From NCBI RefSeq assembly GCF_025490915.1, contig NZ_JANQBA010000010.1, positions 1 through 64,000 on the forward strand: DNA of 64,000 nucleotides, read 5' to 3'. A program made the translations under genes and the position numbers. Position 1 is the first letter of the stretch; each line of letters begins with the position of its first letter. This document shows positions 1 to 64,000 of this stretch, piece by piece. The stretch comes from Lacticaseibacillus parakribbianus. GTDB taxonomy: Bacteria > Bacillota > Bacilli > Lactobacillales > Lactobacillaceae. Below the pieces are notes generated by a model. That model saw only the letters and a list, made by a program, of their open reading frames with translations. It did not search any database and was not told the DNA's origin.

Positions 1-36
1 TAATTTGATCCGAACAATCTCAGGTTTCTCATCCAT
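1..36 (-). CDS. 5' end of a truncated gene, unknown product
   Basis: An ATG at 36 on the minus strand is preceded by a GAGG-type ribosome binding site 8 nt upstream and opens a frame reading MDEKPEIVRIKL before the window edge. Only 12 codons are visible, so no family can be named. The upstream region holds two copies of GGCAATCATA (67-76 and 90-99), which could be regulator sites for this gene. The call rests on the start codon and Shine-Dalgarno sequence alone. Confidence 0.55.
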   Translation of the reverse strand, partial: MDEKPEIVRIKL

Positions 37-66
37 AAAATTACCTCACCAATTTAGATTTGATGA

Positions 67-99
67 GGCAATCATACTGCCCGGCAAGGGGCAATCATA
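67..99. repeat. direct repeat of 10 bp upstream of the truncated gene
   Basis: GGCAATCATA occurs at 67-76 and again at 90-99, 23 bp apart (about two helical turns). It lies just upstream of the leftward gene starting at 36 and before RNA candidate A. The spacing would suit a dimeric regulator, but no regulator is identified and chance is possible. Confidence 0.3.
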
Positions 100-127
100 T
101 CCGGTCTGTTATTGGGTGCTTACGATT

Positions 128-528
128 ATTCTAGGACAGGGAGGCGGCCAAAGGCCTTGGTCGTTGCGCGTCCACTGCCCCAGGGGGAATGGCCGGAGCA
201 TAAGCATCTCCAGCACCCCCACCCATACCAAGCCGAACCTGGCTTTCAACACACGTGTTTTCGCGTTACGGCGCCCCTCGCTGGGCCCGAATACCAGGGT
301 GTACGCCACCACCCACGCGCAGTCACACTGTCTCTCCTACTCGCTTGCGAGGTAGCTGCGGAGGGGCTCGGCGCGTGGCTTGTTCCAAGCGGCCTTGAAC
401 GCAGCACCACTGCGAGGTCAACACCGCAAGATTGCAACCAATCAGCAAGCAAACCGAGGCCACCGCGGGATTATCCCCCCGTGGTGGCTTCGGCGCGGCC
501 GGCGCAGGCCTCCTGCGCCGGCTTTTTT
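128..528 (+). ncRNA. structured non-coding RNA candidate, copy A
   Basis: A tract of about 400 nt has no convincing reading frame and contains a series of hairpins ending in an intrinsic terminator at 498-528. It aligns with the reverse strand of 30605-31007 (copy B). Shared elements in the same order are: a hairpin with loop CATAAGCAT (195-211, stem GGAG/CTCC), GCCGAACC, an AACA/TGTT hairpin, a GGTG/CACC hairpin, a 26-nt segment identical in both copies (336-361, itself a hairpin around CTCGCTTGCGAG), a GCTTG hairpin and a long GCCACC stem (459-488). Several stems differ between copies by compensatory changes, which supports an RNA structure. It is convergent with the ABC exporter at 594, so it is not a leader of that gene. 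I see no clear promoter. It does not match tmRNA, RNase P, SRP RNA, 6S or T-box signatures that I know. Confidence 0.65.
498..528 (+). terminator. intrinsic terminator of RNA candidate A
   Basis: A perfect 11-bp GC stem (498-508 with 512-522) and 3-nt loop are followed by six T residues on the plus strand. It marks the 3' end of the RNA candidate. Confidence 0.85.
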
Positions 529-544
529 GGCGTCGGCCCAGCAC

Positions 545-578
545 AAAAAACGCCTTCGCAGTCACGTGCGAAGGCGTT
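545..578 (-). terminator. intrinsic terminator after the LmrD-like exporter gene
   Basis: A 12-bp perfect stem AACGCCTTCGCA with its complement is followed by a T-run on the minus strand, 16 nt after the stop of the exporter gene at 594. Confidence 0.85.
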
Positions 579-593
579 GGAGTCGGCAAGCCG

Positions 594-2393
594 TCAGTCG
601 ACGTCGCCGTTTTGCAGCCGGTACATGTCGTAGTAGCGGCCCTTTTTGGCCAGCAACTGATCGTGGTTGCCGGCCTCAATGATCCGCCCGGCGTCGAGCA
701 CCAAAATCATGTTGGCGTCCTTGATGGTCGACAGGCGGTGGGCGATGGCAATCGTGGTGCGGCCCCGGCGGATGCGGCGCAGGCCCTCTTGGATCACGGA
801 CTCGGTTTCGGTGTCGATGTTGGCCGTGGCCTCGTCGAGCACCAGAATCTTGGGGTCGGTGACCACGGTTCGCGCGAAGCTCAAAAGCTGCCGCTCCCCG
901 CTTGAAAACTGGCTGCCGCCTTCGATCACCCGGGCGTGGTAGGTGTTGGGCAGCTTGTCGATAAAGCGGTCGGCCTGCACGAACTTGGCGGCCGCGACCA
1001 CCTGATCATCGGTGATGTCCGTGTTGAACAGGCGAATGTTGGAGGCGATGTCGCCGTAGAACATGAAGGAGTCCTGCAGCACCAAGCCGAGCTTTTGGCG
1101 CAACTCGGTCATCGGGTAGTCGCGGATGTCGACGTCATCGATCAAGATCTCACCGGTGCCGAACTCGTAAAAGCGCATCATCACGTTGATGATCGAGGAC
1201 TTGCCGGAGCCGGTGTGGCCGACCAGCGCCACGGTTTCGCCGGGATTGGCGACGAAGCTGATGTCGTGAAGGATCTCATGCACCCCGTCGTAGGCGAAGC
1301 TGACGTGGCGAAACTCGATTTTGCCGGCCGCAATGGTCGCGCTGGCCCCTGGGTTTTGACTCGGGGCGTACTCGGTGTTGTCCATGATGCGAAAAATGCG
1401 GCTGCCTGCGACGACCCCATCCTGGAAGCTCGACAGCGAGTCCATCATGTTGGTCATCGGGTTGAAGAAGTTCGAGACGTAGGTCGTGAAGGCGTAGATG
1501 GTGCCGGCCAACACGAAATTGCGCATGGACATGACGCCGAACGCGCCGAGCACCGCAACCAGCGCCAGGCTGTAAAGCAGGTTGATGATGGGCGAAAGCA
1601 AAAGCGAGTTGGTGCGAATCATCGCCGTGCGGGTGTCGAGGTACTCGTTGTTCGTGGTTTCAAACTCGGACGCGATGCGCTTCTCCTGGCGGAACTGCTG
1701 GATGATGCCGATGCCTTCGATCGACTCGTTGAGCTTGGTGTTCAGCTCCGACAGCTTCTCGCGCATGTGGCGGTAAACCTTACTGGAGTAATGGCTGTAA
1801 TACCAGATGGCCAACAAGAGCACCGGCAGGAAGGCCAGCACCATCAGCGCAATCTTGGCGTCGAGCTTGTACATCATCGCAAAGCTCGACACGATGGAGA
1901 ACAGGCCGACGATCACGCTCAAGATCACGTTCCAAAAATCGGTCATGGTCATCGTGTCGTTGGTGACGCGGCTGACGATGGAGCCGGCCGGCGTCTGGTC
2001 AAAGTAGCGCATCCCCAGGGTGTGCAGCTTCTTGAACAGCTGGCGCCGCACGTCCTCAAGCCCCCGCTCGGCCCCCATCGAAAACAGGAAGGTCTGAAAG
2101 AACTGGAAGACCGCCTTGATCAAGGTACCCAGGGCGTAAAGGCCCCCGAAGGCGAAAATGATCGCGGTGGTCGCACTCATCTGGCTCAGATAGTGGTTCA
2201 TGTAGTACTGCAACACCGCCGGCAGCGCAACGTTGGCCCCGGCCAGCAGCGCGGCGGCCAGCAACGCGCCCAAGAACTGCTTCTTGTACGGCCGCGTGTA
2301 GCCCAAAAGCCGCTTCATGATGTGAAGCTGCTCCTTGAACGGGATGCTCTTCGCCCAGGCGCTTTCGTATTTAGCCAAGTTGTTCACCTTCAA
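594..2393 (-). CDS. ABC exporter half-transporter, LmrD/BmrD-like (catalytic subunit)
   Basis: This 599-residue protein has an N-terminal six-helix exporter domain (about residues 30-320) fused to an ABC ATPase. Walker A GHTGSGKS is at 392-399, the signature region SSGER near 498 is degenerate, Walker B ILVLDE ends in the catalytic Glu at 521, and the H-loop His is in AIAHRLST. Its start overlaps the end of the next gene upstream (2371-4125) by 23 nt, typical of translationally coupled subunits. In LmrCD/BmrCD-type heterodimers one subunit keeps the catalytic Glu and the partner has Asp, which is the pattern here. Likely role is export of amphipathic drugs or peptides across the cytoplasmic membrane. 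The substrate is not deducible. Confidence 0.9.
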   Translation of the reverse strand: MKVNNLAKYESAWAKSIPFKEQLHIMKRLLGYTRPYKKQFLGALLAAALLAGANVALPAVLQYYMNHYLSQMSATTAIIFAFGGLYALGTLIKAVFQFFQTFLFSMGAERGLEDVRRQLFKKLHTLGMRYFDQTPAGSIVSRVTNDTMTMTDFWNVILSVIVGLFSIVSSFAMMYKLDAKIALMVLAFLPVLLLAIWYYSHYSSKVYRHMREKLSELNTKLNESIEGIGIIQQFRQEKRIASEFETTNNEYLDTRTAMIRTNSLLLSPIINLLYSLALVAVLGAFGVMSMRNFVLAGTIYAFTTYVSNFFNPMTNMMDSLSSFQDGVVAGSRIFRIMDNTEYAPSQNPGASATIAAGKIEFRHVSFAYDGVHEILHDISFVANPGETVALVGHTGSGKSSIINVMMRFYEFGTGEILIDDVDIRDYPMTELRQKLGLVLQDSFMFYGDIASNIRLFNTDITDDQVVAAAKFVQADRFIDKLPNTYHARVIEGGSQFSSGERQLLSFARTVVTDPKILVLDEATANIDTETESVIQEGLRRIRRGRTTIAIAHRLSTIKDANMILVLDAGRIIEAGNHDQLLAKKGRYYDMYRLQNGDVD

Positions 2394-4125
2394 TCTTTTG
2401 TTCGAGTTCCTGCTTGGCCCACATCTCGGCGTACCAGCCGTGGTTGGCGAGCAGGTCGTTGTGGGTGCCGCGCTCGATCACGTGGCCATCCTCCAGCACG
2501 ATGATCTCATCGGCGTGCATGACCGACGACAGCCGCTGGGCGGCGATGATGGTGGTTTTGTGGTCGCGCACGTCCTTCAGGTTGGCCAAAATCTCGTTTT
2601 CCGTCTTGGCGTCGACCGCAGACAGCGAATCGTCGAGGATCAACAGCTCGGGGGTCGTGATCACCGCCCGGGCGATCGAAAGCCGCTGCTTTTGGCCGCC
2701 CGAAAGCGACACGCCGCGTTCCCCGACCAAAGTGCCGTAGCCTTCCGCGAAGTCCAAGATGTCGTTGTGAACGGCGCTTTCCCGCGCCGCCTCTTCGACT
2801 TCGCCCTGCGCCTTGGCAAAGCTTGAGAAGCGGATGTTGTCGGCAACGGTGGTGGAAAACAGGAAGTTGTCCTGTGGCACGTAACCGATCGAATCCAGCA
2901 GCGCGTCCAGCGTGTAGTGCCGGATGTCGTGGCCGCCGAACTCGATCACGCCGTCGTAGTCGTCAAACTCGCGCAACAGCAGCTTGAAAATCGTGCTCTT
3001 GCCGGCGCCGACGCGGCCGACGATGCCCAGCGTCTGCCCCTCAGGCAGCGAGAAGTGAACGTTGACCAGCGTCGCGTGGTCGTCGCCCGGGTAGCTGAAC
3101 TTGTTGACCTTGAAGCGAATGTCGCCATGCGCCGGCGTGGCAATCGCGTCGGGCGCCTCGATGATCGCGCTTTGCTCTTGAAGCAGCGCGTTGACGCGGT
3201 CGTAAGACGCGTTGCCCCGCTCCAAGATGTTGAACAGCCGGCCGATGGCAAACATCGGCCACACCAAGGAGGCGACGTAGGACACGAAGGAGACCAGCTG
3301 GCCGATGGTGATCTGGCTGGCCAGCACCAGGTGGCCGCCGTAGACGATGGTGATGACGTAGGTGATGCCCATGATCACGCTGGTCGTCGGGTCGAACAAG
3401 GCGTCCAGGAAGTTGACCTTCTTGTTGATCTGAATGGTTTTGTCGACAATCTTGTTGAAGTCGGCGGTGTCCTCCCGCTCCTGGCCGAAGGTCTTAATCA
3501 CCTTGATGCCGGACACGGATTCTTGCGTCTTGTCGTTCAGGCGGGAAAAGGCCGCCTGTGACCGGGCGAAGGCCTCGTGCAGGCGCATCCCGAGCTTGCG
3601 GGCCATCACCGCCAAAAGCGGCATCGGTAGGATTGCCAGAACGGTCAGCCGCCAGTCGACGAACAGCACCATCGCGATGATCGTGGTGCCGCCGGTGATG
3701 ATGGAGTCAAACAGCGTGAGGATGCCGGCGCCGGCGACGTTTTGGATCGCGTTCAGATCGTTGGTGGCGTGGGCCATCAAGTCGCCGGTGCGGTGGCGCT
3801 GATAGAAGGTGGCATCCATCTTCATGAAGTGCCAAAACAGGCGCGTCCGCAGCGTTTTTTCCAGCTTGGCCGCACCACCCCAGATGGCGTTGCGCCACCC
3901 GAAGCGAAACAGGTACTGCCCGACCCCGGCGGCCAACAGCAGCGCGAGCCACAGCAAGAGCCGATCCGAGGTCAGGCTTTTGCTGTCCATCGCATCGACC
4001 AAGGTCCCGATCACCTTGGGTGGGATCAGATTCACCAGGGCCACCAGCACCAGGAACAGGATGCCAAGCCCGTAACGCTTTTGCTCCTGGCGGAAGTACC
4101 AGCCCAATTTTTTGAAAATACCCAT
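2371..4125 (-). CDS. ABC exporter half-transporter, LmrC/BmrC-like (degenerate-site subunit)
   Basis: This 584-residue half-transporter has transmembrane helices in about residues 18-300, Walker A GRVGAGKS at 370-377, a canonical LSGGQ signature at 474-478, but Walker B LLILDD with Asp in place of Glu and a Gln in place of the H-loop His (IIAAQRLSS). This asymmetry is the hallmark of the non-catalytic half of heterodimeric type IV exporters and pairs with the 594-2393 product. The start has a GGAGG site 11 nt upstream. It is the first gene of a two-gene operon with its own promoter at 4161-4190, which carries an inverted repeat. Confidence 0.9.
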   Translation of the reverse strand: MGIFKKLGWYFRQEQKRYGLGILFLVLVALVNLIPPKVIGTLVDAMDSKSLTSDRLLLWLALLLAAGVGQYLFRFGWRNAIWGGAAKLEKTLRTRLFWHFMKMDATFYQRHRTGDLMAHATNDLNAIQNVAGAGILTLFDSIITGGTTIIAMVLFVDWRLTVLAILPMPLLAVMARKLGMRLHEAFARSQAAFSRLNDKTQESVSGIKVIKTFGQEREDTADFNKIVDKTIQINKKVNFLDALFDPTTSVIMGITYVITIVYGGHLVLASQITIGQLVSFVSYVASLVWPMFAIGRLFNILERGNASYDRVNALLQEQSAIIEAPDAIATPAHGDIRFKVNKFSYPGDDHATLVNVHFSLPEGQTLGIVGRVGAGKSTIFKLLLREFDDYDGVIEFGGHDIRHYTLDALLDSIGYVPQDNFLFSTTVADNIRFSSFAKAQGEVEEAARESAVHNDILDFAEGYGTLVGERGVSLSGGQKQRLSIARAVITTPELLILDDSLSAVDAKTENEILANLKDVRDHKTTIIAAQRLSSVMHADEIIVLEDGHVIERGTHNDLLANHGWYAEMWAKQELEQKIEGEQLG

Positions 4126-4160
4126 GACTTAGGCGCCTCCAATAATGAGATTGTTCGAAA

Positions 4161-4190
4161 AGTATATAATGATTCGGTGAATCGTTGCAA
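4161..4190 (-). promoter_or_regulatory. promoter of the lmrCD-like operon with an inverted-repeat operator
   Basis: On the minus strand TTGCAA (4185-4190) and TATACT (4161-4166) are separated by 18 bp; an alternative -10 TATATA gives 16 bp. The inverted repeat GATTCGGTGAATC (4171-4183, 5-bp arms) sits exactly in the spacer, a position where a bound repressor would block RNA polymerase. No regulator gene is adjacent. Confidence 0.6.
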
Positions 4191-4222
4191 ATAAAGGCGT
4201 GAGAATACCCCGCTTACGGGCA

Positions 4223-4262
4223 AAACAAAACGGTTCGACCCCAAAACAGGGGGCCGAACCGC
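4223..4262 (-). terminator. terminator after the YneF-like gene
   Basis: A stem pairing CGGTTCG plus CCCC with GGGG plus CGAACCG is followed on the minus strand by a T-rich stretch. It lies 14 nt beyond the stop of the small membrane protein gene and upstream of the exporter promoter. Confidence 0.7.
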
Positions 4263-4275
4263 TTCCCAGACAGTC

Positions 4276-4494
4276 TTACTTCGAACGCTTTTGCGCCTGC
4301 TTCATCTGTTGCATCATCTGGTTCAGCTTCTTTTCGGAAGGCTTTTGACCCATCGATAGCATCATACTGCGCATCATGTCCTCGTTAACTGGGGGGTTAT
4401 CGCGGAAATATTTTTTCATATAAGCTCGGGCGCCGAAGAAGCCTGCAACGGCCCCTGCCAGTAACCCGAGGATCAGTCCTAACACGAATAGCAT
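4276..4494 (-). CDS. YneF family (UPF0154) small membrane protein
   Basis: The 72-residue product starts MLFVLGLILGLLAGAVAGFF, a single N-terminal membrane helix with small-residue packing, followed by ARAYMKKYFRDNPPVNEDMM and MGQKPSEKKLNQMM, which match the UPF0154/YneF family in order and length. The start at 4494 was chosen over an upstream in-frame ATG because GGAGG lies 7 nt before it and the family begins here. The function is unknown; in Bacillus the family lies near tkt and ynzC. It has its own promoter at 4533-4561. Confidence 0.85.
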   Translation of the reverse strand: MLFVLGLILGLLAGAVAGFFGARAYMKKYFRDNPPVNEDMMRSMMLSMGQKPSEKKLNQMMQQMKQAQKRSK

Positions 4495-4532
4495 CGTCGA
4501 TCCTCCCCTCTGCAAAATTTCTCAACATTAAC

Positions 4533-4561
4533 ATTGTACAAAAGCTCGCGGCGCTTTGAAA
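4533..4561 (-). promoter_or_regulatory. promoter of the YneF-like gene
   Basis: TTTCAA (4556-4561) and TACAAT (4533-4538) on the minus strand are separated by 17 bp, about 35 nt before the start codon. Confidence 0.55.
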
Positions 4562-4563
4562 GC

Positions 4564-4809
4564 CTAATCTTTCCGCAGGCCGCGTTTGCGCTGAATCGCC
4601 TGCAGTTTCTCCGGCGTGATCTCCTTGCCGGCCTTGTTGTAAAACGCGGTGGTTTCGAGCTGCTGGCGAAAACCGGCGCGAAAATCGGCCAGGTAGGCCT
4701 CGCGCAACGCCTTGCGTTCCGCGACCTCGGCCGCGGTCAGCCCGAATTCCTTGTCCTTTTTGGCCAGCTCGTTGATGCGATCCAGCCGTTCTTGTGGTTG
4801 CTGTGCCAT
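4564..4809 (-). CDS. DUF896 / YnzC family protein
   Basis: The 81-residue soluble protein contains RINELAKKDKEFGLTAAE, AERKALREAYLADFRAGF and a C-terminal KEITPEKLQAIQRKRG, the pattern of the UPF0291/DUF896 family (B. subtilis YnzC). It is predicted to be a mostly helical hairpin. The ATG at 4809 has GGAGG 7 nt upstream. It follows the small ORF at 4826-4999 by 16 nt and is probably co-transcribed. The biochemical function is not known. Confidence 0.85.
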   Translation of the reverse strand: MAQQPQERLDRINELAKKDKEFGLTAAEVAERKALREAYLADFRAGFRQQLETTAFYNKAGKEITPEKLQAIQRKRGLRKD

Positions 4810-4825
4810 GATAGTGCCTCCTTGC

Positions 4826-4999
4826 TCAGTTGAGGTGAATCTCCGCGACCCGGTAGCCTGCCGGCCGCTGGCCCGGAAACGGTGCCGCGGCCAGCATCGC
4901 CTGGTACTCAAGCGCCCGGGAGCGCGAACGAAAACCCTTGATCAGCTTGGCCGGGGCCGCGGGCTGATCGTAGTACACCACGTAGATGATCTGATCCAA
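4826..4999 (-). CDS. small hypothetical protein with TTG start (57 residues)
   Basis: A short frame starts at TTG (4997-4999), 7 nt after a strong AGGAGGG site on the minus strand, and reads (M)DQIIYVVYYDQPAAPAKL, then a basic FRSRSRALEYQAMLAAA stretch, ending REVAEIHLN-like (GYRVAEIHLN) at a TGA 16 nt before the DUF896 gene. The spacing and ribosome binding site argue that it is translated. The N-terminal pattern suggests a small alpha/beta fold. I do not recognise a family, and its function is unknown. Confidence 0.65.
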   Translation of the reverse strand: MDQIIYVVYYDQPAAPAKLIKGFRSRSRALEYQAMLAAAPFPGQRPAGYRVAEIHLN

Positions 5000-5025
5000 G
5001 GTCAGCCCTCCTTCCCGGTGACATC

Positions 5026-5047
5026 AAAAAAGGCCGCAAACGCGGCC
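5026..5047 (-). terminator. intrinsic terminator after rplS
   Basis: GGCCGC and GCGGCC arms with a 4-nt loop are followed by six T residues on the minus strand, directly after the rplS stop codon. The small ORF at 4826-4999 would depend on read-through or an unseen promoter. Confidence 0.8.
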
Positions 5048-5055
5048 CCTTTGTC

Positions 5056-5403
5056 TTAACGACGCTTCTCTTTGATACGAGCAGCCTTCCCGCGCAGCGC
5101 ACGCAGGTAGTAGAGCTTCGCACGCCGAACCTGGCCGTGACGCACAACTTCGATCTTTTCAACGCGTGGGGTGTTCAGCGGGAACGTCCGCTCAACGCCG
5201 ACACCGCTGGAAATCTTGCGGACGGTGTAGGTGGCCGAGATGCCGGAACCGCGACGCTTGATCACAACGCCTTCGAAAATCTGGATACGTTCGCGTTCGC
5301 CTTCGACGATCTTGGCGTGAACACGCACGGTGTCACCAGGGCGGAAGTCCGGGATGTCGTCACGCAGTTGCGACTTCGTGATTTCTTGAATCAATGGGTT
5401 CAT
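5056..5403 (-). CDS. rplS: 50S ribosomal protein L19
   Basis: The 115-residue protein matches bacterial L19 end to end: [60 protein letters not shown] and a basic C-terminus. It lies at the 30S-50S interface. In many Firmicutes rplS follows trmD directly. Here a two-gene ABC exporter operon (5520-9354) sits between them, and rplS has its own promoter and leader. The ATG follows AGGAG by 7 nt. Confidence 0.97.
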
Positions 5404-5478
5404 TGAAATTTCTCCTTATACCGACATTCATAATCGTCCCGATCAGCGGAACATCGTTGCTGTTGTGGGGTTACCACA
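5404..5478 (-). promoter_or_regulatory. rplS 5' leader, candidate L19 autoregulatory RNA
   Basis: About 75 nt of untranslated RNA would separate the promoter at 5486-5514 from rplS. L19 leader RNAs that bind the protein are known in Firmicutes at this position. I see inverted segments (GTGGTAACCCCAC) but cannot confirm the consensus by eye. Confidence 0.4.
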
Positions 5479-5485
5479 AGTTAGT

Positions 5486-5514
5486 AGTGTAACACACGCG
5501 GCGGTTGAAGTAAA
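5486..5514 (-). promoter_or_regulatory. promoter of rplS
   Basis: TTTACT (5509-5514) and TACACT (5486-5491) on the minus strand are separated by 17 bp. It lies just inside the gap between the exporter gene stop (5520) and rplS, and would uncouple rplS from trmD. Confidence 0.7.
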
Positions 5515-5519
5515 GCCGG

Positions 5520-7616
5520 TTACTCGAAGACGAACTGGTTGTGGTACAGCTCGGCGTAAAAGCCTTGCGCCGCGACCAGTTCCTCGTGCGTCCCCTCTTC
5601 GATCACTTGGCCGTCCTTGAGCACGACAATCTTGTCGGCGTTCAGGATGGTCTTGAGCCGGTGGGCGATGACGAAGCTGGTGCGCCCGGCGATCGCCGCC
5701 TCCATCGCCCACTGAATCTGCTGCTCGGTCACCGTGTCGACGTTGCTGGTCGCCTCGTCCAGAATCAAGATGGCCGGATCGGTCAGGATCGTTCGCGCGA
5801 TGGAAATCTGCTGCTTTTGGCCGACCGAAAACACCGCGTTGCTTTCGTCGACGTGGGTCTCGTACTGCTCGGGCAGGCTCATGATGAAGTCGTGAATGTG
5901 CGTGGTCTTGGCCGCGGTGACCACCTCTTCCATCGTCGCCTCGGGCTTGCCGAAGCGGATGTTGTCGGCGATGGTGCCGGAAAACAGCACGGACTCCTGC
6001 AACACGATGCCGACGCGCGACCGCAGCGAATCCAGATCGAAGTCGCGAATGTCGGTGCCGTCGTAGCGAATCGCGCCGGCGTCGACGTCGTAGAAGCGAT
6101 TCATCAGGTTCATCACCGTGGTTTTGCCAGATCCCGTCGGGCCGACCAGGGCCACCATCTGGCCGGGTGCGACCGCGATGCTGACGTCCTTCAAAATCGG
6201 CTTGCCCGGCAGGTAGCCGAAGTCGACGTGGTCGATGTGAATGCCGTCGCCAATGCGCTCGAAGTGCTTGCCGGCGACCGGTCGCACCTCGTCGGGCTCG
6301 TCGAACATCACGTTCAGCCGCGTCGCCCCGGTGACCGCCAGCTGCAGCTGACCAAAGGAGCTGGAGATTTGCATGATCGGGTTGTAGTACTGCTGGGCGT
6401 ATTGGATGAAGGTCACGACCAGGCCCAAGGCGGCCGCGGTGCTCAGGCTGGCATCGTTAAGCGCGATGCGGGTGCCGAGGAAAATCACCAAGGCGGTGGT
6501 CAGCAGCGAAAAGCCGTTCATCAGCGGGAAAATCATCCCGGACCAGGCCTGAGCGGCGAAAGTCGAGCGCTGCACCGCCGCGTTTTTGGTGACGAAGCCT
6601 GCGATGGTCTGCGCCTGTTGGCCCTGCACGATGATCGCCTTTTGGCCCGAGATTTTCTCGTCCATGTATGCGTTCAGGTCACCGACCTGCGTCTGCTGGC
6701 GGTCGGTGTAGCGCTTGGCCTGCGCGACGATGATCACGGCGCAAAGCACGGCCACCGGGGTCGTGGAGACGGTGACCCAGGCCAGGCTGACGTTTTGGCG
6801 GAAAATCATGATGATCAGGCCGACGAACAGCGCGACGTTGGTGGTCACGTTGACCGCCGCCTGGTTCAGCGTGTTTTGGATGTTGTCCAGATCCGAGGTG
6901 AACCGCGCGAGGATGTCACCGTCCTCGTGGCGATCGAAGTACGCGATGGTCATACGCTCGAGCTTGCCGAACAACCCCTTGCGCATCCGGTTGGTCGCAT
7001 GGGCGACGATGCGGGTGAACAGCAGCGTGTACAGCAGCTGCGCAACGCCGGTCATCACGTAAAAGGCCAAGAGCTTCCACATGGTGCCCAGGAAATCGGC
7101 CTTGCTGGCGGCGCTTGACAGCGCGACGTGGTGCAGGCTTTGAATCGTGGTGCCCTTGGGCAGGTTGGCCAACACCGAGGCCGGCACGTTCGCGTCGGTC
7201 AGGTGCTGCCAAGCGTCTGGCATCGCGGCCAGCTGCTGAAGGCCCTTGATCGTGGTGCCCTTGGGCAGGCTGGCCAGCACCGAGGCCGGCACGTTCGCGT
7301 CGGTCAGGCCGCTGGCCGCAACGGTGTGGCCGCTGGCCTGGGCAAGCTTTGCCGCGATGCCCTGCAAGGCGTCTTGCGCCTGGGTCCCACCGGCCGCAAT
7401 TTTTTGCAGCGCCTTGGTCGCCTCTGGGGCGTGCTGGTGGGTGAAGAAGTCGCCGACGTAGGTCGACAGGTCGGTGATCGCGTCGCCCATCACCACCGGT
7501 GCCTTGACCTGCAGGTAGGTGGCCGCGATGATCAAAACCGCGATCAGCAGAAACTGCGGCTTGTACTTTTTGAGGTACAGGTAGAAGAATTTGATGGCCC
7601 GTTTGGTATCGCTCAT
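5520..7616 (-). CDS. ABC exporter half-transporter, EfrB/YfiC-like, with an enlarged external loop
   Basis: This 698-residue protein is about 100 residues longer than usual. After the first membrane helix (about 20-42) there is a long insertion (about 50-170) before helix 2, predicted to face outward. It includes two near-identical 20-residue copies beginning [12 protein letters not shown] (residues 104-123 and 139-158). The ATPase has Walker A GPTGSGKT at 492-499, a degenerate signature FSVGQ at 596-600, and intact Walker B with Glu 621. It pairs with the 7618-9354 product, whose stop lies 1 nt before this start. Predicted role is multidrug or peptide export as an EfrAB-type heterodimer. Confidence 0.9.
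7146..7307 (-). repeat. 105-bp-period tandem duplication inside the EfrB-like gene
   Basis: The stretch starting CGTGGTGCCCTTGGGCAG at 7146 recurs at 7251 and is nearly identical for about 57 bp. It encodes the duplicated segment ASVLAxLPKGTTI in the external loop. The frame is kept, so this looks like an in-frame duplication, not a break. Confidence 0.85.
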
Positions 7617-7617
7617 C

Positions 7618-9354
7618 TTAAGCCTCCTTAGCCTTTTGGGTGTTGTAGATTTCTTGGTAAACCGGCGAGCTTGCCACCAGCTCGCGGTGCGTCCCCACCG
7701 CTACCAGGTGGCCTGCGGACAGCACCAGGATTTTGTCGGCGTGAACCACGCTTGAAATCTTTTGGGCGATGATGATGGTCGTGGTCCCCTTCAGCTCGCG
7801 GCTGAAGGCCTCTTGCACCAGCTTTTCGGAGCGGGCATCCAAGGCCGAGGTCGAATCATCGAGGATCAAGACCTTCGGGGCTCCGATCACGCCGCGGGTG
7901 ATCGACATCCGCTGCTTTTGGCCGCCCGAGAAGTTGTTGCCGCGTTCCTCGACCGGCGCGTCGTAACGCTCGGGCAGCCGGTCGATGAACTCGGCGGCCT
8001 GGGCGATGCCGGCCGCGCGGTCCATGTCCCCGGCGGTCGCGTCGGGCTTGCCTTGCTTAAGGTTGCCGGCGATGGTGCCGGAAAACAAGATGGCCTTTTG
8101 CAGCACCATCGCGACGGTTGCCCGCAGCGTCGCCTGCGACACGTGGCGCAGGTCGCGCCCCCCGACCAAAACGCGGCCTGCGGTGGGGTCAAACAGCCGC
8201 GGAATCAGCTGGGCCAACGTCGACTTGCCGGCGCCGGTGGCCCCGACCACCCCGACCATCTCGCCAGGCGCCAGCTTGAAGCTGATGTCTTGAAGCGTCG
8301 GCTGCTCGTCGTTGGGGTAGGCGAAGGTGACGTGGTCGAACTCGACTTGACCCGTCAGGTCCTCAACGGCTGTCGTGTCGTAGGTCATGGCGGTCTCGGT
8401 GTTCAAGACCTCCTGAATGCGGCCGATGGAGACGAAACCGCGGGAGGCGAACATCGACATCATGCCGCCCATGATGATGGCGAACATGATCTGCATCATG
8501 TACTGGATGAAGGACATGATGCCGCCGAGTTGATCTTGGGCGACGCTGGCCGACTCGGTCACGAAGTTCGACACCAGCAGAATGGCGATGAAAATCGCCA
8601 GCTGCGAGATAATCGTGAAGGCCGGGATCATGGTCGAAAAGGTGTAGCCGACCGCCAGATTGTGCCCGTTCAGGGTGTCCGACGCCGCGTCAAAGGCCGC
8701 CTCCTGATTCTTCTCTTGCACGAAGGACTTGACCACCCGGGCCCCGCGCAGGTTGTCCTTGGCGATGCCGTTGATCTTGTCCATCAGGCTTTGGAAGGCC
8801 GCGAAGTGCGGCCCCATCCGCCCCATCGAAATGCCGGTGACCAAGACGATCAAGACCACCATCACGATGATGATCCACCACAGGCGCGGCATCGTCAGAA
8901 TCGACAGGATGAAGGCACCGACGAACAGCAGCGGCACCCGAATCAGCACCTGAAAGACCATCATCAAAAGCATCTGGACCTGGTTGACGTCGTTGGTCAT
9001 GCGAACCACCAGGTTTTCGGCCTTGAACTTCTCGATGTCTTCATATGAGAAGGTTTGAATCTTGCGGAACGTCTGCTCGCGCAGGTCGGCCGACACCGCC
9101 TGGGCAATTTTGGCCGCGGCCAGCGTGTTGAGCACCGAGCCGATCAGCCCCACCGCCGCGATCACCAGCAGGCCGACGCCGTAGCCGGAGATCTGATCGA
9201 TTTTGCCGCTGGTCGACAGGCTCATGTCGGCCATCACACTCAAAATATTCTTCATGTAACTGGGCTGCCACAGCGCCGCTCCGACCTGCAAAAGCATCGT
9301 GGCCAGGGCCGCGATGACCAGCAACTTGTATTTTCCAATCGCCTTGAATACCAT
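7618..9354 (-). CDS. ABC exporter half-transporter, EfrA/YfiB-like (degenerate-site subunit)
   Basis: The 578-residue half-transporter carries six predicted helices (about 10-320), Walker A GATGAGKS, a canonical FSGGQ signature, Walker B VLILDD with Asp replacing the catalytic Glu, and Gln replacing the H-loop His (IIIAQKISS). It is therefore the non-catalytic half of a heterodimer with the downstream gene. The start at 9354 has GGAGG upstream. It is the first gene of an operon with a near-consensus promoter (9414-9442) and a leader containing the palindrome GCCTGGCCAGCCAGGC (9385-9400). The unit interrupts the usual trmD-rplS adjacency. Confidence 0.9.
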
Positions 9355-9413
9355 CTTTTAGTTTGTCCTCCACAGATGAGTCTCGCCTGGCCAGCCAGGC
9401 GCAGCGAACTTGG

Positions 9414-9442
9414 ATTATACGCCGTTTGCTTGCCGCTGTAAA
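9414..9442 (-). promoter_or_regulatory. promoter of the efrAB-like operon
   Basis: TTTACA (9437-9442), 17 bp, TATAAT (9414-9419) on the minus strand is close to the vegetative sigma consensus. A 6-bp-arm palindrome at 9385-9400 lies in the transcribed leader and may be an operator or hairpin. Confidence 0.8.
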
Positions 9443-9481
9443 TTATTTTTTTATATTTGTGAGTCCCGCCCTCCGGCCACG

Positions 9482-9510
9482 AAAAAAGCCGAATCCGCAA
9501 AGGATTCGGC
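9482..9510 (-). terminator. intrinsic terminator after trmD
   Basis: A perfect 9-bp stem GCCGAATCC/GGATTCGGC is followed by six T residues on the minus strand, 18 nt after the trmD stop. It separates the rpsP-trmD group from the exporter operon. Confidence 0.9.
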
Positions 9511-9528
9511 TTTGTCCGCAGGCCCCGG

Positions 9529-10281
9529 TCAATCATCCGGCGCCACAATGGTTCGCGCCTCCCGCTCGACTTCCCGCAGCAGCTTTTGCGCGTTCTTGTC
9601 CAGGTCTAGCTGGGCCAAGAGGTCCGGGCGGCGCAGGTAGGTTCGCCGCAGCGACTCCTTGAGGCGCCACTGCGCGATCAGCTGGTGGTTCCCGTTTTGC
9701 AGCACGTCCGGCACGGCCATGCCGCGGTACTCGGCCGGGCGCGTGTACTCCGGGTAGTTCAACAGCCCGTCTTCGAAGCTGTCGGTCGCCGCGCTTTCGG
9801 CGTTGCCCAAGACCCCGGGGACGAAGCGCAGCGTCGCGTCGATCATCATCATCGCCGGCAGCTCGCCGCCGGTCAGCACGAAGTCGCCGATGGAAAACTC
9901 ATCGGTGACCAGGCTGCGGATGCGCTCGTCGTAGCCCTCGTAGTGGCCGCAGATGAAGACCAGGTGGTCGGCTTTCGCCAGTTCCTTGGCCGCGACGTGG
10001 TCGAAGCGCCGACCGGCCGGGTCCAACAGGATCACGCGCTTGGGCCCGGGATGGGCCGCCGTCAGGTCGTCCATCGCCTCAAAAATCGGCTCGGGCTTCA
10101 GCAGCATTCCCGCGCCGCCGCCGTACGGCGTATCGTCGACGTGGTTGTGCTTGTCGTGGCTGTACTGGCGAAAGTCGATCACGTCAAAATCCAGCAGCGA
10201 CTTGTCCAGCGCCTTGCCGATGATGCTTTGGGTCAGCGGCGCGAACATGTCGGGAAACAGCGACAGCACCTCAATCCGCAT
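9529..10281 (-). CDS. trmD: tRNA (guanine-N1-)-methyltransferase
   Basis: The 250-residue SPOUT methyltransferase makes m1G37 in tRNA. Recognisable segments are [20 protein letters not shown], the active-site stretch [19 protein letters not shown], the knot region HYEGYDERI, and [17 protein letters not shown]. Length is normal. It overlaps the rimM end by 11 nt, so translation is coupled. Confidence 0.97.
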
Positions 10282-10789
10282 CGTCGATCAGTCCTTCCGG
10301 CACGGTCACCCACGCGGTATGCGCCGCCAGGTCGATGCGCGACACCACGCTGTTCAAGAACGGCAGCAGCACGTCGGTCTTCCCCGGCCGCGGAATCACC
10401 CACACATCGTTGGGCCCCGGGCTGAGAATCTCGCTGACCTGACCCAGCACCTGGTCGTTTTGGTCGATCACCGTCAGGCCGATGATGTCGTGGTAGTAGT
10501 ACTCGCCATCGGCCAGGTCCTGCATCTCGGATTCGGCCACCGACAGCACCTGGCCCTTGAACGGCAGCACCGCGTTGATGTCGGTGTAACCCTTCAGCGT
10601 CAGCAGGTACATGCCCTTTTGCTGGCGGCTTTGGGCGACTTCCACCTCAACGTTGGGGGTGGCCTCGATCACCAGCTTGCTGCCCTTGGCGAAGCGCGTC
10701 TCCGGAAAATCGGTGATCGGCACGACCTTGAGCTCGCCGCGGATGCCGTGTGTGTTGACGATTTTGCCAACGTGATAAAGGTTTGCCAT
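10271..10789 (-). CDS. rimM: 16S rRNA processing protein RimM
   Basis: The 172-residue protein begins [19 protein letters not shown], the N-terminal RimM barrel motif, and has the C-terminal PRC-barrel segment [19 protein letters not shown]. It assists maturation of the 30S head domain with S19. The start has AGGAG 6 nt upstream. An intrinsic terminator lies between khpA and this gene, so expression may be partly independent. Confidence 0.95.
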
Positions 10790-10814
10790 AAACTCTCCTT
10801 ATTATTGGTTATGC

Positions 10815-10840
10815 AAAAAACGGCCAGCTTTCGCCGGTCG
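10815..10840 (-). terminator. terminator-like hairpin between khpA and rimM
   Basis: An imperfect stem of about 8 bp with a GAAA loop is followed by six T residues on the minus strand. Its position inside a conserved operon suggests attenuation that lowers rimM-trmD expression relative to rpsP. Confidence 0.7.
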
Positions 10841-10843
10841 TTT

Positions 10844-11092
10844 TTAGTCATGCGGCGCGTCCATGATGTTCAGGCGCACCCGCTTGGTATATGGTGATTT
10901 GACGGAGTAGACAATCGTGCGGATTGCCTGGGCGACCCGGCCGCTCTTGCCGATCACACGACCGACATCGTCCGGGGCGACCGTCAAATCAAAAGCCATG
11001 TAGTCCGCCGTTTCGTGCGGCGTGACGGACACGGCCTCGGGGTGGGTGACTAATGGCGTCACGATGGCTTGGATCAATGCCGCGATGTCCAC
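10844..11092 (-). CDS. khpA: KH-domain RNA-binding protein KhpA (YlqC)
   Basis: The 82-residue protein is a single KH domain with the GxxG loop in DVGRVIGKSGRVAQAIR. KhpA pairs with KhpB and binds RNA, affecting division and cell-wall synthesis in Gram-positives. It lies 8 nt after rpsP in the usual rpsP-khpA-rimM-trmD order. Length is typical. Confidence 0.93.
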   Translation of the reverse strand: MDIAALIQAIVTPLVTHPEAVSVTPHETADYMAFDLTVAPDDVGRVIGKSGRVAQAIRTIVYSVKSPYTKRVRLNIMDAPHD

Positions 11093-11100
11093 ATTATCCC

Positions 11101-11376
11101 CTACTTCTTAGTGAAGCGCGCTTCGTGATACTTCTGCATCAAGCCCTTGCTGGAAAGCAAGTTGCGAACGGTATCGGAAGGCTGAGCGCCTTTTTGAAGC
11201 CAATCCAAGATGCTGTCTTCGTCCAGCTTCAAGTCAACTGGTTCGGTCAACGGGTTGTAGTAACCGACGGATTCGATAAACCGGCCATCGCGTGGGGAGC
11301 GAGAATCAGCAACCACGACGCGGTAGAAAGGCTTACGCTTGGAACCCATCCGCTTCAAACGAATTTTAACTGCCAT
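11101..11376 (-). CDS. rpsP: 30S ribosomal protein S16
   Basis: The 91-residue protein begins [20 protein letters not shown] and continues [20 protein letters not shown], the S16 signature. The start at 11376 has AGGAGGTGG upstream and matches the family; the longer in-frame extension is discarded. It leads the operon from a promoter at 11411-11439. Confidence 0.97.
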
Positions 11377-11410
11377 TAAGTCCACCTCCTGTAAATTTCT
11401 CAACTTCAAA

Positions 11411-11439
11411 ATAATAGCAAAGATTCATAGGCGTGTAAA
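11411..11439 (-). promoter_or_regulatory. promoter of the rpsP operon
   Basis: TTTACA (11434-11439), 17 bp, TATTAT (11411-11416) on the minus strand, 35 nt before the S16 start codon. Confidence 0.75.
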
Positions 11440-11485
11440 GAGGTTTTTCTTTACAACCCCAAAAAAGGCCCAATTTCCTCGCCGC

Positions 11486-12229
11486 CTAACGCTGAATGAA
11501 CACCAGCTGACGGTCGCTGGAGCGTTCGGGGTCAAACCGGTAGCGCGGATCGTCGAAGCCGGCCACCCCCGCCAGCGTGGTCACCTGGTGCTCGGCCAGA
11601 TACCGCACCATAGCACCTCGCGCCTGCTTGGCCAAAGTCGCCTTGACCTTGGGCCGGCCGTCAACCAGCTGGGCGAACACCACCGCCACCAGCGACTCCC
11701 CAAGCCGTAGGTAAGGCGCCACGGCGCGGCTGTACTCCTTGGACGCCAGATCGAGCACCGGCCCGTGGCTAAAATCAAGCGCCGCATACAACCGCGCCCC
11801 CCAAAACGCGTAAAGGTCGCGGTACTCACCGACGGCCAGCCGCTCGTCCAAAGACAGCCGGTATGGCACCACCCCGTCGAAGGGCCGAAGCACCCCGTAA
11901 AAGCCCGAGAGGATGCGCAGGTTGGCCTGCACGTAAGCCAGCGCCGGTGCGGTGAACAGGTCCGGTGCCATCGCCTGGTAGGCCAGCCCGCTGAAGGCAA
12001 CCAGCGCCGGCGTCTGCGGCCCGGCCAAGGTGGTGGCCAAAAGCCTTCGGTAGGCCGCTTGCGCAAGCTTGTCGCTGCAGCGCCAAAGCGCCTGGGCCTC
12101 CTTTAGGCTCAGCCGCTGCATGGCCGCAAGCAGCGTTGCGGCCGCTTGCAGGTACTGCGGCTGGCCCTGGACTGCGAATGTGTCTTGATCCACCACCATT
12201 TTCTTGGCGGGGGCGATTATGATTTGCAT
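11486..12229 (-). CDS. yaaA: peroxide stress protein YaaA (DUF328)
   Basis: The 247-residue protein begins MQIIIAPAKKM and contains ALVAFSGLAYQAM, LRILSGFYGVLRPFDGVVPY and LASKEYSRAV, all diagnostic of the YaaA/DUF328 family. In E. coli YaaA limits free iron and oxidative damage under peroxide stress. The start was chosen at 12229, where AGGAG lies 6 nt upstream. Near a pyruvate oxidase locus that makes peroxide this is suggestive, but the genes are not in one operon. Confidence 0.92.
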   Translation of the reverse strand: MQIIIAPAKKMVVDQDTFAVQGQPQYLQAAATLLAAMQRLSLKEAQALWRCSDKLAQAAYRRLLATTLAGPQTPALVAFSGLAYQAMAPDLFTAPALAYVQANLRILSGFYGVLRPFDGVVPYRLSLDERLAVGEYRDLYAFWGARLYAALDFSHGPVLDLASKEYSRAVAPYLRLGESLVAVVFAQLVDGRPKVKATLAKQARGAMVRYLAEHQVTTLAGVAGFDDPRYRFDPERSSDRQLVFIQR

Positions 12230-12267
12230 GGCGAACTCCTTTGCCCCCACGATACCGGGCGGCGGCC

Positions 12268-12294
12268 AAAAAAACAAGCGGCAAGCCGCTTGTT
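12268..12294 (-). terminator. intrinsic terminator after the GH2 gene
   Basis: A stem AACAAGCGGC/GCCGCTTGTT with a 2-nt loop is followed by seven T residues on the minus strand, 10 nt after the glycosidase stop. Confidence 0.85.
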
Positions 12295-12303
12295 GTCTGG
12301 CAC

Positions 12304-14016
12304 TCAGTCCTCGATCGCCGCCTTTTGCCGATTGATGGCGGCGAATTGCTCAGGGGCGAACTTTGGGGTGCGGTCGTAGTAATAAAGGCCGTTGCGCTCC
12401 TGCTCGACATCGTAAAGCTGCGTGTAGCAGAAGCTGCAGATGTGCGGGTTGGCCAAGAGCACCTCGGTCAAGCCGCGGTAACGGGCGACAAAGGCCGCTT
12501 CATCTTCTGGTTCGCCGTAGCCCCACGCCTCATCGACGCTGGCGTTTGGCGCCCACTTGATGCCGCCGTACTCGGACACCGCAATCGGCTGTCCCGCCTG
12601 GTAGTGCTGCCGGGCCTCGTGCTCGTCCCAAAACGCGCCGTTGTGAGCCTGCTCGCCGTCAAAGTGCTGCGCCATCACCGCCGGCTCCTGGGCGTAGTCA
12701 TGCACGTCGTACAAGTCGGTCACGCCGTGGTAGTTGCCGCTGGTGTCGACGCAAGGCCGCGTCGCGTCCAACGCCTTGGTCGCCTGGTAGACGATGGCCA
12801 CGGCGTCTCGCCGCTGCGGCCGCCCGTCGATGTCCCAAGTCTCGTTGAACGGGCACCAAGTCACGATGCTCGGGTGGTTCCAGTCACGCCGCACCGCGGC
12901 CAGCCACTCCGGCACGAAGTGGTAAAGCCCGTCGGCGTTTGCCATGTCGATGCCCCAGCTGGCCATTTCACCCCACACCAGGTAACCGGCGGCGTCGCAG
13001 TGGTACAAGTAGCGCGGATCCACCACCTTCTGGTGCAGCCGGGCCCCGTTGAACCCGCAGGCCACGCTGCGCTCAATGTCTTGCACGAAGGTGTCATCAT
13101 CCGGCGCGGTGAAAATGCCGGTCGGGTAAAAGCCTTGGTCGAGCACCAGCCGCTGGAAAACGGACTGGCCATTCAGGCGGAACTTCTCACCGTCAAAGGC
13201 GACGCTGCGCAGCCCGAAGTAGCTCTTGAGCTGATCGGCGCCGAAAGTGACCCTGACGTCGTACAGCCGCCCGTGCCCGATTTCCCACAGATGCGCCGCG
13301 GCCAGCGGCACGGACACCGTGACGGTGCCACTCGCCGGGCCGACATGGGCCGTCCCCATCGCTTCTCCGGCGTAGCTCACCGCGACGGTCAGGTCGCCTT
13401 GCCCGGCCAGAGTCAGCTGGGCGGTCACGCTTTGGCTTGCGACATCCGGGGTCAGGTGCAGCGTCTCCACCCGGACCTGAGGCAAAAATTCCAGCCACAC
13501 GGTCTGCCAGATGCCCGTGGTGCGGGTGTAGTCGCAACCGTGCGACTGGTAAAGGTGGCTTTGCTTGCCGCCGGGTTGCTTGCCGCCGCGAATGTCGTCT
13601 TGGGCGCAGACCACCAGCGTGTTGTCGCCGTCTTGCAGCTGGGCCTGAATGTCAAAGGCAAACGGCACGAAGCCGCCGTCGTGCTGGCCGACAACCTGAC
13701 CGTTGACGAACACCGTGGCGTGGTAGTCGACCGCGCCGAAGTGCAGCCGCACCACCTGCTGGCGCTGGGCCGCGGTCACGGTGAAGTGGCGGCGGTACCA
13801 CACCGCGGCCATGAAGTCGACGTTGCCGATGCCACTGAGCTGGCTTTCCGGCGGGTACGGTACGGTGATCTGGCGGTCAAAAACCGCCGTGGTTTCGAAG
13901 TGCTGGTCGCGGCCGGAGTCGGCGGCATCGATCAGAAAATCCCACTGGCCGTTCAGGTTCTGCCACTGGGTACGTTGCATCATCGGTTCTGGAAATTCAG
14001 GACGAGGAATTGTCAT
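12304..14016 (-). CDS. glycoside hydrolase family 2 enzyme (beta-galactosidase/glucuronidase type)
   Basis: The 570-residue protein has an N-terminal jelly-roll sugar-binding region (WQNLNGQWDF, AVWYRRHFTV, VDYHATVFVNGQVVGQHDGG), an immunoglobulin-like middle, and a TIM barrel. The acid/base Glu is in CPFNETWDIDG and the likely nucleophile Glu in AVSEYGGIKW. It lacks a signal peptide, so it acts in the cytosol on imported sugars or glycosides. It is shorter than LacZ and close in size to UidA. Substrate specificity cannot be assigned by eye. It is transcribed divergently from an AraC regulator. Confidence 0.88.
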   Translation of the reverse strand: MTIPRPEFPEPMMQRTQWQNLNGQWDFLIDAADSGRDQHFETTAVFDRQITVPYPPESQLSGIGNVDFMAAVWYRRHFTVTAAQRQQVVRLHFGAVDYHATVFVNGQVVGQHDGGFVPFAFDIQAQLQDGDNTLVVCAQDDIRGGKQPGGKQSHLYQSHGCDYTRTTGIWQTVWLEFLPQVRVETLHLTPDVASQSVTAQLTLAGQGDLTVAVSYAGEAMGTAHVGPASGTVTVSVPLAAAHLWEIGHGRLYDVRVTFGADQLKSYFGLRSVAFDGEKFRLNGQSVFQRLVLDQGFYPTGIFTAPDDDTFVQDIERSVACGFNGARLHQKVVDPRYLYHCDAAGYLVWGEMASWGIDMANADGLYHFVPEWLAAVRRDWNHPSIVTWCPFNETWDIDGRPQRRDAVAIVYQATKALDATRPCVDTSGNYHGVTDLYDVHDYAQEPAVMAQHFDGEQAHNGAFWDEHEARQHYQAGQPIAVSEYGGIKWAPNASVDEAWGYGEPEDEAAFVARYRGLTEVLLANPHICSFCYTQLYDVEQERNGLYYYDRTPKFAPEQFAAINRQKAAIED

Positions 14017-14043
14017 GTTGCACCTCCGCTTTATTTTGACTCC

Positions 14044-14071
14044 AGTTTAGCGTATGCTGAGGCACAGGCAA
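14044..14071 (-). promoter_or_regulatory. promoter of the GH2 gene
   Basis: TTGCCT (14066-14071), 16 bp, TAAACT (14044-14049) on the minus strand in the 90-bp divergent gap. The AraC-type regulator probably binds in the same gap. Confidence 0.55.
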
Positions 14072-14106
14072 GAGTGCATTTGCTTACAAAAGTGAGGAAT
14101 AACCGC

Positions 14107-14931
14107 ATGAAGGAATTGATCTACAGCTTCTTACCCAGCCAGTTCGAAGACCCCGCCTTGTTTTGGATCGAGCTGGCCGGCGTCACCTACCCCTTTGCCA
14201 CCTACCACGTCGAGCGGCCCCACGCCGCGGTCTTTTGCCTCGAACACGTCGACGCCGGCCGCGGCGTGATTGAGGTTGACGGCACCCGCCACGTGGTGCA
14301 GGCCGGCGACACCTACCTGCTGCCGCTGGGGGCCGACCACCGCTACTGGTCCGACCCCCACGCCCCGATGCAAAAACGCTGGGTGAACTTTGCCGGCGCG
14401 GTGCCGGTGCAGCTGTTTGCCGCCTACCAGCTGGCCGGCCAGGTCGTGTTCGCCAACCTGGACACCGGGCCAGCGCTTGATTCGCTGCTGCAAAGCTGCG
14501 CCGATCCCACGCTGAGCCCGGCGGCACGGGGACTAGACGGCAGCCTGGCGATCCACCGGCTTTTTTTTGCCTTGCACGCCTTCGCCCAGACGCATGCGCG
14601 GGTGCAGCAGGCGCCCTTGGCCACGGTGGTGCGGGGCTACCTCGACAACCACCTGGAGGAGCCGGTGACCATCGCCCAGCTGGCCGCCTTGGTCAATCTG
14701 TCGGCGTCACAGCTGACCCGCCAGTTCAAAAAGGCCTACCAAACCACGCCCTACGCCTACCTGCAAGACCGCCGCATCGCGATGGCCAAAACCCTGCTGC
14801 GCCACACCAGCCTGCCCGTGGCCGCCATTGCCGCGCGGCTGAGCTTCGCCGACGCCCACTACTTCTCCAACGCCTTCACCCGGGCCACCGGGGTGCGACC
14901 CGGCGAGTGGCGGCGCCAGGCGACGGGCTGA
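14107..14931 (+). CDS. AraC family transcriptional regulator
   Basis: The 274-residue protein has an N-terminal cupin-like effector domain (GVIEVDGTRHVVQAGDTYLL, near residues 55-80) and a C-terminal double helix-turn-helix (VTIAQLAALVNLSASQLTRQ and LPVAAIAARLSFADAHYFSN), ending with the usual GVRPGEWRR. The start at 14107 has a GAGGA site; longer in-frame extension upstream is shadow. It is divergent from the GH2 glycosidase and likely activates it in response to a sugar. Confidence 0.92.
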   Translation: MKELIYSFLPSQFEDPALFWIELAGVTYPFATYHVERPHAAVFCLEHVDAGRGVIEVDGTRHVVQAGDTYLLPLGADHRYWSDPHAPMQKRWVNFAGAVPVQLFAAYQLAGQVVFANLDTGPALDSLLQSCADPTLSPAARGLDGSLAIHRLFFALHAFAQTHARVQQAPLATVVRGYLDNHLEEPVTIAQLAALVNLSASQLTRQFKKAYQTTPYAYLQDRRIAMAKTLLRHTSLPVAAIAARLSFADAHYFSNAFTRATGVRPGEWRRQATG

Positions 14932-15052
14932 GCCCCATTGACGGTCGGCTCACGCCGACCGGCCAAGCGCCGCCCCGCTGGCGGTACGGCGCTAACCGCG
15001 CGGCCACCGACTGGGCCACCGGCGCCACCGCCAGGAAGCAAAGACGCGACGC

Positions 15053-15091
15053 AAACAGCGCGACGCCTCCGCTGGAGACGCCGCGCTGTTT
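15053..15091. terminator. bidirectional terminator between the AraC and apbE genes
   Basis: A 10-bp stem AAACAGCGCG/CGCGCTGTTT with extra internal pairs lies between two convergent genes, with short A/T tails on both sides. Confidence 0.7.
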
Positions 15092-16012
15092 TCACTTGCT
15101 GATGGTGGTGCCGATGACCTCGGTGTGGCCGTCCTGATAGGCGAACACCGCCCCCAGGTGGGTCGGGTCATCCAGCCAGCCCGGCACCGGGACCCCGGCG
15201 AAGAAGAGGCGCTTGGCCTCGAGCTCGCCTTGAATCGAGTCCTTGGTGAACACCGTGACGCCGGCCAGATCGGTCTGAAGCGGGTAGCCGGTGCGTGGGT
15301 CCATCAGGTGGTGGTACTTCTTGCCGTCTTTGACTAGGAACCGCTCGTAGATGCCGGAGGTCACGGCCGAGCAGGCAGGCAAAATCGTGCAGCCGAGATC
15401 GGTATGGCGGGACTTGCCGGGGTCTTGCACCCCGATCACCCACTTGCCGTCCTCGCGCCGCGGGGACTCGCCGACGAACAGCAGGTTGCCGCCGAGGTCG
15501 ATGATGCCGGCGGCGACGCCGTAAGCACCCCACAGCGCCCGGATCTGATCGGCGATGAAGCCCTTGGCGATGCCGCCGAGGTCAAGCTCCATCCCCGGCT
15601 GCGCCAGCTTCACGGTGTGGGTCTGGTCGTCCAAAACCACGCCGGAGGGGTCGCTCAAGGCCAGCCGGGCCACAATGGCCAGGTCGTCGGGCACGTTGGC
15701 GCCGGTGAAGCCGATTTTCCACAGCTTGACCAAGGGCCCGATCAGCGCGTTGAAGCCAAAGTCTTCGCGGCTGGCCGCCGCGGCTGTGCGAATCAGGCCG
15801 TACGTCGCGCTGGACACGGCCACCGCGGCGCTGCCGGCGGCGTGATTGACGGCCATCACCTCCGACTGGGCGCGGTTGACCGTCAAGCGGTCCTCCTCGC
15901 GGTTGATCAACGCCGCCGCGGCGTCAAGCGCCGCGTCGTCCAGCTCGCCGAACACGGTCAGGTTGATGCGCGTTCCCAAGGCGTGCAGGGTTTTAACTCG
16001 CTTCGTCGTCAT
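15092..16012 (-). CDS. apbE: FAD:protein FMN transferase ApbE (cytosolic form)
   Basis: The 306-residue protein has the ApbE architecture: an N-terminal strand HALGTRINLTVFG, the flavin-binding ELDLGGIAKGFIADQI (about 148-163), DLGGNLLFVGES, and the Mg-binding HHLMDPRTGYP. ApbE takes FAD and transfers FMN to Ser/Thr of Dxx(S/T)GA(S/T) motifs. There is no signal peptide or lipobox, unlike secreted ApbE of extracellular electron transfer systems, so the target should be cytosolic. Its start overlaps the stop of the PAS gene, which encodes six such motifs. This coupling makes the PAS protein the likely substrate. Confidence 0.95.
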   Translation of the reverse strand: MTTKRVKTLHALGTRINLTVFGELDDAALDAAAALINREEDRLTVNRAQSEVMAVNHAAGSAAVAVSSATYGLIRTAAAASREDFGFNALIGPLVKLWKIGFTGANVPDDLAIVARLALSDPSGVVLDDQTHTVKLAQPGMELDLGGIAKGFIADQIRALWGAYGVAAGIIDLGGNLLFVGESPRREDGKWVIGVQDPGKSRHTDLGCTILPACSAVTSGIYERFLVKDGKKYHHLMDPRTGYPLQTDLAGVTVFTKDSIQGELEAKRLFFAGVPVPGWLDDPTHLGAVFAYQDGHTEVIGTTISK

Positions 16013-16746
16013 TACAGATCGTAAGTGAACGGACCGGGCTTGCCCGCCGTGGCCGGGCCTTCGGAGGCGCCGCTGGTCGCATCGGCCTTCGGCGCCGCTT
16101 CTTCCTCGGAGGCGCCGCTGGTCGCATCAACCTTCGGCGCAGCTTCCTCCTCGGAGGCCCCACTGGTCGCGTCGACTGCAGGCGCCGGTGCGGCTTCTTC
16201 CTCGGAGGCGCCACTGGTCGCGTCGGCCGTCGGCGCTGGGGCGGCCGCTTCTTCGGAAGCGCCGCTGGTCGCGTCGACCGTGCCGGTCTTGCCGTCGGCC
16301 TTGGAGGCGCCGGTGGAGGCGTCGGACCAGCCGCCGTTTTCGTAGGCGGTCAAAATCGCTTCAACGGAGCCGGTGAACTCGATGGTGCCCAGGTAGGTGC
16401 CGTCGACGTCGCGCAGCGCGTAGTACTGGATGTAGACGCGGTGGCCGTGCATCATCAGCGGCCGGGCCACGAAGTCCCGGGAGCCATCCTTGAAGCTGTT
16501 GATGATGCCCATCACGACCGGCAGCACCCGGGCCGGGTGGCATTCCGCCACGGTTTCGTTGAGCTGATCGACCGTGCGAACGTGCTCGCGGTTCGGCTTG
16601 TTGGAGTACCACGTGAAGTGATCCGTGTGGTCGATCAGGTCGATTTCAAAGGGAATGGTGCTGAAAATCTGCTGCACCTCGGTCAGCGTCAGCCGGCCGG
16701 TGGGAAACTGGATGTAGGTGCCATCGTATTCTGGTTTACTCGTCAT
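16012..16746 (-). CDS. PAS-domain protein with six tandem ApbE flavinylation motifs
   Basis: The 244-residue protein has an N-terminal PAS-type domain (about 1-137; IPFEIDLIDHTDHFTWYSNK, a conserved ECHPARVLPVV segment, VYIQYYALRDVDGTYLGTIE) related to the DUF438/PAS_10 type. Residues 140-230 form a low-complexity tail with DASTGAS at 142-148 and DATSGAS at 158, 175, 192, 207 and 222, separated by Glu/Ala/Pro linkers. Each matches the ApbE acceptor motif, giving six candidate FMN-bearing serines (148, 164, 181, 198, 213, 228). No signal peptide or membrane helix is seen. The gene overlaps apbE. The FMN load is inference; the motif copies are seen directly. Confidence 0.88.
   Translation of the reverse strand: MTSKPEYDGTYIQFPTGRLTLTEVQQIFSTIPFEIDLIDHTDHFTWYSNKPNREHVRTVDQLNETVAECHPARVLPVVMGIINSFKDGSRDFVARPLMMHGHRVYIQYYALRDVDGTYLGTIEFTGSVEAILTAYENGGWSDASTGASKADGKTGTVDATSGASEEAAAPAPTADATSGASEEEAAPAPAVDATSGASEEEAAPKVDATSGASEEEAAPKADATSGASEGPATAGKPGPFTYDL
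16055..16325 (-). repeat. minisatellite-like repeat encoding the flavinylation motifs
   Basis: The unit containing GGAGGCGCCGCTGGTCGC (plus strand) recurs with small variations, at 45- to 51-bp spacing, through the 3' third of the PAS gene. Each unit encodes one Asp-Ala-Thr-Ser-Gly-Ala-Ser with an acidic linker. Such repeats can change copy number by slippage or recombination without breaking the frame. Confidence 0.85.
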
Positions 16747-16761
16747 GATTTATCCTCCTGA

Positions 16762-16787
16762 GTCCCGCAGGCAACCGCCACCGGGAC
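16762..16787 (-). promoter_or_regulatory. hairpin in the leader of the PAS-apbE transcript
   Basis: GTCCCG and CGGGAC form a stem with a 14-nt loop just before the AGGAGG site of the PAS gene. It could influence translation or RNA stability. No riboswitch consensus (including FMN) is recognised. Confidence 0.35.
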
Positions 16788-16798
16788 AAGTGTCATGG

Positions 16799-16825
16799 AA
16801 AAAGCCCAGTCAACTGGGCTTTTTT
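16799..16825. terminator. terminator between the FAD synthetase and PAS genes
   Basis: AAAAAGCCCAG/CTGGGCTTTTTT with a 4-nt loop works in both directions. It lies right after the FAD synthetase stop, so the PAS-apbE pair is expressed by read-through or by its own promoter, which I cannot see clearly. Confidence 0.8.
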
Positions 16826-16826
16826 C

Positions 16827-17567
16827 TTATTCGCCGACCACCCGCAACTGCGCGGTGCGGCGCAAGAAACGCAACGGTCCAAGCCCCGCCGAGACCAGCT
16901 GCCCCGAAGCTGACACGTCCACCGTCACCACCCGGCCGAACCGGTCTTCTGCCTGGTAGCAGCCATTAGGAGGTAACTGCTGCAAGGCAGGCGACACAAC
17001 TTGGTACGGGTGGCCCAGCAAGGCCTCGGCGGCGGCGAACTCGCCGCGCCCGATCAGCTCGCGAATGCGGGTCGACGAAATTTTGAGGTGCGACGCGGTC
17101 AGCTTGGGCACCACCGTGGTCGTGAAGCGACCGGCGGCAAGCGCCGGCAGGGCGGCCGCCGTGGTGGTGCCGCCGCGGCCGAAGGTGTAGTCGAAGCCGG
17201 CCACCACCTGCTTGGCGCCAAGCGGCACCAGGCAGTCGGTCACGAAGGCCTGCGGGGTCAGCGCGGCAAAGTCGCGGGTGAAGCGCATCACGTACAGGTG
17301 GTCGACCCCAAGCTGGGCCATCAGCTCAGCCTTTTGGGCGACGGTGGTCAGGTAGCGGACGGGGCGGCCGCCGAAAACGGAAGCGGCGTGGCGGTCGAAG
17401 GTCATGACCGAAAGCGCCAGGCCGGACCGCCGCGCGGCCAGCCGCGCCGTTTCGATCACGCGCCGGTGACCGCGGTGAACCCCATCGAAGAAGCCAAGAG
17501 TCAAGACGCAAGGCGCGACTTTTGAGCGTTGCTGAAGCGATTGGTAATCGAGCGTCGTCACGTCCAT
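16827..17567 (-). CDS. FAD synthetase (FMN adenylyltransferase) lacking a riboflavin kinase domain
   Basis: The 246-residue protein shows the RibF nucleotidyltransferase domain: VLTLGFFDGVHRGHRRVIE (HxGH-like), VMTFDRHAASVFGG, VAGFDYTFGRGGT and the ISSTRIRELIGRGEF motif. It is shorter than bifunctional RibF (about 310 residues), and the C-terminal 60 residues lack the kinase motif with GFPTAN. It should convert FMN plus ATP to FAD. It starts 17 nt after pyruvate oxidase, an FAD enzyme, and precedes the PAS-apbE pair, whose ApbE uses FAD as donor. Confidence 0.88.
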   Translation of the reverse strand: MDVTTLDYQSLQQRSKVAPCVLTLGFFDGVHRGHRRVIETARLAARRSGLALSVMTFDRHAASVFGGRPVRYLTTVAQKAELMAQLGVDHLYVMRFTRDFAALTPQAFVTDCLVPLGAKQVVAGFDYTFGRGGTTTAAALPALAAGRFTTTVVPKLTASHLKISSTRIRELIGRGEFAAAEALLGHPYQVVSPALQQLPPNGCYQAEDRFGRVVTVDVSASGQLVSAGLGPLRFLRRTAQLRVVGE

Positions 17568-17584
17568 GCGTCAAACCCTCCTGA

Positions 17585-19375
17585 CTATTTGTTCTTCTTG
17601 CCGCTTTTCTTGGCAACGTCTTGCGCGAGTTGCGCGTCCTTGGCGTCCTTGAGGAAGGCGCGGAACGGCCGGAGTGCCTGGGCGTCGTACTTTTGCACGA
17701 ACTCATCGATCTGCTTTTGGTCCTGGTAGGCCGGATCGAGGAACATGTGCTGCGTGGTGAACGGCATCTTGTGCGTCAGCTTGACGTCGATGACCACCGG
17801 CAGATCCGTGTTCTTGGCATCGTCGATTGCCGCCTGGAACTCGGCTTTGTCGTGGACGGTGTAGGCCTTGGCGCCCATCCCCTTACCGATGGTGGCCCAG
17901 TCGGTATCCGGAATGTCGACCCCGGACAGCGGCTGGTGCGAGTCGTCGCGCTGCTCGGCTTCGATGAAACCAAGCGTGGCGTTGGAGAAGACGACGTTGA
18001 CGACGTGCAGCCCGTACTTGACCTGGGTCAAAATCTCCTCGCAAAGCATCGCGAAGCCGCCGTCACCGGACAGGGAGTAAACGTCGCGGTCCGGGTAGGC
18101 CACCTTGGCCGCGATGGCGGCCGGCAACCCGTAACCCATGGTCGCATACTTCCCGGAGGTGGTCCACTTCATCGTGTGCTTGATGTCCAAAAGCCGCTCG
18201 AAGTTGATGTTGACGTTGCCGACATCGATGGCCCAGACCGCCTTGTCGGACGCGGTCTTGTTCAGCACATCAAAGATTGGCTCCGGGCGAACCGGGGATT
18301 CGCTGGAATCCTTGAAGCTGTCCTGCCAGTCAACCCAGTTCTTCTTGTTGGCGATGCAGGCTTCGTAAAGCGGTGTCGCCTTGGACTCGGTGCCGGCCTT
18401 GTAGATCGCCTTCAGCGCTTCCTTGGCGTCGGCCAGGATGGCGACGTCGTTGTGGCGGCGCTTGCCCAGCTTGGTGCTTTCGATGTCGATCTGGATGACC
18501 TTGGCGTTCGGGTTGAACAGCATGCTGGCGAATGGTACGTCATTGCCGACCCACAGAATCAGGTCCGCGGCCAGCGCGGCCTCAACGCCGGGCTTGGGCG
18601 CGACGCGGCCGGTGGAGCCGAGGTAGGCTGGATAGTCTTCATCCAAAATGCCCTTGGCCAAAACCGAGGAGATCAAAGGCATCTTGTACTTCTCGGAGAC
18701 CTTGATCAGCTGCTTGCGGGCGTGCTTGGCACCCAGGCCGAAGTAGATGATCGGGCCCTTGGCCTGCTTGATCAAAGCGACGGCTTCGTCGATGCGAACC
18801 GGATCCGGCTGAATCGCGTAAGGCGTAATCTGGGTGTTGGCGTTTGAGACATAGTTGTCTTTGATCTGAGCCCAGCCGAAGTCCTTGGGAATCGTGACCA
18901 CGGCCGGCCCCTTCTTCTCGTAGGCTTCCTGAATAGCCTCATCGATCACCTTCGGCAGGCTTTGGGCCGTCATGACGGTGCGGTTCCACACCGCGACGTC
19001 GTTGAAGATTGGCTCTTCGTTCATCGCCTGGAAGAAGTCGATGTTCATGTTCTTGGAAGGCACCTGGGCCACAATCGCCAAGACCGGCACCCGGTCGATT
19101 TTGGCATCGTACAGCCCGTTGAGCAGGTGAACCGCACCGGGACCGGCGGAGCCGAAGCAGACGCCGATCTGGCCGGTGAGCTTCGCTTCCGCGGCCGCGG
19201 CCAAGGCACCGGCCTCCTCGTGGCGAACCTGAATGAACTTGATTTTGTCTTGCTGGTTGTGCAGCGCGTTCATCGTGGAGTCGAACGAGCCACCCGGGTA
19301 ACCGTAAATGTGATTGACGCCCCAGGATTCGATGACCTTGAGGACGGCGTCGGAGCCGCTGATTGTTTGTGCCAT
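17585..19375 (-). CDS. pox: pyruvate oxidase (TPP- and FAD-dependent)
   Basis: The 596-residue enzyme belongs to the TPP family (acetolactate synthase fold) and resembles lactobacillus pyruvate oxidase throughout: GVNHIYGYPGGSFDSTMNAL, the TPP-activating Glu in VRHEEAGALAAAAEAKL, the central FAD-binding region with IDIESTKLGKRRHNDVAIL, and the TPP-Mg motif GDGGFAMLCEEILTQVKY. It converts pyruvate, phosphate and oxygen to acetyl phosphate, CO2 and H2O2 in the cytosol. GGAGG lies 7 nt before the start. Putative control sites (19452-19465 and 19490-19507) lie upstream. Confidence 0.95.
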   Translation of the reverse strand: MAQTISGSDAVLKVIESWGVNHIYGYPGGSFDSTMNALHNQQDKIKFIQVRHEEAGALAAAAEAKLTGQIGVCFGSAGPGAVHLLNGLYDAKIDRVPVLAIVAQVPSKNMNIDFFQAMNEEPIFNDVAVWNRTVMTAQSLPKVIDEAIQEAYEKKGPAVVTIPKDFGWAQIKDNYVSNANTQITPYAIQPDPVRIDEAVALIKQAKGPIIYFGLGAKHARKQLIKVSEKYKMPLISSVLAKGILDEDYPAYLGSTGRVAPKPGVEAALAADLILWVGNDVPFASMLFNPNAKVIQIDIESTKLGKRRHNDVAILADAKEALKAIYKAGTESKATPLYEACIANKKNWVDWQDSFKDSSESPVRPEPIFDVLNKTASDKAVWAIDVGNVNINFERLLDIKHTMKWTTSGKYATMGYGLPAAIAAKVAYPDRDVYSLSGDGGFAMLCEEILTQVKYGLHVVNVVFSNATLGFIEAEQRDDSHQPLSGVDIPDTDWATIGKGMGAKAYTVHDKAEFQAAIDDAKNTDLPVVIDVKLTHKMPFTTQHMFLDPAYQDQKQIDEFVQKYDAQALRPFRAFLKDAKDAQLAQDVAKKSGKKNK

Positions 19376-19451
19376 AATGAGCCTCCTATGTGTTTCATCA
19401 AGAATGAAATCTGATTGCGGACAGTTGCTGATAACGGAACCGAATCTGACA

Positions 19452-19465
19452 TGGAACCGCTTTAC
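19452..19465. promoter_or_regulatory. weak cre-like site upstream of pox
   Basis: TGGAACCGCTTTAC matches about 11 of 14 positions of the CcpA site consensus TGWAANCGNTNWCA. Catabolite control of pyruvate oxidase is known in lactobacilli, but the match is imperfect. Confidence 0.35.
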
Positions 19466-19489
19466 AAGGATTAGTTTAGCCTCCCTTCA

Positions 19490-19507
19490 TGGATTTGGCC
19501 ATATCCA
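19490..19507. promoter_or_regulatory. near-perfect 18-bp palindrome upstream of pox
   Basis: TGGATTTGGCCATATCCA is a palindrome with one mismatched pair (positions 6 and 13). It lies about 115 bp before the pox start codon and may be an operator for an unidentified regulator. Confidence 0.45.
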
Positions 19508-19720
19508 CATCTATCCTGATTGTTTCCCCAAACTGACAAAACTGTATTAGTCACCGCCGCAAGCCACCGTGCTGACCCGCCTCCATTGTCCCCTTGCACC
19601 CGACCGCTGGCAAGAAATCTGCTCACGGCGGCGTGACGCCAAACAGCCGCCTTGAAGGCGGTTGCGGGTCAGTCGCGCCACGGCGGCCGGCACCGTTTCG
19701 CGCTTTGGGCAGGACCGCGG
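19508..19720. other. intergenic tract without a gene
   Basis: The tract between the pox upstream region and the hypothetical gene contains a short AT-rich stretch (19510-19550) that may hold the distal pox promoter, and a 7-bp hairpin (AACAGCCGCC with GGCGGTTG, 19647-19667) without a T-run. I see no reading frame with a ribosome binding site. Confidence 0.5.
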
Positions 19721-20197
19721 TCAACGCCCCCGGCGGCGCCGCTCCCACTGCGCCGCACTCAGCGGTCGCGCGGCGGCGGCCAGCGCCTGAGCCGACAGCC
19801 GCAGCCGGCGCCGCCCGTTTTGCTGCACCATCACCCCGCCGCTTGCGTCCGGGGCCTGCCCCAACACCTCCAGCAGGTCGCCTGGGTGCAGCTTGGCGTG
19901 ACCGCCGGTGTGGACTGGCGCAAGCTGCTCCCAGTAGCGGTGATACCGCGCCGGGGCGGCGGCAAATTCCTGGGCCGACACCGGCTCGGCCTGCTGCAAA
20001 AAGTCGAGCTCGGCGAGCCGAAGCCGCGGCCGCCACCCCTTGGCCGCAATCAAGAGGGTGCCGGCCGGCGCCTCCTGGTCGAGCAGGCGAAACACCGCCC
20101 CTGCCGGCAGCGGGTAGGCCCAAGGCACCCCGGGGCGAACCAGGCGCGTTCGCGTTTTCTCACGCAGTCGCCAGTAGTCGTGATCAAATTCAGTCAT
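19721..20197 (-). CDS. hypothetical protein, 158 residues
   Basis: The frame starts MTEFDHDYWRLREKTRTRLV behind GGAGG, 6 nt before the ATG, and ends in a basic tail (QWERRRRGR). It is rich in Leu, Ala and Arg with no membrane helix or signal peptide. The sequence YHRYWEQLAPVHTGGHAKLH and a following GDLLEVLG look like a compact domain, but I do not recognise a family. It diverges from a GNAT gene. Translation is supported by the start site. Function is unknown. Confidence 0.6.
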   Translation of the reverse strand: MTEFDHDYWRLREKTRTRLVRPGVPWAYPLPAGAVFRLLDQEAPAGTLLIAAKGWRPRLRLAELDFLQQAEPVSAQEFAAAPARYHRYWEQLAPVHTGGHAKLHPGDLLEVLGQAPDASGGVMVQQNGRRRLRLSAQALAAAARPLSAAQWERRRRGR

Positions 20198-20302
20198 GTC
20201 CCCACCTCCACCCTCAGACTACGCGCTTGCCCCCTGCCCTGGCGAGCAATCTGCTCGCATCGGGTGGTATACTGAGACCAACCGAATCAAAGGAGCAATC
20301 AC

Positions 20303-20824
20303 ATGAACGCAGCAGGCATCACGCTGCGGCTGCCCACGGCCGCAGACACGGACTTTTTTTGGCGCTACCGCAGCGACGCAAGGCTGGCCGCGGCCGAGGG
20401 GCGACCGGTGGCCGCAACGCGGCAGGCGGCCACGGCCTTTCTCGCTAAGCTTCTGGCCGGCCAGGCGGCAGGCACCAGTCGCACCTGGTTGATCACGGTG
20501 GCCGAAGCCCCGGTCGGCCTGATCGGCGCCTGGGGCTTCGACCCGGCTCGCACCACCTGCGAGCTCGCCTACGGACTGCTGCCGGCCTTTCAGGGTCGGG
20601 GCCTGATGACGGCCGCGGTGACCGCGGTCGTTGCCCAGCTGTGGCACCAAGAGCCAACGCTTGTAAACCTCGACTGCTACACCGGGGCCGCCAACCGGCC
20701 GTCGCGGCGGCTGCTCGAGCGGCTGGGCTTCGCGCTGATCGGGCAGTTGACGGAACCCAATCAACTCGACCAGCCGACCGAAATGGTGCAGTACCGGCGG
20801 CTGCGGCCGGACCGCTTGTCATAG
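20303..20824 (+). CDS. GNAT family N-acetyltransferase (RimJ/RimL type)
   Basis: The 173-residue protein begins ITLRLPTAADTDFFWRYRSD and contains PVGLIGAWGF, the acetyl-CoA-binding LLPAFQGRGLMTAAVTAVV (Q/RxxGxG/A variant), and ANRPSRRLLERLGFALIGQL, all in the order of RimJ/RimL acetyltransferases. GGAG lies 8 nt before the ATG. The substrate is unknown; family members acetylate ribosomal proteins, amino acids or antibiotics. It is a lone plus-strand gene convergent with ffh. Confidence 0.85.
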   Translation: MNAAGITLRLPTAADTDFFWRYRSDARLAAAEGRPVAATRQAATAFLAKLLAGQAAGTSRTWLITVAEAPVGLIGAWGFDPARTTCELAYGLLPAFQGRGLMTAAVTAVVAQLWHQEPTLVNLDCYTGAANRPSRRLLERLGFALIGQLTEPNQLDQPTEMVQYRRLRPDRLS

Positions 20825-20869
20825 TCGCGGGACCACCAACTGGGTGTCGACCACACGGCCAATGACCAA

Positions 20870-20906
20870 AACAACGCCGCCGCGACCAGGTCGCGACGGC
20901 GTTGTT
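20870..20906. terminator. bidirectional terminator between the GNAT gene and ffh
   Basis: An 18-bp imperfect stem AACAACGCCG.../...CGGCGTTGTT between two convergent genes, with A/T flanks. Confidence 0.7.
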
Positions 20907-20912
20907 AACTGA

Positions 20913-22349
20913 CTAAGACTTGAAGCGCTTCACGTTTTTGAGGCGCTTTTTCTTGTTCTTTTTTTGCTTGCGGATCATGTTGTTCATCGCCATCTTGCCC
21001 AGGCGACCCTGAATCCCGCCGCCCATCAGGCCTTCCATGCCGTTGAAGTTGCCCTTGTACATCTGGCTCATCATCTGCTTGGACTGGTTGAACTGCTTGA
21101 TCATGCGGTTGACCTCGACGATCGGGCGCCCGGAGCCAGCGGCGATGCGCCGCCGCCGGCTCGGGTTCAGGAGGTCCGGGTTCTCGCGCTCCGCCGCGGT
21201 CATCGAGTAGACAATCGCCTTTTGGTGGGCGATGTCCTTGGGGTCGACGTGGAAGTTCTTCATGGCCGGGTTGTTGGCCAGGCCTGGAATCATCTTCATG
21301 ATTTCGTCGAAGGAGCCCATGTTGGAGACCTGATCCATCTGGTCGAGAAAATCATTGAAGTCGAAGCTGTTCTCCTTGATTTTCTCGGCGACTTCAAGCG
21401 CCTGCTTCTCGTCGTAGGTCTTTTGCGCCTTGTCGATCAGCGTGAGCATGTCGCCCATGCCGAGGATCCGGTTGGCCATGCGGTCCGGGTAAAAGACGTC
21501 CAGCGCGTCCATCTTTTCGCCCTGGCCGACGAACTTGATCGGCTTGCCGGTGACCGCGCGAATCGACAGCGCCGCCCCACCGCGGGTGTCGCCGTCCAGC
21601 TTGGTCAAGACGACGCCGGTGAGGTCCAGCCGGGCGTTGAAGCCCTCGGCGACCTCGGTGGCGGCCTGCCCGGTCATCGCATCGACCACCAGCAGGATCT
21701 CATCCGGATGGGCGAGGTCCTTGATGTCGGCCAGCTCGGTCATCAGCTTCTCGTCGATCTGCAGGCGGCCGGCGGTATCGATCAGCACGTAGTCGTTTTT
21801 TTGCAGCGCGGCCTGGGCCATCCCCTGCCGCACGATTTCGCGCGGATCGACGGCGGTCCCCATTTCAAACACCGGGACCCCGACGGATTGGCCGACCACC
21901 TGCAGCTGCTCGATCGCGGCCGGGCGGTAGACGTCGGCGGCGATCAGAAGCGGCCGCGCCTTTTCGCCTTCGATCAGGTATTTGGCCAGCTTGCCGACCG
22001 TGGTGGTTTTCCCGGCCCCTTGCAGGCCAACCATCATGATGACGGTCGGAATATGCGGGGACTTGTTCAAAGGCACCGCCGCCTCGCCCATCGTCTTGAC
22101 CAGCTCGTCGTTGACGATTTTGATGATCTGCTGGCCCGGGGTCAGGCTTTCCAGCACCGAAGCGCCCAGCGCCTGCTCCCGCACCGACTTGATGAAGTCC
22201 TTCACCACGCCGAAGTTGACGTCGGCCTCCAGTAGCGCGAGGCGAATCTCGCGCATCGTGCTTTGCACATCCGCCTCGGTGACCTTGCCCTTGCGGCGCA
22301 GACCGGCGAAGGCCTTTTGCAGTCGCTCGGATAATCCTTCAAATGCCAT
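20913..22349 (-). CDS. ffh: signal recognition particle protein Ffh
   Basis: The 478-residue SRP54 GTPase has an N domain (LSERLQKAFAGLRRKGKVTE), the G domain with GLQGAGKTTTVGKLA, DTAGRLQIDEKLMTEL and TKLDGDTRGGAAL, and a Met-rich M domain (MMSQMYKGNFNGMEGLMGGG) that binds signal peptides and SRP RNA. With FtsY it targets membrane proteins. It follows ylxM by 12 nt, the usual pair. Confidence 0.97.
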   Translation of the reverse strand: MAFEGLSERLQKAFAGLRRKGKVTEADVQSTMREIRLALLEADVNFGVVKDFIKSVREQALGASVLESLTPGQQIIKIVNDELVKTMGEAAVPLNKSPHIPTVIMMVGLQGAGKTTTVGKLAKYLIEGEKARPLLIAADVYRPAAIEQLQVVGQSVGVPVFEMGTAVDPREIVRQGMAQAALQKNDYVLIDTAGRLQIDEKLMTELADIKDLAHPDEILLVVDAMTGQAATEVAEGFNARLDLTGVVLTKLDGDTRGGAALSIRAVTGKPIKFVGQGEKMDALDVFYPDRMANRILGMGDMLTLIDKAQKTYDEKQALEVAEKIKENSFDFNDFLDQMDQVSNMGSFDEIMKMIPGLANNPAMKNFHVDPKDIAHQKAIVYSMTAAERENPDLLNPSRRRRIAAGSGRPIVEVNRMIKQFNQSKQMMSQMYKGNFNGMEGLMGGGIQGRLGKMAMNNMIRKQKKNKKKRLKNVKRFKS

Positions 22350-22361
22350 AACGTGTCCTTT

Positions 22362-22703
22362 CTACCGCGCCGCCTGATCGGCAACGCGCGTCAACAATGT
22401 GCTCAGCTTGGCGTCTTCTGCGTAATGCTGGTGAACGTACAACACCAAGGCGTCGACCGCCTGGTTTTGGGCCTGGTAATTCGCCAGCAGGTGCAGCTTG
22501 GCCTCGTACTCCTCGAGGCTGGCCTCGGTGCGGCGAATGTTATCGTACACCGCCTGGCGCGAGACGTCGAACTCGGTGGCGATTTCGCCCAGCGAATAGT
22601 CATCGCCGTAGTAAAGCTCGAGGTAGCTGTGCTGCTTGTCGGTCAAAAGCGCCCCGTAGAACTCAAAAAGCGAATTCATGCGGTTATTCTTATCAATTTG
22701 CAT
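22362..22703 (-). CDS. ylxM: YlxM (UPF0122) helix-turn-helix protein
   Basis: The 113-residue protein has a sigma-70 region-4-like HTH ([40 protein letters not shown]) and a helical tail. In streptococci YlxM associates with SRP components. It is directly upstream of ffh, the standard arrangement. A Met eight codons inside is a possible alternative start. Confidence 0.92.
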
Positions 22704-22975
22704 GTCGTCATTCCTTTGGCTTGTCTTACATTAGGATACCGATTCGAACGGCCGGCGTCAATCGGCCCAGGGGCGCATCCAACAAAGCCTTCGCCGCCTC
22801 GGCTGCAGCGCCCCCACCGGCCCACTGCCCTTGGCGCGTGGTGGCAACCGCGCTTTGGGTCGCGGCAGTCGGCCGGTGCCGCCTGACCGGGAGTTCGCGC
22901 AACCGTTCACAAAAGAGATGTGTTGCGCTTTCAAACGTGCTAGAATGAAGAGGCAATGAAATGGAGGGACTTTCT

Positions 22976-23290
22976 ATGGTAGCAACGATTATCTACTGGG
23001 CCGTCGTCTGCGCATTGTTGGGTTGGGGTGCCTGGAACATCGTGTTCAGCGCCATCTACGTTCACAACCGCGAGTTCGGCAACCTGTGGTTCTTCGCAAT
23101 CCTGAACGCCTTGACCCTGATCTTCACGGTGGTGTTCGACATCGTGATGTCCAACACGGCCTGGCAGAAGTACTGGTTCGTGGATTCCGTCACGAACGGG
23201 CCGCTTTTGTTCTTCATCATTATCGGCTACGTCGTCTTGATTCTCCTGCAGCTCCTCTTGGGCCGCGAGAAGAAGTCCGCCGCGGCGTAA
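22976..23290 (+). CDS. small three-helix membrane protein, unknown function
   Basis: The 104-residue protein has three hydrophobic helices (about 3-28, 36-58 and 75-96) and a short basic tail GREKKSAAA. The start at 22976 follows GGAGG by 9 nt. An extended -10 element TGCTAGAAT lies 28-36 nt upstream of the ribosome binding site. It is a solitary plus-strand gene between ylxM and ftsY with its own terminator. I do not recognise the family. Confidence 0.8.
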   Translation: MVATIIYWAVVCALLGWGAWNIVFSAIYVHNREFGNLWFFAILNALTLIFTVVFDIVMSNTAWQKYWFVDSVTNGPLLFFIIIGYVVLILLQLLLGREKKSAAA

Positions 23291-23293
23291 ACT

Positions 23294-23318
23294 AAAAAGG
23301 GCCAGCTTGGCCCTTTTT
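23294..23318. terminator. terminator between the membrane protein gene and ftsY
   Basis: AAAAAGGGCCAG/CTTGGCCCTTTTT serves the plus-strand gene and, in reverse, ftsY. Confidence 0.85.
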
Positions 23319-23326
23319 GTTTGCCC

Positions 23327-24328
23327 TCATTCGGCGTCTGGCGCCTGAATCAGCCCCTTGAACAGCCCGTAAACGAACTTGTTGGGATCAAACGGCTGCA
23401 GGTCGTCCATCCCCTCGCCCAAGCCCACCAGCTTGACCGGCACGTGCAAGGCGTTGCGAATCGCCAGCACAATGCCGCCCTTGCCGGAGCCGTCCAGCTT
23501 GGTCAAGACGATGCCGGACACCTTGGTGGTCTGGTTGAACTCCTTGGCCTGACTCAGCGCGTTTTGGCCCGTGGTGCTGTCCAACACCAGCAGGACCTCC
23601 TGCGGTGCGTCGGGCAGCTCCCGCACGATCACGCGGCGAATCTTGTCCAGCTCGTTCATCAAGTTGACCTTGTTTTGCAGGCGGCCGGCGGTGTCGACCA
23701 GCAGCACGTCGACGTCCTCGGCCTTGGCGCGACGCACCGCGTCGTACACCACCGCGGCGGGGTCGCCGCCGGGCTCGGAGGTCACCACCGGCACGTTGTC
23801 GCGGCGGCCCCACGCCTCAAGCTGGGCGATGGCGCCGGCGCGGAAGGTGTCACCGGCCGCCAGCAGTACGGACTTGCCGCTTTGCTCCAGCTGATGCGCC
23901 AACTTGCCGATGGTCGTGGTTTTGCCGGCGCCGTTGACGCCGACGAACAAGAAGACGGTCGGGCCAGTCGCCGCGTAGTGCAGCGCGTTGTCCTCGGCTT
24001 CTCCGGCCTCGCCGTACAGGTCGACCAGCTTTTGGACCACCACCTGCGAGACCTCCTCCGGCCGCTTGGCGTTTTGCAGCTTGACCGAGTCGCGCAGCTC
24101 GTCTGTCAGCTGCACCGCGATTTCGTAGCCGACATCGGCGCCGATCAGCATTTCCTCCAGGTCGTCGAAAAAGTCCTCGTCGACGGTGCGAAAACCGGCG
24201 AAAAAGGCGTTGAGCTTGGCCGAAAACGTGTCGCGGCTCTTTTCAAGCCCGGTGTCGTACTTCTCGACGGCCTTGGTTTCCGGCTCGCCGCCGCCAAAGG
24301 CCTTCTTGATTCGATCGAATAATCCCAT
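23327..24328 (-). CDS. ftsY: signal recognition particle receptor FtsY
   Basis: The 333-residue SRP GTPase has an N domain (VEKYDTGLEKSRDTFSAKLN), P-loop GVNGAGKTTTIGKLA, DTAGRLQNKVNLMNEL, TKLDGSGKGGI, and a C-terminal PVKLVGLGEGMDDLQPF. It has only a short N-terminal region, as is usual for lactobacilli. It docks SRP at the membrane. The gene lies 10 nt after smc. Confidence 0.97.
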   Translation of the reverse strand: MGLFDRIKKAFGGGEPETKAVEKYDTGLEKSRDTFSAKLNAFFAGFRTVDEDFFDDLEEMLIGADVGYEIAVQLTDELRDSVKLQNAKRPEEVSQVVVQKLVDLYGEAGEAEDNALHYAATGPTVFLFVGVNGAGKTTTIGKLAHQLEQSGKSVLLAAGDTFRAGAIAQLEAWGRRDNVPVVTSEPGGDPAAVVYDAVRRAKAEDVDVLLVDTAGRLQNKVNLMNELDKIRRVIVRELPDAPQEVLLVLDSTTGQNALSQAKEFNQTTKVSGIVLTKLDGSGKGGIVLAIRNALHVPVKLVGLGEGMDDLQPFDPNKFVYGLFKGLIQAPDAE

Positions 24329-24338
24329 TGCTTCCTCC

Positions 24339-27300
24339 TTAGTGCGAACTGTCGGTGGCCAGCTGATCCAAGGACACGGCCACCATACTGGACACCCCGG
24401 ACTCTTGCATCGTCACCCCGTACAGCATGTTGGCGGCCAGCATCGTGCCGCGACGGTGCGTGATGACGATGAACTGCGTATCCGAGCTGTAGTGCTTCAA
24501 GAACTCGCCGAAGCGGTTGACGTTGACCTCGTCGAGGCTCGCCTCCACCTCGTCGAGAATGGAGAACGGCACCGGCCGCACCTGCAAAATGGCAAAGAGC
24601 AGGACGATCGCGGTCAAGGCCCGCTCACCGCCGGACAGAAGCGACAGGCGCTGCAGCTTTTTGCCAGGCGGCTGGGCCGAAATCTCGATGCCGGTGTTCA
24701 ACAGGTCATCCGGCTCGGTCAGGGCCAGATGCGCGGTGCCGCCGCCGAACATCCGCGGGAAAATCTCGGTGAAGGCGGCGTTGGTCTTGTTGAACATGTC
24801 CTCAAAGCGCGTGGCGACCTCCGCATCGAGCTCGCCCATCGTTTTGAGCAGCATGTCCTTGGCCTCCAGCAGGTCGGTTTGCTGCTTGGTGAGAAAATCA
24901 TAGCGTTCCTTGACGTTGTCGTACTCGGCAATCGCGTTGGGGTTGATCGGCCCCAGTTCGTCCAGGCCGCGGCGCAGCAGCTTCAGCCGGCTCTTGAGCA
25001 CCGGCAGGTCGGCGGCTTGCGCCGTCGTCTTGGCAAGCGCCGCCTCGAACGTCAGCTGGTAGGTGTCGGCCAGCGTGGCGAGGTGGTCGTTCAGGTGAAT
25101 CTTCAGCCGGTTGAGGCTGATGCCTTGCTGTTCGGATTCGGCCATCGCCGCCTTTTGCTTGGTGTAGGCGGTGGTGATTGCCGCAGACACGCGGCTCAAG
25201 GCGTCGCGGTTGGCCGCCTTGTCCTTGACCAGCTGGTCGTGGGTGTGGTGCAGCTCGGCCAGCTTGCGCTCAAGCGCCGCAATCGTCGCGGCGTTGCCGG
25301 CGGCGTCTTGGCCGGTCGCGGCCGCCTTGGTGATGGCTTCGATGCGGGCGGCCAGCTGCTTGTGCTGCGCCGTCGCCTCGCGCCGCGCCTGGTTGGCCTG
25401 GGCCAGCGCGGCCTTGGTGGTCGCTTGCGCCTGCTTTAGCACCGCGAGCTTGGTCGCCAGCTGGCTTTGGGTCGCCTGCGTCTGGCTGGCCGCGGCGGTG
25501 GCCGCACCCAGTTGCGCCTTCAGGTCGGCCACGGCCTGGTTGGCCTGCTCAAGCGCCGCAGCGACCTTTTTCGCCTGCTGTTGAAGCGCCGCAATCGCCG
25601 CCTCAAAGTCCGTGCCGGCCGCCGCCTGCAAGCCGGCCGCTGCGGCCTGGCGCTTGAGCTGCGCCAAGGCGCTTTCTTGCAACTGCTTTTGGGCGGCCTG
25701 CTCGGCCAGGTGCGTCTGGGCCGCTTCGGCCGCCGCGCGGGCAGGCGCCAGGGCGGCTTCCGCCGCGGTCAGCGCCGCCTTCTTCGTGGCCACGAGCTCG
25801 CGCTGCTTGGCAAGCGCCGCGGTCATGTCCCGCAGCCTGGCGTGCAGCTCGGTCACCTCTTGGGTACGGGCTAGCGGCGAGGCGCCGGTTTTTTTGGTCT
25901 GGCCACCGGTCAGGGCCCCGCCCGGCGCCAGAATGTCGCCGTCTAGGCTGACGATGCGGTAGCGGTGACCGGTCAGGTTCGCCAGGCGAATGCCGTCGTC
26001 CAAAGTCTGTGCGACAATCAGGCTGCCCAGCAGGTTGGCCATGGCCGGGCGCACTTCCTCGCGAAACCGCACCAAGTCGACCCCGATGCCGACAAAGCCC
26101 GGCTGGTCGCGCAGCTGCGCCAGCACGTTGGCCGGCAGCAACCGCGGTCGCACCACGGCGGTCGGCAGAAAGGTCGCCCGCCCGCTCTTGGTTCGCTTCA
26201 GGTAGGTGATGCCCTGCTTGGCCGCCTGCTCGGTGGTGGTCACCACCGCCTGCAGGCTACCGCCCAGCGCAACGTCTAATGCCTGCTGGTACTGGCTCGG
26301 CACGGCCAGCAGCTCGGCCACCGCCCCGATCACGCCGGGCAGGTCGGCCTTTTGCTTCAGCACCGCACGCACCCCGGCGTAAAACCCGGCGTAATCGTCG
26401 CGCAGCTCCTGAAGCGTCTCGTAACGCGCGTTGGCGCGTTGGTAGATGCTCGTGGCCGAAGTCAGCCGCTCGCTTGCATCGGCATAGGCGGCCTGGGCCG
26501 TCGCTTGCGCCTGTTCGGCCTGGGTCGCTTGGGCCTTGGCCGCCTGGACCGCGGCCTGGGCGGCGGCGTGCTTAGCCCTCAGGTCGTCAACCACGGCTTG
26601 CTGCGCTTGAACCTGCGCGGCCAGCGCCTGACGCCGTTGCGTCTCCGCGAGGCTTTGTGAGGCCGCCAGCTGCGCGTCTTTTTCGGCGCCGCTCAGCTGG
26701 TTTTTGACCGTCGCCTGCTGCTGCAGCAACTCGATGTAGCGGGCTTGGGCCGCCTCAAGCTCGGCGTTCAGGGCCTCCGGCGAGGCGGCCGATTCCGCCT
26801 GGGCCGCCGCTTGCGCCTGCAGCCGCTGGTGTTCTGCGGCCTGGGTCTGCTGCGTGGCCGTCAGCTCGCTTTCTTGCGCTTGCGCCGCGGTTGCCCGCGC
26901 TTGGGCCGCCGCCAGCTGCTGCTTGAGCTCCGCCAAGGTCGCCTGGGCGTTACTTGCGCGTTCGGCGGACAACTTGACCTCGCCGTTCAGGTTCTCCAGC
27001 CGCATCGACTGGCTGAGCAGCTGATCGTTGACCGCCGTCACCTGCGCCTCAAAATCGGTGTCGCCTTGGGTCAGCGTCTCGGACTTGGCCTCCAAGTGCG
27101 TGAGCTGATCCGCCAAGGCGTTCAGCGTCTGCTTGGTGACCAGGCTTTGGGCCTGAACTTGGGTCTGCTCGGCCGCCATCTGCTGGATTTCAAGCGCCAG
27201 GATGCTCTTGTGAACCGCCTGGTAGTCGGCGTTTTGCCGCTCGAAGTCCCGCGCCAGCGAGGCCTGCTCGGCCAAGGGCGTCACCTGGCGGGAAAGCTCG

Positions 27301-27887
27301 GTCACGATGTCGTTGGCGCGGTCCAGGTTGTCGTCGGTTTCCTGTAGCTTTTGCTCGGCCTTTTCCTTTTGCTGCTTGTACTTCAAGACCCCGGCGGCCT
27401 CTTCGATAATCCCCCGGCGGTCCTTGGGCTTGGAGTTGAAAATCGCCTCAACGCGCCCCTGGGAGATGAAGGAGAAGGACTCCTTGCCCAGCCCCGAGTC
27501 CATGAACAGATCGACGATGTCCTTGAGCCGGACGTTGCGGTTATTGATCAAAAAGTCGGACTCGCCGTCACGATAAAGCCGGCGACACACGGTGACCGTC
27601 GCCGGCTGATCCTTCAAGTACCCATCCGCGTTGTCGAAGGTCATGATCACCTCCGCGCGGTTCAAGGCGGCGCGTTGCGCGGTGCCGGCGAAAATCACGT
27701 CGCCCATCTTCTCGCCGCGCAGGCTCTTGGCGCTTTGCTCGCCCAAAGCCCAGCGAATCGCCTCGGTGATGTTGCTTTTGCCGCTGCCGTTGGGCCCGAC
27801 AATGCCGGTCAACCCCGGCACGAATGCGATCTCGGTTTTGTCCGCGAAGGACTTGAAGCCGCTGATCGTCAGATGTGTTAATTGCAT
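24339..27887 (-). CDS. smc: chromosome partition protein Smc
   Basis: The 1182-residue ATPase has Walker A FVPGLTGIVGPNGSGKSNIT near the N-terminus, long coiled coils rich in Ala and Gln (about 165-500 and 670-1000), a hinge near 510-640 (ADLPGVIGAVAELLAVPSQY ... GFVGIGVDLVRF), and the C-terminal LSGGERALTAIVL signature with FSILDEVEASLDE. It organises chromosomes with ScpAB. I chose the ATG at 27887, 4 nt after the rnc stop, which gives the family N-terminus MQLTHLTISGFKSFADKT; a GTG at 27899 is an alternative that overlaps rnc. Confidence 0.97.
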   Translation of the reverse strand: MQLTHLTISGFKSFADKTEIAFVPGLTGIVGPNGSGKSNITEAIRWALGEQSAKSLRGEKMGDVIFAGTAQRAALNRAEVIMTFDNADGYLKDQPATVTVCRRLYRDGESDFLINNRNVRLKDIVDLFMDSGLGKESFSFISQGRVEAIFNSKPKDRRGIIEEAAGVLKYKQQKEKAEQKLQETDDNLDRANDIVTELSRQVTPLAEQASLARDFERQNADYQAVHKSILALEIQQMAAEQTQVQAQSLVTKQTLNALADQLTHLEAKSETLTQGDTDFEAQVTAVNDQLLSQSMRLENLNGEVKLSAERASNAQATLAELKQQLAAAQARATAAQAQESELTATQQTQAAEHQRLQAQAAAQAESAASPEALNAELEAAQARYIELLQQQATVKNQLSGAEKDAQLAASQSLAETQRRQALAAQVQAQQAVVDDLRAKHAAAQAAVQAAKAQATQAEQAQATAQAAYADASERLTSATSIYQRANARYETLQELRDDYAGFYAGVRAVLKQKADLPGVIGAVAELLAVPSQYQQALDVALGGSLQAVVTTTEQAAKQGITYLKRTKSGRATFLPTAVVRPRLLPANVLAQLRDQPGFVGIGVDLVRFREEVRPAMANLLGSLIVAQTLDDGIRLANLTGHRYRIVSLDGDILAPGGALTGGQTKKTGASPLARTQEVTELHARLRDMTAALAKQRELVATKKAALTAAEAALAPARAAAEAAQTHLAEQAAQKQLQESALAQLKRQAAAAGLQAAAGTDFEAAIAALQQQAKKVAAALEQANQAVADLKAQLGAATAAASQTQATQSQLATKLAVLKQAQATTKAALAQANQARREATAQHKQLAARIEAITKAAATGQDAAGNAATIAALERKLAELHHTHDQLVKDKAANRDALSRVSAAITTAYTKQKAAMAESEQQGISLNRLKIHLNDHLATLADTYQLTFEAALAKTTAQAADLPVLKSRLKLLRRGLDELGPINPNAIAEYDNVKERYDFLTKQQTDLLEAKDMLLKTMGELDAEVATRFEDMFNKTNAAFTEIFPRMFGGGTAHLALTEPDDLLNTGIEISAQPPGKKLQRLSLLSGGERALTAIVLLFAILQVRPVPFSILDEVEASLDEVNVNRFGEFLKHYSSDTQFIVITHRRGTMLAANMLYGVTMQESGVSSMVAVSLDQLATDSSH

Positions 27888-27891
27888 GCGC

Positions 27892-28596
27892 TCACTCACT
27901 CGGCTGCTGCAGCTTGGTCAACGCGTCGTTGGCCGCCGCCTGCTCCGCAGCCTTCTTGTTCTTGCCGGTGCCCGACCCCAAGACCTTGCCGTCGACGGTG
28001 ACATCAACCAGAAACTGGCGGTCATGCGCCGGCCCGGCCTCACTTTGCAGCTGGTAGGCGATCACGACCTCGCCGTTTTGCTGGACGAACTCCTGCAGCG
28101 CGGTTTTGTGATCCATGTTCGCGGCGAACTGGCCGGCGGCGATTTTGGGGAAGATCACCTGCTCGGCAAACAGCACGTTGGCCTTTCTGCCTTGATCGAG
28201 GTATAGCGCCCCGTTGAACGCCTCAAACAGGTCCTCCAGCAGCGTCTTGCGCTGCCGGGCACCGGCATTTTCCTCGCCTTTGCCCAATTTGATGTACTGA
28301 TCGAAGTGGGCCTCCTTGGCGAACGCCGAGAAGCTCTTCGTCTGCACAATGGCGGCCCGCATGCGGGTCAGCTTGCCTTCTGGCAGGTCAGGAAAGTGAC
28401 GGTACAGGTAGTCCGACACGGTGATTTCAAGCACCGCATCGCCCAAAAACTCGAGGCGCTCATTGTCCTTGAGCCCCAATTCCTTGTGCTCGTTGACGTA
28501 CGAGGAGTGGGTGAAGGCCTCGTCGAGCAGCGCCAGGTCGTGAAACTCGATGCCGTAACGCTGCCTCAGCTCACTCACAAACTCCGATGCAACCAT
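27892..28596 (-). CDS. rnc: ribonuclease III
   Basis: The 234-residue enzyme has the RNase III catalytic signature NERLEFLGDAVLEITVSDYL with acidic residues on both faces, and a C-terminal double-stranded RNA-binding domain (TALQEFVQQNGEVVIAYQ, GSGTGKNKKAAEQAAANDAL). The start at 28596 follows a GAGGGGG site. It processes rRNA and other structured RNAs, possibly including the two RNA candidates here. It leads the rnc-smc-ftsY operon. Confidence 0.96.
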   Translation of the reverse strand: MVASEFVSELRQRYGIEFHDLALLDEAFTHSSYVNEHKELGLKDNERLEFLGDAVLEITVSDYLYRHFPDLPEGKLTRMRAAIVQTKSFSAFAKEAHFDQYIKLGKGEENAGARQRKTLLEDLFEAFNGALYLDQGRKANVLFAEQVIFPKIAAGQFAANMDHKTALQEFVQQNGEVVIAYQLQSEAGPAHDRQFLVDVTVDGKVLGSGTGKNKKAAEQAAANDALTKLQQPSE

Positions 28597-28611
28597 AATG
28601 TAGCCCCCTCT

Positions 28612-28653
28612 ATGCACAGTTTGTGCATTATTCCTATCCATTATACAAGTCAA
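28612..28653 (-). promoter_or_regulatory. rnc promoter with a perfect palindrome in the start region
   Basis: TTGACT (28648-28653) and ATAATG (28626-28631) on the minus strand are 16 bp apart. The sequence ATGCACAGTTTGTGCAT (28612-28628) overlaps the -10/start region and has perfect 7-bp arms and a 3-bp spacer. It could be an operator, or an RNA hairpin used in RNase III autoregulation. Confidence 0.5.
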
Positions 28654-28688
28654 CCGCCGCGATTGCCACAGGCAACGGGCCTGCAGCC

Positions 28689-28714
28689 AAAAAGGACCCC
28701 ACCGCGGTGAGGTC
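28689..28714 (-). terminator. terminator after the OppA-like gene
   Basis: A GACC.CACC/GGTG.GGTC stem is followed by T residues on the minus strand, 7 nt after the lipoprotein gene stop. Confidence 0.75.
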
Positions 28715-28720
28715 AAAAAA

Positions 28721-30493
28721 TTAACGCTGGCGCCTGGTGACGCCGAGATTTTGCCACTGAAAACCGGCCTGGCCATAAGCGATCGATAGGCCCTTCACCC
28801 GCGTGTTGACCGGCACCACCGCGGTGCGGTACTGCGTCGGCACCACGTAGGCGGCCTTGAGCATGTAGGCCTGCCAGGCGGCAAAGGCCTTGACGCGCTC
28901 GGCGTGATTCAAGGCGGCAGGCGCGTCGATGGCCGCCAAAAGCCGGGTGTTTGCGGCGGTGACAAAGCGCGTCAGGTTGTATCGCGCCTTGACCCCGTAG
29001 AGATCGGCCGGTGACGGCTCGGACGACACGCCCCAGGTGGCCTCAAAGACGTCGATGTCCTTGGAATCCGAGTGCAGCTTGTCGTAGAAGTTGTTGGCCT
29101 CGAGCAGCCGCCCGGCCGTCAGCCGCACCCGCAGCCCGACGCGGCGCCACTGGCGGATTCGTGCCCGGGCCACGGCCTCCGAGGCGGCGTCTTTGGCGAT
29201 GGCCGCGTAATGCAGGGTCAGCGCCTGGCCGTTGGGGCGGCAGCGGTAGCCGTCTTTGCCGCGCTTGTAGCCGGCGGCGTCCAGCAGCCGGTTGGCCTTC
29301 TTGACGTCTTGGTGGAAGCCGGCCAGGTCGGCGTGAAACGGGCCGAAAATCGGCGGAATCAGCGTCGTCGCCGTCGTTGCCAGGCCGCCGTAGTACAAGG
29401 CGTTGAGCCCTTGATTGTCCATGGCGTAGGCCAGCGCACGGCGCAGCGCGGCGTCACTCATCGTGGCCACCGGGTCCATCACGTTGCGGCCACGCGCGGC
29501 GTCCCAGTGGCCGACCTTAAAGCCGATGTAGCTGTAGGCCAGGTCCTCGCGGCCGAGGTTGACGTAATGCGGCAGCTTGCGGTAGTCGGCAAAGCCGGTG
29601 GTCGGCATCTCAAGCGCCAGGTCGTAGCGCTTGGCCCGAAGCGCCGCGGTGATGGCGGCGGAGGCCACCACCTCCAGCCGCAAGCGCGAAAGCCCCGGCT
29701 TGCCGCGGTAGTAATAAGGATTGGGCGCGTAGGTCACGGCCTGACCGACCGTCACCCGGCGCATCGCAAACGGCCCGAAAAACAGCGGGTGCAGCCGAAT
29801 CTTGGGGCTCGTCGCCAGCCTCGCGAAGGGGACGTCCTTGAGGTAGTGGTAAGGCGCCGCCGACTCCCACAGGTAGCCGTTGCCCGACTGGGTGAAGCTT
29901 GGCAACATCCGCTTGAAGTGAATCACCACCCGCCGGCCCGAGGCGCCGTCGGGCATCGTCAGGCCGCTGATCGATGCGGCGCGGCCGGCGTGGTAGGCCG
30001 CCATGCCGTTGATGTTTTCAAGCGCCGTCGTGTACCGCGCCGTGGTCACCGCCGGGTTGGCCAGCATCTCGTAGGCGAACACGTAGTCGCGGGCCGTCAC
30101 CGGCTGGCCATCCGCCCAGCGAACCGCCGGCTTGATGGTCACCGTCGCGGTTTTGGCCGCGTTGTCCAAGGCGAGGGTGGCGGCACCGCCAGCGGTGATT
30201 TTGAAGGCCGAATCGGTCGCAAACAGCGGCTCGGCCGCCGGGCTCATGAAGTCCTCATCGGTGGCCGAGTCGTAGAGCTCCTCGCTGAACACCCCCTGAA
30301 TCGGGGCGTCGGCCACCACCGCCACCGCCAGCTTGCCGCCAGCCAGTGCCGGCCGGGGGTTCTTGAAGACCGCTTGCAGTTTCACCGGCGCCGGTGACGC
30401 TTGCTTTGTGGCCTGCTGCCGATGCCCGCAGCCACCCAACAACAGTCCCACGCACATCAGCAATGCCACCCCATACCCCATACGCCTTGCCAT
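28721..30493 (-). CDS. peptide ABC transporter substrate-binding lipoprotein (OppA-like), orphan
   Basis: The 590-residue protein starts with a lipoprotein signal peptide (MARRMGYGVALLMCVGLLL, lipobox LGGC with Cys 22) and is an SBP_bac_5 family extracellular peptide-binding protein: AVRWADGQPVTARDYVFAYE, FFGPFAMRRVTVGQAVTYAP, NPYYYRGKPGLSRLRLEV and DIDVFEATWGVSSEPSPADL. It would be anchored outside the membrane and deliver oligopeptides to an Opp permease. No permease or ATPase gene is adjacent, so it must share one encoded elsewhere. The start at 30493 has a GGGGG-type site and its own promoter. Confidence 0.88.
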   Translation of the reverse strand: MARRMGYGVALLMCVGLLLGGCGHRQQATKQASPAPVKLQAVFKNPRPALAGGKLAVAVVADAPIQGVFSEELYDSATDEDFMSPAAEPLFATDSAFKITAGGAATLALDNAAKTATVTIKPAVRWADGQPVTARDYVFAYEMLANPAVTTARYTTALENINGMAAYHAGRAASISGLTMPDGASGRRVVIHFKRMLPSFTQSGNGYLWESAAPYHYLKDVPFARLATSPKIRLHPLFFGPFAMRRVTVGQAVTYAPNPYYYRGKPGLSRLRLEVVASAAITAALRAKRYDLALEMPTTGFADYRKLPHYVNLGREDLAYSYIGFKVGHWDAARGRNVMDPVATMSDAALRRALAYAMDNQGLNALYYGGLATTATTLIPPIFGPFHADLAGFHQDVKKANRLLDAAGYKRGKDGYRCRPNGQALTLHYAAIAKDAASEAVARARIRQWRRVGLRVRLTAGRLLEANNFYDKLHSDSKDIDVFEATWGVSSEPSPADLYGVKARYNLTRFVTAANTRLLAAIDAPAALNHAERVKAFAAWQAYMLKAAYVVPTQYRTAVVPVNTRVKGLSIAYGQAGFQWQNLGVTRRQR

Positions 30494-30542
30494 CGCGACC
30501 CCCTTCTGCCGGTTGCCCGGCCAACCGAATGTTGTAGTCACC

Positions 30543-30571
30543 ATTTTACAAAGGCGACCACGCGATTGCAA
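30543..30571 (-). promoter_or_regulatory. promoter of the OppA-like gene
   Basis: TTGCAA (30566-30571), 17 bp, TAAAAT (30543-30548) on the minus strand. It lies after the terminator of RNA candidate B, so the RNA is not simply a leader of this gene. Confidence 0.7.
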
Positions 30572-30604
30572 GCCGGCCCCGGCTGGCGACCGGCCGGTGA
30601 CCGC

Positions 30605-30631
30605 AAAAAAACCGGCGCACCCCTGCGCCGG
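30605..30631 (-). terminator. intrinsic terminator of RNA candidate B
   Basis: CCGGCGCA/TGCGCCGG with a 4-nt loop is followed by seven T residues on the minus strand. Confidence 0.85.
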
Positions 30632-31007
30632 CCGCGCCGAAGCCACCACGAGGCGTAACCCGCGGTGGCCTTGGCCTGCTTGTTGATGCCTTGCGTTCTT
30701 GTGCCGTCGTCCCCCGATCATCGCATCGCTACGCGGTATCTTGGGACAAGCCCCCTGTCAGTTCGGCACCGCAGCTACCTCGCAAGCGAGTAGGCGCCAG
30801 ACTGTGCGGCAGGAAGATGGTGGTCCACACCCTGGTGGTCGGTCCCAATCGGAGGGGACCGTTGCACGAAAACGTCGACGTTGTTGCCTGGTTCGGCATG
30901 GCATGAGTGGGGTACTGGGAATGCTTATGTCCCGGACCGTTCCCCATAGACAGTAGAGTTGCAAGCGCCGCGGCCGCGGAGTTTTCCCTGCCCGTTGACA
31001 ATCATCT
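30605..31007 (-). ncRNA. structured non-coding RNA candidate, copy B
   Basis: This tract of about 400 nt is the second copy of the RNA at 128-528 (plus strand). It has the same order of elements: hairpin with loop CATAAGCAT (30917-30933, stem GGGA/TCCC), GCCGAACC, an AACG/CGTT hairpin, GGTCCC/GGGACC, GGTG/CACC, the 26-nt segment identical to copy A (30769-30794), GCTTGT, a long GCCACC stem and an intrinsic terminator. A near-consensus promoter (31014-31042) starts it, and the next gene has its own promoter after the terminator. It is therefore best read as an independent small-RNA gene. Overall identity to copy A is moderate, so the copies are old paralogs under structural constraint. Confidence 0.7.
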
Positions 31008-31013
31008 GAAGCT

Positions 31014-31042
31014 AGTGTAAGCCCTGCCATTTCAGCCGTCAA
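31014..31042 (-). promoter_or_regulatory. promoter of RNA candidate B
   Basis: TTGACG (31037-31042), 17 bp, TACACT (31014-31019) on the minus strand; the start site would be near 31006. Confidence 0.7.
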
Positions 31043-31065
31043 ATTTTAAGCTCGCCGCCGGACGC

Positions 31066-31093
31066 AAAAACTGCCTCGAGCGAGTCGAGGCAG
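31066..31093 (-). terminator. intrinsic terminator after acpP
   Basis: A perfect 9-bp stem CTGCCTCGA/TCGAGGCAG is followed by five T residues on the minus strand, 14 nt after the acpP stop. Confidence 0.85.
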
Positions 31094-31106
31094 CTGAGTG
31101 TAACCC

Positions 31107-31352
31107 TTATTTTTTCTGGTGGCTTAAGACGTACTGGACGGCATCGCCGACGGTTTCGATGTGTTCGGCATCCTCATCAGGGATCTCAGCGCCGAAAGTA
31201 TCTTCAAGCTCAAGGACAAACTCAACGGTGTCGATGGAATCGGCATCCAGGTCCTTCTTGAAGTTCAAGTCGTTGGTGATCTTATCTGCTGGGGTCTGGA
31301 AATGATCCTCGATCAGGCCAGCGATCTTATCAAATACTTCTTGCTCAGTCAT
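31107..31352 (-). CDS. acpP: acyl carrier protein
   Basis: The 81-residue acidic protein has the phosphopantetheine site Ser in DLDADSIDTVEFVLELEDTF, and the usual DAVQYVLSHQ C-terminus. It carries acyl chains in fatty acid synthesis. The start at 31352 follows AGGAGGAG by 9 nt. It follows plsX by 79 nt in the typical plsX-acpP order. Confidence 0.95.
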   Translation of the reverse strand: MTEQEVFDKIAGLIEDHFQTPADKITNDLNFKKDLDADSIDTVEFVLELEDTFGAEIPDEDAEHIETVGDAVQYVLSHQKK

Positions 31353-31431
31353 GACACGGCTCCTCCTTGTTTTTAACACGCACTCAAGCATACCCGATTT
31401 CGGGTGGGTTGTCTATGCCGTTTCCGATTGC

Positions 31432-32436
31432 TCAGGCCTGGTCCTGGCGGTGGCTTTCAAAGTACGCCACGCTCTTTTGGATGGTCTGATTCTCGACCAT
31501 GGCGGCGACTTGCTTGACGGTGTAGTAAACCGTGGCCGCATCCGCGTTGCCGTGGGCCTTGACCACCGGCGCCTTCAGCCCGAGCAAGGCTGCGCCGCCG
31601 TAGCTTGAGACGTCGAAGGTCTTGGCGATGCTTTTGATGCCACCCTTGAGCAGCAGGCCGCCGAGCTTGCCGCTGACACCACCGTCCATGATTGCGTGTT
31701 TGACCAAGCGCAGAATGGTTTTGGCGGTGCCTTCGATGGCCTTGAGGGTCGCGTTGCCGGTGAAGCCGTCGGTGACCACCACGTCGGCGGCCCCTTGCAA
31801 AAGCGCGTCGGCCTCGACGTTGCCGATGAAGTTCAGCCCCGGGGTCTGCTCAAGCAACTTGTAGGTCTCCTGGTGCAAGTCGTCGCCCTTGTTGGCCTCG
31901 CTGCCGTTGTTCAACAGCGCCACCCGCGGGTTGGCCAGGCCGCGGAGGTCTCGGGCGTAGTAGTTGCCCATCACCGCGTACTGCACCAACTGGGCCGCGC
32001 GGTTCTCGGCGTTGGCCCCGACATCAAGCATCACAAAGCCCTTGCCGTCGACCGTCGGCAGCGTTGGCATCAGGCCGGGCCGGTCGATGCCGGGAATCCG
32101 GCCGACGATGAACAGCCCGGCGGCCAAAAGCGCCCCGGTGGAACCCAAAGAAATCACCGCGTCGGCCTCGCCGCTGCGCACCGCCTGGGCGGCCAGCACC
32201 ATCGATGCCTGCTTCTTGCGGCGAATCGCCCGCACCGGCTCGTCCGTGCTTTCGACCTTTTCGGTGGTGTGGACGATGGTCAGCCGACTGTCGTCTTGAA
32301 TCAGCGGCCGAATCTTGGTCTCATCCCCGTACAGGGTGAAGGAGACGCCGGGCAGCTCGTTTCGCGCCTGCTCAACCCCTTGAATCACAACTTCTGGGGC
32401 GTGGTCGCCGCCCATTGCATCTACGGCAATTTTCAC
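31432..32436 (-). CDS. plsX: phosphate acyltransferase PlsX
   Basis: The 334-residue enzyme begins [20 protein letters not shown], the PlsX signature, and has [20 protein letters not shown] and [19 protein letters not shown]. It converts acyl-ACP to acyl-phosphate for phospholipid synthesis (PlsX/PlsY route). No fapR precedes it here; recG is immediately upstream. Confidence 0.96.
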
Positions 32437-32507
32437 TCAGATCACTCCTTTGTTTCCGATAGGCTAACTTTGCGCCAAAGCCGGCGATTTTGCAAGCCAG
32501 ACCCCGC

Positions 32508-34547
32508 CTAATCTAGGCTGCCGGTAGCCTGCTGAAGCCGCGCCAGGTGGGCGCGAAGCGGCGCAAGCTCCGCCGCATCAAGCGTCGGGTCGGCCGCAAA
32601 CAGCGCGGCGGCCACCTGCTGGGCGGCCTCGAGCGTGGCAAAATCGGCGACGGGATCGGCCACCGCAAACTCCGGCAACCCGCTTTGCTTGTCGCCGAAC
32701 AGGTCGCCGGAGCCCCGCAGCGCGAGGTCTTTTTCCGCCAGCTCAAAGCCGTTGGTGGTCGTCGTCATGATCTGCATGCGCTCGACGCCGGCGTCGTTTT
32801 TGGGGTCGGCGATCAAGACGCAGTAAGCTGCGGCGGCCCCGCGACCGACCCGGCCGCGCAGCTGGTGGAGCTGGGCGAGCCCGAAGCGATCGGCGTCAAA
32901 AATCGCCATCACCGTCGCGTTGGGCACATCGACGCCGACCTCGACCACGGTGGTCGACACCAGGACCTGCACCTCATTGGCGGCGAAGGCCCGCATGATC
33001 GCGTCCTTCTCGTCCGGCTTCATCTGCCCGTGCAACAGCGCGACGTTAGCCTTGCCCGCAAAGGCCTGGCCGAGCTTTTCGTAAAGCTGCTCCGCGTTTT
33101 GCAAGTCGACCTTCTCGGATTCCGCGATTAACGGCGTGATAGCGAAGACCTGGTGGCCAGCGGCGAGCTCCTGGCGCATTCGGTCTAGCGCGTGCCCCAC
33201 CTGGTTCTTGCGCAACCAGCTGGTGGTAATCGGCTTGCGGCCGGCCGGCAGCTCGTCGATGCTTGACACATCCATCTCGCCGTATGCGGTGATCGCCAGC
33301 GTCCGGGGGATCGGCGTCGCGGTCATCGCCAGCAGGTCGGGCCGCAAGCCCTTTTCCTGCAGCACCCGTCGCTGGTTGACGCCGAAGCGGTGCTGCTCGT
33401 CGATCACCACCAAGCCGAGGTTGGCGTAATCCACGCCTTTTTGGATCAGCGCGTGGGTGCCGATCACGATGTCAACGGCGCCGCTTTGCAGCCCGGCCAG
33501 AATCGGCCGCCGGGCGGCCGCGCTGGTCGAGCCGGTCAACAGCGCGACGTTGACGTTCAGCGGGGCGAAGAGCTTGGTCAGCTTCGCGAAGTGCTGCTCG
33601 GCCAGCACTTCGGTCGGCACCATCAAGGCGGCCTGGTAGCGGGCGGTCACGGTTGCGTACATCACGATGGCGGCCACGATGGTCTTACCCGAGCCGACGT
33701 CGCCTTGCAACAGACGGTTCATGTGCCGCGGGGCCCGGAGGTCGCCGCAGATTTCGTTGACCACGCGCTTTTGCGCCGCGGTCAGGGTGAACGGCAACGT
33801 CTGAATCAGCCCCCGCACGGCCTGGTTGTCGTAGGGAATCGCCAGCCCGTTGGCCGCGGCGTGGTCGTCTTGGCGCAGCGCCTGAATCTGGCACTGAAAC
33901 AAGAAGAACTCGCGAAAAATCGCGCTGCGTCGCGCCGCCTTGGCCTCTTGGGCCGAGTCCGGGAAGTGCATGCCGTGGACAATCGCCGCGTCGTCGAGCA
34001 GGCGAAACTTGGTGCGAATGGCCGCCGGCACCACGTTCCCCATCGCCTTCGCCTCTCGGGTGTAGGCGGCCTTGACCAGCTCCAACACCGTGCTTTGCCG
34101 CACGTGCTTGTTCACCGGGTAGATGCCGGCCAGCTCGGGCGTCTCCGCGGTTTGGGTGGCCAGCACCTTCATGCCGGTCATCGTGTGGCGCTTGGCGTCC
34201 CACTTGCCGTAAATCGCGGCCTCTTCGCCCTGCTCGAACTTGTCCTTGAGCCAAGGCTGGTTGAAGAACGTGACCAAAACCACCGCGCGGTCGACCTGCA
34301 GTCGCAGGTTCAGCCGGTTCTTGCGCGGCCCGAAGCGGCTGACCACCGGCGGCGCCACGACGACGCCCTTGATGGTCAGCTTCTCTTGATCCGCCGCCTC
34401 TGCCAGGTCCTTGACCTGCAGGTCGTCGTAGCGGAACGGAAAATAAAACAGCAGCTCCCCGAGCGTGTGCAAGCCAAGCGTCGCCAGCTGCTCGGCTTTT
34501 TTCGGCCCGACGCCGGGCAACACCGTTAACGGATCCATCAATGCCAA
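32508..34547 (-). CDS. recG: ATP-dependent DNA helicase RecG
   Basis: The 679-residue helicase has an N-terminal wedge region (LTVLPGVGPKKAEQLATLGL), an OB fold, and motifs LLQGDVGSGKTIVAAIVMYA (Walker A), DEQHRFGV (DEQH box), MTATPIPRTLAITAYGEMDV, and HQLRGRVGRGAAAAYCVLI. It processes stalled forks and junctions. The ribosome binding site GAGGAGG is 8 nt before a TTG at 34547, a better spacing than the ATG nine nt further in, so the start is TTG. Confidence 0.96.
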   Translation of the reverse strand: MALMDPLTVLPGVGPKKAEQLATLGLHTLGELLFYFPFRYDDLQVKDLAEAADQEKLTIKGVVVAPPVVSRFGPRKNRLNLRLQVDRAVVLVTFFNQPWLKDKFEQGEEAAIYGKWDAKRHTMTGMKVLATQTAETPELAGIYPVNKHVRQSTVLELVKAAYTREAKAMGNVVPAAIRTKFRLLDDAAIVHGMHFPDSAQEAKAARRSAIFREFFLFQCQIQALRQDDHAAANGLAIPYDNQAVRGLIQTLPFTLTAAQKRVVNEICGDLRAPRHMNRLLQGDVGSGKTIVAAIVMYATVTARYQAALMVPTEVLAEQHFAKLTKLFAPLNVNVALLTGSTSAAARRPILAGLQSGAVDIVIGTHALIQKGVDYANLGLVVIDEQHRFGVNQRRVLQEKGLRPDLLAMTATPIPRTLAITAYGEMDVSSIDELPAGRKPITTSWLRKNQVGHALDRMRQELAAGHQVFAITPLIAESEKVDLQNAEQLYEKLGQAFAGKANVALLHGQMKPDEKDAIMRAFAANEVQVLVSTTVVEVGVDVPNATVMAIFDADRFGLAQLHQLRGRVGRGAAAAYCVLIADPKNDAGVERMQIMTTTTNGFELAEKDLALRGSGDLFGDKQSGLPEFAVADPVADFATLEAAQQVAAALFAADPTLDAAELAPLRAHLARLQQATGSLD

Positions 34548-34612
34548 GCGCTCGTCCTCCTCGCCAGTCAAAAACAATAGGGCCAGCCACCAGTGTGACC
34601 TGCCCTATGCCA

Positions 34613-36280
34613 TTACTCTACGGAAACCAGGTACGGGTAAACCGGCTGGTCGCCCTGGTGAATCTCGACTTCAACATCCGGGTTGGCCGTCGTCACCGCG
34701 TCAGTCACGGCCTCTGCCTCCTGCTTGCTGCCATCGGCCCCGACAATCAGCGTGATGATTTCGGAATCCTCATCCAGCATTGCCAAGATCATGTCGGTGG
34801 TCGCCTGCTGGCGGTCGCCTTCCGAAATCTTGATCTTGTTGTCGATGATGCCCATCCAGTCGTCCTTGTGAATGGTCAGCCCGTCGATGGTCGTGTCGCG
34901 AATCGCCTGGGTGACGGAACCCGACACCACGTTGCCCAGCTCGGCGGCCATCGCCGCCTCGTTGGTCTCAAGCGTTGCCTCCGGGTTGAAGCCCAGCATC
35001 GCGGTCATCCCCTGGTTGATGGTGCGGCTTTTGACGATCGCCACGTTGACCGTGGCCGCCTTGGCCGCCTCGGCCGCCGCCATGAAAATGTTGCTGTTGT
35101 TCGGCAGCACAATCACGTTTTCGGCGTGGGCGGCGGTGATGGCGTCCAAGATGTCGTTCGTGCTTGGGTTCATGGTCTGACCACCGTTGAGCACGTAGGT
35201 GACGCCGAGGCTCTTGAACAGCTCGGCCAACCCGGACCCGGCGGCGATGGTGACCACCCCGGCGGCGGCCAGCGGCTGCGCTTCTTGCGGCGCCTCTTTT
35301 TCACGCTCGATGATCGACTCGTGCTGCAGGCGCATGTTGTCGACCTTGATTTTCTCAAGCGTCCCGAACTGCTGGCCGTACTTGAAGACGGTGCCGGGGT
35401 GTTCGGTGTGAACGTGAACCTTGACCACCTCGTCGTCGGCCACCACCAAGGTGGAGTCGCCGAGCTGGTTGAGGTACTGGCGGAAGGTCTCGTAATCAAA
35501 GGCCTTAGGCGCATCGCCCTGCCCGAGGTTGACCATCATCTCCGTGCAGTAGCCGTACACGATGTCTTCCGGGTTCAGCTGGGCCTGGGCGCCTTGGTGG
35601 TGGGTGGCCGAAACCATCTCGCCCATCTCGACTTCATCCGGCACGTAGGCGTCGTCTTCGACCTCACCGGACAGCCCTTCCTTGAAGCCCTCGTAGATGA
35701 AGACCAGGCCCTGGCCGCCGGAGTCGACGACGCCGACTTCCTTGAGCACCGGCAGTAGGTCCGGCGTCTTGGCCAATGCGCGTTTGGCGGCCTTGACCAC
35801 CGCGTTCATCACCACCACGGCGTCTTCGGTGCCGGCCGCGGCCTTGAGCCCGGCCTTGGCGCCTTCCCGCGCCACCGTCAAAATGGTGCCTTCAACCGGC
35901 TTCATCACCGCCTTGTAGGCCGTTTCCACCCCACCGGCGAACGCATCGGCAAGGTCCTGGGCGGAAAGCGTGTCCTTGGCGGCGACGCTTTTGGCGAAAC
36001 CGCGGAACAGCTGGGACGAAATGACGCCGGAGTTGCCCCGGGCGCCCATCAGCAGGCCCTTGCCCAGGTGCTTGGCCAGCTCACCGACCTGATCGCTGTC
36101 GCTTTCAAGGACCGCCTTGGCCCCGGTTTGGAAGGTCAGGTTCATGTTGGTCCCGGTGTCGCCATCCGGCACCGGAAAGACGTTCAGTGAGTTGACGAAT
36201 TCGGCATTCTTCTTGATGCGGTGTGCGGCGATCCGGATCATGTCCGAGAACTTCGCCGCCGTGATTTCAGTAACTTCCAC
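34613..36280 (-). CDS. fakA: fatty acid kinase catalytic subunit FakA (DAK phosphatase family)
   Basis: The 555-residue protein has the DhaL-type kinase domain with NVFPVPDGDTGTNMNLTFQT (Mg/ATP binding Asp residues), ARGNSGVISSQLFRGFAK, and a C-terminal YloV/FakA region. With DegV-like FakB proteins it phosphorylates exogenous fatty acids for entry at the PlsX step. The start is GTG at 36280, 8 nt after GGAGGA. It follows asp23 in the asp23-fakA-recG-plsX order seen across lactobacilli. Confidence 0.94.
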   Translation of the reverse strand: MEVTEITAAKFSDMIRIAAHRIKKNAEFVNSLNVFPVPDGDTGTNMNLTFQTGAKAVLESDSDQVGELAKHLGKGLLMGARGNSGVISSQLFRGFAKSVAAKDTLSAQDLADAFAGGVETAYKAVMKPVEGTILTVAREGAKAGLKAAAGTEDAVVVMNAVVKAAKRALAKTPDLLPVLKEVGVVDSGGQGLVFIYEGFKEGLSGEVEDDAYVPDEVEMGEMVSATHHQGAQAQLNPEDIVYGYCTEMMVNLGQGDAPKAFDYETFRQYLNQLGDSTLVVADDEVVKVHVHTEHPGTVFKYGQQFGTLEKIKVDNMRLQHESIIEREKEAPQEAQPLAAAGVVTIAAGSGLAELFKSLGVTYVLNGGQTMNPSTNDILDAITAAHAENVIVLPNNSNIFMAAAEAAKAATVNVAIVKSRTINQGMTAMLGFNPEATLETNEAAMAAELGNVVSGSVTQAIRDTTIDGLTIHKDDWMGIIDNKIKISEGDRQQATTDMILAMLDEDSEIITLIVGADGSKQEAEAVTDAVTTANPDVEVEIHQGDQPVYPYLVSVE

Positions 36281-36334
36281 TCGGTAATTCCTCCGTATTG
36301 GTGCCGGTGTGCGGCACACACCGGCCACGATCTG

Positions 36335-36700
36335 TTAGTCTTCGCCTAAGACACGCACACCTTGCACGATCACCGTGACGGTGTTGGCCGTGACCCCCAG
36401 CATGGTTTCGAGGTTGTACTTGACCTTGTCTTGAACGTTGCGGCACACCTCCGAAATCTTGGTGCCGTAGCCAACGACGATGTTGACCTCGACGGTGACG
36501 CCGTTGTCGGCTTGCCGCACCACCACGCCGCGCGAGTAATTCTCACGGTTCAGGATTTCGTTGAGATTGTCGCGGATCTGGTTTTTGCTGGCCATTCCGA
36601 CGATCCCGTAAATATCGGTCGCGGCGCCGCCAACAACTGTCGCGATGACATTGTTCGAGATGTCGATGGTCCCGTACTTGGTTTTGATTTTGACCGCCAT
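36335..36700 (-). CDS. Asp23/Gls24 family envelope stress protein (YloU)
   Basis: The 121-residue protein begins MAVKIKTKYGTIDISNNVIA and has IYGIVGMASKNQI and VNIVVGYGTKISEV, typical of Asp23. Family proteins sit at the membrane and affect envelope homeostasis. The start at 36700 follows AGGAGGTC by 7 nt. It leads the asp23-fakA group from the promoter at 36809-36837; a GCCAAGCC/GGCTTGGC hairpin (36755-36776) lies in the leader. Confidence 0.92.
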   Translation of the reverse strand: MAVKIKTKYGTIDISNNVIATVVGGAATDIYGIVGMASKNQIRDNLNEILNRENYSRGVVVRQADNGVTVEVNIVVGYGTKISEVCRNVQDKVKYNLETMLGVTANTVTVIVQGVRVLGED

Positions 36701-36808
36701 GCGCTGACCTCCTAGTGTTAGGGAATGATTGAGGCGCAAGTCGCCTCGCAACTGGGCCAAGCCTAGTTGGGCTTGGCATTTCTAGACTAGTTTAGCATAG
36801 CAAATGCC

Positions 36809-36837
36809 GTTTTAAAAGTCGGCCGACGCGCTGTCAA
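36809..36837 (-). promoter_or_regulatory. promoter of asp23-fakA
   Basis: TTGACA (36832-36837), 17 bp, TAAAAC (36809-36814) on the minus strand, in the divergent gap with rpmB. Confidence 0.65.
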
Positions 36838-36878
36838 GTAAAATAACTTGGCAAAACTTCTTGCAATCGGCGGTGCCC

Positions 36879-36884
36879 TATGAT
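36879..36884 (+). promoter_or_regulatory. -10 element of rpmB
   Basis: TATGAT lies 42 nt before the ribosome binding site of rpmB. The -35 (ACTTCT at 17 bp) is poor, so the promoter call is tentative. Confidence 0.4.
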
Positions 36885-36935
36885 AAGTTAGTTGAGTGAA
36901 AAATCCGTGACTGGATAAGCAAGGAGGTCCGAGAA

Positions 36936-37121
36936 TTGGCAAAAGACGTAATCACAGGTCGCCACACTGTATTTGGCAACAAGCGTTCGCACGCTTTGAA
37001 CTCCAGCCGCCGCTCCTGGAAGGCTAACCTGCAAAAGGTTCGCATCCTGATCGACGGTAAGCCAAAGCGCGTTTGGGTATCTGCCCGCGCATTGAAATCA
37101 GGTAAAGTGACTCGGGTCTAA
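36936..37121 (+). CDS. rpmB: 50S ribosomal protein L28
   Basis: The 61-residue protein (M)[19 protein letters not shown] with [20 protein letters not shown] is L28. It starts with TTG at 36936, 8 nt after AAGGAGGTCC; there is no ATG at the family start position. It diverges from asp23, as in many lactobacilli. An intrinsic terminator follows. Confidence 0.96.
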
Positions 37122-37135
37122 CCTCCCGAGCCCAG

Positions 37136-37162
37136 GGGCGCCGCTTGCGGTGCCCTTTTTTT
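37136..37162 (+). terminator. intrinsic terminator after rpmB
   Basis: GGGCGCCGC/GCGGTGCCC with a 2-nt loop is followed by seven T residues on the plus strand. Confidence 0.85.
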
Positions 37163-37166
37163 GACC

Positions 37167-37212
37167 AAAAACGCCCCTGGCTCGCACATCTGTGCAAGCC
37201 AGGGGCGTTTTT
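37167..37212. terminator. bidirectional terminator between rpmB and the 386-residue hypothetical
   Basis: A perfect 16-bp stem AAAAACGCCCCTGGCT/AGCCAGGGGCGTTTTT lies 5 nt after the stop of the minus-strand gene and gives T-runs in both directions. Confidence 0.8.
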
Positions 37213-37217
37213 CGTCT

Positions 37218-38378
37218 TCAGCCGCGGCGGCCGAACAGCTGGCGGGTCGCCCGGCGCAACAGTGCCTTGACCCGCACCGGCTGGACCAGATCCGCCGGCA
37301 CCGCCAGCGGCAGGGTCGGCTCCTCCGGGGAACGCAGGGACAGGGCCGCGCGGTCCTCAGCCGGCTCGGCGGGGTGATCGGGCCCGGCCTCAGGGCGCTT
37401 CGGCGACTCGGCCGCGGCCCCGCCGGCCGGTGACGGCGGCGCATCAACCGGCGCCACGGCAGGCCGCCCCGCCGTCTTTGGTACAGCGGAACCGGCGTCT
37501 GGGGCAGCCGACGCCGGCTGCGGCTTGGCCGCACCGAGGAGCCGTGGCGCTTTGGCCGGCTCGGCGGTCGCGACAGGCGGCACCGCCGTGGCCTTTGGCA
37601 TCAGCGCCTGGGCCAGCGCCTCGAGTTCGGCCTGCGGCGTCGGCCGCCAGGGATCGGCCGGCACGTAGATGGCGCGAACCCGGCCCCCGTCAACGGCCGG
37701 GACCCGCAGCGGCTGGGGCAGCCGCTCGAAGGCGGCGTATTCCGGGTACGTGGTGATCGCATGCCCCTGCAGCCCGTAGCAGCGCAAAGCCGGTGCAATC
37801 GGATTACCGGCGCGGTCCGTCGGCTCAAGCAGGTACTCGATCACCGCCGGCAGGTACGTGACCGTGACGAAGCGGTGGGCCGGTCGGGTGAAGCCGCTGG
37901 CCGGCGACGCCGCCGGCACGGAGCGGTCGGGCACAAAACCAAACCGCGCCGGCGTCGGCACGGCGGCAAAGGCCCCTTGGGGCAGGTAGGCCACGCGCCC
38001 GGCCCCGCCGATTTCGGTGTACACCGCCACGTTGACGCGCTGCACCAAGGGCGGTGGCGTCTGGGCCCCGGCCCCGACGTAGGTGATGGTCCGCGTCAAG
38101 ACGATGAACCGCGGCGTGACCGGCGGTAACACCGTCATGCGGCCGGGCAGCAGATTGATGTCTTGGGCCGCGACGCTCGGGTTGGCCTGCTGCAGCCGCA
38201 ACCAGCCCCGTGGTGACAGCGTCACCCAGTGGTCGCCGATGGTATCGGTTGTGAGCCCCTCAAAATCCGCGGCGGCAAGGTCTGGGGCGACCAGCCCCGC
38301 GAACACGACCGGGTAAGGTTCCTGGGGCGTGGCCCCGGCTTGAATCGCCGAATCGGCGATGCGGATTAGTTTGCGCAT
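37218..38378 (-). CDS. hypothetical protein with Ala/Pro-rich C-terminal tail
   Basis: The 386-residue frame starts behind AGGAGGG 8 nt upstream of the ATG. Residues about 1-265 look folded (ITYVGAGAQTPPPLVQRVNV, FVTVTYLPAVIEYLLEPTDR, GNPIAPALRCYGLQGHAITT); the pattern of a VTVTY strand followed by xxGNPI vaguely resembles mucin-binding repeats, but there is no signal peptide or sorting signal. Residues about 265-365 are a disordered Ala/Pro tail, then a basic end (RRATRQLFGRRG). I do not recognise a family. It sits between rpmB and thiN, where core genes usually adjoin, so it is probably a lineage-specific insertion. Confidence 0.65.
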   Translation of the reverse strand: MRKLIRIADSAIQAGATPQEPYPVVFAGLVAPDLAAADFEGLTTDTIGDHWVTLSPRGWLRLQQANPSVAAQDINLLPGRMTVLPPVTPRFIVLTRTITYVGAGAQTPPPLVQRVNVAVYTEIGGAGRVAYLPQGAFAAVPTPARFGFVPDRSVPAASPASGFTRPAHRFVTVTYLPAVIEYLLEPTDRAGNPIAPALRCYGLQGHAITTYPEYAAFERLPQPLRVPAVDGGRVRAIYVPADPWRPTPQAELEALAQALMPKATAVPPVATAEPAKAPRLLGAAKPQPASAAPDAGSAVPKTAGRPAVAPVDAPPSPAGGAAAESPKRPEAGPDHPAEPAEDRAALSLRSPEEPTLPLAVPADLVQPVRVKALLRRATRQLFGRRG

Positions 38379-38396
38379 AGCGTTCCCTCCTGCGGC

Positions 38397-39059
38397 TCAG
38401 TTGTCGACGGTTTGGCCCCGCCGATCGTGGCTGTCCACCACCGCGACCACGCCTTGGGTGAAGCTGACGGTGACCGGGGTCGAGTCGACGAACTCGTTGG
38501 AGGCCCAGGAGAACGGCGTGGCGCTTGACCAATTCAAAAGTGGGTACTTGGCGCCTTCAATCGTCAGCCCGGCCACCGCCGTCAGCGGCACGATGCCCAA
38601 GTAGCGGTAGCCGGCCGGCAGCAGCTGATGGGTGCCTGCCCGGTAGAAGCGAACCCGGTTTTGGGCGTCCAGTACCTCAAGCTGCTCGGTGAAGGCCGCA
38701 AAGCGCGGCTGCGTCGGCAAAAACAGGTTGCTCAGCAGGTGATCCAGCCGACCGCCGGTGGCGGCTAACAGCCGCACCCGCTCGGCGCCGGCGGCAAAGG
38801 CCAGCCGCACCGCCATTTCCGTGTCCGTTTCGTCCTTTTCCGGCGGAGCCGTGTAGCGCGTCGCCACCTGGGCGGCGACCCGGTCTCGTTCGGCCGGCGT
38901 CAGCGAATCAAAATCCCCGACGGCAAACGTCGGCACGACCCCCGCCTCAAGCAGGTGCAAGGTGCCGCGGTCGACCCCGACCCAGTCGCCGTCAAGCTGT
39001 TGCCAGTCGGCTGGCAGCAGCTCACGCGGTCCCCCGACCATCAGATTCAGCGTGGTCAT
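38397..39059 (-). CDS. thiN: thiamine diphosphokinase
   Basis: The 220-residue protein has VGVDRGTLHLLEAGVVPTFA, GDFDSLTP, EKDETDTEMAVRLA and GGRLDHLLSNLFL, the ThiN signature motifs. It transfers pyrophosphate from ATP to thiamine, giving TPP, the cofactor of pyruvate oxidase and other enzymes. It overlaps rpe by 4 nt (ATGA). Confidence 0.94.
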   Translation of the reverse strand: MTTLNLMVGGPRELLPADWQQLDGDWVGVDRGTLHLLEAGVVPTFAVGDFDSLTPAERDRVAAQVATRYTAPPEKDETDTEMAVRLAFAAGAERVRLLAATGGRLDHLLSNLFLPTQPRFAAFTEQLEVLDAQNRVRFYRAGTHQLLPAGYRYLGIVPLTAVAGLTIEGAKYPLLNWSSATPFSWASNEFVDSTPVTVSFTQGVVAVVDSHDRRGQTVDN

Positions 39060-39706
39060 CGCGCCACCTGCCGCAGCTTCGCGATCTGCGTCGCCGGGCG
39101 GCCGGCCGCGTAGATGAACGACCCGGCCACCAGAATGTCGGCGCCGGCGGCCAAGACGGCCGGCGCCGTGACCGCCGAGATGCCGCCGTCGACCTCGATG
39201 TCAAAGCGTAGGCCAAGCCTTTGGCGCAGCGCGGCCAACGCCTTCACCTTTGCGGTCATCGCGGGAATGAACTTTTGACCGCCAAAGCCCGGGTTGACGG
39301 TCATCACCAGCACCTGCCCCACCAGCGGCAGCACCTCTTCAATCGTGGCTAGGCCGGTGCCTGGATTGACCACGACGCCTGGCTTGCAGCCGGCCTGTTG
39401 CACCGCCTGCAAGGCGCCGTACAGGTGTGGCGTCGCCTCGGCATGCACCAACAGCGTGTCGGCGCCAGCCTTGGCGAACTGCGGAATCCAGCGCTGCGGA
39501 TCGTCGACCATCAGATGCACATCCAGCGGTAGATTAGTGATTGGCCGAATCGCCGCCACCATCCCCGGGCCAAAGGTCAGGTTCGAGACAAAATGGCCAT
39601 CCATCACGTCGACGTGCAGCAGGTCGGCCCCGGCCGCCGCCACCGCGTCGATGTCTTGGGCCAAATGGGCAAAGTCCGCGCTCAAAATCGAAGTTGCTAT
39701 TTTCAT
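39056..39706 (-). CDS. rpe: ribulose-phosphate 3-epimerase
   Basis: The 216-residue TIM barrel begins MKIATSILSADFAHLAQDID and has DLLHVDVMDGHFVSNLTFGP, DVHLMVDDPQRW, VMTVNPGFGGQKF and EVDGGISA with the metal-binding His and Asp residues. It interconverts ribulose-5-P and xylulose-5-P. The start at 39706 follows AGGAGG by 8 nt. It is in the rsgA-rpe-thiN cluster. Confidence 0.96.
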   Translation of the reverse strand: MKIATSILSADFAHLAQDIDAVAAAGADLLHVDVMDGHFVSNLTFGPGMVAAIRPITNLPLDVHLMVDDPQRWIPQFAKAGADTLLVHAEATPHLYGALQAVQQAGCKPGVVVNPGTGLATIEEVLPLVGQVLVMTVNPGFGGQKFIPAMTAKVKALAALRQRLGLRFDIEVDGGISAVTAPAVLAAGADILVAGSFIYAAGRPATQIAKLRQVAR

Positions 39707-39746
39707 CAGATGATCCTCCTTACGCGCCGTCGCCGGCGCCTTCCCC

Positions 39747-39776
39747 ATAAGAATAGCGCAGTCTTCTCGACTGCGC
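39747..39776 (-). terminator. hairpin after rsgA, weak terminator
   Basis: A perfect 8-bp stem GCGCAGTC/GACTGCGC is followed on the minus strand by TATTCTTAT, a poor T-run. It may be an attenuator between rsgA and rpe. Confidence 0.45.
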
Positions 39777-39783
39777 CACTGGC

Positions 39784-40692
39784 TTATTTTTTGATGTAAG
39801 TCGGCCGCTGCCCGGCCAGCTCCTGGTGAAACTGCACGTAGTTATCGTAGCGGCTTTGCATGATGGTGCCGGCCGCCACCGCCGCCTTGACCGCACACTT
39901 GGGTTCGGCCAGGTGCTGGCATGAGCGAAACTTGCAGTCGCCGGCCACCGCCACGAACTCGGGGAAGCGGTCACGCAGGTTATCCAGTGTGACGTCCAGC
40001 AGGTTCAGCGAGCTGAACCCCGGCGTGTCGGCCACTAACCCGCCGTCCGTCGCGAACAGCTCGGTCGTGCGGGTGGTGTGGCGGCCGCGGTTCAACGCCT
40101 TGGAAATCTCCCCGGTGGCCAGCTCGAGCCCCGGCACCAGGTGGTTCAGCAGCGTCGACTTGCCGGCCCCGGTTTGCCCGGTGAAAATGGTCAGCCGGCC
40201 GGCGAAGGTCCGGCGAACCGCCGCCAGCGTTGCCGACCCAAACGGCGGCTCGCTGTGAAAGCTCGCGTAGCCGATCGCCGCGTAGCCGGCCAGCGCCTGG
40301 GTGATTCCGGCAAGCCGACTCGCGCTCACCAGGTCCGTTTTGGTCAGGTAGATGCCGGCGTGAATCTGCTGGCCCTCCAGGTAGACCAGGAAGCGGTCCA
40401 GCAGGTTGAGCGAAAAGTCCGGCTCGGCCGCCGCAACCACCAAAAGCGCCTGGTCGATGTTGGCCACCGGCGGCCGCTCCAACAGGTTGGTTCGCGGCAG
40501 CACTTCCTCAAGCGCCGCCAGCGTCGCGCCGTCACCCGGCGTGAACCGGGCGAAGTCGCCGACCACCGGGCTGACCTTGCGCTGCCGCAAGTTGCCTCGG
40601 GCCCGGGTGCGAAAAATCTGCCCATCCACGGCGATGTCGAAGTAGCCGCTGATCTGGCGGATGATCCGCCCCGTTTTCTGCTCATCACTCAC
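39784..40692 (-). CDS. rsgA: ribosome small subunit-dependent GTPase A
   Basis: The 302-residue protein has an OB fold, then circularly permuted GTPase motifs: LTKTDLV (G4), [19 protein letters not shown] (G1), [13 protein letters not shown] (G3), and a C-terminal zinc site ([19 protein letters not shown]). It helps the last steps of 30S assembly. It overlaps the kinase gene stop by 8 nt. Confidence 0.96.
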
Positions 40693-42706
40693 TAATACTG
40701 TCCTCCGATTGCACGACCGTCCCGTCGTTGACGATTTTGTAGGCGCCGGCCGTCACCTTGTCGTTGAGCACGAAGGTCAGCGTCACCGACTGATCGGCGG
40801 TGATGGTCAGCGTCTTGTAGACGTTACCGATGCTGTGATCCTTGTCGCCCAGGTAAATTTCAACGGTGTTGGCCACGTTGCTGCTGCTCGAGTCGGCGCT
40901 TGAGCTGTCGCTGGAAGCGGTGTCGCTTGGCGCCTGGTAGCGAATGGTGACGGTCCGCTTGACCGTGGTTTCCTTGGTGGTCGGGTCTTCGCCCTTGGAC
41001 AGCGTGACCGTGAAGCGGTCGCCGGCCTTCACCTGCGTGTCGGCCGGAATGCTTTGGGCCATCACTTGGTCCTCCGGGTACTTGTCCGAGTAGTCACTCT
41101 CGAAGTTGACGCTCAGGTTGTTTTCGGTCGCCCAGTCCAAAACCGTGGCGCGGTCCTTGCCGGTCAGGTCGATCATCGTGATCGTCTGGGTGCTGGAGCT
41201 CGAACTTGAGCTTGCCGCCTTGGCCGCCTTGGCCACGGTGAAGGTGATCGTCGTCTCCTTGGCCACCACCTTGGTGCCGGCGGTTGGGTCCTGGCTCAAA
41301 ATCGTGCCGGGCACCGCCGACCGCGATGTCTTCTTCTTCTGCTTGACCGTGAAGCCGCGGTCCTCGAGGTCGGCCTTGACATCCGCGTAGCTTGCACCGG
41401 TGTAATCGGACAGCGTCACCTTCTTGGCCCCCTTGGACAGGGTGATGGCGACCTTGGCGCCGGCCTTCAGGCTGGTGTTGGCCTTGGGGTCGCTTTTAAT
41501 CACGCGGTCTCGATCGACCTTGCTGGAGTAAGCGGTGGTCACCGCACCGAGCTCCAAGTTACGGCTTTCCAGTGCCGTTTCGGCTTGCGCCCGGGTCATG
41601 CCGGTGAGATCCGGCACCGCGTAGTCGCCTTGCTTGCCGGAAAAGGCGTAGGCCAACCCGGCCACAATCATCAAAAGCACCACGCCCAGCAGCACGAATG
41701 GCCAGTACTTGGCCCAAAAGCGCCGCTTCTTGGCCGGCTTGGCCGCCGGCGCCGGTTCGGGCTTGGCAACCGCCGCTGGCTTGGGCGTCGCTTGCGCTGC
41801 GGCCAGCGCCGGCGTCGGAATCACCTTGGTCTCTTCCAAGCTCCCATCGACCGGCACCGCATACTTGGCCTCCCGGGCCCGGGTCGGCGACAGCGCGGTT
41901 TTGAGGTCGAGGCTCATCGCATCCGCGCTGGTGTAACGGTTGCTCGGGTCCTTGGCGGTTGCCTTGAGCACCACGTTTTCAAGCGCCTGGGGAATCCGCG
42001 GGTCGAAGTCTCGCACCGACGGCATGTCCTCTTGGAAGTGTTTCAAGGCGATGGACACCGCCGAGTCGCCTTCGAAGGGTACGGTGCCGGTCAGCATCTC
42101 AAAGAGAATGATGCCAAGCGCGTAGATGTCGCTTTGGCGCGTCGGCATCGAGCCTCGCGCCTGCTCGGGCGACAGGTAATGCACCGACCCCAACAGCGAG
42201 TTGGTCTGGGTCATCGAGTTGTCCGACAGCGCCACGGCGATGCCAAAATCGGTGATTTTGGCGTTGCCATCCGCGTCGATCAGGATGTTTTGCGGCTTCA
42301 AGTCGCGGTGAATGATGTTGTGGTCATGCGCCATCTGCACCGCGCTGAGAATCTGGGTCATGATGTCGACCACCCGCTGGTACGGGATCGGGAAGTGTTC
42401 GACGATGTACTTCTTGAGGTCCGACCCCGGCACGTACTCCATCACCAGGTACTGCTGACCGTGGCTTTCCCCGACGTCGTAGATGGCCACGATGTTGGGG
42501 TGAACCAGCTCGGTGGTCGCCATCGCCTCGCGCTGGAAGCGGCGAATCGTGTCCGGATCGTTTTGCAGGTCCAGCCGCAGCACCTTGACGGCCACGTCGC
42601 GATCCAAAATCAGATCGTGGGCCAGGTAGACGTTGGCCATGCCGCCTTCCCCCAGCGTTTTGAGCAGCTGGTAGCGCTCGTTAAGAATGTAGCCTGGTTC
42701 GATCAA
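40685..42706 (-). CDS. prkC: PASTA-domain Ser/Thr protein kinase
   Basis: The 673-residue kinase has an N-terminal cytosolic kinase domain ([18 protein letters not shown] Lys, [33 protein letters not shown]), a Pro/Ala-rich linker, one membrane helix (about 336-360, [20 protein letters not shown]), then three extracellular PASTA repeats (about 366-565) and a Ser-rich C-terminal segment. It senses muropeptides or lipid II and controls wall growth and division. It overlaps the phosphatase gene by 4 nt. Confidence 0.96.
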
Positions 42707-43446
42707 GCGTCAGCCCCCCTGTCTTGGTGAATAATCAAAGCCGTGATGTTGTCGGGTCCACCGGCCGCATTGGCTTGGTCGATCAAGGACTGGGCCTTGT
42801 CGCCAAGCGGCAGGTCGGCGGCAAGTACCGCCGCAATCGCCGCGTCCGGCACCTGGTTGGTCAGCCCGTCAGAGCACAGTAGCAAGTAGTCATCTGGTTC
42901 CATGTCGTAGATGGTGACATCCGCATCGACATCGGCCGACACCCCGAGGCTTCTGGTGATCACGTTTTTTTGTGGGAAGTTCTTGGCCTCCTGCGGGGTC
43001 AGCTCGCCGGTCTTGACCAGTTCGTTGACCAGGCTGTGGTCCTCGGTGATCTGCATCAGCCGGCCGCGGCGGTACAGGTAGCAGCGCGAATCGCCGATGT
43101 TGGCCACCACGAAGCGCGAACCCGAGATGATCACGGCCACCAAGGTGGTGCCCATGCCGGTCAGGTCCGAGTACTGCTGCGCCTTTTCGAGGATCACCGC
43201 GTTTTCTTCCTGCAGCTCAAATATCAGCCACCGCACGATGGTCTCGACATCGGTGGTACCGGTTTTTTCGAACGCGTAGCCGATGTGCGAAACCGCCATT
43301 TCGGAGGCGACATCACCGCCGAGGTGGCCGCCCATGCCATCGGCCACAATCGCCAGGGTCGTGTTGGCGGTGTTTTTGAACAGGCCGACATAGTCTTCGT
43401 TGTTCGGCCGCTTCTGGCCGATGTCCGTGCGATACGTGTATTCCAT
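42703..43446 (-). CDS. prpC: PP2C-type Ser/Thr phosphatase
   Basis: The 247-residue enzyme has the PP2C metal motifs [57 protein letters not shown] and [12 protein letters not shown]. It reverses phosphorylation by the adjacent PASTA kinase. It follows rsmB by 17 nt. Confidence 0.96.
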
Positions 43447-43463
43447 CTTGTACTCCTTAAACT

Positions 43464-44798
43464 TCAGATGCGTTCCAGGCTCGCGATGAAAAAGCCGTCG
43501 GTGCCGTAGTCATCCGGGAACACCTGCAGCGCCGGGGCCCCGTGAACGCGCGTTAGTGGCTGAGCGGTCGGCACCGCCACTTGGCGGAATTCCGGGTGTT
43601 TGGCCAAAAAGGCGGCGACGACGTCTTGGTTCTCCTCTTGGACCATGGTGCAGGTCGAGTAGGTCAGCCTTCCCGTTGATTTTACCAGAGGCGCCACCGC
43701 CTCAAGCAGGCTCAGCTGAATCTTTGGCAAATTCTCAAGGTCTGAAGGTGTCTTGCCGTAGCGAATCTCCGGCTTGCGGCGCAAGAGCCCAAGCCCCGAG
43801 CAAGGCGCGTCGACCAGCACCCGGTCAAAGCTGGCCGGCTCAAACACGTCAGCGGCCTGCCGGGCGTCCATCGCCTGGGCGTGAACCCGGTCGGCCACCC
43901 CCAGCCGCTTGGCGTTTTGCTCAATCAGGCGAACCTTGTGCGGGTGCAAGTCAAGGGCGACGACCTCCCCGCCAACCGCCGGGTCCAGGAACTGGGCGAT
44001 GTGGGTGGTTTTGCCGCCGGGGGCGGCGCAGGCATCAAGCACCCGGTCGCTGGGGCGAAGCGCAAGGCTTGGGGCCACCAGCATCGAGCTTTCATCCTGG
44101 AGGGTGAAGGCGCCGACGGCAAACTCCGGCAGCCCGGCGAAGTGGCCGCCAGGGGCCACGATGCCATCCGGCGACAGCTCGCTGGGGGCAACCTCTGGGA
44201 AGCGATCGGCTAGCTGGGCCAACAGTTCCGCTCGCGTCCCCTTGGTGGTGTTGACCCGCAGGCTGGCCGCCGGCGGCTGGTTAATCGCCGCCAGAATCGA
44301 TTCGCACTTGGTGGCGCCGAGCTGCTGTTGCAGCTTGGCCACCAGCCACATCGGGACGCTGTAGGTGATGCTCAGCCGCTCGGTCGGGTCTTTGATGGTC
44401 GCGGGATCCGGCAGCCCGGTGCGTTGAATGTTGCGCAGGACCGCCGTCACCAGCTTGGCGATGCCGACGTGGCCCAGCTGCTTGGCGATGCGCGTCGATT
44501 CGTAAAAAATCGCCCGGTCCGGAATCTTGTCCAGGTAGTGCATCTGATACACCGCGGTCTCAAGCAGCGCCACCACCCAGGCGTCGAGCTTCTTGGCGCC
44601 GATGAACGGTGCCAAATCGAAGTCAAGCGTCAGCTGGTGTTGAATCACGCCGTAAACCAGGGTCGTGGCCAGCGCCGCGTCGCGCGGGTCAAGCCGCGCC
44701 TGGTTCAGCGTCGCGTCCAGCGCCAAGTTGGCGTAGCTGTGTTGGGTTTTCACTTTGGTCAGAATCTGCACGGCCAGCGTGCGAGGGTCGTTACGCAA
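43464..44798 (-). CDS. rsmB: 16S rRNA (cytosine-967-C5)-methyltransferase
   Basis: The 444-residue protein has an N-terminal NusB-like RNA-binding domain and a methyltransferase with VLDACAAPGGKTTHIAQ (SAM site), the catalytic VDAPCSGLGLLRRKPEIRY Cys, and STCTMVQEENQDVV second Cys. It overlaps fmt by 8 nt. Confidence 0.95.
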   Translation of the reverse strand: MRNDPRTLAVQILTKVKTQHSYANLALDATLNQARLDPRDAALATTLVYGVIQHQLTLDFDLAPFIGAKKLDAWVVALLETAVYQMHYLDKIPDRAIFYESTRIAKQLGHVGIAKLVTAVLRNIQRTGLPDPATIKDPTERLSITYSVPMWLVAKLQQQLGATKCESILAAINQPPAASLRVNTTKGTRAELLAQLADRFPEVAPSELSPDGIVAPGGHFAGLPEFAVGAFTLQDESSMLVAPSLALRPSDRVLDACAAPGGKTTHIAQFLDPAVGGEVVALDLHPHKVRLIEQNAKRLGVADRVHAQAMDARQAADVFEPASFDRVLVDAPCSGLGLLRRKPEIRYGKTPSDLENLPKIQLSLLEAVAPLVKSTGRLTYSTCTMVQEENQDVVAAFLAKHPEFRQVAVPTAQPLTRVHGAPALQVFPDDYGTDGFFIASLERI

Positions 44799-45732
44799 TG
44801 ATCAGGTCTCCTTCTTGGATGGTCCGACCGGCGCCGTTCAAAAACGCGGCGATCGGCTGCTGGGCCTTGCCGGCCGGCTGAATCACGTCGACGGCAAAGC
44901 TGGTGTGGGCCCCGGCGGCAATCACCAGGGTTTTTTTGGTTCGCGCAATCACCGTTCCCGGCGCCGCGTCGGTCGGCACCGCTTGCGGCGTGATCGCCCA
45001 AAGCTTAGTGCGTTCGCCGTTGAGCGTCACCCAGCCCCCGACGGCCGGCCGCAAGCCCCGCACCCAGTTGTCCAGCTTGCTAGCGGGAAGCGTGATGTCC
45101 AGGTGTTCCTCTTCCTTCTTGATGGTCGGGGAGAACGTCACCAGCGCCGGATCCTGCGGCACTTTTTGGGCGGTGCCGGCGATGAGCGCCGGCAGCGTCT
45201 GCATCAACAGGTCACGGCCCAGCTCACTGAGCTTGGCAAAGGCGGTGCCGGTGTCGTCGGCCCGGGTCAGTGGCAGCTTGGCCTGCGCGTACATGCCGCC
45301 GGCGTCCATCTGCTTGACCATCTCGATGATGGTCACCCCGGTTTCGGCGTCGCCGTTGATAATGCTGTACTGAATCGGCGCCCCGCCGCGGTACTTGGGC
45401 AGCAGCGAGCCGTGAACGTTGACGGCGGCAATCTTGGCCGCGTTCAAGAAGCGCGTCGGCAGGAACTGCCCGTAAGCCGCCGTGATGATCAGATCCGGGG
45501 CAAGCGCAATCGCCTGCTCAAGCTCCGGTGAGCCGGACAGCTTCTCCGGCTGCAGTACCGGAATGTTCAGGGCCACGGCCGCCTGCTTGACAGGCGACTG
45601 GTGCAGCACCTGCTTGCGGCCAACCAGCCGATCCGGTTGGGTCATCACGGCCACCACGTCGTAGCTTTGGGCCACGGCCTGAAGAATCGGCACCGCAAAG
45701 TCTGGGGTGCCTAAGAAAATAATCGATGTCAT
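44791..45732 (-). CDS. fmt: methionyl-tRNA formyltransferase
   Basis: The 313-residue enzyme begins SIIFLGTPDFAVPILQAV and contains the catalytic AAVNVHGSLLPKYRGGAPIQ with Asn and His and the QMDAGGMYAQ region, plus a C-terminal OB-like tRNA domain. It formylates initiator Met-tRNA. It is 61 nt after priA. Confidence 0.97.
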   Translation of the reverse strand: MTSIIFLGTPDFAVPILQAVAQSYDVVAVMTQPDRLVGRKQVLHQSPVKQAAVALNIPVLQPEKLSGSPELEQAIALAPDLIITAAYGQFLPTRFLNAAKIAAVNVHGSLLPKYRGGAPIQYSIINGDAETGVTIIEMVKQMDAGGMYAQAKLPLTRADDTGTAFAKLSELGRDLLMQTLPALIAGTAQKVPQDPALVTFSPTIKKEEEHLDITLPASKLDNWVRGLRPAVGGWVTLNGERTKLWAITPQAVPTDAAPGTVIARTKKTLVIAAGAHTSFAVDVIQPAGKAQQPIAAFLNGAGRTIQEGDLIIA

Positions 45733-45793
45733 GTGTTTTGCTGTGCGGCCGGGCCAGCCGGTCGCACGTTTCCTTTCAGTCTTGATGTTGCGC

Positions 45794-48187
45794 TCACAAA
45801 AAGCTTTGGGGCTCTCTGTCGATAGCCACGAAAAAGCCGCTGCGGGTGCTTTTTTGCGTCTGATCCAGCACCGCGGCCAGCGTTTCGGCCAGTCGCGGCT
45901 CCCGCTTGTACTTCACCACCAGCTGGTAGATGTAGCGGTTTTTCAGCCGGGCGATGGCCGCCGGCGACGGCCCCAGCACGATCGCGCTTGGGCTCAGGAC
46001 CCGCTGCAGCTGGGCGGCTAGGCTGTAAATGGCCTTGGCCGCCTGATTCTCGTCTTGGTGGCTGACGGTCAGCTTAATGGTGAAGTAGTACGGCGGATAG
46101 TTCCCGCGGTGGCGAATCGCCATTTCCTGGGCAAAAAAGCCCTCGTAGTCATGGTTTTGCGCGTATTGGATGGCGTAGTGATCCGGGTTGTAGGTCTGGA
46201 TGAACACCTCACCGGCCTTGTCGGCTCGCCCGGCGCGGCCCGAGACCTGCGTCAGCAGCTGGAATGTGCGTTCCGCGGCGCGAAAGTCGGGCATCGAAAG
46301 CCCGGTATCCGCGTTGATCACCCCGACCAGCGTGACATTGGGGAAGTCCAAGCCCTTGGCGATCATCTGCGTTCCCAGCAAAATATCGGCCTCGCCTTGG
46401 CCAAACGCGTTCAAAATGCGCTCGTGGCCGCCTTTCTTGCGGGTGGTGTCGACGTCCATGCGCAGCACCCGCGCCGTCGGCAGCAGCGCGTGGAGTGCCT
46501 GCTCGACCTTTTGGGTGCCGGTGCCGTAGTAGCGAATCTTGTTGGAACCACAGCTCGGGCAGCGCGTGGGGATTGGCTCCTCATGGCCGCAGTAGTGACA
46601 GCGCAGCGTGTGGGTGTCCATGTGCAGCGTCAGGCTGATGTCGCAGTTGGGACACTGCACGACAAAGCCGCACTCGCGACACATCACAAAGCTCGAATAG
46701 CCGCGGCGGTTGAGCATCAGCACGCTTTGCTCGTGTCGCGCAAGCCGCGCCTGCAAGGCCGCAAGCAAGGGCTTGGAAAAATCGCCCTGGCCGCCTTGCT
46801 GCATGGCCTGGCGCATGTCGATCACGTGAACCGGCGGCAGCGGCCGCTGGTTGATGCGGTGCGGCAGCACCAGCCGGGTGTAGACGTGCTTGGCCGCCCG
46901 GGCTCGTGACTCTAGGCTCGGCGTGGCCGACCCCAGTACCACCGGCGCGTGGGCGAGCAAAGCGCGGTGCAAGATCACGTCTCGGGCGTGGTAGCGCGGC
47001 GCGTCGTCTTGCTTGTAGCTTGACTCGTGCTCTTCGTCGATGATGAACACCCCGATGTTGGCCAAAGGCGCGAACGCGGCGCTTCTGGCGCCGACCACCA
47101 CCTTGGCCTCGCCGCGCTGAATGCGCCGCCACTCGTCGAACTTCTCGCCATCCGACAGGCCGCTGTGCATCACCGCCACGGTTGCCCCAAAGCGCCCCTT
47201 GACGCGGTGAACCATCTGCGGGGTCAGCGCAATTTCGGGCACCAGCATCATCGCGTTTTGACCGCGCTTCAAGGCGGCGGCCATCACCTGCAGGTAAACC
47301 TCGGTTTTCCCGGAGCCCGTCACCCCTTCAAGCAAGAAGGTCTCTGGCTTACGGGCACTCACCGCTTGCGTCACCGTCTTCACCACCGTGGCCTGCTCCG
47401 GCGTCAGGGCCAACGGCGCGGTCTTGGCGCGGTGGTCGAGCTGCTCGTACGGGGCCCGGTAGACCTCGCGGGATTCCAAGGTCAGCCAACCGCGTTTGGC
47501 CGCGGCCACCAGCTGGGCTCGGGTCACCTGCTTGACGCTGGCGGCGGCCGGCTGCTCGCCTTGGGCCTGCCAGCCTTCTAGAAGCGCCAGCAGCGCGTGC
47601 TGCTTGGCGGCGTTGGGCCGCAGCTTCGCCTTTTCGGCGGCCCAGTCGAGCGGCTGGGGGACGATGTAATCGGCGGTTTTGACCTTGGCGCGGTCCTTGG
47701 CCGCATAGTCCACCCGCAGTGCGTCGGCCTGAATCAGCTTGGCCACCGTGGCCTCGGGCAGGTCGGCGACCGGCCGGCTGTTGGCGCCTGCCAGCAGCGC
47801 GACGGCCGCCGGAGTCGGCTTGGGCCCAAGCGTCACGGACTTGATGGTGTCGACCTTGAGCATCGTCGGCAGCATCGTCTGAATGCAGGTGATCCAAAAG
47901 GCGAAGGTGGTGTCGGCCAGCCACTTGGACAGGGCCAGCCCCTCCGCATCCAGCACCGGCGCGTAATCCAGCACCGCAAGCACCGGCTTGAGCTCACCGG
48001 TATAGTCGCTGACGGTGTCGACGGCCACCACCATGCCGGCAACCTGGCGACTGCCGCGGCCAAAGCCGACCCACACCCGCATGCCGGGCTGAATCGCGTC
48101 GGCTAGGGCGTTGGGAATCGCGTAGTCGAAGGGGCGGTCGGTTTGCATCGTCGGCACGTCGACGATCACCTTGGCCACGGCGGTCAC
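45794..48187 (-). CDS. priA: primosomal protein N' (replication restart helicase)
   Basis: The 797-residue helicase has the 3'-binding domain (RPFDYAIPNALADAIQPGMR), Walker A LLEGVTGSGKTEVYLQVMA, the DEEH box (IDEEHESSYKQDDAPRY), a zinc-binding cluster with eight Cys (CRECGFVVQCPNC ... CHYCG ... CPSC), and QVSGRAGRADKAGEVFIQ. It reloads the replisome at stalled forks. It overlaps coaBC by 4 nt. Confidence 0.97.
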   Translation of the reverse strand: MTAVAKVIVDVPTMQTDRPFDYAIPNALADAIQPGMRVWVGFGRGSRQVAGMVVAVDTVSDYTGELKPVLAVLDYAPVLDAEGLALSKWLADTTFAFWITCIQTMLPTMLKVDTIKSVTLGPKPTPAAVALLAGANSRPVADLPEATVAKLIQADALRVDYAAKDRAKVKTADYIVPQPLDWAAEKAKLRPNAAKQHALLALLEGWQAQGEQPAAASVKQVTRAQLVAAAKRGWLTLESREVYRAPYEQLDHRAKTAPLALTPEQATVVKTVTQAVSARKPETFLLEGVTGSGKTEVYLQVMAAALKRGQNAMMLVPEIALTPQMVHRVKGRFGATVAVMHSGLSDGEKFDEWRRIQRGEAKVVVGARSAAFAPLANIGVFIIDEEHESSYKQDDAPRYHARDVILHRALLAHAPVVLGSATPSLESRARAAKHVYTRLVLPHRINQRPLPPVHVIDMRQAMQQGGQGDFSKPLLAALQARLARHEQSVLMLNRRGYSSFVMCRECGFVVQCPNCDISLTLHMDTHTLRCHYCGHEEPIPTRCPSCGSNKIRYYGTGTQKVEQALHALLPTARVLRMDVDTTRKKGGHERILNAFGQGEADILLGTQMIAKGLDFPNVTLVGVINADTGLSMPDFRAAERTFQLLTQVSGRAGRADKAGEVFIQTYNPDHYAIQYAQNHDYEGFFAQEMAIRHRGNYPPYYFTIKLTVSHQDENQAAKAIYSLAAQLQRVLSPSAIVLGPSPAAIARLKNRYIYQLVVKYKREPRLAETLAAVLDQTQKSTRSGFFVAIDREPQSFL

Positions 48188-49362
48188 AGTGCGGCCTCGA
48201 TGCGGTGCAAAATGGCCGCGGCGACGGCCACCTTGCTGGCGGCCGGCACCGCCTCGGGCTCGCGGCTGGGTGCCAGAAGCGTCACCTGGTTGACGTCTTG
48301 GTTGAAGCCAATGCCCGGCCCCACCCGGTTGGCCACCAAAAGATCCGCGTGTTTGGCGGCGAGCTTTTGCTGCGCGTTTGCCAGCAGGTGGTCCGTTTCG
48401 GCGGCAAAGCCGACGACCAGCTGGTGCGTCTTCGTGGTACCCAGTGTCTTCAGAATGTCTTGGGTCTGGGTCAGCTCAAGGCTCAGGCCGGCGGTACCGG
48501 TTTTTTTGAGCTTGAGGTCGGCGGCCGAAACCGGGCGGTAATCCGCCACCGCCGCGGCCATGATTGCCACGTCGCTTTCGGCAAAGGCCGCAAGCACCGC
48601 CTGGGTCATCTGCGCGGCACTGGCCACCTTCACCACCGTCACGTCGGGCAGCACCGGCTGCGTCGCGGTGGTAATCAGGGTGACCCTAGCGCCGGCCGCC
48701 GCGGCCACGTTGGCCAGCGCGGTGCCCATTTTGCCGCTGGAGTCGTTGGTCAGATACCGCACCGGATCCAGCCGCTCGCGGGTGCCGCCGGCCGTGACCA
48801 GCACGGTGCGTCCGGCCAGGAAGGCCGCAGGCTGGTAGGTGGCGATGAACGCCGCAATCACGCTGGGCTCGGGCATCCGCCCGACCGCCGCGTACCCCTC
48901 GGCCAAAAAACCAGTGGCTGGCTGCAGCACCCGAAAACCCAGCGCCTTGAGGTGGGCGATGTTTTGCTGAGTCTGCGGGTTTTGCCACATCTGGTCGTTC
49001 ATCGCCGGCACCAGGAGCTTGGGTCCGTTGAACGCAAGCAGCGTGGTGGTGACCACGTTGTCGGCCAGGCCAAAGGCGAGCTTTGCCAGCGTGTTGGCCG
49101 TCGCCGGTACCACCACCGCTAGGTCCATCCAGTGGGCCAAGGCGACATGCGCCACGTGCTCCGGGTTCTGCTCGGCGTCAGCGTCGGTCAGAACCTGCGC
49201 CTTGCTGACGGTCGCCAGTGTCGTCGGCGTCACGAAGGCCGCGGCGCTTGGGGTCATCGCCACGCGAACCTCGTGCCCCGCCTTGATCAAGTCCCGCACG
49301 ATGCCCGGCACCTTGTAGGCGGCGATGCCGCCGGTGACGAACACCCCGATGTGTTGGGTCAT
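48184..49362 (-). CDS. coaBC: bifunctional phosphopantothenoylcysteine decarboxylase / synthetase
   Basis: The 392-residue protein joins a CoaC flavodecarboxylase domain (VFVTGGIAAYKVPG, VVPATANTLAKLAFGLADN, PAMNDQMWQNPQTQ) to a CoaB domain (VLVTAGGTRERLDPVRYLTN, DSSGKMG, AAVADYRPVS). It makes 4'-phosphopantetheine for CoA, using FMN. A TATAAT with extended TGG (49392-49400) lies 30 nt upstream of the start. Confidence 0.96.
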   Translation of the reverse strand: MTQHIGVFVTGGIAAYKVPGIVRDLIKAGHEVRVAMTPSAAAFVTPTTLATVSKAQVLTDADAEQNPEHVAHVALAHWMDLAVVVPATANTLAKLAFGLADNVVTTTLLAFNGPKLLVPAMNDQMWQNPQTQQNIAHLKALGFRVLQPATGFLAEGYAAVGRMPEPSVIAAFIATYQPAAFLAGRTVLVTAGGTRERLDPVRYLTNDSSGKMGTALANVAAAAGARVTLITTATQPVLPDVTVVKVASAAQMTQAVLAAFAESDVAIMAAAVADYRPVSAADLKLKKTGTAGLSLELTQTQDILKTLGTTKTHQLVVGFAAETDHLLANAQQKLAAKHADLLVANRVGPGIGFNQDVNQVTLLAPSREPEAVPAASKVAVAAAILHRIEAAL

Positions 49363-49391
49363 CCCGAATTCCTCCTTGCGCTTTTGGGTTC

Positions 49392-49400
49392 ATTATACCA
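49392..49400 (-). promoter_or_regulatory. extended -10 promoter of coaBC-priA-fmt operon
   Basis: TGGTATAAT on the minus strand, 29 nt before the coaBC start codon. No clear -35, as is usual for extended -10 promoters. Confidence 0.65.
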
Positions 49401-49420
49401 AAAACTTTCGCCGCCTAAAC

Positions 49421-49455
49421 GCAAACAACGGCCAACCCCTTCGGATTGACCGTTG
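49421..49455 (-). terminator. terminator after rpoZ
   Basis: CAACGG.CAA.CC/GG.TTG.CCGTTG arms are followed by TTTGCGTTT on the minus strand, 9 nt after the rpoZ stop. Confidence 0.65.
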
Positions 49456-49463
49456 CAAGACTA

Positions 49464-49709
49464 TCAGGCTTCGTGGTCGAGCTTCTCCGCGTCGCGCTCC
49501 AACAGCTTGGAGTCCGGATCGATGATCACATCGCCGGCCGCGACTTCCTCAAGCGCCTGGCCGACGGTTTTCTTCGAGCGGTAGACAGACAGCATGCGAA
49601 TGCTGCCTTGCGTCTCGAGCTCGTGGGCCCGCTTGGCCGCAAGCACGGCCAGCGAGTAGCGAGACGGCACCTTGGCCAGCAACTTATCGATGGATGGGTA
49701 AATAATCAT
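49464..49709 (-). CDS. rpoZ: RNA polymerase omega subunit
   Basis: The 81-residue protein [20 protein letters not shown] followed by [11 protein letters not shown] is omega. The start at 49709 follows AGGAG; the longer frame is discarded. It is 28 nt after gmk in the conserved gmk-rpoZ-coaBC-priA order. Confidence 0.95.
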
Positions 49710-49737
49710 GACTATCTCCTTTGGCAAAAACGCCGGG

Positions 49738-50346
49738 TTAGTTGACCATGTTCTTGTAGCGATCGATTACGCGGGGCACGCGCAGGTGTTCGCTTTCGAT
49801 GATGCGTTCGATGCGCTGGACGGCCTTTGGGACCTCGTCGTTGACCACCGCGTAGTCGTAGTTGGCCATCATCTGAATCTCTTCTCTGGCCTGGGTGATG
49901 CGTTTTTCAATCACCTCGGCCGAGTCGGTGCCGCGGCCGGTCAGGCGATTCTTGAGCTCGACCAAGTCGGGCGGGGTCAGGAAGATGAACACACCGTCGG
50001 GACACTTCTCACGCACCTGCATCGCGCCCTTGACCTCAATCTCGAGCAACACGTCGCGGCCCGAATCCAGCGTCTGGTTCACGTACTTCAGTGGCGTGCC
50101 GTAGTAATTGTCGACGTACTTCGCGTACTCGAGCATCTGGCCGTCCGCGATTTCCTGTTCGAACTGGGCCTTGGTGCGGAAGTAGTAGTCCACTCCGTCC
50201 TGCTCACCTGGGCGCATATTGCGCGTCGTCATTGAGACCGAGTACTGAAAATCCCGGTAGTCACCTTCCAGCATGGCTTGCCGAACCGTCCCCTTGCCGA
50301 CCCCGGATGGACCCGACAGCACGATCAGCATTCCCCGTTCATGCAT
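49738..50346 (-). CDS. gmk: guanylate kinase
   Basis: The 202-residue enzyme has [18 protein letters not shown] (P-loop), the GMP-binding [19 protein letters not shown], and [20 protein letters not shown]. It makes GDP from GMP. The start is ATG 50346 behind GAGG; a Met five codons in is possible. Its promoter (50380-50408) overlaps no coding sequence. Confidence 0.97.
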
Positions 50347-50379
50347 GCTCTAACCTCTTTCATTCACTGTATTAGGACT

Positions 50380-50408
50380 ATTATGCGTGTTTTCAGGGCA
50401 AATATCAA
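50380..50408 (-). promoter_or_regulatory. promoter of gmk
   Basis: TTGATA (50403-50408), 17 bp, CATAAT (50380-50385) on the minus strand, back-to-back with the SOS-type promoter of the small gene at 50518. Confidence 0.6.
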
Positions 50409-50455
50409 CCCGCAATCCCGCGCGGCCGCCGCCGAAAAAAAGTTGCCGCGACCGC

Positions 50456-50504
50456 TTGTCTTTTAGAACGTTTGTTCGTATAATGGGGTCACAAACAAAC
50501 GTTC
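50456..50504 (+). promoter_or_regulatory. promoter with two LexA-type boxes
   Basis: TTGTCT (50456-50461), 17 bp, TATAAT (50479-50484) on the plus strand. GAACGTTTGTTC at 50466-50477 fits the Gram-positive LexA/DinR site GAACNNNNGTTC exactly and fills the spacer. A second copy at 50493-50504 (AAACAAACGTTC) differs in one position. This architecture predicts repression by LexA and induction by DNA damage. Confidence 0.8.
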
Positions 50505-50517
50505 GGAGGTCCTCACA

Positions 50518-50817
50518 ATGGAAAACAAAGCGCATCGGCTTCAAGCGGTTACCCTCACCCTGCTCAACAACGCCCGGGAGTTCTTCGACCTCGCCACCCC
50601 TGCCAGCGCGATGCCGGTCAGCCAGCTGACCTACTTTGCCACGCAGGCCCAGGCTCGCCACTACCTGGTCGCCTTGTACTTTCAGGGGGAAGACCAGCCG
50701 ATGATCGGCCACGTCACCCGGCACCTCGGAGGCGACCGCCTGTTGATTCAGGGCTACCGCAGCAACGTCGTGCGGGTCGCGCCACTGGCGCAGCTGCGCT
50801 ACCTCAAGCGGGTGTAA
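50518..50817 (+). CDS. small SOS-type protein, possibly YolD-like
   Basis: The 99-residue protein has no signal or membrane segment. Its second half (HYLVALYFQGEDQPMIGHVT, then LLIQGYRSNVVRVAPLAQL) has the pattern of YolD-like domains, which pair a G-containing strand with a short barrel and often accompany Y-family polymerases under SOS control. The assignment is tentative. The ATG follows GGAGG by 7 nt. Two LexA-type boxes in its promoter are the strongest clue; recN, another SOS gene in many bacteria, is downstream on the other strand. Confidence 0.7.
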   Translation: MENKAHRLQAVTLTLLNNAREFFDLATPASAMPVSQLTYFATQAQARHYLVALYFQGEDQPMIGHVTRHLGGDRLLIQGYRSNVVRVAPLAQLRYLKRV

Positions 50818-51085
50818 GCCTCCGCGCCTCGGCGTGGCCGGCCGCCGCTCAGTCGCCAAGCCGACCGTGGGAGCGGGACGGTGGCCAGCCACCGCGACGG
50901 CCCCGTTCTCATTGGCAATCCGTGGCAGGCGCCACCACCTCACGCAATCCAGCCGTGATTGCGGGGCTGCTCATCGCCCCGGGCTGGCAGCCAAGCCACC
51001 CAAGGTCGTTAAGCCCCCACGCGACCACAACGCGCCAAATCCGTCGGTCGGTTATTCCCACCGGCGGGTCTGGTGCGTCTTTTGT
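50818..51085 (+). ncRNA. possible structured RNA or long 3' UTR ending in a hairpin with T-run
   Basis: There is no supported reading frame. Hairpins seen in order are GGTGGC/GCCACC (50888-50901), GCAATC/GATTGC (50943-50961), GGGGC/GCCCC (50963-50980), GGTCG/CGACC (51004-51026) and a 20-bp imperfect stem GCGCCAAATCCG.../...CGGGTCTGGTGCGTC (51032-51078) followed by TTTT on the plus strand. It could be a third small RNA or the 3' UTR of the SOS-type gene. It does not align with RNA candidates A/B. Confidence 0.4.
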
Positions 51086-51103
51086 CGGTCCCACACTAAA
51101 CTT

Positions 51104-51142
51104 ATAGCCCCTGCGTGGCATCAATCGCCACGCAGGGGCTAT
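51104..51142. terminator. perfect 16-bp stem-loop after recN
   Basis: ATAGCCCCTGCGTGGC and its complement enclose a 7-nt loop, 11 nt beyond the recN stop. It lacks a good T-run on either side, so it may stabilise the recN 3' end or act as a weak terminator. Confidence 0.55.
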
Positions 51143-51152
51143 TTGGGTTAGG

Positions 51153-52853
51153 TCAACGCTGCTTGCGCAGCGTCGCCTTAGTTTCGGCCGCCATCGCCAA
51201 AAGCTCCTCGGCGTGTTCAACGGCCAGGTGCGTGACGGACTCGCCGGCCAGCATCCGGGCGATTTCCTGAACCCGGGCGGCGTGGTCGAGCTTTTGGACC
51301 GTCGTGTTGGTGCGACCGCCGTGAACGGCCTTTTGGATCACGTACTCGTGGTCGGACATTGCGGCCACCTGCGGCAGGTGACTGATGCACAGCACCTGGC
51401 TGTGCGTGGCAATCTGGCTGATTTTGTTAGCAATCGCCTGGGCGACGCGGCCGGAGACGCCGGTGTCCACCTCATCGAAGATGATACTGGTGACGCCGTC
51501 GGTTTCGGCAAAAATCGTCTTGAGGGCCAGCATGATGCGCGACAGCTCGCCGCCGCTGGCGATCTTGGCCAGCGGCTTGGCGCTTTCACCCGGGTTAGTC
51601 TGAATGTAAAACTCGACTTGATCCAGCCCATCATCGCGCAGCGTCGTGGCCGGTTCGATGTGAACCTCAAACACCGTCTTGGCCATGTACAGCGCGGCCA
51701 ACTGCTGGTGGATGGCCACAATCAGTCGCTTGGCAGCCGCCTGACGCGCCGTCGTCAGCTTGGCCGCGGCCTGGACCAGTGCGGCCCGCTCCGCGGCGAC
51801 GCGCTGATCCAGCCCCTCGGCGTCGGCCTCGGTGGCCTCCATGGTAGCCAGCTCCTTGGCCGCCTTTTGGCCGTATGCGATCACGGCCTCAACCGTGGCG
51901 CCGTACTTGCGCTCAAGCTGCGCAATCAGGTCCAGCCGCTTTTCCACCGCGTCCAGCCGGCCCTCGTCCCACTCCAGCTGATCGAGCTGGCGCGACAGGT
52001 CGCCTTGCGCGTCCTGCAGCGCGTAGTAGGCCGATTCGATGCTTTGGCTGATCGCCGCAAACCCTTCGTCGAGCTTGGCGATGCCCTGCATGTCGGTCAT
52101 CGCCGTGGCCACTTGGTCAAGCGGGTTTTGCTCCTCGTTGCTCAGCAGCGCGTAGGCGTCGTTCAACGCGTCGGCGATGCGCTGGTAATTGGCCAGGCGG
52201 TCACGCTCCTGGGTCAGCTGGTTTTCCTCATCGGGCGCAAGCGCCGCCGTTGTGATTTCGTTAACCTGAAAGCGCAGCATGTCCAGGCGCTGGGCCCACT
52301 CCCGCTCGTTTTGCTGCTTGCGCGACAGCGCCGCGCGGTCCTTTTGGTAGGTCGCATAGGCCGCCTTGTAGGCGGTCAAAAGCCTCGCAACGGGGTCGCC
52401 GGCGAACTGATCCAAGAGCCCGAGGTGCGACTCGGGGTGAATCAGCTGCTGGTGCTCGTTTTGGCCGTGAATGTCGACCAGCGTCTCGCCAATCGCACGC
52501 AGCGTCGCGGTGTTGACCAACTCGCCGTTGACCCGGCAGAGGTTGCGTCCGGACGCGTACAGGTCGCGCGACAACAGCACGGTGCCGTCGTCCGGCGCCA
52601 GGCCGAACGCGGCCATCACTGAGGCCGTGCGTGGGTTGGAGGTCGCGTCGAACAGCCCCTGCAGCGTCGCCTTAGCCGCGCCGGTTCTCACGAAGTCGGT
52701 GCTGCCGCGACCACCGGCGAGCAGGCTGACCGCGTCGATGATGATCGACTTGCCGGCCCCGGTTTCCCCGGTCAGCGCGGTCATGCCGGTCTGAAAGCTC
52801 AGCTCGAGCTTGTCGATGATTGCAAAATCATGGATGACCAGTTCCTGTAACAT
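51153..52853 (-). CDS. recN: DNA repair protein RecN
   Basis: The 566-residue SMC-like ATPase has Walker A MTALTGETGAGKSIIIDAVS, long coiled coils (about 160-360), a signature KIASGGELSRIMLALKTIF, and Walker B SIIFDEVDTGVSGRVAQAIA. It acts in double-strand break repair. The stop of argR is 1 nt upstream, in the usual argR-recN order. Confidence 0.97.
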   Translation of the reverse strand: MLQELVIHDFAIIDKLELSFQTGMTALTGETGAGKSIIIDAVSLLAGGRGSTDFVRTGAAKATLQGLFDATSNPRTASVMAAFGLAPDDGTVLLSRDLYASGRNLCRVNGELVNTATLRAIGETLVDIHGQNEHQQLIHPESHLGLLDQFAGDPVARLLTAYKAAYATYQKDRAALSRKQQNEREWAQRLDMLRFQVNEITTAALAPDEENQLTQERDRLANYQRIADALNDAYALLSNEEQNPLDQVATAMTDMQGIAKLDEGFAAISQSIESAYYALQDAQGDLSRQLDQLEWDEGRLDAVEKRLDLIAQLERKYGATVEAVIAYGQKAAKELATMEATEADAEGLDQRVAAERAALVQAAAKLTTARQAAAKRLIVAIHQQLAALYMAKTVFEVHIEPATTLRDDGLDQVEFYIQTNPGESAKPLAKIASGGELSRIMLALKTIFAETDGVTSIIFDEVDTGVSGRVAQAIANKISQIATHSQVLCISHLPQVAAMSDHEYVIQKAVHGGRTNTTVQKLDHAARVQEIARMLAGESVTHLAVEHAEELLAMAAETKATLRKQR

Positions 52854-52854
52854 G

Positions 52855-53307
52855 TTATCCCACCATTTCGTCCAGTTCTGCTAACAGCGCCTGCGCCGCC
52901 GCCGCGGTGCGGCAGATGACCAGAATCGCCGCGTCGCCGGCGATGGTCGCAAACACCCGCGGATCCTCCAGCTGATCGATCAAGTTGCCGACCGCCGGCG
53001 CCGTACCGGGGGTCATCACCAGGTGAACGAAGCGGTCCAGCACGTCGCCACGCAAATAAGCCCCAACCATGGTGCGGCGGAGCTTGTCCAGCGGCGCCAG
53101 CTGCATTTCCTTGGGCAAGGCGTAGCGGTACGCACCATTGGCCTCTGGGACCTTAACCAGCTGCATCTCCTTGATGTCACGGGAAATGGTGGCCTGGGTG
53201 ACCGGAATGCCCAGCGCCTTGAGCTTTTCGACGAACTCGCCTTGGCGCTCGATGACGCTGGTTTCGACTAACTGCCTGATGTGGGCCTGACGTTCACTTT
53301 TTTGCAT
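52855..53307 (-). CDS. argR: arginine repressor family regulator ArgR
   Basis: The 150-residue protein has an N-terminal winged HTH (RQGEFVEKLKALGIPVTQAT, ISRDIKEMQLVKV) and a C-terminal hexamerisation/arginine-binding domain (MTPGTAPAVGNLIDQL, TIAGDAAILVICRT). The start at 53307 (MQKSERQAHI) matches the family. It controls arginine metabolism and in many Firmicutes sits beside recN. Confidence 0.95.
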   Translation of the reverse strand: MQKSERQAHIRQLVETSVIERQGEFVEKLKALGIPVTQATISRDIKEMQLVKVPEANGAYRYALPKEMQLAPLDKLRRTMVGAYLRGDVLDRFVHLVMTPGTAPAVGNLIDQLEDPRVFATIAGDAAILVICRTAAAAQALLAELDEMVG

Positions 53308-53367
53308 AACGCACCTGCTTTCGAAGTTACCCAAAGCATACCGCATTCTGCATATTTGCGCTAGTAT

Positions 53368-53385
53368 TATGAATAGATATGCATC
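53368..53385. promoter_or_regulatory. ARG-box-like site upstream of argR
   Basis: TATGAATAGATATGCATC matches the ARG box half-sites (TGAAT, ATTCA) with one mismatch. It lies 60 bp before argR and would allow autoregulation. Confidence 0.45.
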
Positions 53386-54220
53386 AATGGCCGGGTCGCA
53401 GCTCGGCGTAAGCCCGGGCCAGCGTGTCGGTCACGCTGACGTCAGGCGCCATGACGCCTGGTACCTGCGCATTTTGCAGGTGAATCAGAAACTCGATGTT
53501 GCCCTCCCCGCCCTTAATCGGCGAGAAGTCCAGCCCCAAGACGTTGTAGCCGGCGGCCAGCGCGAAGTCGACAATCATAGTCAACACCGCCTTGTGAACC
53601 GCGGGGTCACGTACGATGCCCTTCTTACCGACGTTGGCCGGTCCGGCCTCAAACTGCGGCTTGATCAAGGCGACGGCGTGACCGCCGGGCTGCAGAATCG
53701 CCCGCAGCGGCGGCAAAATCAGCTTCAGTGAGATGAAGGACACGTCGGTCATCGCAAACTCGACGGGGCCGTGGGTAAAATCTTCCGGCTTGCTGTAGCG
53801 GAAGTTGACCCGCTCCATCACCTCAACGCGCGGATCCTCGCGCAGCTTCCAGGCCAGCTGGTTGTAGCCGACATCCAGCGCGTAGCTCAACTTGGCGCCG
53901 GCCTGCAGCGCGACGTCGGTGAAGCCGCCGGTCGAGGCGCCGATGTCAAGCACCGTGAGGCCCTTCAAGTCGAGGCCAAACACGTCCAGGGCCTTGGCCA
54001 GCTTCAGGCCACCCCGGGAAACGTAGGGCATCACCTTGCCCTTGACGTGCAGGACGGACTCGCCATCGATTTTGACGCCGGGCTTGTCCAGGCGCTCGTT
54101 GTTTTGATCGTACACCTCACCAGCCATGACGGCTCGCTTGGCCTGCTCGCGCGACAGGAACAGCCCCTGCTCGACCAGCAGCACATCTACTCGTTCTTTT
54201 TTCACAGTTACCTCACTCAA
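53384..54220 (-). CDS. tlyA: TlyA family rRNA (cytidine-2'-O)-methyltransferase
   Basis: The 278-residue protein has an N-terminal S4 RNA-binding domain (RVDVLLVEQGLFLSREQAKR) and an FtsJ-like methyltransferase (VLDIGASTGGFTDVALQAGA, VEFAMTDVSFISLKLILPPL, LIKPQFEAGPANVGKKGIV). It is linked to ispA by an 8-nt overlap, as in other Firmicutes. Confidence 0.93.
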   Translation of the reverse strand: MSEVTVKKERVDVLLVEQGLFLSREQAKRAVMAGEVYDQNNERLDKPGVKIDGESVLHVKGKVMPYVSRGGLKLAKALDVFGLDLKGLTVLDIGASTGGFTDVALQAGAKLSYALDVGYNQLAWKLREDPRVEVMERVNFRYSKPEDFTHGPVEFAMTDVSFISLKLILPPLRAILQPGGHAVALIKPQFEAGPANVGKKGIVRDPAVHKAVLTMIVDFALAAGYNVLGLDFSPIKGGEGNIEFLIHLQNAQVPGVMAPDVSVTDTLARAYAELRPGH

Positions 54221-55070
54221 AATAAGTCAGAAAAGCGCTCAGCTGCGGCACCGGTCGGCTCAGGCCGGCCAGCGCCGCTCGGGCGGCCGCCACCTCTTGG
54301 GCCAGCGCCGCTTGGGCCCCGGCAAGCCCCAGCAGGCTGGGGAAGGTCGCCTTGGCCTCGGCCAGGTCCTTGTTCGGGGTCTTGCCCAGTTCGGCCGCGG
54401 TCTTGGTGCGGTCGTTGATGTCGTCTTGAATCTGAAAGGCCAGCCCGAAATGCGCGGCAAACGCCCGCAGCGCTGCGGTGTCGGTCGTGGTGACCCCGGC
54501 GAGCAGGCCGCCCATGGCAACCGCCGCCTCAATCAGCGCCCCGGTTTTGAGCGCCTGCAGTCGGCGTAGCGCCGCCAGGTCGAGTCGGTGGTGTTCACCG
54601 TCCATGTCCATCACCTGCCCGGCCACCATGCCGCAGGGACCGGCCGCCTGGGCCAGCGCCTGGAGCAATTGGACCACGACGCCTGGTGCGGCCGTCACCG
54701 CAGCAACCTGGGCGAAGGCCTGCGCCTGTAGTCCGTCGCCGGCCAGAATCGCCATGGCCGTGCCGAAGCGCTTGTGACTAGTCGGTCGGCCGCGGCGCAG
54801 GTCGTCATTGTCCATCGCCGGCAGGTCGTCGTGAATCAGGGAGTAGGTGTGCAGCAGCTCTAGCCCAGCCGCGGCCGGCAGGGCCTGCTTCACCGAACCA
54901 CCGAAGCTATCCACCACCGCCAGCAGCAAAAGCGGCCGCAACCGCTTGCCCCCGGCGTCAACCGAGTAGCGCATCGCCGCCTGCAGGTGCGTGTTGGCAA
55001 TCGGCGCAAGCGCCGCGGCCAGGGCCGCCTCAAGCGGGGCCTTGAAGCCCAAGGTCGTAGCCTCAAGCAT
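54213..55070 (-). CDS. ispA: farnesyl diphosphate synthase family polyprenyl synthetase
   Basis: The 285-residue enzyme has both Asp-rich motifs, [20 protein letters not shown] and [20 protein letters not shown], plus GGKRLRPLL. It condenses IPP with allylic diphosphates. The start at 55070 overlaps the xseB stop by 8 nt. Confidence 0.95.
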
Positions 55071-55287
55071 GATCGGCCGGCTCGAAGTCAACCAAGGTGC
55101 CGTCGTCCTTGACCATCTTGGTCACGGTTTGCTCGGCCTCCTTGAGCGTTTTTTCCAGTTGCTGACTCAGCTTGACGCCGGTCTTGAACTGATCCATCGC
55201 GGCTTCAAGCGGGACTTGGCCCTGCTCGAGGCTTGCGACAATCTGTTCCAAGCGGGTCAGATTCTCTTCAAAAGTAGGTTCAGCCAT
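55063..55287 (-). CDS. xseB: exodeoxyribonuclease VII small subunit
   Basis: The 74-residue helical protein PTFEENLTRLEQIVASLEQG is XseB. It overlaps xseA by 8 nt and ispA by 8 nt, fully coupled. Confidence 0.95.
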   Translation of the reverse strand: MAEPTFEENLTRLEQIVASLEQGQVPLEAAMDQFKTGVKLSQQLEKTLKEAEQTVTKMVKDDGTLVDFEPADHA

Positions 55288-56638
55288 TGTTGTCTTCCTT
55301 TCCCTGTTGCGGTGCAAGCACCTGCACCGGCACGACCCCGTCTTGTAAGTGAAGCTGGGCCTTTTGCCCCACCGTGAAGTCGCGGCGGTGCTTGAGCATG
55401 GTGCCATCGGGGGCCGTGGCGTAACTGTAACCGCGACCCAAAATTTTGAGCGGACTGAGGTGATCCAGCGCCGCTGCGGCCTGGGCAACCCGCTGCCGGT
55501 CGGTCGCCACTGCCGCGCGAATCGCACGGCCCAGCCGGACCTGGTCTTGGCTCAGTTGCTGGGCCGCAGTCGCCACCCGGGTGGTCAGCGCCTGCGGGGC
55601 AAGCAGCGCATTGGCCATCGCCAGCCGGTGGCGCCGGTCGGCCAAGAGCTGCTGGGTGCTGGCCACCAGGCGACCGCTCAGCTGATCGACCTGCTGCACG
55701 TACTGATCGTAGAGCCGCGCCGGCTGCGTCAGCACGACGCTGGCGCGTACGCGCTTGAGCCGCGCGTCTTGGCCGCTCAAAAGCGCCTTGGTCGCCGTCA
55801 CGATGCGCAGCCGATCCTCTTCGAGCCGCGCCAAGGCGTCGACCAGCGGCACCGGCGTCACCAGCTCCGCGGCCGCCGTCGGGGTGGCCGCGCGATGGTC
55901 GGCGATGAAATCGGCGATGGTGGTGTCGGTTTCGTGCCCGACCGAGCTGACAATCGGCATCGGCATGGCGACTAACTCCCGGGCCACGGTCTCCTCGTTG
56001 AACGGCCAAAGGTCCTCGATTGACCCGCCGCCACGGCCGATGATCAACGCGTCAAAGCCGCCCATCTCCCGCACCCGCCGCAGCTGGCGAACCAAGTCGC
56101 CGGCCGCGGCCGTGCCCTGAACCACCGCCGGAAACAGCACCAGCTGCAGGATTGGGTAGCGCCGGGCCACCGTCGTGCGAATGTCTTGGATCACCGCGCC
56201 GCTGGGGCTGGTGATCACCGCGACCCGCCGCGGAAAGCGCGGCAGCGGCCGCTGGTTGCGGCTGAACAGGCCCTCGGCGGCCAGCTTGGTTTTGAGCTGC
56301 TCCAGCGCCTGGTACAAGGCCCCAACGCCATCCGGCTCCATGCTCTCGATCACAATCTGGTACTGGCCAGACGCGTTGTACAAGGTGACATGGCCGACCA
56401 CGCGAACCTTCATCCCCTCCTCGGGGCGAAACTTCAGCTTGGCAAAAGCACCTTTGAACATCACCGCGCTGATTTTGGCCTGGTCGTCCTTCAGCGAGAA
56501 GTACTGGTGGCCGGGTCGCAGACGAAAGTTGCTCAGCTCGCCGGTCAAAAAGACCCGTGTCAGGTAAGGATCAAGGTCAAACTTGCGCCGCAGGTAGGTG
56601 GTGAGGCTGCTGACGCTGAGGTACTCGGGTTCACTCAT
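55280..56638 (-). CDS. xseA: exodeoxyribonuclease VII large subunit
   Basis: The 452-residue protein has an N-terminal OB fold (VFLTGELSNFRLRPGHQYFS), the catalytic region with VAVITSPSGAVIQDI, IIGRGGGSIEDLWPFNEE and VSSVGHETDTTIADFIAD, then a coiled-coil arm. It degrades single-stranded DNA. It overlaps folD by 8 nt. Confidence 0.96.
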   Translation of the reverse strand: MSEPEYLSVSSLTTYLRRKFDLDPYLTRVFLTGELSNFRLRPGHQYFSLKDDQAKISAVMFKGAFAKLKFRPEEGMKVRVVGHVTLYNASGQYQIVIESMEPDGVGALYQALEQLKTKLAAEGLFSRNQRPLPRFPRRVAVITSPSGAVIQDIRTTVARRYPILQLVLFPAVVQGTAAAGDLVRQLRRVREMGGFDALIIGRGGGSIEDLWPFNEETVARELVAMPMPIVSSVGHETDTTIADFIADHRAATPTAAAELVTPVPLVDALARLEEDRLRIVTATKALLSGQDARLKRVRASVVLTQPARLYDQYVQQVDQLSGRLVASTQQLLADRRHRLAMANALLAPQALTTRVATAAQQLSQDQVRLGRAIRAAVATDRQRVAQAAAALDHLSPLKILGRGYSYATAPDGTMLKHRRDFTVGQKAQLHLQDGVVPVQVLAPQQGKEDNNG

Positions 56639-57482
56639 TTAATCGCCTCTTGGCTAAGGTAACAGTTTGCATCATCAACGCGGCGATGGTCATCGGCCCC
56701 ACCCCGCCCGGCACCGGTGTGATCGCGCTGGCCAACGGCGCCACCTGATCGAAGGCGACGTCGCCGACCAGCTTGCCGGAATCGTTGCGGTCCATGCCGA
56801 CGTCGATCACCACGGCACCAGGCTTGACCGCCTCGGCCGTGATGAACTCGGCCTGGCCCAGCGCCGCCACCAACAAGTCGGCCTGGCGCGTCAGTGCAAA
56901 CAGGTTCGCCGTCTTGCTGTGGGTGATGGTGACCGTGGCGTCTTGGTTGAGCAAAAGCCCCGCCAGCGGCCGCCCAACGATGTTGGAGCGGCCGACGATG
57001 ACGGCGTGTTGGCCGGCGACCGAGATGCCATAGTGGTTAAGCAGCGCCATGATGCCGAGCGGGGTCGACGCGACCACGCCGGGTTGGCGGGTCCACAGCC
57101 GCCCCATGTTGACCGGGTGAAAGCCGTCGACGTCCTTGTCCGGCGCAATGGCCGCAATCACCGCCTGGGCGTCGATTTGCGCCGGCAGCGGCAGCTGAAC
57201 TAAGATGCCATCGATGGCGGGGTCAAGGTTCAGCTCGGCGATGATCTGAAGCAGCGTGGCCTGGGTGGTGCTGGCCGGCAACACGTGTTTGACCGAGCGG
57301 ATGCCCAACGACTCGGCGCGGCGCTGCTTATTGCGAACGTAGATGGCGCTGGCCGGATCGTCACCGACCAACACCACGGCAAGCCCCGGCGTCACCCCAC
57401 GGGCAATCATCGACTGAACCGTGGCGCTGAGCTCGGACATCAAGGCGTTGGCGGTTTTTTTTCCATCTAAGATTGTAGTCAT
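56631..57482 (-). CDS. folD: methylenetetrahydrofolate dehydrogenase / cyclohydrolase
   Basis: The 283-residue protein has VVLVGDDPASAIYVRNKQRR (catalytic Lys region), DGILVQLPLPAQIDAQAV, VGRSNIVGRPLAGLLLNQDA and ITPVPGGVGPMTIAALM. It supplies one-carbon folates. The start at 57482 follows GGAG by 7 nt. Confidence 0.96.
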   Translation of the reverse strand: MTTILDGKKTANALMSELSATVQSMIARGVTPGLAVVLVGDDPASAIYVRNKQRRAESLGIRSVKHVLPASTTQATLLQIIAELNLDPAIDGILVQLPLPAQIDAQAVIAAIAPDKDVDGFHPVNMGRLWTRQPGVVASTPLGIMALLNHYGISVAGQHAVIVGRSNIVGRPLAGLLLNQDATVTITHSKTANLFALTRQADLLVAALGQAEFITAEAVKPGAVVIDVGMDRNDSGKLVGDVAFDQVAPLASAITPVPGGVGPMTIAALMMQTVTLAKRRLNE

Positions 57483-57641
57483 TGTTCTCCTCCATCGGGT
57501 GCGGCTGCTGGGCCCAACTCGGGCCGCGACCTGCCCAGTGCAGGTCGTGGTGTCATCATACAAGATGCCTGTCAAGACGTCCAGCCTCAGCCCGCAATCC
57601 TCAAGAGACTCTCACCCGGCGTTAAGAATGCCGAGCGCATA

Positions 57642-57677
57642 CAGCAACGGACCGTGAGAAAACACGGCCCGTTGCTG
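57642..57677 (-). terminator. stem-loop after nusB
   Basis: CAACGG and CACGG arms form a long stem (57642-57677) just after the nusB stop, without a T-run on the minus strand. The 160-nt gap to folD also holds TTGACA near 57570 without a good -10. Confidence 0.5.
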
Positions 57678-57690
57678 TCACACTATTGGC

Positions 57691-58098
57691 TCACGCCTCG
57701 GCCGGCTTGGACACAAAATGCCCCAAAATACCGTTCACGAAACGCGCGGCCGACTCGTCGCTGTACTTCTTGGCCAGCTCGATAGCCTCGTTGACGGCAA
57801 CCTTGGCCGGCAGCTCCGGCTCGTACTGCAACTCGTACAGACCCAGCCGCAGCACAATCAGATCCGGCTTGGTCAGGCGGCTGAGCGTCCAGCCCTTCTT
57901 GAGCTTGCCGGTGATGGCAGCGTCTAGTTCGGCGGAATGGGCCAAAACCCCGTCAATCAGCGCAATCATGTACGCGGATGCGGTCTCGTCTTCGTCCAGC
58001 ACATCGGCGTACACCGCCTGGCGGTCGGCGTCCGGGTTGCCCGCAAGTGCGAACAGCGCCTGAAACGCCGCCTCCCGTGATTCATGTCTGCCTAGCAT
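57691..58098 (-). CDS. nusB: transcription antitermination factor NusB
   Basis: The 135-residue helical protein has RHESREAAFQALFALAGN at the start and VAVNEAIELAKKYSDESAAR and FVNGILGHF at the end, as in NusB. It takes part in rRNA antitermination. It abuts asp23 with no gap. Confidence 0.95.
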   Translation of the reverse strand: MLGRHESREAAFQALFALAGNPDADRQAVYADVLDEDETASAYMIALIDGVLAHSAELDAAITGKLKKGWTLSRLTKPDLIVLRLGLYELQYEPELPAKVAVNEAIELAKKYSDESAARFVNGILGHFVSKPAEA

Positions 58099-58533
58099 CT
58101 AATCGTCATCCTCGGTTTCTTCGTCGTCTGCAAATAAGTTCTCGGGGTCGACCGGAGCGGCCTTTTCGGGCACCACTCCGACCACATGCACGTTCACCGC
58201 GGCCAGCGTCAGATCCGTCATGTACAAAAGCTGCTCGCGCAGCGTCTGCTGCATGTCAAGCGCCACCTTGGGCACGGAAACCCCGTAGTCCAAGTAGACG
58301 TAGACGTCGGCGGTCAGCTGCGTCCCGTCCACGGTCAGGGCAACGCCCTTGCCGTGGTTGGCGCGGCCGAACCACTCGTTGATCGAGCTAGTCAGGCTAC
58401 CGCGCATCTGGTACACGCCATCGACGCCGACTGCGGCGATGCCCAAAATGACCTCCAAAACTTCCGGAACAATCTCGATTGTTCCCTGAGCATCCGTGCG
58501 GTTCGCAAGTATGATATTTGTTTCTTCAGCCAT
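58099..58533 (-). CDS. Asp23/Gls24 family protein (YqhY)
   Basis: The 144-residue protein has GTIEIVPEVLEVILGIAAVG, VDGVYQMRGSLTSSINEWFG and a very acidic C-terminus. It is the second Asp23 paralog in the window; this one sits in the efp-asp23-nusB group as in other lactobacilli. In B. subtilis YqhY affects acetyl-CoA carboxylase activity. Confidence 0.92.
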   Translation of the reverse strand: MAEETNIILANRTDAQGTIEIVPEVLEVILGIAAVGVDGVYQMRGSLTSSINEWFGRANHGKGVALTVDGTQLTADVYVYLDYGVSVPKVALDMQQTLREQLLYMTDLTLAAVNVHVVGVVPEKAAPVDPENLFADDEETEDDD

Positions 58534-58564
58534 TAGGCATCCTCCTCAATTGTGGTCGACGCAG

Positions 58565-59122
58565 CTAGGCGCGGGAAATGTAGGTGCCGTCCTGCGTGTT
58601 GATGGTCAGCACATCGCCTTCGTTGATGAAAAACGGCACCTGAACCACCAGGCCGGTTTCCATCGTCGCAGGCTTGCTGCCGCCGCTGCTGGTGTTGCCG
58701 CGAACGCCGGGTTCGGTGGCCGTGACGGTCAGATCGACGGTGTTCGGCACTTCAACGCCCAGGGTCTCCTGGTCGTGCATGATCACCTTGACCTCCATGT
58801 TCTCCTTGAGGTACTTGAGCTCCTCTTGGATTTCCTCGCCCGGCAAAGACAGCTGCTCGTAGGTCTCCATGTCCATGAAGACATAGTTGTCGCCATCTGC
58901 GTACAAGTACTGCATGGTTTTGGTATTGATCTGGGCCTTCTCCACTTTTTCGGTGGAACGGAAGGTCTTTTCCTGCACCGCACCGGTCCGCAGGTTCTTC
59001 AAGGTCGACCGCACGAACGCGGAACCCTTCCCCGGCTTCACGTGCTGGAATTCGACGATCCGCCAGAGACCGCCGTCCACTTCGATGGTCAAGCCGTTTT
59101 TAAAATCATTGACAGAAATCAT
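58565..59122 (-). CDS. efp: elongation factor P
   Basis: The 185-residue protein has three beta-barrel domains; the tip Lys is in [18 protein letters not shown], followed by [15 protein letters not shown] and the C-terminal [20 protein letters not shown]. It relieves stalling at polyproline. The start at 59122 follows GGAGGA by 8 nt. Confidence 0.97.
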
Positions 59123-59158
59123 TATGGTTCCTCCATTATCGTTTGTAAACTCCACTTT

Positions 59159-59187
59159 ACTATATCAAGACTGTCGAACCGGCGCAA
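59159..59187 (-). promoter_or_regulatory. promoter of the efp-asp23-nusB operon
   Basis: TTGCGC (59182-59187), 17 bp, TATAGT (59159-59164) on the minus strand. Confidence 0.65.
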
Positions 59188-59273
59188 CCGCCGGCCGGCT
59201 CACGATAATGGGTGTCCCCGTTCACTGACGCCGAGCTTTGGACTCAGCGCTGGACCGCCTCGCGTTTTTTGCA

Positions 59274-60353
59274 CTACTTCACCTTCACGACTAGAATTTC
59301 TGGCGGCGCCGGCGTGGTCAGCACCCGGGCCCCGTCTTGCGTAATCAGCAGGTCGTCTTCAATCCGGACCCCACCAACCCCAGGCAGGTAAATGCCCGGC
59401 TCGTCGGTTTCGACGTTACCGGCCACCTGTGGCACCGCGTTGTACACACCCCAGGCACCGGGTCCTTCGTGAATCGAAAGGCCGATGCCGTGACCGGTGC
59501 CGTGGCCGAAGTACTGACCGTAGCCGGCGCGGTCGATGAAGCCATGGGCGAAGTCGTTGATCTCGCGCCCAGTGACGCCCGGGGCCATCAGTTCGGCGAC
59601 GCCGCGGTTGGCCGCGTACACCACCTTGTAAATGGTCTTGATGCGCGGATCCGGCTCACCGACGGCAAAGGTGCGGGTGATGTCTGAGACGTAGCCCTGG
59701 TAAACACAGCCCCAATCCAGCGTCACCACATCGCCTGCTTCAATCACCTTAGCGGTGGCGGCGCCATGCGGCATGGCCGACCGGGCCCCACTGGCGACGA
59801 TGGTTTCAAAGGAGGTCCCGGACGCGCCCAGCTTGCGCATGAAAAAGTCCAGGTCCAAGGCGACTGCGGCCTCGGTCACGCCCGGCTGAATCGTTGCCAG
59901 CACGTGCTGGTAGCCGGCCTCGGCGATTTCAATCGCCTTTTGGATCAAGGCCAGCTCCGAGTCGTCCTTGACCTCGCGCAGCGTCGCCACGAAATTGTGG
60001 GTCGCCACCCAGGTCGTCGGGGCCGGCAGCCGCTTGAAGTCCTCGTAAACCAGGATTTCACCCTCAAAGCCCACGCGCTGCAGGCCGTCTTGAACCGCCA
60101 GCTCGCCGGTCTTGGCGAACAACCCGGCCTGGTGCAACACCAGCTCGCTGTTGTGGACCTCGGCTTGCACCTGAGTGGTGAAGCGCGAGTCCGTGATCAG
60201 GTAGCTGTGCGATCGGCTGACCAGCAAGGCGCTTTCGTCGCCGGTGAAGCCCGTCAGGTACGAGACATTGGTCGCATTGGTGACCAGCACCGCATCCAAA
60301 TCGTGTTCCGCCAGTTTGTGTTGCAGCCGTTCCAGACGTGTCAGAGTCGTCAT
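59274..60353 (-). CDS. pepP: Xaa-Pro peptidase (M24 family, PepP/PepQ type)
   Basis: The 359-residue protein has a creatinase N-terminal domain (ATNVSYLTGFTGDESALLVS) and a pita-bread catalytic domain with metal ligands in VTLDWGCVYQGYVSDITRTF, GHGTGHGIGLSIHEGP, ETDEPGIYLPG and RIEDDLLIT. It splits peptides at proline. The start at 60353 was chosen because AAAGGA is 9 nt upstream; a Met three codons earlier overlaps that site. Confidence 0.94.
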   Translation of the reverse strand: MTTLTRLERLQHKLAEHDLDAVLVTNATNVSYLTGFTGDESALLVSRSHSYLITDSRFTTQVQAEVHNSELVLHQAGLFAKTGELAVQDGLQRVGFEGEILVYEDFKRLPAPTTWVATHNFVATLREVKDDSELALIQKAIEIAEAGYQHVLATIQPGVTEAAVALDLDFFMRKLGASGTSFETIVASGARSAMPHGAATAKVIEAGDVVTLDWGCVYQGYVSDITRTFAVGEPDPRIKTIYKVVYAANRGVAELMAPGVTGREINDFAHGFIDRAGYGQYFGHGTGHGIGLSIHEGPGAWGVYNAVPQVAGNVETDEPGIYLPGVGGVRIEDDLLITQDGARVLTTPAPPEILVVKVK

Positions 60354-60391
60354 GTTATCCATTCCTTTCTCACTCACCGTGCCACCTCGGC

Positions 60392-60417
60392 AAAAAAAAA
60401 CGCCCCGTGACCGGGGC
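60392..60417 (-). terminator. intrinsic terminator after rpmA
   Basis: GCCCCG/CGGGGC with a GTCA loop is followed by nine T residues on the minus strand. Confidence 0.9.
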
Positions 60418-60426
60418 ATTTTCGTG

Positions 60427-60717
60427 TTATTCAGCTTTTTCGACTGGATAAACGGATACTTGCTTGCGATCGCGACCCAGACGCTCGAATTTCACGATGC
60501 CGTCCGTGGTTGCAAACAGCGTGTCATCGCCGCCGCGACCAACGTTGGTCCCTGGGTGGATCTTCGTACCGCGCTGACGGTACAAGATGTTCCCGGCCAA
60601 AACGAACTGGCCATCGGCACGCTTGGCACCAAGACGACGACCGGCAGAGTTACGGCCGTTAGAAGTGGAGCCGCCCCCCTTATGGTGGGAGAAGAATTGT
60701 AAGTCCATCTTTAACAT
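60427..60717 (-). CDS. rpmA: 50S ribosomal protein L27 with a cleavable N-terminal extension
   Basis: The 96-residue precursor begins [20 protein letters not shown], where Firmicutes L27 is cut after the LQFF by the protease Prp, encoded just upstream. The mature N-terminus reaches the peptidyl transferase centre. It continues [20 protein letters not shown] and [20 protein letters not shown]. Confidence 0.96.
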
Positions 60718-60749
60718 AAGTCTGTACACCTCCGAATGTTGAATTAGGT

Positions 60750-61091
60750 TTAACTGTTGTGCGTCTTCACGCGAATATGATCGGGATTAGTCTCTTCAAT
60801 CTGGGTCAGGGTCAACAGCAAGCTCTCAAGCAGGATCTGCGTCACATGGGCGCTTTCACCCTTGAGGACCGCGGGAACGGTCACCGTCAAGTGACCCCCG
60901 TTGACCGCGTCGACGGCCGTGACCGGGTCGAACCCGGCCATCACCTCGATGCTGTTGGCGGCACCGATGGCCACGGCCGAAACCGCGGCGCAAACGATGT
61001 CATGCCCGTAATCACCGGCGTCGGCGTGTCCTTGCAGCGTGAACTGCTGGAACGTGCCGGCCGCGGTGCGAAAAAACGTTGCGCGAATCAT
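60750..61091 (-). CDS. prp: ribosomal-processing cysteine protease Prp
   Basis: The 113-residue protein has catalytic His in [21 protein letters not shown] and the catalytic Cys in the same stretch, plus the [16 protein letters not shown] region. It removes the L27 extension. It sits between rplU and rpmA, the conserved Firmicutes order. Confidence 0.95.
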
Positions 61092-61105
61092 AGGCTCAAC
61101 TCCTA

Positions 61106-61417
61106 TTAGGCGTTGATTGCGTCGATGACGACCTTCGTGTAAGGCTGACGGTGGCCCTTCTTCTGGTGGCTGTGCTTCTTAGGCTTGTACTTGTAGGTAA
61201 CAACCTTCTTTTCGCGCCCTTGCTTCTCAACCTTACCAGTGACCGTCGCACCGTCGATGGTAGGCGTGCCGATCTTGGCATCGCCTTCACCTGCGACCAG
61301 GATGACCTGGTCGAAGGTCACCGTTGCGCCTTCTTCAACATCGAGCTTCTCGACGTAAAGTGCTTCGCCGACCGCGGCCTTGTACTGCTTGCCGCCAGTT
61401 TTGATAATTGCGTACAT
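61106..61417 (-). CDS. rplU: 50S ribosomal protein L21
   Basis: The 103-residue protein [20 protein letters not shown] with [20 protein letters not shown] is L21. The start at 61417 follows AGGAGGTG by 7 nt; the longer open frame upstream is the leader. Confidence 0.97.
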
Positions 61418-61530
61418 CTTGTGCACCTCCTGTTGCCCGTAGGCTTTTTCCCCTGAGGACTCGCCAAGCCGGGTGCTAAGCTTTGAAACCCGGCGTTGCG
61501 CGGTTGCAGTTGAGGGGTGACAAATACAAC
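61418..61530 (-). promoter_or_regulatory. rplU 5' leader, candidate L21 leader RNA
   Basis: About 110 nt of untranslated RNA precede rplU. Hairpin arms GCCGGGT/ACCCGGC (61467-61497) and CCCCT/AGGGG (61451-61517) are visible. L21 leader RNAs are known in Firmicutes at this position; I cannot verify the full consensus. Confidence 0.5.
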
Positions 61531-61536
61531 GTATCG

Positions 61537-61545
61537 ATTGTACCA
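61537..61545 (-). promoter_or_regulatory. extended -10 promoter of rplU-prp-rpmA
   Basis: TGGTACAAT on the minus strand, about 120 nt before rplU. Confidence 0.55.
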
Positions 61546-61610
61546 AAGACCCCTGGCCGACGCAAGCAAAATGTGCGGCGGCGCCGGTGACCCCCGCCTG
61601 GCATTGGCGG

Positions 61611-61640
61611 TTGTCGTCACCTGTCGCATTGCGCTATACT
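61611..61640 (+). promoter_or_regulatory. promoter of the small membrane protein gene at 61673
   Basis: TTGTCG (61611-61616), 18 bp, TATACT (61635-61640) on the plus strand. Confidence 0.6.
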
Positions 61641-61672
61641 GGCTTGCAGATAAGATGAAGGCGGGAAATCGA

Positions 61673-61906
61673 ATGACTGGCTTGATAGTTCTGCTTATAT
61701 TTGTGCTGACCGGCGGCCTGACGGTGATGGCGATGGCCAAGCTCCACGCCCCGTGGCGCTACGTGGTGGCAGGGCTTGTCGCCGCAGTCGTGCTCACGGC
61801 TTCGGCCAAGTTGACCGGCCGGCCCATGACCATCGGCTTGGCGGTGTGGCTGGCCGCGCTTGTCGGCGGCCTCACCGCGCTGCGCGTCTTCCTGCGGCGC
61901 CAGTGA
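61673..61906 (+). CDS. small three-helix membrane protein, unknown function
   Basis: The 77-residue protein has hydrophobic helices at about 3-22, 29-46 and 52-72 and a basic end VFLRRQ. The start at 61673 has AAGGCGGG 8 nt upstream; an ATG at 61655 is an alternative without a clear site. It has its own promoter and terminator. I do not recognise a family. Confidence 0.65.
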   Translation: MTGLIVLLIFVLTGGLTVMAMAKLHAPWRYVVAGLVAAVVLTASAKLTGRPMTIGLAVWLAALVGGLTALRVFLRRQ

Positions 61907-61915
61907 CCCGAGAGG

Positions 61916-61943
61916 AAAAAAGGCGGCGTCAAGCACCGCCGCC
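61916..61943 (-). terminator. intrinsic terminator after the cytochrome b5-like gene
   Basis: GGCGGCG/CGCCGCC with an 8-nt loop is followed by six T residues on the minus strand. Confidence 0.75.
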
Positions 61944-61973
61944 TTGCCCCTGCCAAGGACCTTCAGTATACCA

Positions 61974-62001
61974 CGCGCTGACGCTGTCAGCGCGTTTTTT
62001 T
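61974..62001 (+). terminator. intrinsic terminator after the small membrane protein gene
   Basis: CGCGCTGAC/GTCAGCGCG with a 3-nt loop is followed by seven T residues on the plus strand, overlapping the end of the opposing gene. Confidence 0.85.
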
Positions 62002-62233
62002 AGCCGACGTACTTGCCGACCACTGGCAACTTGGCCAACACCGACTTGCCGTGTGGGGCGTGTGCGATCACCGCGCTCAAGTCCTGGCCGGCGTGGTTAC
62101 CGTGGTGGTTCTCACCAGCCCAAGCCGGCACGTTGGTCAGGTCGTACACGACGCCATCGATGGCCACGTACTTCTTGGGGTCATCCACCCCGTTGTACTT
62201 AGCCAGCGTCTCCTTTGTGAATGTCTCTGTCAT
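62000..62233 (-). CDS. cytochrome b5-like heme-binding domain protein
   Basis: The 77-residue protein is a stand-alone Cyt-b5 domain: FTKETLAKYNGVDDPKKYVA, IDGVVYDLTNVPAW, then GENHHGNHAGQDLSAVIAHA with candidate axial His residues, and PHGKSVLAKLPVVGKYVG. It has no signal peptide or membrane helix. Lactobacilli do not make heme, so it would bind supplied heme or another ligand. A promoter lies at 62274-62302. Its partner is not known. Confidence 0.88.
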   Translation of the reverse strand: MTETFTKETLAKYNGVDDPKKYVAIDGVVYDLTNVPAWAGENHHGNHAGQDLSAVIAHAPHGKSVLAKLPVVGKYVG

Positions 62234-62273
62234 CGTCAGTTCTCCTTCCTAAAACAAAGTTGTCAACAACCTA

Positions 62274-62302
62274 ATCATAGCCGTTTGGCCGCCTGTTGTC
62301 TA
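62274..62302 (-). promoter_or_regulatory. promoter of the cytochrome b5-like gene
   Basis: TAGACA (62297-62302), 17 bp, TATGAT (62274-62279) on the minus strand. Confidence 0.6.
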
Positions 62303-62378
62303 GGAATTCACTCACCCGCCTGAGGGCCGAACCCGCCTCGGTCGCAGGGCTGAATTCGACTTATTTAGTCAATAACGC

Positions 62379-62407
62379 TTGACTAACTTATTAATAACAA
62401 GTAGAAT
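62379..62407 (+). promoter_or_regulatory. promoter of the 40-residue ORF
   Basis: TTGACT (62379-62384), 17 bp, TAGAAT (62402-62407) on the plus strand in an AT-rich tract. Confidence 0.75.
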
Positions 62408-62459
62408 AATCACATTGTTTCAAGGCCATTCATGTACCCTAAGAATGGAGGTAATATAC

Positions 62460-62582
62460 ATGAAATACAAGATTCAATTAGACACGTCCAACCAACTCTT
62501 CATCGCGATCGACCTCAGTGATCAAAAGCACACTGGGACCGGCCGAACCATCGAGCAGGCGGTCGCACAACTGAACAATTGA
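62460..62582 (+). CDS. 40-residue hypothetical protein
   Basis: The frame MKYKIQLDTSNQLFIAIDLS continues DQKHTGTGRTIEQAVAQLNN. The ATG follows GGAGG by 9 nt, a near-consensus promoter lies 53 nt further up, and a terminator follows, so expression is likely. The pattern of two strands and a terminal helix suggests a small alpha/beta fold. Its AT-rich upstream DNA contrasts with the surroundings. The family is not recognised. Confidence 0.7.
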   Translation: MKYKIQLDTSNQLFIAIDLSDQKHTGTGRTIEQAVAQLNN

Positions 62583-62595
62583 TGCCTTGTGCCAC

Positions 62596-62630
62596 AAAAA
62601 CCCCCGGATCATCGCGATCCGGGGGTTTTT
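62596..62630. terminator. bidirectional terminator between the 40-residue ORF and manA
   Basis: AAAAACCCCCGGATC/GATCCGGGGGTTTTT forms a perfect stem with T-runs in both directions. Confidence 0.9.
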
Positions 62631-62643
62631 GCTCGTTCATGAG

Positions 62644-63618
62644 TTAGGCTTCTTCTGCCCCAGGCGTCGAGGTGATCAGCATCATCTTGCCGCTGAAGGT
62701 CCAGGACTTGATCTGGTTAGGGATGATGAAGTGAACGCCCTTCTTCAGCGGGTAGGACTGGCCATCCGCCTCGATGCTGCCGGCACCATCGAGCACGGAC
62801 ACCAAGGTGTAAGGCACCGTTGGCGTCTGGCTCAGCTTACCGTTCAGGTCGATCTTGTAAACCGAGAAGAACTTGGAAATCGGCGCGGTCACGAAGGTCG
62901 TGATGGTCGCATCGTCTACCTTGGCCGTCGTGATGTCAAGCTTCGGGTCGACGCTCGGCACCGTGGTGGTGTCGATGCTTTGCGCCAAGTGCAACTCACG
63001 CTTGTTGCCTTGCGCATCGGTGCGGTCGTAATCGTACAGGCGGTAGGTCGTGTCGGAGCTTTGCTGGGTCTCAAGCACCATGATGCCCTTGTTCAGCGCG
63101 TGGATGGTCCCACTTGGCACGTACACGAAGTCGCCGGTTTTAACCGGAACCTTACGCAGCAGGTGCTCCCAGTCGCCTTGGTGAATCATGTCGGCGAGCT
63201 GCTGGCGGGTTTTGGCGTGGTGGCCGTAAATCAGGTACGAACCGGGCTCGGCGGAGATGACGTACCAGCACTCGGTCTTGCCAAGCTCGCCAGGCCGCTC
63301 GTGGGCGGCGGCGTAGGCATCATCCGGGTGAACCTGGACGGACAGGCTGTCGTTGGCGTCCAGAATCTTGGTCAACAACGGAAAGACCTTGCTCTTTTGG
63401 TGGCCGAAGTATTCCTGGTGATCCCGCCACGCAATGTCCAGCGTGGTGCCCTTCAGCGGCCCGTTGGCGATGACATCCGGCCCGTTGGGATGAGCCGAGA
63501 TGGCCCACAGCTCACCGATTTTACCTTCCGGCAGGTGGTAGCCGAAGTCGGTTTCGAGTTTGCGGCCGCCCCAGATCTTGTGGTGAAAGACAGGTTCGAG
63601 AAAAATAGGTTCAGTCAA
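62644..63618 (-). CDS. manA: mannose-6-phosphate isomerase, class I
   Basis: The 324-residue cupin enzyme begins (M)TEPIFLEPVFHHKIWGGRK and has the zinc-site motifs LSVQVHPDDAYA, KTECWYVI, and FVYVPSGTIHALNKGIMVLE. It interconverts mannose-6-P and fructose-6-P in the cytosol. The start is TTG at 63618, 7 nt after GGAGG, since no ATG fits the family start. A promoter and a cre-like site lie upstream. Confidence 0.94.
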   Translation of the reverse strand: MTEPIFLEPVFHHKIWGGRKLETDFGYHLPEGKIGELWAISAHPNGPDVIANGPLKGTTLDIAWRDHQEYFGHQKSKVFPLLTKILDANDSLSVQVHPDDAYAAAHERPGELGKTECWYVISAEPGSYLIYGHHAKTRQQLADMIHQGDWEHLLRKVPVKTGDFVYVPSGTIHALNKGIMVLETQQSSDTTYRLYDYDRTDAQGNKRELHLAQSIDTTTVPSVDPKLDITTAKVDDATITTFVTAPISKFFSVYKIDLNGKLSQTPTVPYTLVSVLDGAGSIEADGQSYPLKKGVHFIIPNQIKSWTFSGKMMLITSTPGAEEA

Positions 63619-63658
63619 AATACTTCCTCCTTGAAGGCAAATGCGTGTTTTTAGACTT

Positions 63659-63680
63659 TTCATCCGCTTTCATTCTAACA
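63659..63680 (-). promoter_or_regulatory. extended -10 promoter of manA with a cre-like site downstream
   Basis: TGTTAGAAT (-10 at 63672-63677, minus strand) is followed at once by TGAAAGCGGATGAA (63659-63672), which fits 11 of 14 positions of the CcpA site. A site just after the -10 would act as a roadblock. Confidence 0.4.
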
Positions 63681-63691
63681 TAACGGCCGCC

Positions 63692-64000
63692 TCAATGTTG
63701 CGCTTTCAGGAACTCGGCAACGAATTCGTCCCGCCGCGCCAAGAAGTTGACATTGGGCTGCGGGTGAACCCGGTTGCTCAACACAATCAAGGCCCGGTGC
63801 AGCCTGGGCTGTAGCAGCCAAAAGGTGCCGGTGTAACCAGTGTGGTACAGCCACAGGCGCTTGGCCGCATCGATCCGCAGGTCCCACCCCAGGCTACGCC
63901 CAAGCCCCGCCTTGGTGTAATCGGCCACCAGCCGACCGAACGGCGCCGGCCACGCCGCGGAAAGGCGAACGCCGAACGCGAACTCGCTAAAGCGCATCAG
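63692..64000 (-). CDS. C-terminal part of a beta-lactamase-family serine hydrolase (truncated by the window)
   Basis: The frame runs open to the window edge and ends AEFLKAQH. The visible 103 codons include SLGWDLR, YHTGYTGTFWLLQPRLHRAL and IVLSNRVHPQPNVNF, the third-motif (HTG) region of class C beta-lactamase/DD-peptidase-like serine hydrolases. The catalytic SxxK and YxN parts lie outside. Family members hydrolyse cell-wall or ester substrates. Confidence 0.85.
   Translation of the reverse strand: MMRFSEFAFGVRLSAAWPAPFGRLVADYTKAGLGRSLGWDLRIDAAKRLWLYHTGYTGTFWLLQPRLHRALIVLSNRVHPQPNVNFLARRDEFVAEFLKAQH

Follow-up and report, generated by a model that had tools for sequence, protein, structure and literature searches.

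A stand-alone PAS protein with six candidate flavinylation motifs encoded beside pyruvate oxidase: a possible cytosolic flavin relay in Lacticaseibacillus parakribbianus

Introduction

The attachment of flavin to proteins by ApbE has mainly been explained as a means of preventing the diffusion of flavin outside the cytosol (PMC11334425). Multi-flavinylated proteins (Meheust et al., 2021, PMC8238504; Tong et al., 2023, PMC10339131) are extracytosolic, carry several FMN sites per chain on several folded FMN-binding domains, are encoded near flavin transferase genes and have been proposed to transfer electrons. In Klebsiella, a cytosolic, signal-less ApbE has a soluble fumarate reductase as its target (PMC12052999). 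Further, Lactococcus FMN_red proteins with one or two motifs on a C-terminal extension are flavinylated by their cognate ApbE upon co-expression, and the modification is lost in Ala mutants (Huang et al., 2024, mSystems, PMC11334425). This extension was unstructured in the model of the L. lactis FMN_red protein (PMC11334425).

Here, we analyzed a 64,000-nucleotide stretch of the genome of Lacticaseibacillus parakribbianus (contig NZ_JANQBA010000010.1, positions 1 to 64,000; hereafter, the window), which encodes a PAS protein with six candidate flavinylation motifs. Like the Lactococcus proteins, this protein comes from the Firmicutes, is encoded near apbE and carries its motifs on an extended C-terminal region. 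However, it has no FMN_red domain (PF03358, Pfam), has six motifs and is encoded together with pyruvate oxidase and FAD synthetase. It shares with the multi-flavinylated proteins the several sites in one chain, the nearby transferase gene and a proposed role in electron transfer, but its sites lie on a tail that is predicted to be disordered. Neither more than one FMN-binding domain nor a sign of secretion or lipidation (the latter judged by eye), which define the class of Meheust et al. (2021), was found in the window protein. As in Klebsiella, ApbE has no visible signal and the redox protein is apparently cytosolic, but the presumed target is a PAS-tail protein without a catalytic domain (Pfam) instead of a reductase.

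FMN_red proteins with one or two C-terminal sites are therefore known, whereas we found no description, in the open-licence full-text literature, of a stand-alone PAS protein with several sites that is tied to a pyruvate oxidase clade. The whole word "PAS" is absent from the main text of PMC11334425. In the accessible text of PMC10722498, where ApbE, flavinylation and PAS domain occur together, "PAS domain" appears once, within the title of a reference.

Results and Discussion

Gene cluster in the window

Four minus-strand genes lie in a row in the window and encode pyruvate oxidase, FAD synthetase, the PAS tail protein and ApbE. The features of this cluster are as follows.

17585..19375, minus strand: SpxB-type pyruvate oxidase, 596 aa, of the PAS-linked clade (TIGR02720, 1pox)
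16827..17567, minus strand: stand-alone FAD synthetase, RibF-like, without riboflavin kinase domain (PF06574)
16799..16824, minus strand: hairpin in the FAD synthetase-PAS intergenic gap, with an 11-bp stem and a T run (from sequence and folding, approximately -16 kcal/mol)
16012..16746, minus strand: PAS protein with six candidate flavinylation motifs, 244 aa (ORF, Pfam, motif scan)
16375..16674, minus strand: PAS_10 domain, aa 25-124 (E 1.8e-12)
16303..16323, minus strand: motif 1, DASTGAS, aa 142-148 (motif scan)
16255..16275, minus strand: motif 2, DATSGAS, aa 158-164 (motif scan)
16204..16224, minus strand: motif 3, DATSGAS, aa 175-181 (motif scan)
16153..16173, minus strand: motif 4, DATSGAS, aa 192-198 (motif scan)
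16108..16128, minus strand: motif 5, DATSGAS, aa 207-213 (motif scan)
16063..16083, minus strand: motif 6, DATSGAS, aa 222-228 (motif scan)
16015..16035, minus strand: C-terminal peptide GPFTYDL, conserved in pyruvate-oxidase-linked Lacticaseibacillus proteins
15092..16012, minus strand: apbE, cytosolic-type FAD:protein FMN transferase, 306 aa (PF02424, 7esa)

The oxidase scored 858.4 bits against TIGR02720, above the equivalog cut-off of 637.85, and matched the solved pyruvate oxidase 1pox with E 4.7e-163. The FAD synthetase matched PF06574 (E 4.2e-45), and the riboflavin kinase domain PF01687 was absent from it in the search with Pfam profiles. The rest of the genome contained one FAD_syn match and one flavokinase match, both in one open frame on contig C4. 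Because the sole other FAD synthetase match sits with the flavokinase, the gene in the window is an extra, second copy in this genome. ApbE matched PF02424 (E 5.6e-63) and the solved FAD:protein FMN transferase 7esa (E 4.1e-52, aa 7-275), with the LDLGGIAKG and YHHLMDPRTG regions aligned.

A hairpin similar to that at 16799..16824 occurs in the same gap in L. kribbianus (L099). It was absent from the inspected gap sequences of L100, L101 and L104, in which 23-24 bases separate stop and start. The hairpin is possibly a terminator or an attenuator, and its presence in the window and in L. kribbianus suggests that the FAD synthetase/oxidase half and the PAS/apbE half of the cluster may be separately expressed. 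Our promoter and terminator scan was uninformative, and its terminator rule missed this hairpin. No gene for an acceptor of the reduced tail was found within the window cluster.

PAS domain and C-terminal tail

The PAS protein passed the cut-off of PF13596 and conformed to the PAS fold. Searches with Pfam at E 0.1 revealed no domain beyond PAS_10 and, specifically, no FMN_bind, DUF438 (PF04282), output or catalytic domain. The preliminary description of this locus had reported six tandem ApbE acceptor motifs, one DASTGAS and five DATSGAS, in a gene whose stop codon overlaps the apbE start; both features were confirmed, the overlap being TAATG. The upstream oxidase and FAD synthetase genes, the lactate-oxidase-linked paralogues and the FMN-reductase fusions had no place in that description. 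It had further proposed a flexible tail without FMN-binding domains in a cytosolic protein. The first proposal agrees with the Pfam result and with the structure model, in which pLDDT was approximately 47 for the tail and 95 for the PAS domain; the tail is thus predicted to be disordered, as judged solely from low pLDDT. The second is supported by the N-terminus of the PAS protein (MTSKPEYDGTYIQFPTG), in which a hydrophobic leader was not seen, and by the lack of a visible leader or signal peptide on the window ApbE, both judged by eye without a signal-peptide program.

The C-terminus GPF[TNDS]YDL was found in the window and in all nine pyruvate-oxidase-linked Lacticaseibacillus loci among the best 80 of 164 relatives (77 loci). 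It was missing from the proteins of Bifidobacteriaceae L110 and L113 and from five lactate-oxidase-linked proteins. GPFTYDL is a possible docking peptide.

Cys69, His70 and Pro71 of the PAS domain were conserved in at least 90% of 45 alignment rows. In structure comparisons, the PAS domain matched a DUF438 pair first and then PAS domains that bind heme, FAD or other ligands; the similarity of the latter was low, and no ligand was assigned from them. Sensing is a classic function of PAS domains, and these matches and the three conserved residues would fit a protein that senses the state of its tail or a ligand and tunes the oxidase by binding to it. However, no output domain was found (Pfam), a result that also leaves the earlier suggestion that the PAS domain reads the redox state of the tail unsupported. 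Further, it is hard to see why a sensor should carry four to seven acceptor sites, the number of which drifts between species. We therefore consider redox sensing or regulation quite improbable.

Conservation of the motifs

When the last 104 residues were shuffled 20,000 times, more than two motifs never appeared. Comparison of the five DATSGAS copies (10 pairs) revealed 20 synonymous and no non-synonymous codon differences. The DNA pattern of the motif matched the L. parakribbianus genome 60 times, compared with 47 matches for a reversed control, indicating that single matches are mostly due to chance. Same-strand clusters of matches at most 400 bases apart were confined to three places in this genome, namely the window (six matches), C12 (five), which is an FMN reductase-PAS fusion, and C28 (two), which is a protein with FMN_bind domains.

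We compared 13 orthologue pairs, which were chosen by hand and in which the window protein and L136 were each used twice. Key motif residues differed at 14 of 285 positions (4.9%) and spacer residues at 188 of 607 (31%), a comparison in which the aligner may favour the matching of motif to motif; residues of the protein bodies differed at 237 of 3199. Synonymous codon change in these pairs was comparable, at 51% in the motifs, 44% in the spacers and 36% in the bodies. The expectation that homologues conserve the motif residues was thus borne out.

A chance repeat in a low-complexity tail was ruled out by the shuffles and the motif-versus-spacer divergence. Recent DNA duplication of one repeat unit is unlikely, because the repeats differ synonymously while the motif is fixed. 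The number of motifs ranged from one to seven among relatives, and six is not a fixed number.

Cognate ApbE

Among 30 genomes of the genus, ApbEs of the cognate type were at least 65% identical to the window ApbE, and other ApbEs were at most 48% identical. The cognate type and a multi-motif PAS protein were both present in 14 of these genomes and both absent from the other 16, as would be expected of the dedicated substrate-enzyme pair that had been proposed. The probability of this co-occurrence by chance is approximately 7e-9 if the genomes are treated as independent; they are related, and the figure is only a guide. Further, the two genes lie on separate contigs in some genomes (G008), indicating that the tie between ApbE and its presumed substrate is more than one of neighbourhood. 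ORF starts in the relatives were assigned mechanically, and the ApbE ORFs of L103, L105 and L106 were drawn too long.

Because the C-terminal extensions of Lactococcus FMN_red are flavinylated by cognate ApbE (PMC11334425), attachment of FMN to the tail serines by ApbE is very likely by analogy.

Related PAS proteins and their fusions

The best 80 of 164 relatives represent 77 distinct loci with 83 PAS-bearing ORFs, in which motifs were counted by the relaxed pattern D..[ST][GS]A[ST]. Under the strict pattern, the number of stand-alone proteins with four motifs fell by one, and two fusions had only one motif. Motif-bearing members occurred in Lacticaseibacillus, Secundilactobacillus, Limosilactobacillus (including L. 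reuteri), several Lactobacillaceae MAGs and two Bifidobacteriaceae MAGs. Most of them in these 77 loci were fusions to FMN_red, which accounted for 36 of the 57 PAS ORFs that are not of the DUF438 type. Two to five motifs were present in 35 of the 36 fusions, the exception (L143) being cut at the end of its locus, and 32 of the 36 had apbE in the same locus. Stand-alone PAS ORFs numbered 21, of which 17 had two to seven motifs; the four without motifs were a piece of a broken L. camelliae gene, L151, L153 and L173. Among the best 80 of 164 relatives, fusions were thus commoner than the stand-alone form.

None of the 26 DUF438-type ORFs in these 77 loci had a motif or apbE in the locus, unlike the window protein; 3cax and 2qkp are DUF438/PAS_10 proteins, and a DUF438 domain was present in a motif-less relative (L096). 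An ordinary DUF438 sensor was ruled out by this difference in architecture.

More distant FMN_red-PAS fusions also adjoin apbE. Ten such loci (L082-L091), selected for a nearby apbE match, came from other genera of the order and had zero to three strict motifs, and some distant fusions had DxxSSAS-like variants instead of the motif. Others lie on an Enterococcus faecium plasmid and a Lactococcus lactis plasmid, the latter with a cluster of apbE, FMN_red and an FMN_red-PAS_10 protein that has two DATSGAS motifs at its C-terminus.

In Secundilactobacillus collinoides and S. paracollinoides, a single chain of approximately 1020 residues contains FMN_red, PAS_10, motifs, FMN_bind and FAD_binding_2. 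The domain order of this chain suggests that electrons pass from NAD(P)H through tethered flavins to a fumarate-reductase-like site. The fusion of related PAS-tails to NAD(P)H-FMN reductase and, in the Secundilactobacillus type alone, also to FMN_bind and fumarate-reductase-like domains supports a relay function of the PAS-tail unit, and suggests that it is a general flavin relay in which the electron donor or acceptor varies from case to case.

These fusions also provide the basis of an alternative, in which an FMN reductase encoded elsewhere loads the tail with electrons from NAD(P)H, another reductase receives them and the proximity to the oxidase gene is a sign of shared regulation in aerobic or flavin-rich conditions, without direct contact. 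The prevalence of the fusions and their proximity to apbE favour this possibility, as do the Secundilactobacillus chain that terminates in a fumarate-reductase-like FAD domain and the presence in the L. parakribbianus genome itself of an FMN_red-PAS fusion with five motifs (L043). The evidence on the other side comes from the stand-alone proteins and their neighbours.

Association with a pyruvate oxidase clade

Of 18 motif-bearing stand-alone PAS proteins (17 from the best 80 of 164 relatives and that of the window), 12 adjoin pyruvate oxidase. Five are encoded directly before a gene for a lactate-oxidase-like FMN enzyme, and one (L143, two motifs) had neither oxidase as a neighbour. Most motif-bearing members in the 77 loci were FMN_red fusions whose loci gave no oxidase match. 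The lactate-oxidase-like gene scored 368 against TIGR02708, below the cut-off of 645.5, which was reached by no gene in the 30 genomes of the genus.

Ten pyruvate oxidases of the genus, in ten genomes, were at least 80% identical to that of the window, and all ten are encoded beside a PAS gene; one of them (G006) consists of two ORFs. The remaining oxidases of the genus were at most 59% identical to that of the window among the matches listed, which extend to E 1e-100. A tree of 30 oxidases placed all 11 linked sequences, including two from Bifidobacteriaceae, in one group with support of 100/100, separate from 19 unlinked ones; the latter were sampled from 48 above the cut-off, and the tree omits the split oxidase of L099. 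When three long-branch rows were dropped, 46 fixed differences separated the 11 linked from 16 unlinked oxidases. The L. kribbianus locus (L099) has a whole PAS ORF, while its linked oxidase is divided between two ORFs.

The two Bifidobacteriaceae MAGs share the gene order ribF, oxidase, AraC regulator, PAS tail protein and apbE. The PAS protein of L110 has two PAS domains and seven motifs. The contig of L113 also carries rpoB, the best PDB matches of which are actinobacterial and are a basis for calling L113 actinobacterial. In a PAS tree of 48 rows, 14 stand-alone proteins of Lacticaseibacillus grouped with support of 98/96 and the Bifidobacteriaceae PAS domains fell outside; the tree covers part of the available set, leaves out the broken L145 and has an open root and long branches. 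Since the Bifidobacteriaceae oxidases fall inside the linked clade and their PAS domains outside this group, PAS protein and oxidase may not share one history.

The stand-alone type thus follows a single pyruvate oxidase clade and is found with it again in the Bifidobacteriaceae MAGs, and no FMN reductase gene was labelled in the window cluster or in the oxidase-linked loci. Both results argue against the NAD(P)H-driven relay with a merely co-regulated oxidase, which we regard as unlikely, though deserving of attention.

Proposed electron relay

Gene neighbourhood alone is no demonstration of electron transfer. Nevertheless, we propose, with a probability of roughly 0.5, that the cluster encodes a cytosolic multi-flavin electron relay for pyruvate oxidase that is docked on the oxidase. 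From the gene families, FAD synthetase would supply FAD, which the oxidase needs and which would be the donor of FMN for ApbE. In each of the six tail motifs, ApbE would then attach FMN to the last Ser. The PAS domain, perhaps together with the C-terminal GPFTYDL, would dock the protein on the oxidase, and the tethered FMNs would move to the reduced FAD of this enzyme and accept its electrons. In oxidase clusters, electrons would accordingly flow from the FAD of the oxidase to the tail. Pyruvate would be converted to acetyl phosphate with less direct transfer of electrons to oxygen and less H2O2, and another acceptor would empty the reduced tail.

The neighbours of the PAS gene, namely FAD synthetase, a member of an oxidase family that uses FAD, and an FMN transferase, and the up to six sites in a small protein could also indicate a reservoir or buffer, in which the tail stores FMN covalently and FAD synthetase and ApbE run the flavin supply of the oxidase. 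However, ApbE modification has been called irreversible (PMC12052999), and stored flavin would therefore be released only through breakdown of the protein. Further, a store would need neither a conserved PAS domain nor fusions to FMN_red and fumarate-reductase-like domains. We regard a storage function as very unlikely.

In other lactic acid bacteria, H2O2 is produced by pyruvate oxidases of the SpxB type and by lactate oxidases, which favours a different alternative, namely an accessory protein whose tail speeds up the reduction of oxygen, for oxygen removal or for peroxide production. By analogy, oxygen may itself oxidize the reduced tail, given that the reduced multi-FMN protein SaFMN3 can consume oxygen (PMC10339131). 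However, such oxidases reduce oxygen unaided, and the genus commonly has pyruvate oxidases of the unlinked kind. We therefore give this alternative little credence.

Because ApbE modification of proteins in the cytosol would not serve to hold back flavin outside it, many sites on a cytosolic, disordered tail would need another reason, for example a mobile electron relay of high density. The tie to one pyruvate oxidase clade offers such a relay a testable partner, and the set of pyruvate oxidase, FAD synthetase, PAS tail protein and ApbE is compact and could be rebuilt in E. coli. Should the oxidase pass its electrons to the tail, the cytosolic flavin circuit would be of a new kind, and the understanding of acetyl phosphate, ATP and H2O2 yields in Lacticaseibacillus could change.

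A broader generalization is more tentative, and we would sooner doubt than assert it. A docking domain with a disordered tail bearing four to seven covalent FMNs, a "flavin brush," might act as the acceptor for the pyruvate oxidase clade and for the lactate-oxidase-like paralogue, and might convert oxidases that form peroxide into dehydrogenases supplying a flavin circuit, as a cassette found in two bacterial phyla.

A further observation in favour of the proposed relay concerns a PAS gene without motifs, which lies between genes for a pyruvate:ferredoxin oxidoreductase-like protein and an FMN reductase in two genomes.

Pyruvate oxidase-linked cassettes and related loci

The PAS tail proteins of Lacticaseibacillus that are linked to pyruvate oxidase share the extreme C terminus GPF[TNDS]YDL (positions 16015-16035 for the window copy), which was kept while the preceding repeats drifted. 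Related gene sets were found at the following loci of other genomes.

L110:1559-8361, Bifidobacteriaceae MAG: ribF followed in turn by the genes for pyruvate oxidase, an AraC regulator and the PAS tail protein, then apbE
L113:2778-8881, Bifidobacteriaceae MAG: the same five genes in a row
L099:4375-6164, L. kribbianus: linked pyruvate oxidase split into two overlapping ORFs
L197:6191-8141, genus genome G008: cognate apbE adjoining an AraC regulator gene

The contig of the L113 cassette also carried rpoB. In L. kribbianus, the PAS and apbE ORFs beside the split oxidase were intact. At L197, neither an oxidase nor a PAS gene was detected beside apbE and the regulator, which was 86% identical to the AraC regulator of locus L079; this apbE appears as if it were the remnant of a lost cassette. 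Further, G008 retained an FMN_red-PAS fusion at another site.

Other gene contexts

L097:2435-6543, Enterococcus faecium plasmid: genes for a regulator, ApbE, an FMN reductase and an FMN_red-PAS protein
L114:6419-9481 (+), Secundilactobacillus: FMN_red-PAS_10-motifs-FMN_bind-FAD_binding_2 fusion, 1020 aa
L115:6419-9487 (+), Secundilactobacillus: same fusion, 1022 aa
L202:1963-5328, Lacticaseibacillus: motif-less PAS gene (149 aa) flanked by pyruvate:ferredoxin oxidoreductase-like and FMN reductase genes
L203:2367-5201, Lacticaseibacillus: same arrangement, PAS also 149 aa
L177:2248-6594 (contig C28 of the window's own genome): NADH-dehydrogenase-like gene, two-site FMN_bind protein and apbE

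The plasmid gene set was flanked on both sides by IS1216 copies, and its tail motifs were DAVSSAS or DAVTSAS. The Secundilactobacillus fusion is possibly a one-chain fumarate-type reductase driven by NAD(P)H. All three proteins encoded at L202 and L203 were 82-90% identical between the two Lacticaseibacillus genomes.

Both the FMN_bind protein and the ApbE of L177 had a lipoprotein-like start. This locus resembles those for extracellular electron transfer, such as that of Listeria, and the window's own genome would therefore hold both kinds of flavinylation.
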